DNA of 37,686 bases from a virus: the IMG/VR virus record IMGVR_UViG_3300019752_000013, positions 1 to 37,686 of that record; one strand, given 5' to 3'. The notes under the pieces were generated by a model, which worked only from the letters and a program-made list of their open reading frames with translations, did not search any database and was not told where the DNA came from. The position numbers and the translations under genes were made by a program. Position 1 is the stretch's first letter. Each line of letters starts with the position of its first letter. Positions 1 to 37,686 of the stretch are shown here, piece after piece.

Positions 1-123
1 CACGGATGGGCTGACAACAGCAGTGGGGCTGGTTATCGTTCCGTCAGTGCTGATTGTTGCTCCGTTGATATTAACAACACCGTCGGATTTCAGCGTTATA
101 GATCCGCTACCGTTGTCGATAAG
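1..123. repeat. Direct terminal repeat of contig (copy 1)
   Basis: Bases 1-123 are identical to 37564-37686. The repeat lies inside a continuous reading frame for the baseplate spike, which reads correctly across the join. This is therefore most simply an assembly overlap of a circular (or circularly mapped) genome of about 37,563 bp, not a biological terminal repeat. Confidence 0.9.
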
Positions 124-432
124 AACGGTACCGTTTGATTTTAGCCAGATCTGACATGCAGTGGTCCGGTCGGTTTTGCGGGCGTAAATACGCTTATCAC
201 CAGGCTCTGAAACCCGCTCGCTCTGCACATCAAAAACATTGACGGAGATCATGCGGTTGAGGCCGGGAACGCCCACTGCAACAACAAAATCATCAGGCAG
301 CGGCTGGCTATCATCACCAGCGGGCTGGGCAGGGTTAATCGTGATGATATTACCACCACCCGGGTCAGCAGTTATTTCGTCGGCCTCTGGGTTTCCGCGT
401 GTGTATCTGAGTATTTTTGCAATCAGTCCCAT
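1..432 (-). CDS. Baseplate assembly protein V / tail spike, Mu gp45-like (N-terminal part, split by contig ends)
   Basis: This is the first 144 codons of the spike at the tip of the contractile tail, which pierces the host outer membrane. The ATG at 432-430 overlaps the end of the upstream hub gene (stop at 423). The reading frame runs to base 1 and continues without a break at the other contig end (37474-37563), giving about 173 aa in total. Visible features are an N-terminal domain and then short repeating beta-type segments (NGTVLIDNGSGSITLKSDG), as expected for the beta-helical needle of the gp45/gpV family. The metal-binding tip is in the other part. It lies between the hub (gpP-like) and gp46-like genes, the normal Mu order. 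The family call is firm; the length depends on closing the circle. Confidence 0.85.
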   Translation of the reverse strand, partial: MGLIAKILRYTRGNPEADEITADPGGGNIITINPAQPAGDDSQPLPDDFVVAVGVPGLNRMISVNVFDVQSERVSEPGDKRIYARKTDRTTACQIWLKSNGTVLIDNGSGSITLKSDGVVNINGATISTDGTITSPTAVVSPSV

Positions 433-1649
433 GGGAGTGTCTCCGGCAGTTCGCCGCTAAATGAGCCGGGCATGACCAACTTCAGCGATGAGGTTTTGCC
501 TTGCGCCGACTGCTCCAAAACAACAGAGCGGGCAATTAGGCTGTATCTGCTGTATATCATAGCATCAGGTGCCGTTACGTCGATTGTCTGGCCAGCGCTA
601 AACAGCTCGCCGCCAGCATCTCTCCAGCCCGCCACCCGCGCCGTGTATGTGGCCATACTGCCAAACATCCGGCCCATCTTGGCACCGACTGCAGTAGGCA
701 AATCGGCATCATCAGTGTCTGGCACGTCGTAAACGTGAGGCCTAAGGACGCCATCCAATCGGCTGTTTTTTACCGTGTATTGAGGGCCTGCCTTACCGAT
801 CTTTGTCGGCTCAATGCCGGTAATGTCGCTGTAATACCCCTGAGGATTAAATGCTGCAGACACGGAAAGCAAGGGCGGTTGCCCCTGCTGCAGATGGGTG
901 GTGGCTTGACTGGCGGTTGATTTTCGTATCAGTAGAGCGCCCGAGCTGGTGGCCGACAGTACAAGCCCACGCTGGCTGGCCAGATCGGACAAAAACGACA
1001 GGACATTACGACCCGACGGCAGCGCCACTTGCTCAAACACGGCCCCAATATCAGTATCGGCGACCACCGAGAGGCCAAACGGCGCGCACAGCGTGCTTGC
1101 TATCTCTGTAATTGTCTGCCCCCGAAACTCCAGAGGGTATGCGCTGGCTGGCATGGTGCAGTCATTGAGCACACCAGGCAGCGAGTAACAGGACACGGAC
1201 ACGGTTTTTTCCGACCCGGACACTGATGGGGAGACACCGACCAGAACCCCGGTGAACAGCTCGGAGCCGCCCACCAGAACACGTACCTGACTGAATGAAA
1301 ACGGTCGTATTAGGTCACGAAATCCCGGCTCATCGTGCTCAAACGGAGCGCTGAATGTCACCTGCGGCATAGAGTCAAACGGAAGCATTATCTGCACCGA
1401 TGACCAAAACCGGAAAAGGTGGCCGCCGATGAGTATCGACACGTCGTCAGGGTTATCAGCCGGCTGTGGCTGTGGAAGGTTTTCTGGGCCTGACTGAATG
1501 GCAGGAATGACAACGACAGAGCCGGACTGAATCGGCTCGGAAATGCCCGGATTGGCTGATGATATACGCCAAGACTGCGCTGGATCACCGTACTTTTTGC
1601 GGGCGATCAATTCAAATGTGTCGCCGGGCACTGCTGTGTATTTGCTCAT
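423..1649 (-). CDS. Baseplate hub protein, Mu gpP / gpD-like, with N-terminal LysM-like domain
   Basis: This 408-aa protein should form the trimeric hub holding the spike under the tail tube. Its position between gpN-like and gp45-like genes matches Mu gene P, and its length is close to Mu gpP (about 380 aa). Residues 3-50 look like a LysM fold: YTAVPGDTFELIARKKYGDP, then NPGI and a final hydrophobic VVVIPA. Tail proteins such as P2 gpX carry such a domain separately, so here it appears fused to the hub. The gene overlaps the spike start by 10 bp. No Shine-Dalgarno is visible before the ATG at 1649. The bases directly upstream belong to the duplicated promoter cassette that interrupts the operon here, so translation may be weak or depend on another signal. 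Confidence 0.85.
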   Translation of the reverse strand: MSKYTAVPGDTFELIARKKYGDPAQSWRISSANPGISEPIQSGSVVVIPAIQSGPENLPQPQPADNPDDVSILIGGHLFRFWSSVQIMLPFDSMPQVTFSAPFEHDEPGFRDLIRPFSFSQVRVLVGGSELFTGVLVGVSPSVSGSEKTVSVSCYSLPGVLNDCTMPASAYPLEFRGQTITEIASTLCAPFGLSVVADTDIGAVFEQVALPSGRNVLSFLSDLASQRGLVLSATSSGALLIRKSTASQATTHLQQGQPPLLSVSAAFNPQGYYSDITGIEPTKIGKAGPQYTVKNSRLDGVLRPHVYDVPDTDDADLPTAVGAKMGRMFGSMATYTARVAGWRDAGGELFSAGQTIDVTAPDAMIYSRYSLIARSVVLEQSAQGKTSSLKLVMPGSFSGELPETLPWD

Positions 1650-1650
1650 A

Positions 1651-1745
1651 AGCCAATTTTACACTGTGCAATTTATTTTATCTAAGGTGTTTACTTTTTC
1701 CAGCTAGCTGGATATTATGAACACATCAACTACAGGAGAGCGGCA
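1651..1745 (+). promoter_or_regulatory. Duplicated promoter/leader block of moron cassette 1
   Basis: A sigma-70-type promoter is visible: TTTACT at 1690-1695, a 17-bp spacer and TATTAT at 1713-1718, with AGGAG at 1734-1738 before the ATG at 1746. The block is nearly the same as 5872-5959; the first 35 bases are identical. It also contains a 13-bp near-palindrome (TTACACTGTGCAA) shared by both copies. A perfect 12-bp palindrome (CCAGCTAGCTGG, 1700-1711) lies inside the promoter spacer and is degenerate in copy 2. Promoter function is inferred from sequence only. Confidence 0.7.
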
Positions 1746-2045
1746 ATGAAAAGCGAAAATTTTTGTTCTTGGGAATATCTGGAAGAAGATGGGGTTTTTC
1801 TTGTTGCTCACTTGTGGGTATCTCCAGGTGATCGAGGCCAAGGCATTGGTAGAAAGCTCTTAGAAGAAGCAATTAAGGAAATGCGAGAAGATGGCCGCGC
1901 TGAAGAGGTTCAATTGTCTGCCGATTCCGAGCTGGAAGACCCGGAAAGCCCGATAGAGCTGGCTGATCTTGTTGAATTTTACGAAAGTGCTGGATTTGAA
2001 GTCACCTACGCCGGTGAAATTGTGGCGATGAGTATGATGCTGTAG
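1746..2045 (+). CDS. Small GNAT-family acetyltransferase-like protein (moron)
   Basis: This 99-aa protein is on the strand opposite the surrounding tail genes. It contains a GNAT motif A, LWVSPGDRGQGIGRKLLEEA at about residues 26-45, where the Q/R-x-x-G-x-G/I turn binds the acetyl-CoA pyrophosphate. A C-terminal LVEFYESAGF segment matches the usual GNAT motif B ending. It is shorter than typical GNATs (about 140-160 aa) because the N-terminal substrate-binding part is brief. The start has a good AGGAG site 8 bp upstream and the duplicated sigma-70 promoter. The substrate is unknown. Protein modification that helps the phage or excludes rivals is possible but only a guess. Confidence 0.75.
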   Translation: MKSENFCSWEYLEEDGVFLVAHLWVSPGDRGQGIGRKLLEEAIKEMREDGRAEEVQLSADSELEDPESPIELADLVEFYESAGFEVTYAGEIVAMSMML

Positions 2046-2069
2046 CGCATCAACTAGAGGACGGCGGGA

Positions 2070-2273
2070 ATGGAAAAATTGGCAGTGAATGCAATTAGGC
2101 GCGTAAAAGTTGAATTTACAGAAGTTGTTAGACTTCCCCGATTCACCATGAAAAAAGGCGATATCTGGGAGGTTCGGCCCGATAGGCTGGAAAAAGAAGG
2201 TTTTGCGCTTGGTGGTGGATTTGTCAGCAATGATAAATTCACGGTCGCAGGGCTTAAAAGAAAGCGGAAATAG
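2070..2273 (+). CDS. Hypothetical protein, second gene of moron cassette 1
   Basis: A 67-aa basic protein starting 25 bp after the acetyltransferase stop, with a GAGG-type ribosome site (gaggacggcggga) before the ATG. It contains a KGDIWEVRPDRLEKEGFALG segment resembling a small SH3-like or KOW-like beta barrel, and a lysine/arginine-rich tail (LKRKRK). I recognise no family. It is probably co-transcribed with the acetyltransferase. No clear terminator follows before the convergent gpN-like gene ends at 2298. Confidence 0.6.
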   Translation: MEKLAVNAIRRVKVEFTEVVRLPRFTMKKGDIWEVRPDRLEKEGFALGGGFVSNDKFTVAGLKRKRK

Positions 2274-2297
2274 CACCGGCTCTGGCAGGATTTAACG

Positions 2298-3524
2298 TCA
2301 GACATAATAAACAACCGTCCGACCGGCTGGGATCTCAATAATCTCATCGCCGGTCATTGCGTTTGTGTTAATTAAAAAATCAAGCTGATCATCAACAGAG
2401 CCGTACAACTCGTAACACAAATCAACAATCGTCCGCGCGCGGGTCAGAGTGATCGACCGCTCCTGCTTGAGAGTGAATGAAATCTCAACCAAAAAGCCGA
2501 CCGCTACGGCAACAGCCTCTTGAAGCTGTTGAAACGAAGCGCCGGTATCAATCTGGCCCAAACGGTCAAACTCGCTATCACGCCAGTCCTGCACATCCTC
2601 AAATACCGAAAAAATGGCCTCTGCTGCCGCCAGCGCTTGCGGCTTGGTCTCAAACGTCGTGTTGACGACAGACAGTATCTGGCCGGTGACGTATGTTGAC
2701 GCGTACAGATCCAAAACCCGCAACTGGCTAGAATCGCGCGACTGAGAATCGCCACCAACAATCGACCGGGCAAGATTACCGTAGGCGTCCAGCCGGTCTT
2801 GGATTGCAGACAACCCCCGCGCCGGTGACTGAATCAGAATCCCGGTCTGAAACGCCAGCGCCAAAGGCTCCTTAATCGCCGTGTCAATGGTGCTATTTAT
2901 ACTGTCAAAAACCGCGTTGAATTGCGTTGCGACTGCTCCACCAGCGGGCACCAGAAGGTCAGACACCGACGATGCCAGGCCATCAAGAAGCCTCTGGTAA
3001 TCGCCCTTGAGCACTGCCGTTTCAGACACTGATAAATCCCCGACAGCATCAGCGTACTCTGCTGCAATCGATGCATTAAATTCATCGACAGCGCCAATGA
3101 CAACCGATGCAGGGCTTGCTTGAGATGTCGGGTACAGTAACGGCAATGTCTCCCAAAACGTGACGTCAATAACGCTCTGATTTGCCGCTGTTTTGAGATC
3201 ATCGCGACGTGATATTTCGCCGAACGGAACCACATCAAGCTGACCATAAACCGGATGCTCCAGACTCCCTGCACCAGACTCCAGAAGCAGAGCCTCGAAC
3301 GCATCCGACTGAAGATCGTGATCATCACCCCAGAAGATGACGCGCAGCGGGTATCGGCGGCCAGACCGGCCCAGCACTTGAATGTAATTTCCATCTACGC
3401 CCGGAAACGAAAACGCACTGCCGGTTTTTTCGACCGATCGGCTGACTGTCTCATAATCAAACGCAATACGGGTGCCACCAGGTGATGTATAGGCGGCTTC
3501 TCTGAGTCGATCATTCCACGCCAT
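2298..3524 (-). CDS. DNA circularisation / baseplate protein, Mu gpN-like
   Basis: This 408-aa protein is related to the Mu gpN family ('DNA circulation protein'), a baseplate component. The N-terminal region (WNDRLREAAYTSPGGTRIAF, then an SFPGVDGNYIQVLGRSGRRY stretch and a conserved YPLRVIFWGDDHD) is characteristic of the family. The C-terminal half is helical with a final EIPAGRTVVYYV beta segment. The ATG overlaps the tape-measure stop (TAATG), and AGGGGA upstream serves as ribosome site. Its downstream partner, the hub gene, is separated from it by moron cassette 1. Confidence 0.85.
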   Translation of the reverse strand: MAWNDRLREAAYTSPGGTRIAFDYETVSRSVEKTGSAFSFPGVDGNYIQVLGRSGRRYPLRVIFWGDDHDLQSDAFEALLLESGAGSLEHPVYGQLDVVPFGEISRRDDLKTAANQSVIDVTFWETLPLLYPTSQASPASVVIGAVDEFNASIAAEYADAVGDLSVSETAVLKGDYQRLLDGLASSVSDLLVPAGGAVATQFNAVFDSINSTIDTAIKEPLALAFQTGILIQSPARGLSAIQDRLDAYGNLARSIVGGDSQSRDSSQLRVLDLYASTYVTGQILSVVNTTFETKPQALAAAEAIFSVFEDVQDWRDSEFDRLGQIDTGASFQQLQEAVAVAVGFLVEISFTLKQERSITLTRARTIVDLCYELYGSVDDQLDFLINTNAMTGDEIIEIPAGRTVVYYV

Positions 3525-5176
3525 TAGAAATCCCCTGTACTGGCAAGCTGAAGGCCTGCGCCAAGTTTTCCGCCAGTGACTTCAGCTCGGCCAGTCTGGT
3601 CTCTGATCGTGACCTCTGCAGTGCTGGTGGTGCGGTTTTCTTCGATACTGCGGGCCGTGCGTTCGGCTGGTGAAACCATGGCTGGTGGATCATCGTCGCC
3701 AAAGCCAAAGAAAGATCCTACCGACCCAACACCCTCTGAAACAGCCTTAACACCACCACCAATGACATCGCCGACACCATCGGTAATGCCGGAAACGGTA
3801 TCAGACACAGACGAAGCAAGCCCTCTGATTTTATCGACTATCCCCATAATTCGGGACATCGCAGCATCAAACGTATCGACGATGCCACTCCACAAGTCGT
3901 CAAAAAACTGACTGATAGGCTCCCAGTTATCCATCAGATACCCTGCAGCATCAATCAGCAGCATTAGCGGGGTTAGCATCAAATCAATTGCCGCCTTGGC
4001 AGGCCCCGGAAGGCCGTCAAACGCTTCCTGCAGCCACAGAAACGCTTTAAGCACACTGGTCTTGATAGCGTCCGCAAAATCCAGCATTGCAGCCTTAATG
4101 TCGTCCCACCAGTAGATCACGGCAGCTATTGCAGCCCCTAGAGCAATCAAAGCCAAAATAATAATTGTGATCGGGTTGGCCGCCATAACAAGATTGACTG
4201 CTGTCATGACCAGCACCAGTGTTTTCAGGACGGCAGTAAATGCGATAAACACCGCCAGTCCTGTTCCGATTTTTCCGATCCAGTCAACAATCTCACTGAA
4301 ATTATCAATCAGCCATCGCACACCATCAGCAAAACGCTGGACAAAATCTGATATTTTTGAGCTTACCAATTCCTTGTTGGCTCTGAGCCAGTCGGTGAGC
4401 TGCTCAATCATCGGAGCCATTGCGCCTCCAGCCAGGCCAGCTATTTCGCTGGTGATGCTGGATACCGCTCCAGTCACGGCTTTGATTTGCTCCTGAAACG
4501 CCACGGAACCGGCCCGGCTTTCGTCCGTCCTGAACGACAACTCTTTGTATTTTTTGGTGATCTCATCAATAGAGGTGCCTTTTTGCCGCAGCACACCGAT
4601 GATTTTATTGGCCTCGCCACCCATTAGGATGTCAGCGGCGGCGGCGGCGGCCTGGGCATCTTCAAGCTGGAGGGCGGCGTCTGTAATGGCCTTTAATTGA
4701 TCCTGCGGCGACAGCTTGCGCAGCTTCTCAAACTCAAGCCCAAGAATGCCGAGCGATTCCGTGACCGGGGTCAATTCTTCGATCCCTTTTGACTCGCCAA
4801 GCTTGTTATTCATTTCTTCAGCCAAGTCGATCACGTTATCAAACTCAAAACCGGCACTTGCAATGGCCTTGGCAAACGCCTCGACCTCTCCGACATCCTG
4901 ATTAACAGATGCCGCAAGATGTTGAGCAGCAACATCAGCCTCGGTGATTTCCGACGTGATGGCCACCAGACCAGCACCAGCCGCTGCCAGACCACCAACA
5001 GCCATACCGACGGAAGCTATGCCGCCAGCCAGCGCATCAGCCTGATCATTGAGAGACCTGAGGTTTGATTCAGCGGCACGAGTAAACCGCCCGATACGCT
5101 GCTGCATGCGACTTACCGGTGCGCTAATGCGGTCAATTGCGGAAAAAACCGCCTCAACTGAAAATCGACCTGCCAT
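3524..5176 (-). CDS. Tail tape measure protein
   Basis: This 550-aa protein sets tail length. By the family rule of about 1.5 angstroms per residue it would specify a tail near 80 nm. Residues 1-120 are helical and alanine-rich with the early-tail motif AIDRISAPVSRMQQRIGRF. A long hydrophobic stretch at about 300-355 (IGTGLAVFIAFTAVLKTLVL onward to AAVIYWWDD) is typical of tape measures and may insert into the host inner membrane. The C-terminus is glycine/serine-rich. The start overlaps the stop of the frameshifted chaperone (TAATG), the universal order chaperone, chaperone-extension, tape measure. Confidence 0.92.
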   Translation of the reverse strand: MAGRFSVEAVFSAIDRISAPVSRMQQRIGRFTRAAESNLRSLNDQADALAGGIASVGMAVGGLAAAGAGLVAITSEITEADVAAQHLAASVNQDVGEVEAFAKAIASAGFEFDNVIDLAEEMNNKLGESKGIEELTPVTESLGILGLEFEKLRKLSPQDQLKAITDAALQLEDAQAAAAAADILMGGEANKIIGVLRQKGTSIDEITKKYKELSFRTDESRAGSVAFQEQIKAVTGAVSSITSEIAGLAGGAMAPMIEQLTDWLRANKELVSSKISDFVQRFADGVRWLIDNFSEIVDWIGKIGTGLAVFIAFTAVLKTLVLVMTAVNLVMAANPITIIILALIALGAAIAAVIYWWDDIKAAMLDFADAIKTSVLKAFLWLQEAFDGLPGPAKAAIDLMLTPLMLLIDAAGYLMDNWEPISQFFDDLWSGIVDTFDAAMSRIMGIVDKIRGLASSVSDTVSGITDGVGDVIGGGVKAVSEGVGSVGSFFGFGDDDPPAMVSPAERTARSIEENRTTSTAEVTIRDQTGRAEVTGGKLGAGLQLASTGDF

Positions 5177-5388
5177 TATTTCGGCCTCGTATGGTGCTTG
5201 AGTTCGGCCCGGATACCGTCATAAAAAAAACGAATCTCAGACATGGTGAGGGTGCGCGGATCAGGAAGGCCCGAGTAATCACGAGCGATCTGCCGCAGCA
5301 TTTCAGAGTATACCGCTGGTAGGGTGTGGCCGCCACGATCCCGTTTGGCGTCGGTGCCGTAGCGAACCACAAGGGTGCTTACTACCCC
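5176..5388 (-). CDS. C-terminal extension of tail assembly chaperone, made by -1 frameshift
   Basis: This frame has no good independent start. It is open back to the slippery T-run at 5388-5394. Slipping -1 there gives a continuous reading (GVVSTLVVRYGTDAKRDRGG and on), adding 70 residues to the 133 before the site, so a fusion of about 203 aa. This matches lambda gpG/gpGT and Mu gp41-type chaperones, where the minor frameshift product recruits the tape measure. The C-terminal motif LTMSEIRFFYDGIRAELK is typical of these extensions. It ends on the tape-measure start codon. Confidence 0.85.
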   Translation of the reverse strand, partial: GVVSTLVVRYGTDAKRDRGGHTLPAVYSEMLRQIARDYSGLPDPRTLTMSEIRFFYDGIRAELKHHTRPK

Positions 5389-5786
5389 AAAAAAAGGGTG
5401 GTGATCGCAATACAGACATTCAGATCACGTTGCTTCATCGCTGAAAATGTCTTGGCGTTGGTCTTTGTGATAGCCCCCATAATAGCCATCATTTTACCCA
5501 TGTCTTCGCCTTTTTTGCGCTTGTCCATCGACATCAGAGCCGCACCGTCCGGCTCATGAAATGTGACTGGAGCGCTATCACTTGCTTGCGGCGTAAATAC
5601 CGGTTGGCCGTCTTCGTCGATCACCAGAGCACCGGCCACCATCGCGCGAATGATACGACGCTTCTGCTTTTCAAATCCTGCGCGGTCTTCGTCATCCATG
5701 GGCTCTGGACTGATGTCCAAATCCATAGCGTCCGCAAAGCGCTGAAATTCCTGTTCGGCCACATCGGCCCCGATTTTTTCGATCAT
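5382..5786 (-). CDS. Tail assembly chaperone (short form)
   Basis: A 134-aa acidic, helical protein that should coat the tape measure before tube polymerisation. I chose the ATG at 5786 (MIEKIGADVAEQEFQRFADA) because an AGAGGG ribosome site precedes it and because similar chaperones begin this way. A longer frame upstream to 5882 would run into the duplicated promoter block and is not needed. The conserved helical part includes DEDRAGFEKQKRRIIRAM and ends in a C-terminal ITTLFLG just before the stop. Its 3' end carries the slippery site. A GC hairpin with a UUCG loop (5811-5827) sits in the leader. Confidence 0.85.
   Translation of the reverse strand: MIEKIGADVAEQEFQRFADAMDLDISPEPMDDEDRAGFEKQKRRIIRAMVAGALVIDEDGQPVFTPQASDSAPVTFHEPDGAALMSMDKRKKGEDMGKMMAIMGAITKTNAKTFSAMKQRDLNVCIAITTLFLG
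5388..5394 (-). other. Programmed -1 ribosomal frameshift site
   Basis: On the minus strand the zero-frame codons are CTT TTT TTG GGG TAG, so the heptamer T TTT TTG fits the X XXY YYZ rule exactly and lies just two codons before the chaperone stop (5382-5384). The whole T-run covers 5389-5395. After slippage the frame reads TTT TTT GGG GTA GTA without stops into the extension. Confidence 0.85.
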
Positions 5787-5871
5787 GTCACTGCCCTCTT
5801 TGAGTGCTGCGCCCCGGCGAACCGGGCAGGGGTCAGGGCTTACCGCGCAGCATATGCCCAAAGCCAATTTT

Positions 5872-5959
5872 ACACTGTGCAATTTATTTTATCTAAAGTG
5901 TTTGATTTTTCCGGTTAGGTGGATATTATGAACAAGCCAACCACAGGAGAATAGGCACA
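5872..5959 (+). promoter_or_regulatory. Duplicated promoter/leader block of moron cassette 2
   Basis: Second copy of the block at 1651-1745. It has TTTGAT at 5901-5906, a 17-bp spacer, TATTAT at 5924-5929 and AGGAG at 5945-5949 before the ATG at 5960. The first 35 bases equal copy 1, including the near-palindrome TTACACTGTGCAA, and similarity continues through the -10 box and ribosome site. The spacer palindrome of copy 1 is not preserved. Confidence 0.7.
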
Positions 5960-6178
5960 ATGAAAAAACCACAGCAATTAAGCAACCAGCTTGAGCAATT
6001 TGCAAAGGATCTTGAAAGTGAGATTGACGCCCGCGACGACATCATTGCCAGAATCAGTCTGGCTTTGACTGGAAACGATACACCGACAGCCAACGAAGTC
6101 CGGCAACTGCCTGATATTGCTGAAAGACTCTCAAAAGAGCTGACAGAGGCAATCTCAAAGCTCAATACAGAAGGATAA
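5960..6178 (+). CDS. Small helical hypothetical protein (moron cassette 2)
   Basis: A 72-aa, highly charged, probably all-helical protein on the strand opposite the tail operon, between the chaperone and tube genes. It begins KKPQQLSNQLEQFAKDLESE and has heptad-like leucine and isoleucine spacing, suggesting a short coiled coil. It has its own promoter, a strong AGGAG ribosome site and a hairpin terminator right after the stop, so it forms a complete transcription unit. I recognise no family. This arrangement is typical of phage morons, whose products often change host physiology or exclude other phages. Confidence 0.7.
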   Translation: MKKPQQLSNQLEQFAKDLESEIDARDDIIARISLALTGNDTPTANEVRQLPDIAERLSKELTEAISKLNTEG

Positions 6179-6180
6179 AG

Positions 6181-6202
6181 AAAAGGCCCCTAGGGGCCTT
6201 TT
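6181..6202. terminator. Bidirectional rho-independent terminator
   Basis: An almost perfect 22-bp inverted repeat (AAAAGGCCCC TA GGGGCCTTTT) lies between the plus-strand moron (stop 6178) and the minus-strand tube gene (stop 6203). A T-run follows on the plus strand and an A/T-run on the other. On the minus strand it would lie right after the tube gene, so it may also reduce late transcription into the chaperone. Confidence 0.85.
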
Positions 6203-6586
6203 TTATTGCTTGGTAAGAACTCCAGGCCCCGACAGATTAACCGCCGCTGCGGCCGACTGGCTGGACACCTGAAGCTCTCCGGTGATCGTTGCAGACCCCT
6301 GATACGTCAGGCCTGACGCATACGTGATGGACATCGGAAAAAACGAGTTACTGTCAGAAATCGACTGCAAAAACTCATGATCACCACGGTCATCATCCAC
6401 CTCAAGAGTCAGGCCGTTGATGGCTAGAGGTACTCGGGTTTTTACAATCCGAGCAGTTCCATTGCCATTCGTCATGACCTCATTCTCAAAACCGCCAAGT
6501 TTTCGCTGGGCTTCAGCGTCTGCTGCAACCGCAAACTCACGACCATCGAGAATGACACTTTCAATGCTTCCGCCTACTGCTGCCAT
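6203..6586 (-). CDS. Tail tube protein, Mu gpM-like
   Basis: A 127-aa protein forming the inner tube of the contractile tail. Its size, its place directly after the sheath, and the pattern GGSIESVILDGREFAVAADA followed by beta-strand-rich NGNGTARIVKTRVPLAINGL agree with the Mu gpM (phage tail tube) family. A strong GGGGGA ribosome site precedes the ATG, and the sheath stop lies 10 bp upstream. The 3' end touches a hairpin terminator introduced with moron cassette 2. Confidence 0.85.
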   Translation of the reverse strand: MAAVGGSIESVILDGREFAVAADAEAQRKLGGFENEVMTNGNGTARIVKTRVPLAINGLTLEVDDDRGDHEFLQSISDSNSFFPMSITYASGLTYQGSATITGELQVSSQSAAAAVNLSGPGVLTKQ

Positions 6587-6595
6587 AAATCCCCC

Positions 6596-8095
6596 TTATG
6601 CCACAACCGGCTGTGTGCCGAAATAGAACCCAAAGTTCAGGTCAGTACTGATGATGTTTGCATTGCCTGAAATCGGCCCTTGAGCCAGCAAATCCAGGCG
6701 CTTCGGATTACTGCTATTGATACCAGCAACCGTGTTGTTTTTCCAGGCTTCAGGGGCAGCAATGATCGCTTCAAGCCCTAAACTGTCCAGCATGGCATTA
6801 ACTGCTGTAACCGCCGTTTTTGGTTTTTTGGCCGACCGATTGACAGTTGGCTGATCGTCCGGGATCAATGGTGCCCCATCCCATTCTGGTGTTGCAAAAA
6901 TCAGATCCAGATTAAAGATGATCTGCTGCACCTTGACGACATCAACGACATAACGATAAGCGGGGGTCGGGTCGCCGGTCGGGTGGTACATCGTCACGAT
7001 GTCCGACAGATTAACAACGCCGTCCTTTACCTCAATGGTGCTGGAGCCTTTTTTGACTGCACTGTCACGGTCTGCATACGTCCACTGCTGGGCATCAGTG
7101 CCCGGGATCAGGCCATCGGCTGGCTGACTGCCATAATCGACCGGCGGGTTGTTATTGGCCAGCACAGCGATTCGTGCAAGTTGTCGAGCGGCGATAACAC
7201 AAGGCAGGTCGTTGCTGCCTGGTGCAACCAACTGAGAGTTAACCCGGTCGGTTTTTCGAGTGTCAGAAATCGCCGTTGCATTGGTCACCGTGATGTAATT
7301 CACGCCAGTAAACGCAACCAAAGGCTTGCGCACCAACGCACCCCAGCGGCCCTCACCAAACGTCTGGTAACGATCCAGATTCGTGGTGTCGTCAATATCC
7401 AGACAGTTGAGCACCAGAGATTCCCAGACATTCCCGACCTGATCCAGAGCTAGCTGGACACTCGGGTTTACCAGTCCGCCGCTCATTTGAGTGGCCGCCA
7501 GCGTCAGGCCAGCAACAGAGCCTTCAAGCTCAATGTAAATGTCATTCGCGCTTTCGCCCTTCCATTTGCTTGTCAAATCGGACTTGTTGCCAGTGCCATC
7601 AGCCACGGCTGTAACCGGCATTTCAAGCACCGAGTTAATAGCATCAGTTACCGCGTCTTCCAGATCAGTTCCGGCATCCCCTGACGCGACGACAATGGCA
7701 CCAGAACGGATGTTGTTTACCTTGACGTAAAAAACACCGGCTTCGGTGGCTGTACCCGTCACAGTAACGTCACCTGTTGCCGCAACGCCTGAACCGTCGT
7801 CATCGAGCGGGTAGATGGTAACCGGCACAGTGCCAACACCATCACCATTGGACGGCAGGAGCTGCTGAGTTGCCAGATGGATAGGCGAGCCATAGCCATA
7901 AATTCCAGCAGCTTCAGCGGCGGACGTTACCTGACGTTTTGTCGTGTCATAGACCGTTTCCGTATTGCCCTGGCCGACTACTGCGATGCGTTGGGGCAGA
8001 TAGACAATAGATCCCTGACGCAAATTTTTAAATGTGGTTTTGATGCCGACGACGCGAGCAACTGCCGATGCATCAACTGCTGTACTGATAGCCAC
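6596..8095 (-). CDS. Tail sheath protein, Mu gpL-like
   Basis: A 499-aa contractile sheath subunit, the same length class as Mu gpL (495 aa). Family signatures include an N-terminal segment ending LPQRIAVVGQGNTETVYD, the middle CVIAARQLARIAVLANNNPP, and a C-terminal DVVKVQQIIFNLDLIFATPE followed by the conserved PISGNANIISTDLNFGFYFG. It is translated from GTG at 8095 with an AGGGGG site 7 bp upstream. Its presence defines a myovirus-type tail. Confidence 0.95.
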   Translation of the reverse strand: MAISTAVDASAVARVVGIKTTFKNLRQGSIVYLPQRIAVVGQGNTETVYDTTKRQVTSAAEAAGIYGYGSPIHLATQQLLPSNGDGVGTVPVTIYPLDDDGSGVAATGDVTVTGTATEAGVFYVKVNNIRSGAIVVASGDAGTDLEDAVTDAINSVLEMPVTAVADGTGNKSDLTSKWKGESANDIYIELEGSVAGLTLAATQMSGGLVNPSVQLALDQVGNVWESLVLNCLDIDDTTNLDRYQTFGEGRWGALVRKPLVAFTGVNYITVTNATAISDTRKTDRVNSQLVAPGSNDLPCVIAARQLARIAVLANNNPPVDYGSQPADGLIPGTDAQQWTYADRDSAVKKGSSTIEVKDGVVNLSDIVTMYHPTGDPTPAYRYVVDVVKVQQIIFNLDLIFATPEWDGAPLIPDDQPTVNRSAKKPKTAVTAVNAMLDSLGLEAIIAAPEAWKNNTVAGINSSNPKRLDLLAQGPISGNANIISTDLNFGFYFGTQPVVA

Positions 8096-8107
8096 TGGCC
8101 ACCCCCT

Positions 8108-8770
8108 TTATGTGTAATCGTACTCAGCGAGTATAACAATCTCGCCGGAATTGGTCTCTGTCACCTGAGCTGTCAACAGCTCCAGCTCCTGCCCCTGATA
8201 CTGCGGTGAAAACTCATTGTGATCAACACGCAAAGAAATGCGGGCACCGACTGCCCGAACCGTGCTACGTCCGTCCTGTTGCGGCTGAAATGTCGTTATT
8301 GACTGAGGCCATCGCTTCCAGACCAGCCCTCGCAACCCCAGATAGGTGTATTCGGACGCCATCAATATATTGCGCACCAACCGTATCGCACGCTGAACAG
8401 CAAAGGCAGCTTCTCGGTCACCAGGTTGGTGGCCACCCTGCCCGTCTGGCGACGACACGGCAAAACCGACACAATCGATATTGATCACGGTCTCGGATTT
8501 TTGCCGCTCGCTAATGTTGCTACTACCATCGTCAAAGCTGGCGTTATCAAACCATACATTGATGATCGGGCTTAGATCGTCCTGCTGATCCCGTACTGAC
8601 TCCCATGGATTTGCACGCTCACGATATACGCGCAATTTCCACAGTGCCTGATCTTTACCCGCAGCGATTGCCAGTGCCTGCTGACTGGTGGACTCCAACT
8701 TGAGAATGGCCGCGACCTGATCCCGGATAATCTCGAAATTGTCTTGCTTGTCAATCAGACCCTGAATCAC
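8108..8770 (-). CDS. Probable tail terminator / neck protein
   Basis: A 220-aa protein directly upstream of the sheath, in the place where Mu-type phages encode the tail terminator (gp37/gpK region). I start it at GTG 8770, which overlaps the preceding stop (GTGA) and has GGAG 8 bp upstream; a TTG start 7 codons earlier is possible. Visible are an N-terminal helical part (GLIDKQDNFEIIRDQVAAIL), then beta-rich INVWFDNASFDDGS and INIDCVGFAVSS segments as in terminator proteins. The assignment rests on position and fold-like pattern, not on a clear family match. Confidence 0.6.
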   Translation of the reverse strand: MIQGLIDKQDNFEIIRDQVAAILKLESTSQQALAIAAGKDQALWKLRVYRERANPWESVRDQQDDLSPIINVWFDNASFDDGSSNISERQKSETVINIDCVGFAVSSPDGQGGHQPGDREAAFAVQRAIRLVRNILMASEYTYLGLRGLVWKRWPQSITTFQPQQDGRSTVRAVGARISLRVDHNEFSPQYQGQELELLTAQVTETNSGEIVILAEYDYT

Positions 8771-9147
8771 TGGTATAACTCCAACAGGCAATTAACAAAG
8801 CCGAGCGTACGATCTGGATTTGATTCGACAACCTTGAACGTGTACGGCTGACCATTGATGTCATCAAACGCCACCAGCCATGGAGCGAGAGAGGCGTCAG
8901 CAATGCCTGAAGGAACAGACAGGCCAGCAGCGATCAGGGAGGAAATACGGAGAGAAACGTGTGACAGACGGCCCGACACAATCAGTCCAGTGTCAGGATC
9001 AATAACTTGAGAGATATCACCAGACGAACCCACCAAACCGGCAGATACACCGTCTGGGCTTGTAACAGTGATGGGCCAGCCGAACCCGGTGTTGGCATCC
9101 TCAAGGATAACACCAAGATCGGATTCAGCTAGTTGGCGCAGGCCCAT
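8767..9147 (-). CDS. Probable head-tail connector / neck protein
   Basis: A 126-aa beta-rich protein with the pattern of the small connector seen between capsid and tail terminator in many phages: an N-terminal LAESDLGVILEDANTGFGWP, a middle VSGRLSHVSLRIS and a C-terminal LGFVNCLLELYQ. Its start overlaps the previous stop (TGATG). No named family is certain. Position between the capsid block and sheath, plus tight coupling, support a structural role. Confidence 0.55.
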   Translation of the reverse strand: MGLRQLAESDLGVILEDANTGFGWPITVTSPDGVSAGLVGSSGDISQVIDPDTGLIVSGRLSHVSLRISSLIAAGLSVPSGIADASLAPWLVAFDDINGQPYTFKVVESNPDRTLGFVNCLLELYQ

Positions 9148-9377
9148 CAGTCTTTAACCAATAAGCCGCGATTAACCAAAGCGTCAGCCGTAGCCTTTCC
9201 ACCATGCAGCCAGTCAGTTTTCATCTCTTGACCAGGGCCAATCACGCCTTTTTGGCAGACGATGGATTTTCCATCAGCAACGACATATACCGGCGATTCA
9301 TCCGCTTTTTTCGCGGTCGTGGCTTTTTTTTCCAGCTGATCGGATGCATTTTCACCCGCATTTTTTGCTTGAGTCAT
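9147..9377 (-). CDS. Small hypothetical protein of the head-tail region
   Basis: A 76-aa protein. The first third is charged and alanine/lysine-rich and probably disordered; the rest (PVYVVADGKSIVCQKGVIGP, then GGKATADALVNRGLLVKD) looks like a compact beta-helix fold seen in small unnamed proteins next to phage capsid genes. AGGTGA precedes the ATG. It directly follows two tRNA genes on the same strand. No function can be given. Confidence 0.6.
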   Translation of the reverse strand: MTQAKNAGENASDQLEKKATTAKKADESPVYVVADGKSIVCQKGVIGPGQEMKTDWLHGGKATADALVNRGLLVKD

Positions 9378-9396
9378 GTATCACCTATGATAAAAG

Positions 9397-9473
9397 TGGC
9401 ACCCCCAGCAGGACTCGAACCCGCAACAATCGGAATAGAAGTCCGATGCTCTATCCAGTTGAGCTATGGGGGC
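9397..9473 (-). tRNA. tRNA-Arg (anticodon TCT)
   Basis: The minus strand folds into a full cloverleaf: a 7-bp acceptor stem GCCCCCA/TGGGGGT, a D arm, an anticodon stem TCGGA/TCCGA with loop CTTCTAT giving anticodon TCT, and a T arm with GTTCGAGTC. The 3' CCA is encoded (77 nt). It would read AGA codons, which are rare in many gammaproteobacterial hosts. It lies inside the late operon between capsid and neck genes. Confidence 0.95.
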
Positions 9474-9479
9474 ATAAAA

Positions 9480-9554
9480 TGGTGCGCCGAGCAGGATTTG
9501 AACCTACGATCCCCCGATTATGAGTCGGCTGCTTTACCTCTAAGCTACCGGCGC
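9480..9554 (-). tRNA. tRNA with CAT anticodon (elongator Met or Ile2)
   Basis: 75 nt with an encoded CCA. The acceptor stem is GCGCCGG/TCGGCGC (one G-T pair), D stem GCTT/AAGC, anticodon stem CCGA/TCGG with loop CTCATAA (anticodon CAT), and T loop TTCAAAT. The outer anticodon-stem pair (27-43) is a G-G mismatch. The G1-C72 pair excludes an initiator tRNA. Whether C34 is modified to lysidine (Ile) cannot be told from sequence. Only 6 bp separate it from tRNA-Arg. Confidence 0.9.
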
Positions 9555-9581
9555 TATAAGAAGCCATCCTTGGCCATAAAA

Positions 9582-10670
9582 TCAAATGCCGGTATTAAGG
9601 CAGCCGAACGAGTCGATAGCTGTCGGGATCATCAGCGGGCGAGTACCCACTGACCCCATCAACGAGCGACCATCGTTAGTCATCCAGACGTTTGTGCTGA
9701 AATCCATCCCCATAGCCTCAGACGACAGGCGCGGTGCAAGCTCTGGCACCAGCGACTGCATACCCATGGCCTGCCCAATGTTAGGGATAGCACCAAACGT
9801 GCCGTCCAAACGAGCGCCAGAAGACAGCATCATCACGCTGGTTTCGGTCACATACGCAGTAGATACACCGGTTTGAGGGTCTTTATAGCGCGCATTGTAC
9901 GTCCACAGCTCAAAACGGTAAGATCCGATTTTGATAGCGCCTTGGAACGTACCACCGCTGCCGCGCAACTCAGATGCCAGCAAGCTGCCTGGTGTGTAGT
10001 TTACAGTGTCAAAACGCTTTTGAACGTCTTCGTTTTTCAGCAGTAATTCAAAGTTGCTATCTGACATAACCAGAGTATCAGGATTCGTCAGACCGTCAGA
10101 GCGAATGACCTTAGCCAGCGATTCCAGGTCAGCCAGAGGCGTAGCGCCTGCGGCATCCCATGCAACTGCAGAGGTCGGGAAATGCGTTGCTTTGGGCTTG
10201 TAGTCGATGGAATAAACAGCGTTGCCATCAGAATCATTCAGCGTTGCCAGACCGGTCTGCAGCACCTGAGACGCCTGCAGTTCAATGGCGCGGCGGATCT
10301 TGGCTTCCAGCTTCATCATGCGACGCATCACCTTGGTGATCACGTCAGCTCGAAAATCTGGCTGCTGAAACGGATTCTGCCCTGGCATGCGCTTGAGCAG
10401 CTCAAATGAGTCGATCGGGAACGCTTCGTCGTAAACCGGCGGCTTGAATTTCTTGTTCGTGAACTGGTCTTCCTGATTGTAACGATAGCCAGTACCGATG
10501 CTTTGAATGGCAACTGCAACATCTTCATCGCCGCGAACAATGTCAATCTCGACGGATTCAGACGTGTAAAAGTTGTTGGCCGGGGTCTGGAAAAAACCAG
10601 ACAGGAACATAGTTGGCGCGGCAACCTGCTCATACGCGCGCAGCATGTGGGTAGTGCTTTTATCAGACAT
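9582..10670 (-). CDS. Major capsid protein, lambda gpE family
   Basis: A 362-aa shell protein. The start STTHMLRAYEQVAAPTMFLS, the EIDIVRGDEDVAVAI strand, the long helix RRMMKLEAKIRRAIELQASQ and the loop TYNARYKDPQTGVSTAYV are typical of the lambda gpE/phage capsid E family, whose length is about 340 aa. A GGGGGC ribosome site precedes ATG 10670. It follows the decoration protein by 9 bp, the standard lambda order C-D-E. Confidence 0.93.
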   Translation of the reverse strand: MSDKSTTHMLRAYEQVAAPTMFLSGFFQTPANNFYTSESVEIDIVRGDEDVAVAIQSIGTGYRYNQEDQFTNKKFKPPVYDEAFPIDSFELLKRMPGQNPFQQPDFRADVITKVMRRMMKLEAKIRRAIELQASQVLQTGLATLNDSDGNAVYSIDYKPKATHFPTSAVAWDAAGATPLADLESLAKVIRSDGLTNPDTLVMSDSNFELLLKNEDVQKRFDTVNYTPGSLLASELRGSGGTFQGAIKIGSYRFELWTYNARYKDPQTGVSTAYVTETSVMMLSSGARLDGTFGAIPNIGQAMGMQSLVPELAPRLSSEAMGMDFSTNVWMTNDGRSLMGSVGTRPLMIPTAIDSFGCLNTGI

Positions 10671-10679
10671 ATTGCCCCC

Positions 10680-11078
10680 TTATTGGTTGTCCAGGACGCC
10701 CAGCTCTGTCACATCGACAGAAACCAGACCGTAATCACGAAGCTGATCCAGCACCGCACCATCAATATTTGAATCGTCGCCATCAGCGTTGATAATCAGT
10801 TGCTCTTTGCGGAATTTACCCGCAATTGCCGCACGAATAGACACGTCACCGGCACCGGCTGCAGTGACATTGTAAGTCACGATGGCCTTCGGAATGCCGT
10901 TTTCGTTTGTGCTCCCGCCCTTGACAAACGGAATCAGCTTGAGAGACACGGAATCGCGCGCCAAAATAGTACCAGCGGCAACAGTGCCAGCGCCAGCAAA
11001 CGTCAACAGGTTGTCGCGGTACTCCGGGTCGCACAGCTCAACAGAGGCTGTGTTGATGTTGGTAACAGTCATGCTCAT
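10680..11078 (-). CDS. Head decoration protein, lambda gpD-like
   Basis: A 132-aa protein that should bind capsid three-fold axes and stabilise the full head. It contains the family pattern ...LLTFAGAGTVAAGTILARD followed by a beta-rich middle, and the C-terminal VLDQLRDYGLVSVDVTELGV. It starts at ATG 11078 overlapping the protease stop (ATGA) with GGGGGTG as ribosome site. Position between protease/scaffold and capsid fits gpD. Confidence 0.88.
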   Translation of the reverse strand: MSMTVTNINTASVELCDPEYRDNLLTFAGAGTVAAGTILARDSVSLKLIPFVKGGSTNENGIPKAIVTYNVTAAGAGDVSIRAAIAGKFRKEQLIINADGDDSNIDGAVLDQLRDYGLVSVDVTELGVLDNQ

Positions 11079-11437
11079 GAAGCACCCCCAGCTTTTGGTA
11101 CAGTAACACCCATCGCCTTATTGGCAATATCCCAGACAGCAGCAACTGCTTCATCTTCATCTTGATTTTCTGACGCTGACGGAGTGTTGTCATCCGGATT
11201 GTCATCCTGACGACTGGTAATGTCGGCTTTATTCATTCCGGCAGTCATGTACTTAGCCGCCAGAGTCTGGGTCATGCCCTCGCCGTCGGTGATGGCCTTG
11301 ACAGCAACATCCATAGCGCCTGACTGGGTGCCCATTTCGATGTGAGCACCGACACGGTCGCGTTCTTGATCAACGCCGTCTTTCACCGCCGCCGCATAGA
11401 CGCCGGGGTGTTCGGCTTTCAGTGTTTCGAGATCCAT
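11075..11437 (-). CDS. Internal in-frame scaffold protein, Nu3-like (alternative start)
   Basis: Inside the protease gene the ATG at 11437 (MDLETLKAEHPGVYAAAVKD) is preceded by a strong CGGAGAGAG ribosome site, 6 bases away. Translation from it would give a 120-aa protein made only of the scaffold part, just as lambda Nu3 is made inside gene C. The match in position and the ribosome site support it; expression is inferred. Confidence 0.7.
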   Translation of the reverse strand: MDLETLKAEHPGVYAAAVKDGVDQERDRVGAHIEMGTQSGAMDVAVKAITDGEGMTQTLAAKYMTAGMNKADITSRQDDNPDDNTPSASENQDEDEAVAAVWDIANKAMGVTVPKAGGAS

Positions 11438-12247
11438 ATTAGCTCTCTCCGGTTTGCCGCTTGCAGCAACGGCAGCGGTTTGTGATTGTGATTCGTTCAG
11501 GTTGCTTTCAAGCCGGTCGATCATGCCACGGCGTTCAGCTTCTGCTGCCAACAGTATACCGCCGTTGCCGAAATTTTCATTGACTTTTGCAACGGTCGTT
11601 CCGCGCCCAGTGGCGATGGACTCAGCAAACAAGTCGTGCAGCGCGTCAAGCTCATCGCGCACCATTTGCACACCCTCGTCCGTAGTCACGTCAGGCCGCT
11701 TCTTTGGGGCCTCAGAGCTAGTGATGCTGACAACGTGCTCGTCAGTATAGTAATCGACAACAACACCAACAGAGCCAAACTGCGCAGCAGGGCTGGTGGC
11801 AATGATCTCACCAGCCTGACTGGCCAGGCCGTATGCAGCAGACGCTGCCAGATTGCCTACAATTGCCCGAATTGGCTTGCTAGTGGACTGCATGGCGGCG
11901 ATAGCATCAAACAGGCCAGCGGTGTACCCACCCGGACTATCAATGTGCATGTCGATGGTTTTCACCGACCGGTCAGCGTCAGCCATAGACAACGCCTGCT
12001 CAATGTCCGGGTACGTAGTGTTGCTGTAGCCCAACCACCAGGACCAAAAATCAGGTTTTGGAGACAGTAGACCCGCAACATTGATCTGTGCCACATCGCC
12101 CACTACGGTCATGATGCGCGATTCTGTCCCGGTTTCTGTCGAGTAGTAACGAGACTCGTATTCCTGCTGCTGATCCGGCGTTGGGATCTGTCCAGCGGAT
12201 CTCATGCGCTCCATACTGAGGAGCGTTTGATTGTCGATTAGCAGCAT
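11075..12247 (-). CDS. Head maturation protease (S49/ClpP-like) with C-terminal scaffold domain, lambda gpC-like
   Basis: A 390-aa capsid protease. Residues about 45-240 carry the S49 fold: VKTIDMHIDSPGGYTAGLFD, then NLAASAAYGLASQAGEIIA, where the serine of AASAAY is the expected nucleophile. FGSVGVVVDYY and EAPKKRPDVTTDEG follow, with a lysine as probable general base. From about residue 271 the chain becomes a charged, helical scaffold segment ending in an acidic linker (DNPDDNTPSASENQDEDEAV). This protease-scaffold fusion is as in lambda C/Nu3. The start overlaps an upstream coiled-coil gene by 197 bp; family homologues have the same N-terminal extension, which supports this start. Confidence 0.9.
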   Translation of the reverse strand: MLLIDNQTLLSMERMRSAGQIPTPDQQQEYESRYYSTETGTESRIMTVVGDVAQINVAGLLSPKPDFWSWWLGYSNTTYPDIEQALSMADADRSVKTIDMHIDSPGGYTAGLFDAIAAMQSTSKPIRAIVGNLAASAAYGLASQAGEIIATSPAAQFGSVGVVVDYYTDEHVVSITSSEAPKKRPDVTTDEGVQMVRDELDALHDLFAESIATGRGTTVAKVNENFGNGGILLAAEAERRGMIDRLESNLNESQSQTAAVAASGKPERANMDLETLKAEHPGVYAAAVKDGVDQERDRVGAHIEMGTQSGAMDVAVKAITDGEGMTQTLAAKYMTAGMNKADITSRQDDNPDDNTPSASENQDEDEAVAAVWDIANKAMGVTVPKAGGAS

Positions 12248-12602
12248 TTTCAGCGCCCCATTGTTTAACGATTAGTGAGATTATAGCAGCAGCCATGATT
12301 GTTCCAAGTGCGCCAAAAACCTTCCACAGCACCGCCTGACGTATCTCAAGTCGGTCTATGCGGCTGCGCTCATCAGACAAAGAAGCTGACAAATGATCAA
12401 GCGCTGACTGCAGGTGATCAACTTTACTACCAAGATGGGACATTCGATTCTGGTTTTCTGCGACCCGCTCAAGGGAATTGGCAATCCGGGTCAGCGTCTG
12501 ATCCAGATGCCGGTGCCGCTCCTCGTGGCTGGTCTCCAGCGATGCCAGTCTATCCCGGATTTCTTGAGTCATACTTTCGTCACTGCTCATATTTTGAACC
12601 AT
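12051..12602 (-). CDS. Coiled-coil protein with one membrane segment, overlapping the protease gene
   Basis: Predicted 183 aa. Residues about 10-90 are a long charged helix with heptads (IRDRLASLETSHEERHRHLD; LGSKVDHLQSALDHLSASLS). A hydrophobic segment follows at about 90-113 (VLWKVFGALGTIMAAAIISL). The last 65 residues are encoded in the bases that also encode the protease N-terminus in another frame, and they look unstructured. The ribosome site is weak. I do not recognise a family. A membrane protein among head genes could be a moron, for example acting in superinfection exclusion, or an unusual structural protein. The gene is likely real because the coiled coil and membrane segment are coherent. 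Confidence 0.6.
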   Translation of the reverse strand: MVQNMSSDESMTQEIRDRLASLETSHEERHRHLDQTLTRIANSLERVAENQNRMSHLGSKVDHLQSALDHLSASLSDERSRIDRLEIRQAVLWKVFGALGTIMAAAIISLIVKQWGAENAANRQSNAPQYGAHEIRWTDPNAGSAAGIRVSLLLDRNRDRIAHHDRSGRCGTDQCCGSTVSKT

Positions 12603-12649
12603 TGTACAGCGTTAGCGTTATTGCTCTCAATGATTCGACATCAAAACCA

Positions 12650-13207
12650 TCAGACTGATTCGCTGACAGGAATAAATCCCGGCGAAACCTCATACCATTT
12701 CAGGTTTGCATAAAACCGGCAGGGATCGGCAGACAGGTTTTCAAACTCCAGGATAAACGTGGTACCAGGTGGGATGATTCGCGCGGCGTCGTCTGATGCA
12801 ACATCGCCTGACGCTGGGTTGTTGCCCTGACCTGGTGTGCCGAACAACGGGTAGTCAATGGTTTTTGATGTCTGATCGATGGTCGTGGGTGCTGAAAACG
12901 TTTCAATCGTTGCGCCAGACTGGACGCCGGTATCAGCCCGCAGGTTGAATATCGGTATTTCATCAATCGGAGCACCACCAGTAAAGACGGTGAAGCCACG
13001 GTAAAAACCAAGCTCCTGATTCATTTTCAATTCACGAAAGTTCAGGATTGTGTATTTGTCAGCGGAGGTCTGCGCCCGCAGATACGTTTTCGCACCAGCC
13101 GCAACGCTGGCCAACTGCCAGGTAAATTCGTACTCTAACCCCTTCAGGGTCAGATACTGGCCCAATGATGTAGGGACCTGCGCGTGCAGGTTCTGCTTGC
13201 TAATCAT
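12650..13207 (-). CDS. Hypothetical protein between portal and protease
   Basis: A 185-aa protein starting 8 bp inside the portal gene. It is beta-rich with few charges: LTLKGLEYEFTWQLASVAAG, then FRELKMNQELGFYRGFTVFT, and a C-terminal PPGTTFILEFENLSADPCRF. The pattern suggests a jelly-roll or similar virion surface domain. No lambda gene stands at this position. I recognise no family; a decoration or head-fibre protein is one possibility. Confidence 0.65.
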   Translation of the reverse strand: MISKQNLHAQVPTSLGQYLTLKGLEYEFTWQLASVAAGAKTYLRAQTSADKYTILNFRELKMNQELGFYRGFTVFTGGAPIDEIPIFNLRADTGVQSGATIETFSAPTTIDQTSKTIDYPLFGTPGQGNNPASGDVASDDAARIIPPGTTFILEFENLSADPCRFYANLKWYEVSPGFIPVSESV

Positions 13208-14849
13208 CGTTTCTCATCTCCAATTCATCGGCCACTGCAGCAGCCACGTTACCGGCCAGCGCGGCCGGTTGGTTTTCGCCACTCTCCGCCGACCTGACCG
13301 GCTCCTGAGCCTCCATAAGCATCTCGTTTTCACGCTTCAGGCGCTTGATGTTTTGGGTGTATTTGGTGCCAGTCATCATACGGGATTCACGCGCACGATT
13401 GGAAAAACCCTGCTCTACTCTGGCGGTGGCCGCCCTGATTTGCTTCAGTGGGTCTGAGCTTATTTTGACAGTGCCCAACCACTCAGCCGCTACCCACGCG
13501 CCATACGTCAGGTATTTGGACGGGTTTCTCCACGCCTCAAGCAGACCATCAGCCTCTATTTTGCGAGCGAGCGCCGAACTGATCAGCCAGTCGTTGTAAA
13601 TCGGCTGGCAAAAATCAGCGCCGAACTTTGCCCAGACCATACCAAGGTAAATATTGAACTCATTCAGGGCCGCCTGACTTGCGGAGTAGTTGCTGGAAAA
13701 CGCCAATCGCAAAATCTCTGGTGGAATCTGATTGGCCCATGCGACCGCTTGGATGATCGCCTCTTCAAAAGTACCGAACGCTACATCAGTGCCATTGCCT
13801 CCAAGCTGGACGATTTCCTCACCCTCTTGAAGCTCTTCGATGTACATACCCGGGTGGTGGTGGGTGATCCCGAACTCACGCGTTTTATCAGTGCCGCCAT
13901 CAGTCACGGTCTTGGTGTCTTTGCGGACGGCACCCCCGGTGATTGGTAAAGAGCTGGGCTTGTCACTGCCTTTTTTTACAAAGCCGGCGATGATCGAATT
14001 GATAACCGCCTTGCGCTGTGTGCTGTCCCGGTATCGGTCAATTTCTCGGAGCGATTGCAGGACGATTGACAGCAACGGCTTGCCGCGAACCTCATCAAGA
14101 CGCAACTCAGTGCCATACACAAGCCACGAAATACGCCGACCGGTTTTTTCACCGACGGCAGGGATGCGCTTATGTTTGCCACCAGCCTGGGTGACCCAGT
14201 GCGCAACAACGCGACCCATGGTGTCCAGCTCAACGCCGTGCTTGATTGTGTGGCCCTTGCGCAGGCTGGCAGCAGCTGACAGTGCCAGAGGTGTTCGCAC
14301 TCGGTTACCACTGACAAGCTCGACCGTTGGCATGCTGGTCTGTTGACTCTGACGTAACACCACCAGCACATCACCAGAAATCAAGGCCTCCATTCTGGCA
14401 CTGCGCTGAATCTCTGCAAAATTACAGATCTTGAAATGATCACACACCTGCGGATTATCGGCCCAGACCTTCAGTTGGGCCTCTACTGTATCCGTCCAGT
14501 CGTTGAGTGATTCGCTACTGATACCCAGCAAATCGGCAGACGGCATGGCCTCTGGTGTCAGTCCGGTATTGATTTCGTTAGTAATCAGACGGCGAATCAA
14601 GCCAAGGGCATAAAGATTTTCGGAAAACAATTGAGACGAACGCTGGCGCAGCGTCCAGTAATCAGCCGTCAGAAGCTGGGTGACACCAAAGCCGCCGGAA
14701 AATTTGTCACCATCCCAGATGGTCTGCCGGTACGGCGAGCTGGTGGTCTGGCCAGCAGACACCGGGGGGTTATCGGCGTCAATGTAGGTGCCACCCGAAC
14801 GACTGGCATCCCACTCGCGCTGCTTCTGGTCAAGATCAAATGTATTCAC
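13200..14849 (-). CDS. Portal protein, lambda gpB family
   Basis: A 549-aa subunit of the dodecameric DNA gate, close to lambda gpB (533 aa). Family signatures include FGVTQLLTADYWTLRQRSSQ, LYALGLIRRLITNEINTGL, LISGDVLVVLRQSQQTSMPT, the conserved VYGTELRLDEVRGKPLLSIV, and FSSNYSASQAALNEF near the C-terminus. It starts at GTG 14849, overlapping the preceding stop (GTGA), with GGGGAG upstream. The acidic C-terminal tail is outside the family core. Confidence 0.93.
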   Translation of the reverse strand: MNTFDLDQKQREWDASRSGGTYIDADNPPVSAGQTTSSPYRQTIWDGDKFSGGFGVTQLLTADYWTLRQRSSQLFSENLYALGLIRRLITNEINTGLTPEAMPSADLLGISSESLNDWTDTVEAQLKVWADNPQVCDHFKICNFAEIQRSARMEALISGDVLVVLRQSQQTSMPTVELVSGNRVRTPLALSAAASLRKGHTIKHGVELDTMGRVVAHWVTQAGGKHKRIPAVGEKTGRRISWLVYGTELRLDEVRGKPLLSIVLQSLREIDRYRDSTQRKAVINSIIAGFVKKGSDKPSSLPITGGAVRKDTKTVTDGGTDKTREFGITHHHPGMYIEELQEGEEIVQLGGNGTDVAFGTFEEAIIQAVAWANQIPPEILRLAFSSNYSASQAALNEFNIYLGMVWAKFGADFCQPIYNDWLISSALARKIEADGLLEAWRNPSKYLTYGAWVAAEWLGTVKISSDPLKQIRAATARVEQGFSNRARESRMMTGTKYTQNIKRLKRENEMLMEAQEPVRSAESGENQPAALAGNVAAAVADELEMRNDD

Positions 14850-15100
14850 CAGGCTGGTCTCCCCTGCACCACACCGCCGCCATTGACTCGCGCATACAGG
14901 GTGGCGCGACGGTTATACAGACTGTCGATTTGATCCTGTAATTTTGCAACGTCCAGCTTGGTTACTTTCTGCTTACCCTGACCAGTGTCCAGCTCATAGG
15001 ACTGGATCTGACCAGCCACCAGCGCCGTGACCGCATCCTCATACGCAGCAATCAGCGCTTCAGTCGCTACCAGCCTGTCCTGCCAAAATGTATCAGCCAT
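14846..15100 (-). CDS. Head-tail joining protein, gpW-like (tentative)
   Basis: An 84-aa protein in the exact place of lambda gpW, between large terminase and portal, and of similar size (68 aa). It has two helices (RLVATEALIAAYEDAVTALV and LDVAKLQDQIDSLYNRRATL) joined by a short turn with SYELDTGQGKQKVTK. Start and stop overlap both neighbours. The helix-hairpin-helix pattern agrees with gpW or small related families, but sequence identity cannot be judged by eye. Confidence 0.6.
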   Translation of the reverse strand: MADTFWQDRLVATEALIAAYEDAVTALVAGQIQSYELDTGQGKQKVTKLDVAKLQDQIDSLYNRRATLYARVNGGGVVQGRPAW

Positions 15101-17096
15101 TCGTCACGGCCCCCGATGTGTAGTAAATTTGCTCCTGCTCCAGATAATCCCAAAACCGGCTCCAGTCAACTGATTCTAACGCAAACTGGCCGACGCATGT
15201 AGACCACGCGATCATCTCAACAGCTGCGTGCCCGTAGCCCAGCAAGTCCCACAGCTCGTTTCTGGCGTTGCCCGGACGATACCAGTAGTACGTCACGTTG
15301 CCGCGCTGATCGGTTTTTTTGCGACGGGTTTCAACCGTCAGTTCCTTTAGGCTTGAGTCGCGAGTATTCAGCGGCGCATTAAAATGATAACGCCGCTGCT
15401 GACCCGATTCCTGAACCCACTCCCTTCGCAGCACCGGGGCCATACGGTCCTTGTAATGATCAACGGTTACCAGATAGCCAACGGTTCCGATTTTGGTTTT
15501 GTATTCAGCGAATTCTTTGAGAGCCTGATTTTTGCCGGGCTTGTCACGGCCAAGAATCGGAAAAACACCAGCGTCATAATCGCTGCAAAACGAGTTGACG
15601 GTATCGTTTTCATAAGCAGCATCAATCAGAGTCAGCACAACGCGATACTCGCAACCATCATCTGACGTGTAGGTTTTTTCCTCGATCACTTCGCGCAGCC
15701 GCTGCCAGACAGGCGAATCAAGCTGGGTACAATCCGGCTCATCCTTGCCTGGCTTGAACCACCAATAATCAATCAGATAATTGACAGCATCACGGCACCA
15801 TCCCACCACGGCCACAGCCAGAAAATCTTTGTGAACATCGACCTGACAGGTCAGCATCAGTATGCGGGAGCCGCTGAACTCCATGGCGTAGGTGTTGGGG
15901 ATTTCACCGAGGGAGTAGCAGGCCCGGCGATGTCCAGACACTGCAGCAAACTGGATTTTCTGGCCCAGCACCTCAAACGGCTCACCAAGAATGTTGTTGT
16001 AAAACACTTGGTAACGTCCGATGTCAGTTACTTTTCGCTCTTTGATGTCATACGCTTTAAGGTAATCGGACACGCACTTGTACCAAGGCTGAAACCCAAC
16101 GGGACTGTAAAGCGCTGGCAGATGATACGACCGAATGCCCGGCTCAACCGCCCGAGCTGTCGGAACCCACTCGGCACCATTGGCAGGATCGAACAGCCAT
16201 GTCTTGTCATGTTCCATATGCGCGTGCCCGCAATTTTTGCAGCAGTATCTGACTGATTCGAGTATCAGACTGTCGTCTTCCATATCCCAGCGTATGCCAC
16301 CAACTACACCGGTGTTTTTGTCGATGGTCTCCCAGCGCAATTCCTGCTGATACCCGCATGATTTGCAATGGACCATGTATTTTCGCTGGTCACCGCGCAG
16401 GTATTGGTATTGGATTTTTGATGACCCCAATAGTAGAGGTGTGCCCCCTCTGTAGATTTTCCGGGTCTCCCAAAATGCCGAGCAACGACCGTCTGTCAGC
16501 GCGTCCGGGTCACCGTCACGACCGACCTTGTCAGGCCAGGCATCAATCTCATCCTTGAGCATCAGCATGATCGACCACATTCGCATCTTATCGGCATTAT
16601 TGGCACCACCAGGCACCATGTACCCGCCACCAGACCACTGCAGGTGATTGGCAGTCTTGCCGGTTTTGCGGCTGTTACCCTCATCGCTCGAAACGATAAT
16701 GTCAGCCAGCCCAGACTGGTTCAGCATCGGAATGATGTAGTTTTCAATGCGCCCTTTGACCAGTTCCTTATCGGCACTGACCAACATGGTTGGGCGCGTC
16801 TTGATGTGGGCCATGTAGTACAGCAAGACGGACTCAAGCATGGTTGAGTACGTAATCTGCACGCCCTTTTTCAGATTGACCTCACGGACTGGAGAGCGCG
16901 GGTCGCAGGCGTCAACGATCTCCCGCATGTACGGATTAATATCAAACGACATGTACCCGGGCATTGGCGTTACAGAGTCCGGCAAGTAGCGGGTCTGCTC
17001 GTTAAACACGGACGGCAGCATGTGGGTGATTTCGTCCGTCAGTCCGTCGATCTGTTCAGCCAGCCAGTCAGCACCAAGGCTATCAAGATTAAGCAT
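15093..17096 (-). CDS. Terminase large subunit, lambda GpA family
   Basis: This 667-aa packaging motor and cos-type nuclease has the same length class as lambda gpA (641 aa). The atypical ATP-binding loop appears as NLKKGVQITYSTMLESVLLY at about 75-94 and the Walker-B-like acidic site as LKDEIDAWPDKVGRDGD. Two zinc-knuckle-like pairs (CKSCGYQQELRWE and CCKNCGHAHMEHD) lie in the middle. Nuclease acidic residues are likely in LTCQVDVHKDFLAVAVV and LIDAAYENDTV. It overlaps the small terminase by 8 bp. The GpA family usually makes cohesive ends. Confidence 0.95.
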   Translation of the reverse strand: MLNLDSLGADWLAEQIDGLTDEITHMLPSVFNEQTRYLPDSVTPMPGYMSFDINPYMREIVDACDPRSPVREVNLKKGVQITYSTMLESVLLYYMAHIKTRPTMLVSADKELVKGRIENYIIPMLNQSGLADIIVSSDEGNSRKTGKTANHLQWSGGGYMVPGGANNADKMRMWSIMLMLKDEIDAWPDKVGRDGDPDALTDGRCSAFWETRKIYRGGTPLLLGSSKIQYQYLRGDQRKYMVHCKSCGYQQELRWETIDKNTGVVGGIRWDMEDDSLILESVRYCCKNCGHAHMEHDKTWLFDPANGAEWVPTARAVEPGIRSYHLPALYSPVGFQPWYKCVSDYLKAYDIKERKVTDIGRYQVFYNNILGEPFEVLGQKIQFAAVSGHRRACYSLGEIPNTYAMEFSGSRILMLTCQVDVHKDFLAVAVVGWCRDAVNYLIDYWWFKPGKDEPDCTQLDSPVWQRLREVIEEKTYTSDDGCEYRVVLTLIDAAYENDTVNSFCSDYDAGVFPILGRDKPGKNQALKEFAEYKTKIGTVGYLVTVDHYKDRMAPVLRREWVQESGQQRRYHFNAPLNTRDSSLKELTVETRRKKTDQRGNVTYYWYRPGNARNELWDLLGYGHAAVEMIAWSTCVGQFALESVDWSRFWDYLEQEQIYYTSGAVTNG

Positions 17097-17994
17097 TTTC
17101 TAACACCCGTTTCATTTTTGCTTTCGCCGGTCTAATAAACGTCCCGAGCTGTTTGGATACCATTTCCTCAATCTCTATAGGTGTTGCCCCAGTCGCTGCC
17201 ATTGAGCTGGCTCGCACTGATATGGTTTTCGCGCCATCTGTCAGCATCTTCGTAAACGTGCCGTCGAGTGTCGCTATCAGGCCTTCAGAGACGATGTGGC
17301 GGCTGATCAGCTCGCCAGTTCGCTCTGCGTTTTTCAGTCGTTTTTCCGTGATGTCTTCAATGGATTTGACCGCCTTCAGGTAGTCCACCAAGGCAACGTC
17401 AGTGCCAAATTGATAGATGATGTCTCTCAACTTCATGTCTGCGTATTTGGCGATATTTCCCGGGATCTCACACTGCTGCAGGCCGGGCGGGACGGTGGTT
17501 TCTACCAGTGCCGGTGGGTCAATTGGAGTGGGTGGTGGTGCGGCATGTGTTGGGGCTGGGGATAGCTGGCGTTTTTTGGTTTCTCTGGCAGCTTCAGTGC
17601 CGCGCACGTGCGGTTTTTTTGGCGCTGGCTTTGGCTTTGGCGGTGCTTTTGTCGGGTCTGGCACCAATCCTGCTGCTTCCATTTGCGTGCGTATCCGCTT
17701 GGCTCTCAGCCTGCCGATGTCCAGCGACCGTATGAGATGGTTCTGACCCCAGTTGCCAGTTTCCCGGCACAGCTCAATTGCCTGTTCATACAGCGGATCA
17801 AGACCAGGTGCAGCAGGCAGCAACCGCTTTCGCTCCTGATTCTCGATATATGCGACAGCGTCAGGGTGGGCAGCGTCTACGCGCTTACCCTCCATAGCCG
17901 CTGAAAGCCCGGATTTGCTGGCCTTGGTCACCGCTGCAGCGCTAACGCCAGCCATTTCGGCAAACTGAGTTTTTGAGACGAGTTTTTTAACCAT
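17089..17994 (-). CDS. Terminase small subunit with Nu1-like HTH and FtsK-gamma-like winged helix
   Basis: A 301-aa DNA-recognition subunit directly upstream of the large terminase. Residues about 5-45 form a Nu1-like winged HTH (KTQFAEMAGVSAAAVTKASK, then GKRVDAAHPDAVAYIENQ). Residues about 65-110 (LDPLYEQAIELCRETGNWGQ, LDIGRLRAKRIRTQMEAAGL) match the pattern of the FtsK gamma domain that binds KOPS DNA. A proline-rich linker (110-165) follows, and then a helical C-terminus that probably assembles with the motor. It is longer than lambda Nu1 (181 aa). The ribosome site at ATG 17994 is weak. The terminase role is strong from context; the second DNA-binding domain is my inference. Confidence 0.82.
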   Translation of the reverse strand: MVKKLVSKTQFAEMAGVSAAAVTKASKSGLSAAMEGKRVDAAHPDAVAYIENQERKRLLPAAPGLDPLYEQAIELCRETGNWGQNHLIRSLDIGRLRAKRIRTQMEAAGLVPDPTKAPPKPKPAPKKPHVRGTEAARETKKRQLSPAPTHAAPPPTPIDPPALVETTVPPGLQQCEIPGNIAKYADMKLRDIIYQFGTDVALVDYLKAVKSIEDITEKRLKNAERTGELISRHIVSEGLIATLDGTFTKMLTDGAKTISVRASSMAATGATPIEIEEMVSKQLGTFIRPAKAKMKRVLENA

Positions 17995-17999
17995 TTGCG

Positions 18000-18128
18000 C
18001 ATGTTAGCACAGCACAAGGCAGGTAGGGTTAAGGTTGCGTCGAGGTTAAAAATTTGTGAGAGAGCCGCGCGGCTGAATCAACATTTTTTGCCGGGTGGCA
18101 TGCCTCTACAGTACCTTTCTCGTCCACC
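18000..18128. other. Candidate cos region upstream of terminase
   Basis: A gene-free stretch between the small terminase and the 230-aa gene. It holds a perfect 12-bp GC palindrome AGCCGCGCGGCT (18063-18074), three AGGTT-like repeats (18025-18030, 18031-18036, 18042-18047) reminiscent of Nu1 binding sites, and a small hairpin TGCC-GGGT-GGCA near 18090. Lambda-type cos sites lie in this position, with a near-palindromic nick site flanked by such repeats. Function is inferred. Confidence 0.4.
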
Positions 18129-18821
18129 CTATCGGCTCATGCGGTTAATTTGAAACTCCAGAGACTCCCGGTACAGGTCTTGCACTCGCGGCGCTACAGT
18201 GTCCGTAGAGCGCCTTAGCAGTGGGTTTGCCGGAATCACAACCGAGCGTCGAGAAAGATCGTGAATCATCCTGACCTTCGGACGTCGCTTGCCACCAACG
18301 ACCTTGAAAATCCCCGCTCCACGATCCAAATCCAGAAACACGTACTTACTGCCAGACTGCGCAGCCATACGCACAGCAAGAAAATTCTGCTGCTTGCGAG
18401 AGCGAGAACGACCACCACGGCCACGCAAATTGATATTTTGCATCTTGTTTGGCTTGCGAGGTAGGCGAGTGCGTTGCCCGGTTTGGCCTGCAGAGTAGGA
18501 TGTTGCCAGCGGCACGCCGAATGCACCGTTTGCCGTTTTTGTGTCACCAAACTCCTGCTCATCCATGTAATCCGCGATGCTGCCAACCGTAGACTTCTGG
18601 GTCGTGATATTCGTTCCTTGAGCGCGCTCAACTCTGACAGATCGCTCTGTGAATTTATTGCGGCTGACCAGGTCGTCCCTGATGTTTTTTTGATACTCGG
18701 CCCGCACAGCAAACGCGGCCTGATTCAGGGTGTTTCGAGTGGCGTACGGTATGGCTCTGGCGGACATCTCCCCCAATGTGCGCTCCAGTCGTCGAATGTC
18801 TCTGTCGTTGATACCAAACAT
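18129..18821 (-). CDS. Probable minor structural protein, distant lambda gpZ-like
   Basis: A 230-aa very basic protein. The N-terminus (MSARAIPYATRNTLNQAAFA, then a tyrosine- and lysine-rich helix and RNKFTERSVRVERAQ) resembles the start of lambda gpZ-type minor tail/completion proteins, where an alanine-rich 'A..A.N..A' helix comes first. A middle arginine/glycine-rich stretch (INLRGRGGRSRSRKQQNFLA) and a C-terminal SKYVFLDLDRGAGIFKVVGG follow. GAGGGG precedes ATG 18821. It is the first late gene and lies on the far side of the candidate cos region from the terminase, an unusual place. The family link is tentative. Confidence 0.55.
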   Translation of the reverse strand: MFGINDRDIRRLERTLGEMSARAIPYATRNTLNQAAFAVRAEYQKNIRDDLVSRNKFTERSVRVERAQGTNITTQKSTVGSIADYMDEQEFGDTKTANGAFGVPLATSYSAGQTGQRTRLPRKPNKMQNINLRGRGGRSRSRKQQNFLAVRMAAQSGSKYVFLDLDRGAGIFKVVGGKRRPKVRMIHDLSRRSVVIPANPLLRRSTDTVAPRVQDLYRESLEFQINRMSR

Positions 18822-19204
18822 GCCAGCCCCTCAGTGATTTGCCGATACTACCCGGCAGCGCATTGGCCTGCAACCCATCGACCAGAAAACCAAGAATCAC
18901 CCGTGTTGACCAAGTTGGTCAATGGTCAATGTCTGAAAAATCCCTTTAAAAACAACAAGTTACACGCTGATATTGACCAAGTTGACCAAAATGACCATAA
19001 CTCCTATATAGCCCTCTATTACCCCCTATTTAATAATATATATATTTTTATATATATTTATTGTCAATAGTAGTCAGTGTGTCAGTCAATGCCTTGTTTT
19101 GTAAGGGTTTTTTCGATTGACCAGCACATTGACCAGCCATGACCAACCATGACCACAGGTGCAGGCCACAACCCATAGGCTGATCAATATTTAACCAATT
19201 TAAT

Positions 19205-19243
19205 GTTAGTGGTCGCTAGCATAAAAGTTAGTGGTTGCTAGCA
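19205..19243. repeat. Pair of 17-bp direct repeats with GCTAGC core (operator-like)
   Basis: GTTAGTGGTCGCTAGCA (19205-19221) and GTTAGTGGTTGCTAGCA (19227-19243) differ by one base. Their starts are 22 bp apart, two helical turns, so both face the same side of the DNA. They lie about 95-130 bp upstream of the early promoter at 19337 and suit a regulator binding as a dimer pair. Confidence 0.6.
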
Positions 19244-19336
19244 ATCTTTGCTTTTGCGCTAATAACTTTCTTTTTTATTTCTTTTTATTCTAACAATGAA
19301 TAGCCAGTGATTTTGATCAAAAAACACCCTAACCTG

Positions 19337-19366
19337 TTGCGCAATTTCCAGATTTTGGGATAAAAT
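19337..19366 (+). promoter_or_regulatory. Probable early promoter
   Basis: TTGCGC at 19337-19342, an 18-bp spacer and TAAAAT at 19361-19366 form a plausible sigma-70 promoter. It is followed by CAGGAG at 19381-19386 and the ATG at 19393. It would start the plus-strand operon of three uncharacterised genes. Confidence 0.5.
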
Positions 19367-19392
19367 AAACATTCAACAAACAGGAGATAACC

Positions 19393-20184
19393 ATGCTGAC
19401 AAAAAAAGAAATGATCGATCACGCCGCCACGATTGATGAGTGGCCGGAAAATCTGCACAACCTGCCGCCAGTGCCTGAAGGCATGTGCTGGGTAAAGCTT
19501 GATGGTAGTGTGGTATTGGTCGGCCCTACTGAAGAAACTCAGGGTTACAATTTTGTTGTCGATAAATCGGTATGGCTTGAAAGCAAGGCCGCCAAATCCA
19601 ACTGGGGCGAAGCACCCGCCGATACCACCAGGCTCAATGCCCTGGCGTGGCTGGTTGAAAATATAAATTCATGGCCACTGGCCGGGGATGACATCATCAC
19701 TGAACCCCCTGCTGGTTGGTATTGGTCGTTTCCAGACTCAGTGATGACGGGGGAGCTACTTACGCTCAATCGACAATCGTCGGACGACAAAATCAGCAAC
19801 GCCGATTGGAGAGAGGGCCGTAACCGTCAAGAAAAACCTGACAGTTCGTGGGACGGCACGGGCATGCCGCCGGTCGGGGCTGTGTGCGAGTACACGCATG
19901 ACAACCTGAAGGATCACAGAACCCTATGGCAACAGTGCCTGGTTGTGTTTGTGTCAGACCAGTGCGCCGTACTGACAAGCCCTAACCCCAACAATGACAT
20001 ACAACTCGCATTTAATGTGTTTGGGTCGGGTTTAAAATTCCGCCCACTCCACACCGAGCGAGAGTTGTTTATCGAAAAATCCACAACCGTCATGAGCGCT
20101 GTGCCGGAAGGCTGCAGGCTTGAAGCGCTGGCTGCTGCAATGTACGACGCTGGCGCACGTTTCAACGGTGACAACAATGAATGA
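19393..20184 (+). CDS. Hypothetical early protein, tryptophan-rich, phage-conserved domain
   Basis: A 263-aa first gene of the plus-strand early operon, with a good CAGGAG site. The N-terminal half has repeated tryptophan segments (GMCWVKLDGSVVLVGPTEET; GWYWSFPDSVMTGELL). The second half carries a motif common in unnamed enterobacterial phage proteins: GMPPVGAVCEYTHDNL, then WQQCLVVFVSDQCAVL and FRPLHTERELFIEK. This part is probably a small beta-barrel. The function is unknown; position suggests a host-takeover or early regulatory role. Confidence 0.65.
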   Translation: MLTKKEMIDHAATIDEWPENLHNLPPVPEGMCWVKLDGSVVLVGPTEETQGYNFVVDKSVWLESKAAKSNWGEAPADTTRLNALAWLVENINSWPLAGDDIITEPPAGWYWSFPDSVMTGELLTLNRQSSDDKISNADWREGRNRQEKPDSSWDGTGMPPVGAVCEYTHDNLKDHRTLWQQCLVVFVSDQCAVLTSPNPNNDIQLAFNVFGSGLKFRPLHTERELFIEKSTTVMSAVPEGCRLEALAAAMYDAGARFNGDNNE

Positions 20185-20470
20185 ATCACAAGCCCGCAAC
20201 ATGACTCCTGAAGAGGCAAAGCGCCATTTGATGGACAGCCTGCAGGGTAATGACCTGGTAATTTTTGAAAACATCGTTAACGATCTGGCTTATACAACAC
20301 GCGAAGAATTTAACGACGTTCAGGGCCAGGTTTTCACCCTTGAATGCACGGCTGAGCAAATACGGAAAGAGCATCAAGAAATGCGGAAGGATTTTGAAAA
20401 AGCGCTAATTCTGCTCGACAACGAAGATATTTCCCACCCCTTTGACATTGACTGTTACTGCAATTACTGA
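20177..20470 (+). CDS. Hypothetical early protein
   Basis: A 97-aa acidic, mostly helical protein. The ATG at 20177 overlaps the stop of the previous gene by 8 bp, suggesting translational coupling; a further upstream frame is not needed. It includes MTPEEAKRHLMDSLQGNDLV and a long helix (EQIRKEHQEMRKDFEKALIL), ending with three cysteine/tyrosine-rich residues. No family recognised. Confidence 0.6.
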   Translation: MNESQARNMTPEEAKRHLMDSLQGNDLVIFENIVNDLAYTTREEFNDVQGQVFTLECTAEQIRKEHQEMRKDFEKALILLDNEDISHPFDIDCYCNY

Positions 20471-20477
20471 GGTGATC

Positions 20478-20765
20478 ATGACAAAGCTGAAATCTGGATT
20501 CCCACGCTGGTGGCATTGCTTCGGCAGCGGCATCACTCAGAGTTTTGACGAAGACCAGGAAGAACACGCAAAAAACGTTGCAGAGTCTGCATACAACGCA
20601 GGAAAGATGGCCGCAATGGCAGAGCATAAAGCCAGGCAAGATAAGCGTCTTGGCCGTGTGCTGATGGTTGCAGTTGCGGTTATTGGACTGGCTGGTGGAG
20701 TCAAGCTGGTGGCTGCGCTGGCCGACAGCTACGAAAACCGAACAACCGAATCAATCAGGCAATGA
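20478..20765 (+). CDS. Hypothetical protein with one membrane segment
   Basis: A 95-aa protein. The N-terminal half is charged (SFDEDQEEHAKNVAESAYNA), then there is a basic helix and one clear membrane segment at about 61-82 (VLMVAVAVIGLAGGVKLVAA). GAGGTG lies just before ATG 20478, 7 bp after the previous stop. A hairpin terminator follows at 20783. It could be a membrane-anchored cytosolic-facing protein; no family recognised. Confidence 0.6.
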   Translation: MTKLKSGFPRWWHCFGSGITQSFDEDQEEHAKNVAESAYNAGKMAAMAEHKARQDKRLGRVLMVAVAVIGLAGGVKLVAALADSYENRTTESIRQ

Positions 20766-20782
20766 CATCAACGTGATAAAAT

Positions 20783-20805
20783 GCCGCCTTCGGGCGGTTT
20801 TTTTT
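20783..20805 (+). terminator. Rho-independent terminator
   Basis: GCCGCC-TTCG-GGCGGT hairpin (20783-20798) with a stable UUCG loop followed by a run of eight T. It ends the first plus-strand early operon. Confidence 0.9.
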
Positions 20806-20818
20806 ATGGGTGGGAACT

Positions 20819-20920
20819 ATGAGTAATAATCAGAAACAAATGCTGATCGGCACTGCTTTTGTTGGCGGGTGTATTGGGTTTTGGATTTGCCTGGTACTTG
20901 CAGAGAAAGGAATGCTATGA
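20819..20920 (+). CDS. 33-aa single-span membrane microprotein
   Basis: An ATG at 20819, with TGGGA about 5 bp upstream, opens a 33-codon frame: a short polar N-terminus (MSNNQKQ), one membrane segment (MLIGTAFVGGCIGFWICLVL) and the C-terminal AEKGML. The frame lies between two terminators (20783 and 20970). Small one-pass phage proteins of this size are common but need expression evidence. Confidence 0.4.
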   Translation: MSNNQKQMLIGTAFVGGCIGFWICLVLAEKGML

Positions 20921-20969
20921 TCAGCACTCCTGTTTGATTGTTGTTGTTTGCTTTGGTTGTGTGACTTTC

Positions 20970-20997
20970 CAGCTCCTTTTTAGGAGCTGATTTTTTT
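20970..20997. terminator. Bidirectional terminator between convergent units
   Basis: CAGCTCC (20970-20976), loop TTTTTA, GGAGCTG (20983-20989) and then a T-run on the plus strand. The stop codon of the minus-strand primase (20980-20982) lies inside the loop, so the hairpin probably serves both directions. Confidence 0.85.
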
Positions 20998-23277
20998 CAA
21001 AGGCATCATAAACACCCTACCCCTGGCCTTCCTCTTCGGTTCCTCTCCCAAAATCTTCTTCAGAGCTGCGCTTGCGTCTCTGGTTTGCGTCTTGCTTGGG
21101 TTTTCAATGCCGATGGACTCACAAACGTCAGTTGCCGTCATTTGCTCGGTTCGCAACTGATTGACATCGTAGCAGGCCAGTATTTTTTCATGAATCGGAT
21201 CAACGGCTTCGAAGTCTTCGTTAGTAGATGACAGCATGGCCGTTTCTTCCGGCGTCAGCCTCCAGCTTTCTCCAGCCCGAAGCCAGGCGGCAACCTGAGC
21301 CCATAGCTGCTGCATATTTATCTGGTGATCCCACTGGATACGACCCGCACACTCAATCGTCCAAAATCGTTCATTGCCGGTTTCATCGTGCAGGTACTGA
21401 CGGGGGTTTACCGACCCGCCGTAGACCGTCCGGCGCGGGAATTTTGATTCAGCCTTACCGTATGGCAATCGCATTTCATCCAAAGGCTTGGTGATAAACC
21501 CCTTCAGCGCTGCAATGTCTGCCTTTCGAAACGTGGCGTCCAGCTCCCCGAGCTCCCCAATCCAGCACGTGATGGCCAACTTTACAGAGTCCTTGTCTGA
21601 CGGATTCAGGACGATTGCCTCGCGGAACCAGTCGTGATTTGTGCCCATCAGAGACCGAAACCAAGGCGTCTTACCAATGCCCTGCTCACCCTGAAGCACC
21701 AACACGCCCTTGCTCGAAAACTGCCCGTTTGGCTGCACCACGGCGGCGACGGCTGAAATCAGCCAGCGCTTCAGCAGCACAGCAGCAAGCTCGTTGTTTT
21801 TTGCATTTAGGGTGGCCAGCAAATCAGGAAACCGGTCGGTACCGTCCCACCCCCGCGAATCTATCCAGCCCAAAACCGGGTTGTAATAGTTCTGACTGGC
21901 CAGATAATTAACGATCCCATGGACACAAGTCGCTGGCAGGTCTGCCTGCGTTGCCCGCGTCTCCAGCTCGATAATGGCGTTGTTTTGGGCGTTGTCGATC
22001 AAGAACGACCGACCGGGAATGTTGATCTCGATCTCTTTACTGACCACATTGTAACGACAGGTGATGTCGTGATAACGCAGCAGGGCCGCGACGTTGGGAA
22101 TGGTGGCTTTCGGCTTTCCTTTGCTTGTGACGTCAGGAAACACGATCAGACCGCCATCGCCTGTCATAGCGCGCTCTGGGGCATCTTCCGGCACATCCGC
22201 TGGTGGCTGGTGCTCATAATCGCTATACGACTCGATGGGCGGCTCTTCTTCAGGTTGCAGATCAACAACCTTAATCCGCTCTTTAATCCAGCCGATCAAA
22301 TCAGCACTACCAGACCAGTCACAATCAGCAACATCCCAACCCTTCGGCAGATCTTGATCTGGCTCAACCAATTTAATGCTCTTGGCCTGTGAGAGCTGCG
22401 CGATACCAGGAACAAAATCGCCCGGCTTGCGCTCATACCCCACCATCACCTGACGGCCCGGCTCGTCATTGTCCGGCCATAGCACAATATTTCGACCCGT
22501 CAGGGGTGACCAGTCTGTTTTACTGGTGCCTTTTGATCCGCCGCACCAGGACACTGCAACAACACGGCCATCATCAGCCAGCGCCTTGGCTGCTGCATCC
22601 CGCGCCTTTTCTCCCTCAACCACGAGCACTTGCGCCGACGGATTCGCCACCAGTTCAGATAGCCCGTAAATTGGCCTCAGGTCAGGGATTGTTCTGATCG
22701 TCCATCCCGCATGCGTCCAGCACACTTGAGGGGTGATCTTGCCGTCCTGCATATCAAAACGCAGGACATAACCAACCAACCGGCCTGCAGCGTCAGTGTA
22801 CGGATGCACCATTGACGGCTCTGCTCTACGCCAAACCTTTACAGTGCCATCGTCATTTTTGCGTTTCGGGTTCGTCAGATCGACCCGCTGACCCGGAATA
22901 ATTCGCTGGTCTGCTGGTGGTTCAATCCATGGGTAATCAGCGTAATAATCGACCCGCTCTGATGCTCGTTTTTTTGACTGGGCACTGGCTGGCAACTCCC
23001 GCTTTCCGCCCAGCGATTCGCACGCCTCGACAAACGTGCAACCAGCGTACTCCATGACAAAATCAATGGCGTCACCATGCGCGTCGCAGCCAAAACAGTG
23101 GTAAAACCCCCTGTCTGGCACCACGCGAAATGACGGGGTTTTCTCCTCATGGAATGGGCAGCACACCTCGAACTCTCTGCCGTTCGGTTTGAGATCAACA
23201 TAGCCACCGATCAGCTCGCCCAAGTCGATTCCTGCTGTGATCGCGTCAACGTCAAATTTATTGTTGTTATTTTTCAT
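20980..23277 (-). CDS. DNA primase / helicase fusion (CHC2 zinc finger, TOPRIM, VapE-like ATPase)
   Basis: A 765-aa replication protein in three parts. A CHC2 zinc finger has C40-P-F-H43 and C61-F-G-C64. A TOPRIM-like region at about 215-290 includes VLVVEGEKARDAAAKALADD and the acidic IVLWPDNDEPGR. A C-terminal VapE/D5-type ATPase has Walker A LQGEQGIGKT near 530-540, ITCWIGELGELDATFRKADI, and the conserved GSVNPRQYLHDETGNERFW. It would prime and unwind phage DNA, probably at the iteron-bearing origin. The start overlaps the end of a small HTH gene by 11 bp. I am sure of the domains, less of the exact activities. Confidence 0.93.
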   Translation of the reverse strand: MKNNNNKFDVDAITAGIDLGELIGGYVDLKPNGREFEVCCPFHEEKTPSFRVVPDRGFYHCFGCDAHGDAIDFVMEYAGCTFVEACESLGGKRELPASAQSKKRASERVDYYADYPWIEPPADQRIIPGQRVDLTNPKRKNDDGTVKVWRRAEPSMVHPYTDAAGRLVGYVLRFDMQDGKITPQVCWTHAGWTIRTIPDLRPIYGLSELVANPSAQVLVVEGEKARDAAAKALADDGRVVAVSWCGGSKGTSKTDWSPLTGRNIVLWPDNDEPGRQVMVGYERKPGDFVPGIAQLSQAKSIKLVEPDQDLPKGWDVADCDWSGSADLIGWIKERIKVVDLQPEEEPPIESYSDYEHQPPADVPEDAPERAMTGDGGLIVFPDVTSKGKPKATIPNVAALLRYHDITCRYNVVSKEIEINIPGRSFLIDNAQNNAIIELETRATQADLPATCVHGIVNYLASQNYYNPVLGWIDSRGWDGTDRFPDLLATLNAKNNELAAVLLKRWLISAVAAVVQPNGQFSSKGVLVLQGEQGIGKTPWFRSLMGTNHDWFREAIVLNPSDKDSVKLAITCWIGELGELDATFRKADIAALKGFITKPLDEMRLPYGKAESKFPRRTVYGGSVNPRQYLHDETGNERFWTIECAGRIQWDHQINMQQLWAQVAAWLRAGESWRLTPEETAMLSSTNEDFEAVDPIHEKILACYDVNQLRTEQMTATDVCESIGIENPSKTQTRDASAALKKILGEEPKRKARGRVFMMPLKKISS

Positions 23278-23446
23278 TCAGCAACGCCTCCAGCAGCTTC
23301 AGTGTGTGTTCTGGTATGTCCGGCCCGGACTTGCAGCGCCACACCCTCACCGTCCCGCTGTGACGCCCCAGTAATTCACCAACGTCATCGCATGTCTTCC
23401 GGTGCTTACTCATCAGCCTGATAAGCCGATTTCGTCGATTGTTCAT
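23267..23446 (-). CDS. Small HTH DNA-binding protein upstream of primase
   Basis: A 59-aa basic protein read from ATG 23446 (MNNRRNRLIRLMSKHRKTC and so on to LEALLNEK). It contains a Cro-like helix-turn-helix: CDDVGELLGRHSGTVRVWRC, with the second helix over HSGTVRVW, then PEHTLKLLEALL. A GAGGAT ribosome site precedes it, and its stop overlaps the primase start. It faces the pentapeptide-repeat operon across an 80-bp gap that carries an inverted repeat, so autoregulation or control of both directions is likely. Confidence 0.75.
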   Translation of the reverse strand: MNNRRNRLIRLMSKHRKTCDDVGELLGRHSGTVRVWRCKSGPDIPEHTLKLLEALLNEK

Positions 23447-23471
23447 TTTTTATCCTCAAGGGGTTTTATTT

Positions 23472-23508
23472 TGTTGTTGTATGTTATACATTTTAAACAT
23501 CAACAACA
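23472..23508. promoter_or_regulatory. Inverted repeat in divergent promoter region (operator candidate)
   Basis: TGTTGTTGTATGTT (23472-23485) and AACATCAACAACA (23496-23508) are inverted copies with one extra base, separated by ten AT-rich bases (ATACATTTTA) that could hold a -10 box. The 79-bp gap between the HTH gene and the first pentapeptide-repeat gene must carry promoters for both directions. Confidence 0.5.
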
Positions 23509-23525
23509 CAACAGAGACAAGCAAA

Positions 23526-23996
23526 ATGAAATACACACAAGGCCAGCTCAACGACATTTTGGAAAATCTTGAAGGTGCAAAAATTGACTTATCGGGTGAC
23601 GATCTCTCTGGATTGGATTTTAAAGGTGCCAACCTGACGCGTGCCAACCTGACGCGTGCCAACCTGACGCGTGCCAACCTGACGGTTGCCAACCTGATGG
23701 GTGCCAACCTGACGGTTGCCAACCTGATGGGTGCCAATCTTTATGGTTGTGTAGGCAATCGCAAGCAAGTCATGACAATCCTGACGTTCGGTGAGTATCT
23801 AGTCACATACACTCATGATCGGCTGCAAATCGGTTGTAAAAACTACCCGATCAATGACTGGTGGGGGTTTGATGATAAAGACATTTTGGAAATGGATGGA
23901 AAAACAGCGCTGAAATTTTGGCGCAAAAACAAGGAATTGATCCGCCAAATTATTGAACAGTGCCCGGCGCAGCCGACAGGCCATGCCGGTGAATAA
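23526..23996 (+). CDS. Pentapeptide repeat protein 1
   Basis: A 156-aa protein. Residues 1-25 (KYTQGQLNDILENLEG) precede a pentapeptide-repeat region at about 27-75 of the A-N-L-x-x type, with seven near-identical units then ANLYG. This should form a short right-handed quadrilateral beta-helix. The C-terminal 80 residues (MTILTFGEYLVTYTHDRLQI, NDWWGFDDKDILEMDGKTAL, FWRKNKELIRQIIEQ) are a separate conserved domain, shared with the protein at 25257. Qnr/MfpA relatives mimic DNA and protect gyrase, but phage functions are largely unknown. The ATG lies after a weak A-rich leader. Confidence 0.85.
   Translation: MKYTQGQLNDILENLEGAKIDLSGDDLSGLDFKGANLTRANLTRANLTRANLTVANLMGANLTVANLMGANLYGCVGNRKQVMTILTFGEYLVTYTHDRLQIGCKNYPINDWWGFDDKDILEMDGKTALKFWRKNKELIRQIIEQCPAQPTGHAGE
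23628..23747 (+). repeat. 15-bp tandem repeat encoding the pentapeptide array
   Basis: Seven 15-bp units GCCAACCTGA[C/T]G[C/G][G/T]T in a row from 23628 to 23732. Units 1-3 are identical (GCCAACCTGACGCGT). Units 4-5 and 6-7 form a perfect 30-bp duplication (23673-23702 and 23703-23732). A degenerate eighth unit ends at 23747. The identity at DNA level shows recent expansion by slippage or recombination. Confidence 0.95.
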
Positions 23997-24165
23997 CCAC
24001 AATTACATTCACGTCTTTATTGCCTTGGTAGCCGTTTTGGCTGCCATGGCATGGGCCAGTAATGGCGACTATGAGCACGAAATTCAGCAGCAACAGCACT
24101 ACAAAGAAATGGTGTGCTCTGGACTTTGGCCAAACTACAAAAAACAGGAGATTGACTGTGACTGA
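23983..24165 (+). CDS. Small membrane protein (60 aa)
   Basis: Starts at ATG 23983 inside the end of the pentapeptide gene (a GTG at 23989 is an alternative). One membrane segment near the N-terminus (YIHVFIALVAVLAAMAWA), then a short charged tail with two cysteines (HYKEMVCSGLWPNYKKQEID). The tail pattern is common in small unnamed phage proteins and resembles that of the protein at 31240. Function unknown. Confidence 0.6.
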   Translation: MPVNNHNYIHVFIALVAVLAAMAWASNGDYEHEIQQQQHYKEMVCSGLWPNYKKQEIDCD

Positions 24166-24901
24166 TAAACACACGCTGGAGCAACAGAAAATAAAATCAG
24201 ACGTCGCCAAGTTTTTGGCTTCTGGCGGAAAAATCAAAAAAGTAGCTGGCTTTGAAAGCGTCAAGCGCAAGCCGATTATTGAGGATTATGACCCTGCCGC
24301 CGTGACTGATGGCGGCGAAGAGTTGCTTACCGCTCGCGCGATCATGCGGCGATACGGCGTTGCAAAATACAGCGTGTCAAAGATGCTCCCGAAGGCCCAG
24401 CATAAAATCAAAAATCCATCCTGCTTCGGCGGAAATAGGCAGCTTAACGCTTGGCCAAAATCCCTCACGGACTCCATCTTTCTGGACTCAGGGTCGTTGA
24501 GGTACAGCCCGACCTGCACAACAATTTCAGCCGCGTCCGAATACTGGGGCATATCCAAGAGCGAGATCAGCGACAAAGTGCAGCGCGGCACCCTGCCACC
24601 GTTTGACGGCACTGATCCAATGCAGTTTTGGACGCGATCAACATGGTCTGAAATCCCCCTGCATGAGCACCTTAAGGAAGATCATGAGGACATTGACGAC
24701 GGTGTGCCAATCAAGGATCTGGCTGCTGAATTTGGCGTTAATACGTACAATCTGACGAAGATGATGAGAAACAACATATTACCACCAGCCGATGGTGTTA
24801 TGCAGATCAGGAACAGCAGCGGAAATTACTACACGTGCAATGCCTATCATCACGGCACAGCGGCAAAAGCACGGACGATTTTAACCAAGGCGAGAGTGTG
24901 A
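24158..24901 (+). CDS. Hypothetical DNA-binding protein with three HTH-like segments
   Basis: A 247-aa protein read from GTG 24158, with AGGAG 8 bp upstream. Three segments look like excisionase/MerR-type helix-turn-helices: LTARAIMRRYGVAKYSVSKM (about 54-73), ISAASEYWGISKSEISDKVQ ending RGTLPPFDG (about 118-146), and IKDLAAEFGVNTYNLTKMMR ending NNILPPADG (about 187-215). Segments 2 and 3 share the ending LPP-[FA]-DG, which suggests internal duplication. A regulator, or a small-terminase-like or recombination factor, is possible. Confidence 0.65.
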   Translation: MTDKHTLEQQKIKSDVAKFLASGGKIKKVAGFESVKRKPIIEDYDPAAVTDGGEELLTARAIMRRYGVAKYSVSKMLPKAQHKIKNPSCFGGNRQLNAWPKSLTDSIFLDSGSLRYSPTCTTISAASEYWGISKSEISDKVQRGTLPPFDGTDPMQFWTRSTWSEIPLHEHLKEDHEDIDDGVPIKDLAAEFGVNTYNLTKMMRNNILPPADGVMQIRNSSGNYYTCNAYHHGTAAKARTILTKARV

Positions 24902-25260
24902 GCCCCATGAAGCCCGGACAGTTATCAATCAACCCTTACGATCTTGTTGTTGCATACGATGGCAACGTGGAGGGATGGGCTGAATATGTAGTGTTATTGG
25001 ACTGCCCGGATGGCTTCCTTGCCCGCCCTGATCACCGCTGCATTGATTACACGATGGGCGGAACAACCATCACTTACTGCCTAAAACCTGCTGCGTGGCA
25101 GGCTCTTTCCGATGGCGACAAGCCGATGATGTCAGTCGTGTTTTCCGGCATGGCCATCAGGCACGGCATGCTGGCAAACCGGAAATCCAGCGGCCCAAAA
25201 ATCCAAACACCACCATTTTGCGAGTGGGTGGAATATCTAAAAAACGGAGAAAACCAATGA
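24898..25260 (+). CDS. Hypothetical protein
   Basis: About 120 aa. The GTG at 24898 overlaps the previous stop (GTGA) with AAGG 7 bp upstream; an in-frame ATG at 24907 is the alternative, giving 117 aa. It contains beta-rich segments (LSINPYDLVVAYDGNVEGWA, YVVLLDCPDGFLARPDHRC) and a helical PAAWQALSDGDKPMMSVVFS. No family recognised. It is coupled to the next pentapeptide gene by an ATGA overlap, so the two may work together. Confidence 0.55.
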   Translation: MSPMKPGQLSINPYDLVVAYDGNVEGWAEYVVLLDCPDGFLARPDHRCIDYTMGGTTITYCLKPAAWQALSDGDKPMMSVVFSGMAIRHGMLANRKSSGPKIQTPPFCEWVEYLKNGENQ

Positions 25261-25859
25261 AATACACACAAAGCCAACTCAACGACATCTTGGAAAATTC
25301 AGACTACGGTCTAATTGATTTTTGTTGTGATGATTTGTCTTTCTTGAGTTTTGACGGTGCTGACCTTTCAGGCTTGAGGTTCGACGGAGCAAAACTTGAC
25401 GGCGCAAAATTCTGCGGCACAAAACTTGACTTTTCGAGCTTTGGCGGTGCCAGCCTTGTGAGTTCCAATTTTTTTGAGGCGAAAACAAATAATACAAATT
25501 TATCTGGCGCTAACTTGGCCGGTTCCAATCTGCTGGATGCAAATTTGGACGGGGCTATCCTTAAGGGTGCCAACCTGTCCAATACTAAACTTTGGGGGTG
25601 TATGGGGAATAGTCAGCAAATCATGACAATATTGATTTTTACAGGATATCCAATCACATACACATCCGACCGGCTTCAGATAGCCTGTAAAAACCATCCG
25701 ATTAGCGAATGGTGGGAATTTGATGATAAAGACATTTTAAAGATGGGAGGGAAAATGTCCCTTAAATTCTGGCGCAAAAACAAAGACCTTATCCGTCAGA
25801 TTGTCGAACAGCGCCCGGCGCAGCCGACAGGCCATGAAGGCAAGGAAACAAACCAATGA
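25257..25859 (+). CDS. Pentapeptide repeat protein 2
   Basis: A 200-aa paralogue of the protein at 23526. It shares the N-terminus KYTQSQLNDILEN and the whole C-terminal domain (TYTSDRLQIACKNHPISEWW, FDDKDILKMGGKMSLKFWRK). Its repeat region is longer and diverged, about residues 25-120, with units such as DLSGL, KLDGA, NLSGA, NLAGS, NLDGA and NLSNT, so it should form a longer beta-helix. The 3' end is almost identical in DNA to the first copy. ATG overlaps the previous stop. Target unknown; gyrase protection or anti-defence action are hypotheses only. Confidence 0.85.
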   Translation: MKYTQSQLNDILENSDYGLIDFCCDDLSFLSFDGADLSGLRFDGAKLDGAKFCGTKLDFSSFGGASLVSSNFFEAKTNNTNLSGANLAGSNLLDANLDGAILKGANLSNTKLWGCMGNSQQIMTILIFTGYPITYTSDRLQIACKNHPISEWWEFDDKDILKMGGKMSLKFWRKNKDLIRQIVEQRPAQPTGHEGKETNQ

Positions 25860-26182
25860 ATTTTTACGCTAAAAACCCAAGAGTATCGGCTATTGCTCAA
25901 ATGCCAATTCAGTATTTTGTAATATCTGAAATGATTCGAGTTTCTGTTGAGATTTTTGAAAAGTTACTCAACCCTAAAGATGAATATGCTGATTATTACA
26001 TTGCATTTGTTATTGCAGCGATATTTTTACCTGTAATGATTGTACTGTCTGTTTACTATTCAATAAAAAAACATCGTAAATTCAGAATGGCATGTGCAAG
26101 CAGTAAAGGCATTGTCTGGACTGCAGAATCAAGAGGCTTTTACCTGATACCTTATCAATACGCAGTTTCATTGCGCAGGTAA
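25856..26182 (+). CDS. Hypothetical membrane protein
   Basis: A 108-aa protein, AT-rich compared with its neighbours. It starts at ATG 25856 overlapping the previous stop, with AAGGAAA upstream. An N-terminal amphipathic helix (MPIQYFVISEMIRVSVEIFE) precedes one strong membrane segment at about 50-70 (AFVIAAIFLPVMIVLSVYYS), and then a basic tail. It overlaps the convergent VRR-NUC gene by 15 bp. The base composition suggests separate acquisition. Function unknown. Confidence 0.55.
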   Translation: MNFYAKNPRVSAIAQMPIQYFVISEMIRVSVEIFEKLLNPKDEYADYYIAFVIAAIFLPVMIVLSVYYSIKKHRKFRMACASSKGIVWTAESRGFYLIPYQYAVSLRR

Positions 26183-26551
26183 CCCAAGTCGCCGGGCTGC
26201 ATCATCTTTGATCTGCCCGGCATCCTCCCCCGATCTCGCCACCCCCGCAATACCACCAGCCCCCTGAACCACATCAATAAAGTGCTGTTGATCATCACTG
26301 ACCCGTCCTCTTGCCGTTTTGACCTCAACCGCCGTGAATACCGCCACTGTTTTACCCACCATTTCCGGGGTTATCTCGATTTGAGTCCAGCCGATCAGGT
26401 CGGATGCACCAGGTGCTTCAAGCCCCGCTCGCGTCTTGCGCTGCTTGTCCATCGTCCAAAACATGCCGCGACTATTGCGAAACAGGCGCTGACCCAGCTT
26501 ACTGGCGGCTGCCCGTATTTGGTTTGAAATATTCGTTTCTGCTCTGGCCAT
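26168..26551 (-). CDS. VRR-NUC domain nuclease (Holliday-junction resolvase-like)
   Basis: A 127-aa protein spanning one VRR-NUC fold. The PD-(D/E)xK residues are visible in order: the acidic residue in GASDLIGWTQ, then AVEVKTARGRVSDDQQHFID carrying E-x-K and the conserved Q. In phages this family acts as a stand-alone junction or flap nuclease and here would serve replication/recombination. It lies downstream of a terminator that closes the helicase operon, so it may need read-through or its own promoter. Confidence 0.88.
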   Translation of the reverse strand: MARAETNISNQIRAAASKLGQRLFRNSRGMFWTMDKQRKTRAGLEAPGASDLIGWTQIEITPEMVGKTVAVFTAVEVKTARGRVSDDQQHFIDVVQGAGGIAGVARSGEDAGQIKDDAARRLGLPAQ

Positions 26552-26562
26552 GTTGCACCCAT

Positions 26563-26585
26563 AAAAAAACCGCCGTAGTGGCGGT
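26563..26585 (-). terminator. Rho-independent terminator after helicase operon
   Basis: On the minus strand ACCGCC-ACTAC-GGCGGT is followed by a run of T (A-run 26563-26569 on the plus strand). It follows the 65-aa gene (stop at 26602) and precedes VRR-NUC. Confidence 0.85.
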
Positions 26586-26601
26586 CTATTTTACCAGATC
26601 G

Positions 26602-26799
26602 TTACAGGTCAAAATCGTCAGGGTCAAAATCAACCAGGTCGGCCAAGAAGCCATTCACCCAGACGGCCTGCTCTGGCGTGCATACCGGCTTGCCAGACTC
26701 ACAAACCTGAAACTGTGGCACACGAACAAATGGTTGCCGGTTGTGTGATATACGATTTCTGATTTTTCCAAAAGAAATTTCATGCGACGTCAAAGGCAT
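26602..26799 (-). CDS. Small hypothetical protein
   Basis: A 65-aa last gene of the helicase operon. GAGGA lies 7 bp before ATG 26799, and the start overlaps the helicase end by 10 bp. It contains a basic SHNRQPFVRVPQFQVCESGK stretch and an acidic tail DFDPDDFDL with two cysteines between. No family recognised; a small helicase partner is possible from position. Confidence 0.55.
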   Translation of the reverse strand: MPLTSHEISFGKIRNRISHNRQPFVRVPQFQVCESGKPVCTPEQAVWVNGFLADLVDFDPDDFDL

Positions 26800-28433
26800 C
26801 GCTCTATCCTCTTTTTGATTTCGTCGGTCATCGGCTTCAGCTCTGGCGTTTTCATCGCCATGATCTCGATTGGCTCAACGGGCACGCCTGCCTGACGGGC
26901 ACGCTCAAGCAACCCAAGCAGCGTTAATCGTGATTCAATATCAGCAATGCGCTCTTTCAGCTCTTTTGGCTTCATTTCTTGCATATTGACGCTAATCGGC
27001 ATCCCGGCCTGATTGGCACCGACCACCAGATTGTGGAGGGTTCTGCGCAGCATGGCTTTTTCCTCGCGCGCTTTGTGTACATGCTCGGCCCACCCCGGCT
27101 TTTTGCCCTGCTGTTTTTCCAGATCCTTGAGCTGATCCAGCGTCCTGGCCTGACCCATCTGCTGCCTGATGGCTGCGCGTGACGCCTCTGTGTCAACCTC
27201 CTGTAACTCCCCGGCAACTTCCTCCAGCTTCCTGCCCTGTACTTCGTGAACGTGGCCACATTCCGGGCACACGTTACCGGATGGATAGACAAAAAAGCAT
27301 TTTTCGCACTGTTTGACGCGCACCTCTGCTTCATCGTCGCTTTTTCTGCCTGTTCTTGCCCGGCCTTCCAGCGTCCACTCCCGCTGCTGGCACGGCAGTC
27401 CATGGCGGCCCAGATTGCCCGAGTGATCCAGTATGATGGCGTAGTCAGTCTGAGGCCTGAGCGCACGACCACACCGCTGCAGCCATGCACCGAGCGCGCG
27501 GGTAGGGGCTGCATCAATCACGCAGCCAATTGTTACATCCATCCCTGAATTGGCGGCAATGTCAAAACCCTCACCGAAAAGGCCGACGTTCCAGACCACC
27601 TGTATTTCACCGGCTGCCAGCGCCTGAAGCGTGCGCCTTCGCTCTCCTTTTTCGGTCTCTCCGTCAAGGTGCGCGGCAGGTATGCCAGCTGCATTAAACG
27701 CCGCCGCCATATGCTCGCTGTGCTGCCTGGTCACAGCAAAACCGATTGTTTTCCGCCCTTGAGCGTATTTGACCCAGTGCGCGACGATATCACCGACAAT
27801 CGAGGGCTTGTCCATCGCTGCCGCTGATTCACCTTTTACAAAATCCCCCATTTTGGTGTGTACGGCAGACAGGTCAGCGCCGGGAACCGAATACAACTTG
27901 TAACGCGCCAGATACCCGCGCTCGATCAGCTCGGCCACTTGAGGGCCGGGCACCAGCTCATCAAAGTGCGCGTCCAAACCTTTTCCGTCCAGTCTTTGCG
28001 GCGTAGCACTGAGGCCGATGTGATAGGCCCTATCAAAATGCCCTTGAACCTTGGCCCACCCCGCTGCGCCGACATGATGGGCCTCATCCCACAGGATCAG
28101 CCCAGGCGGCTGCACCTTGCCGATCCGGTTTTTCAGGGTGTCGATACTGCAAATCTGTATCGGCTGGTACGGGTTTGGCGCAAACCCTGCAGCGATAAAC
28201 CCAAACGGCATATCAAAATCCCGGAAGGTTTTCGCGGTTTGCTCCACCAACTCCCGGCGATGGCAGATAAACCACGACCGAACGCCCTTGGCGTGTGCAT
28301 TATCCTGCATGTGCGCGGCCATTCGGGTTTTTCCTGCCCCTGTTGGTGCCTGCAGCAGCACGCGCCGACTACGACCCAGAGCCGTTCTGACGTTATCAAC
28401 GCACTCCTGCTGGTAATCTCTCAAATCAATCAT
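26790..28433 (-). CDS. Superfamily 2 DEAH-box helicase with zinc ribbon
   Basis: A 547-aa ATP-dependent DNA helicase. Motifs in order: Q-type RDYQQECVDNV, Walker A APTGAGKT (29-36), Walker B LILWDEAHH (DEAH at 116-119), SAT-type GLSATPQRLDG, and motif VI LQRCGRALRP. A C4 zinc ribbon, CEKCFFVYPSGNVCPECGH, follows, then a helical C-terminus. Phage relatives (UvsW/RAD25-like) remodel forks and recombination intermediates. It starts at ATG 28433 overlapping the previous stop (ATGA) with GGGGAT upstream. Confidence 0.93.
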   Translation of the reverse strand: MIDLRDYQQECVDNVRTALGRSRRVLLQAPTGAGKTRMAAHMQDNAHAKGVRSWFICHRRELVEQTAKTFRDFDMPFGFIAAGFAPNPYQPIQICSIDTLKNRIGKVQPPGLILWDEAHHVGAAGWAKVQGHFDRAYHIGLSATPQRLDGKGLDAHFDELVPGPQVAELIERGYLARYKLYSVPGADLSAVHTKMGDFVKGESAAAMDKPSIVGDIVAHWVKYAQGRKTIGFAVTRQHSEHMAAAFNAAGIPAAHLDGETEKGERRRTLQALAAGEIQVVWNVGLFGEGFDIAANSGMDVTIGCVIDAAPTRALGAWLQRCGRALRPQTDYAIILDHSGNLGRHGLPCQQREWTLEGRARTGRKSDDEAEVRVKQCEKCFFVYPSGNVCPECGHVHEVQGRKLEEVAGELQEVDTEASRAAIRQQMGQARTLDQLKDLEKQQGKKPGWAEHVHKAREEKAMLRRTLHNLVVGANQAGMPISVNMQEMKPKELKERIADIESRLTLLGLLERARQAGVPVEPIEIMAMKTPELKPMTDEIKKRIERCL

Positions 28434-28651
28434 GCTATCCCCGTCCAGTATCTCCTGATACGCTCCCGCTCCCGCTTGAGCTTTGCAACGTCGGTGTCGG
28501 CCAGAATCAACTGGCGCTTAGGCCACCAGCCTCGCACGTGAGACATAACCAGATCCCGATACGCCGCAGGCACCTCGCGGGCCAAATACTCCCTGCGCGC
28601 CTCTACTGTCGGGATCAGCAGCATCTCAAATGCGTATTCGCGCGGCCTCAC
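28430..28651 (-). CDS. Small phage-conserved hypothetical protein
   Basis: A 73-aa protein translated from GTG 28651, overlapping the HTH stop (GTGA). It has the pattern MLLIPTVEARREYLAREVPA followed by YRDLVMSHV and a basic arginine-rich tail, a pattern I have seen in small unnamed phage proteins near replication genes. No function can be given. Confidence 0.6.
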   Translation of the reverse strand: MRPREYAFEMLLIPTVEARREYLAREVPAAYRDLVMSHVRGWWPKRQLILADTDVAKLKRERERIRRYWTGIA

Positions 28652-28998
28652 CGCCCAAGCCCGTCAAGATGTTTTTTGATCGCCGCCTTGACAGCGGAAT
28701 CAAACTCTGGCGACTTAGCGCGCCAGAAGCTCAAGGCTCTACGATCAACCCCTGCAGACTTTGCAGCCATAGCAACACGACCGTGGATTGCAAGCTGCTT
28801 CAGAATTGTTTTTTCCTGATTTTTTCGACGCTCAGATACTGTACGCTGCACTCTGGCATTGAACGCCTTGTCCTTCGCCCGATAGTGAACAAACATCTGT
28901 CGAGTGATACCAGCAGCCGTCGCACCGTCGCCGATCCTGCCGGTTGATTTGATGGCCTCGATGGCCAGTTTCTTTTGCTCTGTCGTCATTGTCGTCAT
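28648..28998 (-). CDS. Double HTH DNA-binding protein, probable regulator
   Basis: A 116-aa protein from ATG 28998 (AGGTGG upstream). It is a tandem duplication of one homeodomain-like HTH: residues about 10-50 (GRIGDGATAAGITRQMFVHY, R-x-K-D) and about 65-105 (GRVAMAAKSAGVDRRALSFW, R-x-K-S-P). Each unit ends in a helix with a charged FNARV/FDSAV. It is transcribed away from the recombination operon across a 124-bp gap containing inverted repeats, so it may regulate both. Relatives also occur as small-terminase HTHs, but a terminase is already present here. Confidence 0.72.
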   Translation of the reverse strand: MTTMTTEQKKLAIEAIKSTGRIGDGATAAGITRQMFVHYRAKDKAFNARVQRTVSERRKNQEKTILKQLAIHGRVAMAAKSAGVDRRALSFWRAKSPEFDSAVKAAIKKHLDGLGR

Positions 28999-29122
28999 AT
29001 TAACCACCTGTTTTGATCTGTTCCGATCATCCCACAAACTGGAAAAAACGAAAAGGTTTTGTTGTGTTTTTTAAACCTGTGTGGTTTTATTTGCCTGCAA
29101 CCAAAAACAATCAGGAATCACT
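28999..29122. promoter_or_regulatory. Divergent control region between HTH and recombination operons
   Basis: Holds TGATC-N6-GATCA (29014-29029) close to the HTH start and an inverted repeat AAACC-TGTGT-GGTTT downstream. A possible plus-strand promoter TTGTGT-N17-TTTTAT lies before the exonuclease. The repeats could be the operators of the divergently encoded HTH protein. Confidence 0.45.
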
Positions 29123-30247
29123 ATGCAAAAAATGACCGACAAAGAGTATTTTGCTCTCGACCGTGCCAGTAACAGCACGCTCGGACGTATGCGCCGAAGC
29201 CCAGCGCACTGCCGCCATTATCTCGACAACCCGCCAGAGCCGTCAGCGGCAATGGAGCTGGGAACGCTCGTGCACTGCCTTGTGCTGGAGCCTGACGAGT
29301 TTGAGTCCCGCTATCACGTCATGCAAGAAGGGGAGCCAACAGCCCCGCGAACCGGAACCGCCGCCGATGGCATGATCAAGGCTTTACTGGATGGCACGTT
29401 TGAATCCCTGTACTGGGAGGGGGAAACCCCGCGCAAGCTGACTGGCAAGGCACTGGAAGTGCTGGAAGCGTATCGTGATGGTGCCGACAGCGTGAAAAAG
29501 TTTGTCACAGAGCCGACGAACATCAACAAGCGAACCAAGGAAGGCAAAGAGAAGTTTTCCGAATTCCAGGCAAAGTGCGAGCGCGAAGGTCTGACTGTTG
29601 TCAAAGACGATCACCTCGAAGCAGCCAGCAAATACTGGGACTGGGAATGTCGGCTTGGTGATCGCACTGTTGCAGGCTTTGAGGACGCGTCACGCGCACG
29701 CAATTACGTCCAATACCTGAACTGCATTGACAATAAAATCCTAATCTCTGCAGCCCGGTACGCAAAAGCGCTCGATATGTCGGTGTCAGTAATGGCCCAC
29801 CCTGTATGCCAAAAACTGTTTGCCTTTGGCCAGGCTGAAATGGTCGTGCTGTGGGATGACCCGGAAACCAACTATCCATGCAAAGCGAAAATTGATTTTG
29901 TGTCATCAATGGGCTATTTGGTCGATCTGAAAACAACCCGAGACGCCAGTCTTGGCGAGTTTAGCCGATCAATTGCTAAATTCGGATATCACCGGCAGGA
30001 TGCCATGCATATGGATGGCTATGAGTCCGACACAGGTGCTCCAGCGGGCGGTTTTGTGTTTGTATCGGTGGAATCTGAAGCCCCGCATGCGGTCGGCGTT
30101 TACGTGCTAGATCAGGACGGTCGAGAACAGGGGCGTATGGAGTACAAGTATTTGCTGACAGAGTTTTCAGAGTGCAAAAACTCTGGTGAGTGGCCAGCAT
30201 ACTCAAACGACGTTGAAACCATTGAGCTGCCACGGTGGTACAAATGA
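29123..30247 (+). CDS. RecE-like 5'-3' exonuclease (PD-(D/E)xK)
   Basis: A 374-aa protein in the RecE / exodeoxyribonuclease VIII-like family. I chose ATG 29123 because AGGA lies 7 bp upstream; earlier starts have none. The active-site path is visible: MELGTLVHCLVLEP (GTxxH helix, residues about 42-55), AEMVVLWDDPET, then CKAKIDFVSSMGYLVDLKTT, with D and D-x-K of the nuclease core. It should degrade one strand of DNA ends to give 3' overhangs for the RecT partner two genes downstream. Confidence 0.92.
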   Translation: MQKMTDKEYFALDRASNSTLGRMRRSPAHCRHYLDNPPEPSAAMELGTLVHCLVLEPDEFESRYHVMQEGEPTAPRTGTAADGMIKALLDGTFESLYWEGETPRKLTGKALEVLEAYRDGADSVKKFVTEPTNINKRTKEGKEKFSEFQAKCEREGLTVVKDDHLEAASKYWDWECRLGDRTVAGFEDASRARNYVQYLNCIDNKILISAARYAKALDMSVSVMAHPVCQKLFAFGQAEMVVLWDDPETNYPCKAKIDFVSSMGYLVDLKTTRDASLGEFSRSIAKFGYHRQDAMHMDGYESDTGAPAGGFVFVSVESEAPHAVGVYVLDQDGREQGRMEYKYLLTEFSECKNSGEWPAYSNDVETIELPRWYK

Positions 30248-30423
30248 ACAAATGTTCCCCGGTTGAAATGCGAAAAAATTTAGAAGTAGTTGAAGTATTT
30301 AGAAAAAACGGCGTTGATTTTGTAGCCGTTCCGGTAATTGATGAGCAACATAAAACAAAACTCCTACAAGAATCTATGGAGTTTTTTTCAAAAATAGTTG
30401 AATCAAATTTGGATGAAAAATAA
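30244..30423 (+). CDS. DUF1382 family protein
   Basis: 59 aa from ATG 30244, overlapping the exonuclease stop (ATGA) and ending on the RecT start (TAATG). The sequence KCSPVEMRKNLEVVEVFRKN followed by FVAVPVIDEQH matches the DUF1382 pattern (S-P-x-x-L/M-R-x-x-L-E ... F-V-x-V-P-V). This family is usually found beside lambda-type exonuclease/recombination genes. Its function is unknown, but the coupling with both recombination genes suggests a related job. Confidence 0.78.
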   Translation: MNKCSPVEMRKNLEVVEVFRKNGVDFVAVPVIDEQHKTKLLQESMEFFSKIVESNLDEK

Positions 30424-31232
30424 TGGGACAATTAACCGTACAAGAATTTTCAAAGGCTTTAGCAGCAAAGCAAAACACATTCAAAAGCGTTTTGCCTGCT
30501 CACATTCCGCCTGAAAAATTTATGCGAACCGCTGTCGGGGCAGTGCAGAACAATCCTGACATCCTCAAATGCAGCCAGAGCAGCATCTTTCAGGCGTGCC
30601 AGAAAGCCGCTCAAGACGGCCTGGTACTGGACAACCGAGAGGCTGCACTGGTTTCATTCGGTAGTCAGGCCCAGTACATGCCGATGGTGGCTGGTGTACT
30701 TAAAAAGCTGCGTAACTCTGGAAATCTGAGCACTATCGTTGTTGAGATTGTGCATAAAAATGACCCGTTTACCTACAATCCTGGAACCGGTGAGTTTAAT
30801 CACGAACCGGACTGGTTTGGTGATCGCGGCGAGGCAAAAGGCGTTTACGCGATGGCTACCCTGAAGGACGGCAGCCGACAGATTGAAATCATGAATAAGC
30901 AGCAGCTTAATCAGGTTAAAGCGGTAAGCCGATCAAGCGGTGCTGGCCCATGGAAGCAGTGGGAGCACCAGATGTGGAAAAAGTCTGTCCTGCGCCGAAT
31001 TGCCAAGCTGCTGCCATCGTCAGCCGACATCGACCAGATGTGGGAGAACGACAACGACAATTACGACTACGACACACCAATCGCCGATAGCGGCCATTAT
31101 CAACCGGCAACGGCTCAAGACATCAACGCCAATTTAAACAGCCACCAGCCGCCGCCAGAGCCGACTCAGCAGCATGACGACGCTATTGATGTGCAGGCAA
31201 CTGTGGTTCCTGACGATCAGCCGCCGATTTGA
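30423..31232 (+). CDS. RecT family single-strand annealing protein
   Basis: A 269-aa protein. The whole RecT core is present: PPEKFMRTAVGAVQNNPDIL, CSQSSIFQACQKAAQDGLVL, VSFGSQAQYMPMVAGVLKKL, YNPGTGEFNHEPDWFGDRGE, GVYAMATLKDGSRQIEIMNK, and GPWKQWEHQMWKKSVLRRIA. A proline/acid-rich tail follows. It anneals the overhangs made by the RecE-like enzyme. Start at ATG 30423 overlaps the preceding stop. Confidence 0.95.
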   Translation: MGQLTVQEFSKALAAKQNTFKSVLPAHIPPEKFMRTAVGAVQNNPDILKCSQSSIFQACQKAAQDGLVLDNREAALVSFGSQAQYMPMVAGVLKKLRNSGNLSTIVVEIVHKNDPFTYNPGTGEFNHEPDWFGDRGEAKGVYAMATLKDGSRQIEIMNKQQLNQVKAVSRSSGAGPWKQWEHQMWKKSVLRRIAKLLPSSADIDQMWENDNDNYDYDTPIADSGHYQPATAQDINANLNSHQPPPEPTQQHDDAIDVQATVVPDDQPPI

Positions 31233-31239
31233 GGTTGTT

Positions 31240-31428
31240 ATGAGCGATAATATTTGGCCTATCGTCTGTTGCATTATGGTATGCACCGCATTTTTCACGA
31301 TGTCTAGCTGTCAGGAGCAGCGACAGACCCAGCATGCCATCACCGAACAGCAATATCTGAAGGCCGGTTGCGAAAAAACAGCAATTCCAGGCTCGTCAGG
31401 AACGCACTGGGTTTGTAGTAAGAAGTAA
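31240..31428 (+). CDS. Small membrane or lipoprotein-like hypothetical protein
   Basis: 62 aa from ATG 31240, with GAGG upstream and 7 bp after the RecT stop. The N-terminus is a membrane segment (IWPIVCCIMVCTAFFTMSSC) whose last residues MSSC resemble, but do not fully match, a lipobox. The rest is short and polar with paired cysteines (KAGCEKTAIPGSSG, HWVCSKK). It is similar in plan to the 60-aa protein at 23983. Function unknown. Confidence 0.6.
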   Translation: MSDNIWPIVCCIMVCTAFFTMSSCQEQRQTQHAITEQQYLKAGCEKTAIPGSSGTHWVCSKK

Positions 31429-31442
31429 TTCAGAAAGACCAA

Positions 31443-31470
31443 CAAAACCGGCCAAGTGCCGGTTTTTTTG
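31443..31470. terminator. Bidirectional rho-independent terminator
   Basis: ACCGGC (31447-31452), loop CAAGT and GCCGGT (31458-31463), flanked by A-run and T-run. It lies between the convergent recombination operon and the lysis genes and should work on both strands. Confidence 0.9.
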
Positions 31471-31476
31471 TGCCTG

Positions 31477-31974
31477 TTATTTACCACCAGAAACGCTGCG
31501 TGCCCACGCCTGAAGGGAAATTAACTGCTGCCTGATGTCGTGGCAGGTGTCGTAGTTGCTGGCAATTGCTGCGATGGCGTCAGCGTCTGTAACTGTTCCG
31601 GCTCCTGCATCGACTGCGCTGGCGGTGCCGGTATTTTCGGGCACTCCAGAGGCGGCCTGGTCATGGACGCGCACCCACCCAGCGGGCATATCACACCGGC
31701 CAGAATCAGGGCCTTGAACATATTTGATCACCTCTTTTATGACAGCCTTCGAGCGCCTGCGGCTCTCAGCCTGCAGTTTGGAAGACAGAATAGCGTGCTG
31801 GTCAGCCACTACCTGCATAGCCTCCTGCTGCTGTTTTGCAATCTGCGCTGATTCAAGCACCTGATACGACCAGTCGGCCTCCATACCGCTGATGGTGGCC
31901 TCCGACCGCCAGTGCTCGACCATCCAGCCTGCTGCAAACGCAATAGCCAGAGGCACGGCTTTAACCCAGATCAT
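31477..31974 (-). CDS. Rz: Inner-membrane spanin (Rz-like)
   Basis: A 165-aa protein with an N-terminal signal anchor (KAVPLAIAFAAGWMVEHW) and a periplasmic coiled coil (QIAKQQQEAMQVVADQHAIL, LQAESRRRSKAVIKEVIKYV). Later cysteines (GRCDMPAGW and YDTCHDIRQQL) may form disulfides. ATG overlaps the holin stop (ATGA). It pairs with the outer-membrane lipoprotein encoded inside it and fuses the two membranes at the end of lysis. Confidence 0.9.
   Translation of the reverse strand: MIWVKAVPLAIAFAAGWMVEHWRSEATISGMEADWSYQVLESAQIAKQQQEAMQVVADQHAILSSKLQAESRRRSKAVIKEVIKYVQGPDSGRCDMPAGWVRVHDQAASGVPENTGTASAVDAGAGTVTDADAIAAIASNYDTCHDIRQQLISLQAWARSVSGGK
31521..31721 (-). CDS. Rz1: Outer-membrane spanin lipoprotein (Rz1-like), nested inside Rz
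   Basis: 66 aa in another frame wholly within the Rz gene. A signal peptide FKALILAGVICPLGGC ends in a lipobox LGGC (cysteine 17 is the lipidated residue), then a proline/threonine-rich mature part (CASMTRPPLECPKIPAPPAQ). An excellent GAGGTGATC ribosome site precedes ATG 31721. This is the classical embedded Rz1 arrangement. Confidence 0.92.
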   Translation of the reverse strand: MFKALILAGVICPLGGCASMTRPPLECPKIPAPPAQSMQEPEQLQTLTPSQQLPATTTPATTSGSS

Positions 31975-32177
31975 TGACCCTTGCTCATGTAAAACTTAAA
32001 CGCAGCCGGTAGCGCCAGCGTGTAGAAAGTGGTCACAAACGCCGACTGCTCCATTGTTGGCGCTGGAAGCAGCATGTACCACTCGCCGATGTTGTACGCC
32101 TGCACAGACAGCATCATGACGACCAGACGGGGGATTATGCGCAGATCGTCAATGGCCTTGGCGATGTCAGAAAACAC
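31971..32177 (-). CDS. Holin
   Basis: A 68-aa membrane protein between the DUF5675 gene and the spanins. Two membrane segments are visible at about 15-34 (IPRLVVMMLSVQAYNIGEWY) and 42-62 (MEQSAFVTTFYTLALPAAFK), with an AIDDLR start seen in a widespread small phage holin group. It starts at GTG 32177 overlapping the previous gene by 11 bp. Positively charged C-terminus. Assignment rests on topology and position. Confidence 0.78.
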   Translation of the reverse strand: MFSDIAKAIDDLRIIPRLVVMMLSVQAYNIGEWYMLLPAPTMEQSAFVTTFYTLALPAAFKFYMSKGQ

Positions 32178-32637
32178 AGGGCAGCACCGCGCCTGGTGTT
32201 GGCTTGATTATCAGGCGATGCCCCTTTTCACCCCAATTCAGCACCTCCCGCAGAACATCCATGGCCTTGCGTGAGCCTGCAACAGCATTGGCTCCGCCCA
32301 TGATGCGACGATCAACGCCCGGAGCAATGCAGCCATTAAGCTGACGGGCCCAGTTGGCCGCATGTATCATGCAGGCATAACGACCGTGAGCATGCTGATC
32401 GGCAAACACCAAGTTTTTGTGATTGACCAGCACCCATGTTTTTCCGTGCTTTTCAGACTCGACTGGGATCATGTCGTAAACGCCATCAGGAATGCATGAC
32501 TCGAAAGGTCTGCTTCCGTGGGTTTCATCAAAAATCCATGGAGGCTCTATCGTGTCCAACACCACCCCATCTGGCAGTGGAATTGTGCCCATGGTTTCGG
32601 TTGGCGAGTAGCTGTGTCGTGTTAGTGTTATGTCCAT
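32167..32637 (-). CDS. DUF5675 family protein, probable lysis enzyme
   Basis: A 156-aa protein from ATG 32637 (GAGGG upstream; an upstream TTG start is less likely). It has the DUF5675 pattern: a beta-rich start (TLTRHSYSPTETMGTIPLPD), DTIEPPW, PDGVYDMIPVESEKHGKTWV, and a conserved CMIHAANWARQLNGCIAPG. This His...Gly-Cys arrangement resembles catalytic patterns of L,D-transpeptidase-like folds. No other endolysin is visible in the genome, and holin and spanins follow directly, so this is the best candidate for cell-wall degradation. The activity is inferred. Confidence 0.7.
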   Translation of the reverse strand: MDITLTRHSYSPTETMGTIPLPDGVVLDTIEPPWIFDETHGSRPFESCIPDGVYDMIPVESEKHGKTWVLVNHKNLVFADQHAHGRYACMIHAANWARQLNGCIAPGVDRRIMGGANAVAGSRKAMDVLREVLNWGEKGHRLIIKPTPGAVLPCVF

Positions 32638-32968
32638 ACAATCCCTCAAACCAACCTAGCGCTAGACAGCGTATTACAACTCAGATGCATTGTGATGGAA
32701 ATATTTTTAGCCAGCATACACAACACCTTCATCCAGATAATCAACATCGGATGTTGAAATATTATTAGAAATAGCAACAGCTTTTATTAATCCATATGCC
32801 ATTATTTAAACTTCTTGTTGTTTATCTGTATTTATACATATTAATAAACAATAGAAAGATATACACAAAACGCCAAGCATCCAAAGAATATTACTTTATG
32901 ATACTAGCGTGCATCTTTAATAGATTGCTTGATTTGCTCGCAATTGATTTTCATAACCTACACCTTAG
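32638..32968. other. AT-rich 331-bp gene-free region between tailspike and lysis genes
   Basis: Clearly AT-rich compared with its surroundings. It contains a hairpin TCAACAT-CGG-ATGTTGA (32741-32757), a 10-bp palindrome CTAGCGCTAG (32656-32665) close to the lysis start, and a minus-strand 16-codon frame (32954-32904, MKINCEQIKQSIKDAR) with an AAGGTG ribosome site. The last is too short to call a gene. It may hold the lysis promoter, or be a remnant left by tailspike exchange. Confidence 0.5.
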
Positions 32969-35062
32969 TTATGTGATTAACTGTACATTGTTCCCACCAA
33001 TACTACGCCCAACGCGTCCGATAACTTCTTGTGATACTAGGGCTGCGTCATCTTTTACTTCTTGAACCGTGTAAGTGTCAGAGAGACGGATAACCATACC
33101 ATCGTAGAGTTCTAAATTGGGTCTTCCAGCACCGACACCAGATTCAGGAAAATACGAATCAGGTACTGAGCAGAATTTATTAACCTTATCAAACAAGTTC
33201 CCAAATCCTGTAATGAATGTATTTTCTGTCAGAGTAGACTGAACCCATGGTGCATTGTCTAAGGATCTTCCGCTAGCAAATGTATAGTCTGCATCTCTAT
33301 AAAACTTATTGCAAGAAGCGGTTATAGATTTGTTGATGCGACACGAGTAGAAGTTTCTAACAATATTATTGGAAAAGAGCCAGTCTACACGAGCGCCAGA
33401 CTCCCCTATTGGATATTTACATCCGTTAAAAGTATTTCCAGATACTGTAATAGACTCACTAAATCCGCTACATCTAACACCATATTCGAAACCTTCGAGA
33501 TAATTATCAGACACCTGTTCGTGCTCGTCATCGGTATTAAATAGTACCCCTGTTGCTAGGTAATAGCCAGCATCATCATGTGCTCTAGTTGGGTTGTCAG
33601 AGTCATAGTGTATCGCAATGTTTCCACTGAAGATGGCGTTTTGTGACTTAGACCGATAAGCGGCAATATATCCGTCTTGCGGAGTGTGCGCGTCATCAAA
33701 TAGAGTTACGTTACCAGTTGCTACGATAGTCTTCTCTTGTCCAGACGTTGACAGTGTTATTCCGTAAGAACACCCTAGAAACACATTTCCGTTGATTGAT
33801 TGACAGCCAACCAACCCAGTGTCACCGATCTCTAGTCCCGCACCGTACCCATAAACAAAGTTTCCATTATACCTTGAATAGGCTCCAGTCCCTGCCACCA
33901 AGCCAGAATAACCACCATTTTTTCTAGGCGCTATTACAAAGTTATCAGAGACATTACAGTTTCCAACCCAGACTTCAAAGCCAATGTCGCTTCGTACCAA
34001 ATCATCAACAATTAATACGTTGCCAGCAACCGTGTGCTGCATATCTTTAAATCCGCTACCAGAAGGTCTAAAGCGGAATCCACCACAGTTCTGTTCTTCT
34101 GTGTTATCGCTATAAGCTCGGAAATGATTGTTTTTAATAATACAGCGTTTTACAGGGTTCATGCTCCATGATTTTTCTGTATTAATTGCACCTAAACGAT
34201 ATCGATTAACATCAAATGTACACCCCTCTACTGTAACACCTTTTTGGTCTCCTTGGTTTTCATCGCCGATTACTATATCTAAAAAGTTGTTCGAATAAGC
34301 GCGATCAGGAAGACCGGACTGAGGACGCGCTACAGAGGTTCCGTTTACAACAAGTCCTAAAAGACTGACATTTATTGGCCGTTGAATACTGATTTCCCCA
34401 CCGTAAATGTTTAATACACCCCCGTGAGAAACAAGCTGAAAATGCTTTTTACCTATTACTTGTATACCACCATCACAGTGTAGAGTGCCTTTATTGAATA
34501 CAACCTTGTTCGCACCAATGTCTATTGCGGCTTGTATTGAATCCTTATTGTTAACAGCTTCATCATCAGGTATAGCCCCAAACATTTCTGGGGTAACATA
34601 ACCCTCTAATCTTCTCAGCCAGCACCCCGTACTGGCAGCAACTACATTAGATGCGATATAAACACCCTGAAGTGTGTCAGCCGCTACTTCGGAAGTAAAA
34701 TCGCCAAGCGTCCAGATAAAGTCGCCAGAGCGACCGCCCGACGAAAGAAATGCCTCCTGACCAGCTACTGACGGGGTCAGCGCTTGCAGCTCTGCAATTG
34801 ATTTTGCAACAGCCCCCAGTGCAATGCGCGCAGATTCCAAATACTGAGATGCCCCAACCCTGTCGGGCTGCCCTAATGGGACAATGCCAGCGGCATCAAG
34901 CAGAGCCTGCTGGAACCCAAAAATGTCATTGACGATCTCGGCCCGCCAGGGGGTGCCAGTACCGTCACCTGGCGTTGTAATGTTTCGAGCAGACCCATAT
35001 GGATACTCAGCCGAAGGGGCTGCTGTTTTAGTCGGAAAACTGCTGTTCGGATTAATAGCCAT
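32969..35062 (-). CDS. Tailspike / tail fibre with right-handed beta-helix
   Basis: A 697-aa host-recognition protein. The N-terminal about 150 residues (NPNSSFPTKTAAPSAEYPYG, VNDIFGFQQALLDAAGIVPL) are the conserved particle-binding part, in the base composition of the neighbours. From EGYVTPEMFGAIPDD onward the chain is a beta-helix of pectate-lyase type: DSIQAAIDIGANKVVFNKGT, then repeated N-x-F/N-x-V turns (CTFDVNRY, NNHFRAYSD, GNVLIVDD, GNVFLGC). Such domains usually bind or cleave surface polysaccharide. This part is much more AT-rich, a sign of exchange. No fibre chaperone follows. Confidence 0.85.
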   Translation of the reverse strand: MAINPNSSFPTKTAAPSAEYPYGSARNITTPGDGTGTPWRAEIVNDIFGFQQALLDAAGIVPLGQPDRVGASQYLESARIALGAVAKSIAELQALTPSVAGQEAFLSSGGRSGDFIWTLGDFTSEVAADTLQGVYIASNVVAASTGCWLRRLEGYVTPEMFGAIPDDEAVNNKDSIQAAIDIGANKVVFNKGTLHCDGGIQVIGKKHFQLVSHGGVLNIYGGEISIQRPINVSLLGLVVNGTSVARPQSGLPDRAYSNNFLDIVIGDENQGDQKGVTVEGCTFDVNRYRLGAINTEKSWSMNPVKRCIIKNNHFRAYSDNTEEQNCGGFRFRPSGSGFKDMQHTVAGNVLIVDDLVRSDIGFEVWVGNCNVSDNFVIAPRKNGGYSGLVAGTGAYSRYNGNFVYGYGAGLEIGDTGLVGCQSINGNVFLGCSYGITLSTSGQEKTIVATGNVTLFDDAHTPQDGYIAAYRSKSQNAIFSGNIAIHYDSDNPTRAHDDAGYYLATGVLFNTDDEHEQVSDNYLEGFEYGVRCSGFSESITVSGNTFNGCKYPIGESGARVDWLFSNNIVRNFYSCRINKSITASCNKFYRDADYTFASGRSLDNAPWVQSTLTENTFITGFGNLFDKVNKFCSVPDSYFPESGVGAGRPNLELYDGMVIRLSDTYTVQEVKDDAALVSQEVIGRVGRSIGGNNVQLIT

Positions 35063-35070
35063 GTCAGCCC

Positions 35071-35868
35071 CTATACGTATTCAATTAGCGCACCGATCCA
35101 CTGCTGGGCCGGGCATATTTTTAAACAAAGATTTTCAAATTCGTCGCGGCGGTCGTCAGGCACCTGTGCCAAATCACCGAAGTTCTGACCGCCGATATAC
35201 AGATAGTACGCCCAGGTATCAGGGTCTGATGTTGTCTCATACCGTCGCCGGTCAAACGTAAATCCGAAATAATTACCGCATTCTGCCGCTTCTTCGCCAC
35301 ACTCTGCCACCAGCTCGCCGCACTCCGGTTGGTATTTAGGCACCACGCGAAGCAGCTTGTTTACCAGAGGATACCCAAGACCAGGAATTGGCGTAATATT
35401 GTCCGGTGCCAGTACATCGTTTGGGTTTCTTGCCACTGGCACATCAGCTGTGCATTCAGCGCCAGGCTCGCCGCACCCTGCCAGCTCATCACCGCAGTAT
35501 ACCGCAGACAGCGGGTATGCTGGCTCCCACCATTCGTGGACGTACACATCAAATCCAGCATCACGCAGCACGCTTTGGATGTACGACGGCGATTGCCCGC
35601 CAACCGCTCTCCATGCACCTGTAAGTCTCTCCCTGCGCTGATCATCAGTCAGGTCAGACGGTGGCAGATTGTGCTGCTGCTCCCAATCCGTAAGCTGCCG
35701 CGTTGAATTTGGGAATACATCCAACCAAACCCGGTCAATAAACTCCCTAAAGTCATCACCAAACCCTGACAGCCCCTCAAAAAGCTGACGTAGCTGTTTT
35801 GATGCCGTTAGATTCCAAGCGCGGGCACGGGGCAGCAGGTGCTGGAACAGCCGGAAAAACACGCTCAT
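35071..35868 (-). CDS. Baseplate/tail protein, Mu gp48-like (DUF2313/YmfQ)
   Basis: A 265-aa baseplate wedge or fibre-attachment protein. Family start: LFQHLLPRARAWNLTASKQL, FRQLFEGLSGF-type segment, then the typical LTDWEQQHNLPPSDLTDDQR, RRERLTGAWRAVGGQSPSYI and AGFDVYVHEWW. The middle has an odd series of Cys-Gly-Glu/Asp repeats (YCGDELAGCGEPGAEC and ECGELVAECGEEAAECG). ATG 35868 overlaps the gp47 stop (ATGA). The next gene downstream is the tailspike, as in Mu. Confidence 0.88.
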   Translation of the reverse strand: MSVFFRLFQHLLPRARAWNLTASKQLRQLFEGLSGFGDDFREFIDRVWLDVFPNSTRQLTDWEQQHNLPPSDLTDDQRRERLTGAWRAVGGQSPSYIQSVLRDAGFDVYVHEWWEPAYPLSAVYCGDELAGCGEPGAECTADVPVARNPNDVLAPDNITPIPGLGYPLVNKLLRVVPKYQPECGELVAECGEEAAECGNYFGFTFDRRRYETTSDPDTWAYYLYIGGQNFGDLAQVPDDRRDEFENLCLKICPAQQWIGALIEYV

Positions 35869-37061
35869 GGATACGTCACCGTACCCGCCTTGGCTTTCTC
35901 TCCTTGCTGCAGCGCGTATACGTCAACGCCAAGCCCATCAGGGTCTTTAAGGGTTATTGACCCGAACACGCCTCCAGCAGCATTTACGATGTCGCTGACA
36001 ACGCCGCCAATCGCCGTCCGACTAATAGTATCCTTGCGCGGAAGCACTGACACGCCGGGAATAAACGGCTCTGCTGCGGCCATGTACTCATCAATCGCGG
36101 CCTCGATGTCAGCTTTAACTGCAACAGGACTATCAACAACCAGTTCGACCACCTCAATATCAAACGCTGATCTTGTTATTGACAACACATTAACATAGGC
36201 GTTTGCAGGTCGCCGAGTGGCCAAACCAGCCTGATCCAACTCGATAGCGTCAAGCACCTCCTGCAGCTGGGCTGTAGTCGGTATGCCGTCAGGACTGCCT
36301 GAGCTTTCTGGCGTTGCCTCAACATAGACATCAACATAACCTGGCGTGCTGCCTGTGTATGGATAGACGTTGACGATGCCAGACGGCTCTTCTCCCCAAA
36401 GCTCGTAGTCAGCGTATGCGCCGCCTTGTGGCCTCTTCTGGAACCGGTCGATGACTCTCTGTCGATACGCAGCCTCTGACTCTGCATCAGCCCCTGTAAC
36501 CGACTGGGACACCACTACAGCATCACGCTGGACATTCGGTAGCGGGCTGGCAAATGCCACGACCGAACCAGCGTCAAGATTGCCGATGACGCCAGAACCA
36601 TCGCCCGACTGATCAGACACAGCCCTGATCGTTGCCTGAACCACAGCAGCATCAAGCGAAACCGCGCCAATCGTGATGTATGTCACACCATTACTAGTGT
36701 TTAGTAGCTGGCTACCCGACGGCAGCGAACCGGTCTGATTTGTTACTGTGATGTCAATCAGAAGTTCGGCCCGCGTTGCTGCTGCAGGGTCACCAACACC
36801 AATCAGCCGCCCCCATTCGATCAGCGGGGTAAGCGTCTTTCCGTTGATTGTGGTCTCGGAAAAGCTGGCGTAACGCACAAACATTTGCAGAAAAATAAAC
36901 CCTGCGTATTTGTACAGTATCGTAACCACGCCAGCTAACGCCTTAGCCAGAACCCGGACAAACGCCTTTGGCAGCAGTGGGACTGACTGAGATATTGCCG
37001 CTTCGATCTGGGCAACGATATTGTCAGAAATCTGTTTTGTGGTTGGCGTTGTTAGACTCAC
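35865..37061 (-). CDS. Baseplate J-like protein, Mu gp47-like
   Basis: A 398-aa wedge protein, near the length of Mu gp47 (360 aa). It begins TTPTTKQISDNIVAQIEAAI and includes LTPLIEWGRLIGVGDPAAAT, the conserved VTNQTGSLPSGSQLLNTSNG, and SVTGADAESEAAYRQRVIDR, a clear gp47/J signature, followed by beta-rich GYVDVYVEATPESSG. It starts at GTG 37061, overlapping the gp46 stop (GTGA), with GGAG upstream. Confidence 0.93.
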   Translation of the reverse strand: MSLTTPTTKQISDNIVAQIEAAISQSVPLLPKAFVRVLAKALAGVVTILYKYAGFIFLQMFVRYASFSETTINGKTLTPLIEWGRLIGVGDPAAATRAELLIDITVTNQTGSLPSGSQLLNTSNGVTYITIGAVSLDAAVVQATIRAVSDQSGDGSGVIGNLDAGSVVAFASPLPNVQRDAVVVSQSVTGADAESEAAYRQRVIDRFQKRPQGGAYADYELWGEEPSGIVNVYPYTGSTPGYVDVYVEATPESSGSPDGIPTTAQLQEVLDAIELDQAGLATRRPANAYVNVLSITRSAFDIEVVELVVDSPVAVKADIEAAIDEYMAAAEPFIPGVSVLPRKDTISRTAIGGVVSDIVNAAGGVFGSITLKDPDGLGVDVYALQQGEKAKAGTVTYP

Positions 37062-37474
37062 GTCGATGCTCTCCAGTTTTCTGAGTACGTCAGTTGTTGA
37101 TCACCGTTTATTGTAACAACAATAGACACTCGATTGAGGCCCGGCATACTGGCAGACACTCCCACATCAGACGCCACACCTTCGGACAGCATCCATGATA
37201 AATCCGATTTTGCCGCATCTTCGATCCGGCGCAAGTTGGCCGGAATGGGCGGGATTGATCGCAGAAGATTTTGGGTACGGCTACGATACTGCTGCACCTC
37301 TCCGTCATTGCCCCACCAACCCTGAGACTGGTCGTCGCCACCAGCGTCATCCTCATTACCTCCAAAAAGAGAGAGGTAGACTGACGTTTCAAGGCCTGGC
37401 GACAACTCAACAACACCGCCTGATATGCTGATCTCGCCATCATCATCGGTCTGGTACAGCAGGACATCGGTCAT
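37058..37474 (-). CDS. Baseplate protein, Mu gp46-like
   Basis: A 138-aa protein of the GP46 family. The pattern LSPGLETSVYLSLFGGNEDD, QSQGWWGNDGEVQQYRSRTQ, and an acidic helix SDLSWMLSEGVASDV are typical. It occurs between the spike and gp47 in Mu-like baseplates. The ATG at 37474 overlaps the spike stop (TGATG). Confidence 0.9.
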   Translation of the reverse strand: MTDVLLYQTDDDGEISISGGVVELSPGLETSVYLSLFGGNEDDAGGDDQSQGWWGNDGEVQQYRSRTQNLLRSIPPIPANLRRIEDAAKSDLSWMLSEGVASDVGVSASMPGLNRVSIVVTINGDQQLTYSENWRAST

Positions 37475-37686
37475 CAGTTATTTGCCTTTGTAGTACCCGA
37501 CCCGGCATCGGCTGTCCAAGAGTAATCGTGATCGTGGTCAGTCAGCTCCTTGCCGTCTGCCACCACGGATGGGCTGACAACAGCAGTGGGGCTGGTTATC
37601 GTTCCGTCAGTGCTGATTGTTGCTCCGTTGATATTAACAACACCGTCGGATTTCAGCGTTATAGATCCGCTACCGTTGTCGATAAG
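37474..37686 (-). CDS. Baseplate assembly protein V / tail spike (C-terminal part, continued from position 1)
   Basis: This is the remainder of the spike. It repeats the frame of bases 1-123 and adds 30 codons (37474-37563). The C-terminus contains GKELTDHDHDYSW, where the H-x-H motif is the iron-binding tip known from P2 gpV and Mu gp45. It ends SGTTKANN with TGA at 37474-37476. Joined with 1-432 it gives about 173 aa. Confidence 0.85.
   Translation of the reverse strand, partial: LIDNGSGSITLKSDGVVNINGATISTDGTITSPTAVVSPSVVADGKELTDHDHDYSWTADAGSGTTKANN
37564..37686. repeat. Direct terminal repeat of contig (copy 2)
   Basis: 123 bases identical to 1-123. Removing one copy closes the genome to 37,563 bp and restores the spike gene. 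Confidence 0.9.

Follow-up and report, generated by a model that had tools for sequence, protein, structure and literature searches.

The pid moron of phage P22 places small orphan gene content in a late region, read against its neighbours, with relatives that carry no insert or a different one (PMC3573128). In Cluster K mycobacteriophages, start-associated sequences are 13-bp elements (GGGATAGGAGCCC) located a few bases 5' of start codons; these are shared cluster-wide, recur within a phage close to where accessory or early-type genes begin, and are partly accompanied by inverted repeats (PMC3203893). A strong early promoter sequence is reused in archaeal viruses before varied small accessory genes, including anti-defence genes, in a system whose function was tested (PMC11065993). 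We describe a locus in a bacterial virus that shares features with each of these systems, and refer to the whole stretch of DNA analysed, 37,686 bases in length, as the window.

As for pid, the locus comprises small orphan genes placed in the late region against their neighbours, while relatives have no insert or another one, and a terminator-like hairpin lies 3' of the second of two cassettes. Unlike pid-type morons, the two morons appear to have one promoter in common, which they also share with two presumed early units. The likeness to the Cluster K elements lies in within-phage repeats near gene starts, partly with inverted repeats; by contrast, the module described here is longer, resembles a promoter and is private to this phage, and GGGATAGGAGCCC was not found in the block sequence. 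Reuse of one early promoter sequence before varied small accessory genes is the point in common with the archaeal viruses, although the promoters there are archaeal and function was tested. A single weak match (E 0.006) was obtained to an early promoter-like site of the T4-like Klebsiella phage pzk-kv8, with similarity over 47 bases (GTGTTTACTT...TATTAT...ACACATCAA). Our preferred reading, to which we assign a probability of roughly 0.7, is that morons have landed antisense in junctions of the tail operon, each downstream of a copy of an early promoter module that belongs to the phage itself, and that this module spread by copying within the genome.

The window is a single metagenome-derived virus record in its entirety and has a 123-base repeat at both ends, consistent with a complete genome. 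Its terminase, portal, sheath, tube, hub and wedge genes match PHROGs of contractile-tailed phages. As judged by the sheath protein, the nearest named relatives are Shewanella phage SppYZU01 (71.7%), Vibrio phages 367.14 and 97.13, Oceanospirillum phage PD0307 and Acinetobacter phage Scuro. The record is that of a complete-looking VP16/SppYZU01-like myophage of bacteria. SFCi1, also a relative, is described as a lytic myophage akin to VP16C/T (PMC5371815). Because neither an integrase nor a CI-like repressor was recognised among the scanned proteins of the record, its lifestyle appears to be lytic, and expression in a lysogen is therefore no obvious purpose of the cassettes, in contrast to pid-type morons.

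Two copies of a 90-base block precede plus-strand genes within the minus-strand tail operon (Table 1). The copies are identical at 80 of 90 bases (89%, BLAST E 1e-29), with all 10 mismatches confined to the final 54 bases (P 0.004, post hoc) and the opening 36 bases identical. The original prediction, made from the letters of this stretch, had described an identical 35-base start and placed the blocks at 1651 and 5872; the repeat itself stands and its identical part extends to 36 bases, whereas the true starts lie slightly further left, at 1650 and 5861. It had also described a near-palindrome, promoter hexamers with 17-bp spacing and an AGGAG site, all of which are present in both blocks. The near-palindrome TTACACTGTGCAA occurs exactly in each block and nowhere else in the window; with 3 mismatches allowed, its total count is at chance level. 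The hexamers read TTTACT-17-TATTAT in block 1 and TTTGAT-17-TATTAT, or alternatively TTGATT-16-TATTAT, in block 2. They score only 9 of 12, and such sites number 12 in the first 10 kb compared to 8.0 ± 3.2 expected. An AT-rich stretch 5' of the -35 hexamer occupies the position of an UP element. The remainder of the 36-base left arm leaves room for a two-way module. A leader peptide inside the block (MNTSTTGERQ / MNKPTTGE) was rejected, as its ATG overlaps the -10 hexamer and hence lies upstream of the expected transcription start.

Table 1 Features of the two cassettes, their flanking tail genes and the further core copies in the window.
Feature	Position	Strand	Characteristics
Baseplate hub gene	423..1649	-	phrog_177 E 3e-77; left of cassette 1
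Block 1	1650..1739	+	promoter-like hexamers, palindrome-bearing spacer, leader, AGGAG site
Block 1 promoter-like parts	TTTACT 1690-1695; TATTAT 1713-1718	+	17-base spacer with palindrome CCAGCTAGCTGG
Cargo 1a, 99-aa GNAT acetyltransferase-like	1746..2045	+	PF13508 39.5 bits vs cut-off 27; phrog_3810 E 2e-6
Cargo 1b, 67-aa orphan	2070..2273	+	no relatives; single-sequence model poor
circ, DNA-circularisation-N-domain tail gene	2298..3524	-	PF07157, phrog_184; right of cassette 1
TAC tail gene	5382..5786	-	phrog_4648 E 3e-28 from residue 33 of longer ORF; PF10109 E 0.06; left of cassette 2
Conserved structured RNA	5784..5864	-	covariance model E 1.6e-6 in window; 4-base overlap with block 2
Block 2	5861..5950	+	second copy, 89% identical to block 1
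Cargo 2, 72-aa orphan, predicted helical hairpin	5960..6178	+	single-sequence model pLDDT 80
Symmetrical, terminator-like hairpin AAAAGGCCCCTAGGGGCCTTTT	6181..6202	.	between 72-aa gene and tube gene
Tail tube gene	6203..6586	-	phrog_4699 E 7e-40; right of cassette 2
Third core copy	19345..19371	+	score 16.9; precedes gene 19393 (+)
Fourth core copy	29019..29045	-	score 19.1; precedes HTH gene 28648-28998 (-)

The plus-strand reading frames of 99, 67 and 72 aa were found as originally described. The GNAT-like assignment of the 99-aa product is upheld by a PF13508 score above the cut-off (39.5 vs 27 bits), and the single-sequence model of the 72-aa product gives a helical hairpin, in agreement with its proposed helical nature. 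GNAT folds have many roles. The 67-aa model (pLDDT 59.5) is too poor for a structure search. Neither orphan has relatives at meaningful E-values in IMG/VR, phages, Pfam, PHROGs or NCBIfam; a match of the 72-aa protein to DrmC (E 0.01) looks like coiled-coil noise. The G+C content of the cargo (0.47 and 0.45) differs from that of the flanking late genes (0.53), a modest difference of the kind by which morons are recognised. The hairpin of cassette 2 was listed on the minus strand; A and T runs flank it, with T-runs in both directions, and it could act as a terminator for both strands. No clear terminator was observed 3' of cassette 1. The TAC gene probably encodes a tail assembly chaperone, as judged from gene position and weak similarity. 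The tail gene next to each block had been proposed to start right at the left edge of the block; this holds for the hub gene (start 1649) and not for TAC, where homology begins at 5786 and a structured RNA element separates the gene from block 2.

The tube, TAC, tape-measure, circ and hub genes were mapped in about 70 related loci. The circ and hub genes overlap or abut in nearly all loci containing both, with a separation of <40 bp in 52 loci (some of these from the same contigs), as opposed to 652 bp in the window. The tube-TAC gap is usually ~100 bp or less in relatives, compared to 420 bp in the window. As the gaps at both junctions far exceed those in relatives, both cassettes are insertions into a conserved tail operon. 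Other genes occupy the same junctions elsewhere, in each case on the operon strand: a 109-aa gene (locus L024) and a 60-aa gene (AeroV_348) at circ-hub, and an 89-aa gene (Scuro) and an extra gene (locus L044) at tube-TAC. Both junctions are recurrent landing places, with the antisense cargo peculiar to the window, and the term moron is fair because a few relatives hold other genes at these sites. The original view of morons in a late operon, as extra inserts with one promoter reused before different cargo, is borne out.

The window was scanned on both strands with a weight matrix derived from the two block cores alone. Apart from the blocks themselves, the two highest-scoring places (the third and fourth core copies) each immediately precede the opening gene of a unit that is not part of the late genes, are correctly oriented and are followed by ACAGG. 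Neither the best nor the second-best score was reached in any of 300 dinucleotide shuffles; an earlier control of 15 Markov shuffles, built with the blocks left in, had yielded one outlier at 21.6. Gene 19393 is of unknown function and is the first in a run of small genes, while the HTH protein gene starting at 28998 opens a unit that also encodes a helicase and a nuclease. Both are presumed, from gene content, to head early units. Since the two best other matches precede presumed early units, core and leader can be read as the early promoter module of the phage; the hexamers, their spacing within 16-18 and the location before presumed early genes agree with host sigma70 early promoters. The block is best read as a module of early promoter, leader and ribosome site that is the phage's own and present in four copies. 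The third and fourth copies have core and leader without the 36-bp left arm, and the arm therefore needs a separate explanation.

Promoter activity and its timing are inferred as follows. Host sigma70 RNA polymerase would read the module soon after infection, and the cargo (the GNAT-like protein and two orphans) would be made early, with the surrounding tail genes then silent. Once late transcription arrives from the opposite strand, cargo expression would be shut off or overrun. Placement on the opposite strand suggests the cargo is transcribed independently of the late genes, and its products are plausibly host-takeover or counter-defence factors. The module itself would have multiplied by copying inside this genome, not as a mobile element. 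Full copies number two, so selection and recent copying are inseparable. If this reading is correct, accessory genes are marked by a repeated early promoter specific to their phage wherever they have landed, even antisense in late operons, and a search of each phage genome for such a promoter would yield a list of candidate host-takeover and counter-defence genes without recourse to homology.

The original prediction had raised the possibility that the block and its exchangeable cargo form a mobile or modular insertion unit. The presence of the block before different cargo at each of two junctions, and a cargo G+C below that of the flanks, fit this proposal, but terminal inverted repeats, a target duplication and a recombinase were not found: profile searches of the cargo revealed nothing similar to a recombinase, and the edges share only TTATG or GGCTT. 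Furthermore, at the search sensitivities used, no block copy was detected in IMG/VR, GTDB genomes, phage records or plasmids. Exact searches of IMG/VR and GTDB with block 29-mers gave 0 matches, 18-20-mers matched at chance level only, and the block motif was not found in 19 related phages. No cross-phage family of the block emerged from these searches. An identical block may occur in very close relatives of this phage. The original prediction was to be abandoned if the block were found only in these two places with no varying cargo in relatives and no transcription started there; the full block is confined to the two places, but cargo at these junctions varies among relatives. With no ends, target duplication, recombinase or copies in other replicons, we consider a mobile unit very improbable, and the block looks like a switch of the phage's own that has been reused, not like a jumping element. 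A single metagenome-derived record would be compatible with chance similarity or an assembly artefact, but both can practically be dismissed given a repeat of 90 bp at 89% (E 1e-29), copies with 10 differences between them and with unlike neighbours, and a conserved operon order on both flanks.

The left arm and the palindromes bear on two further readings. The 36-bp arm could hold a leftward promoter (TAGATA-17-TAAAAT) that restarts the late operon before the hub gene and the TAC RNA element, making the module two-way. The arm is where the two copies are identical, and at both places it directly adjoins the operon element downstream, leftward 9-of-12 matches are located at 1684-1656 and 5895-5867, and the hub gene of the window has neither the circ overlap of relatives nor a clear Shine-Dalgarno sequence. 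However, the leftward match is no better than chance ones, an AT-rich arm yields such matches easily, and an UP element or operator accounts for the arm equally well, making a two-way module unlikely. The block might alternatively be mainly an operator, with a phage or host regulator binding the near-palindrome TTACACTGTGCAA or the spacer palindrome CCAGCTAGCTGG and switching both cargoes jointly. Both palindromes lie in the block, an HTH protein is encoded behind the fourth core copy, and the repeated promoters of Pseudoalteromonas phage PY6 and other relatives have palindromes too. Further HTH proteins of the phage are encoded at 23267-23446 and 24062-24901. Against this, the spacer palindrome is asymmetric in block 2, at 19345 and at 29045, while TTACACTGTGCAA is missing from the third and fourth core copies. 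A common regulator of both cargoes, as first suggested, is possible, but we doubt that operator function is the main role of the block. The TetR-like regulator of relatives was discarded as a controller of the window promoters, with no detectable homologue behind the window core copies.

In relatives the design recurs, with a promoter sequence that differs in each phage. PY6, a cultured phage of Pseudoalteromonas sp. YM19, contains a three-gene antisense cassette between tape-measure and circ, spanning 899 bp vs a few bases in most relatives. Exact or near copies of its promoter-like sequence TTGACTACGTAGCGCCCGCGCGCTACACT are located before four further PY6 genes outside the structural genes, so that PY6 appears to repeat the design of the window on the basis of an unrelated promoter family. 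Phages G002, G004 and 97.13, and probably Scuro, likewise have their own repeated promoter-like modules; none of the other relatives examined had convincing ones. Conserved TTGAC..GTCA sites in upstream reading frames of Scuro, G002 and G004 were set aside, as they resemble conserved coding sequence.

The RNA element located between tube and TAC comprises ~90 bases, and block 2 begins at its edge. A covariance model seeded from eleven sequences detects the element there in 37 of 53 loci (E 0.05 or better). It is usually present once per genome, weak additional matches being rare, and several relatives in which TAC directly follows the tube gene are without it. The three nested helices show two-sided changes in 15 of 15 pairs, in an alignment fitted to those helices. 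For two extra helices that the model did not include, (1):(2) and (2):(3), 84% and 85% of cells pair, and two-sided changes affect 6 of 7 and 5 of 7 pairs, respectively. With either extra helix included, 93% of all cells pair, compared to 31 to 55% when slid. The case for the element rests on this covariation, because single-sequence folding energy is no better than that of shuffles (z 0.2 to 0.5). A short ORF within the element was rejected as not conserved, because its start is ATG in roughly half of the loci, with ACG frequent among the others.

No Rfam 15 family reached the gathering cut-off (one opposite-strand match to RF02968 scored 23.4 bits vs 36.8 needed), and limited literature searches found no description of the element, which is apparently undescribed. 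Strand (2) is unable to pair with strands (1) and (3) simultaneously, and strand (3) is likely the TAC ribosome site; a translation switch is for these reasons the simplest reading. Tentatively, and with less than even confidence, we propose a new kind of RNA switch in phages, built as a three-way junction. Its loop GCCCUA would have two alternative partners, an upstream copy of UAGGGC and the UAGGGC in the TAC ribosome site, and the choice between them would set the dose of TAC. If true, the element adjacent to cassette 2 represents a new means of setting tail assembly protein dose. The upstream strand in the window is shortened to GGGC by the insertion, which would bias such a switch.

Other relatives (loci L087, L088, L084 and L073) were found to have repeated promoter-like modules of their own, with a palindrome inside or adjoining the -35 region. 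A small TetR-like DNA-binding protein is kept in the early regions of relatives (L084, L083, L082 and approximately 10 more), and no counterpart was detected among the window proteins compared. The window encodes a 279-aa protein that is a candidate phage transcription factor: its match to PF20661, a SutA-like RNA-polymerase-binding segment, is weak (E 1.7e-5, under the cut-off), as are its HTH matches.

Features of the window and of related phage loci (L-numbers)
Feature	Location	Strand	Remarks
TetR-like protein	L084 8103-8405
TetR-like protein	L083 14824-15135
TetR-like protein	L082 13830-14330
279-aa protein	window 24062-24901	+	PF20661, HTH (weak)
Structured RNA	window 5784-5864	minus	conserved; 5' of TAC gene
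tRNA gene	window 9400-9473	minus	late operon
tRNA gene	window 9483-9554	minus	late operon
Pentapeptide-repeat gene	window 23526-23996	+
Pentapeptide-repeat gene	window 25257-25859	+
Divergent promoter region	window 23447-23525		flanked by 59-aa HTH and pentapeptide genes
Promoter-like modules	L087 129, 949
Promoter-like modules	L088 2235, 5197
Promoter-like modules	L084 7132, 8039, 12407, 19984
Promoter-like module	L073 13927

The two pentapeptide-repeat genes are paralogues with almost identical starts. The divergent promoter region contains GTTGTTG..CATCAACAAC in inverted arrangement, which may constitute its operator.

The structured RNA preceding the probable tail assembly chaperone (TAC) gene also occurs at the equivalent junction in 36 further loci, and its three strands covary mutually; an Rfam 15 search gave no match at threshold. 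Within the late operon, both tRNA genes adjoin the major capsid gene.
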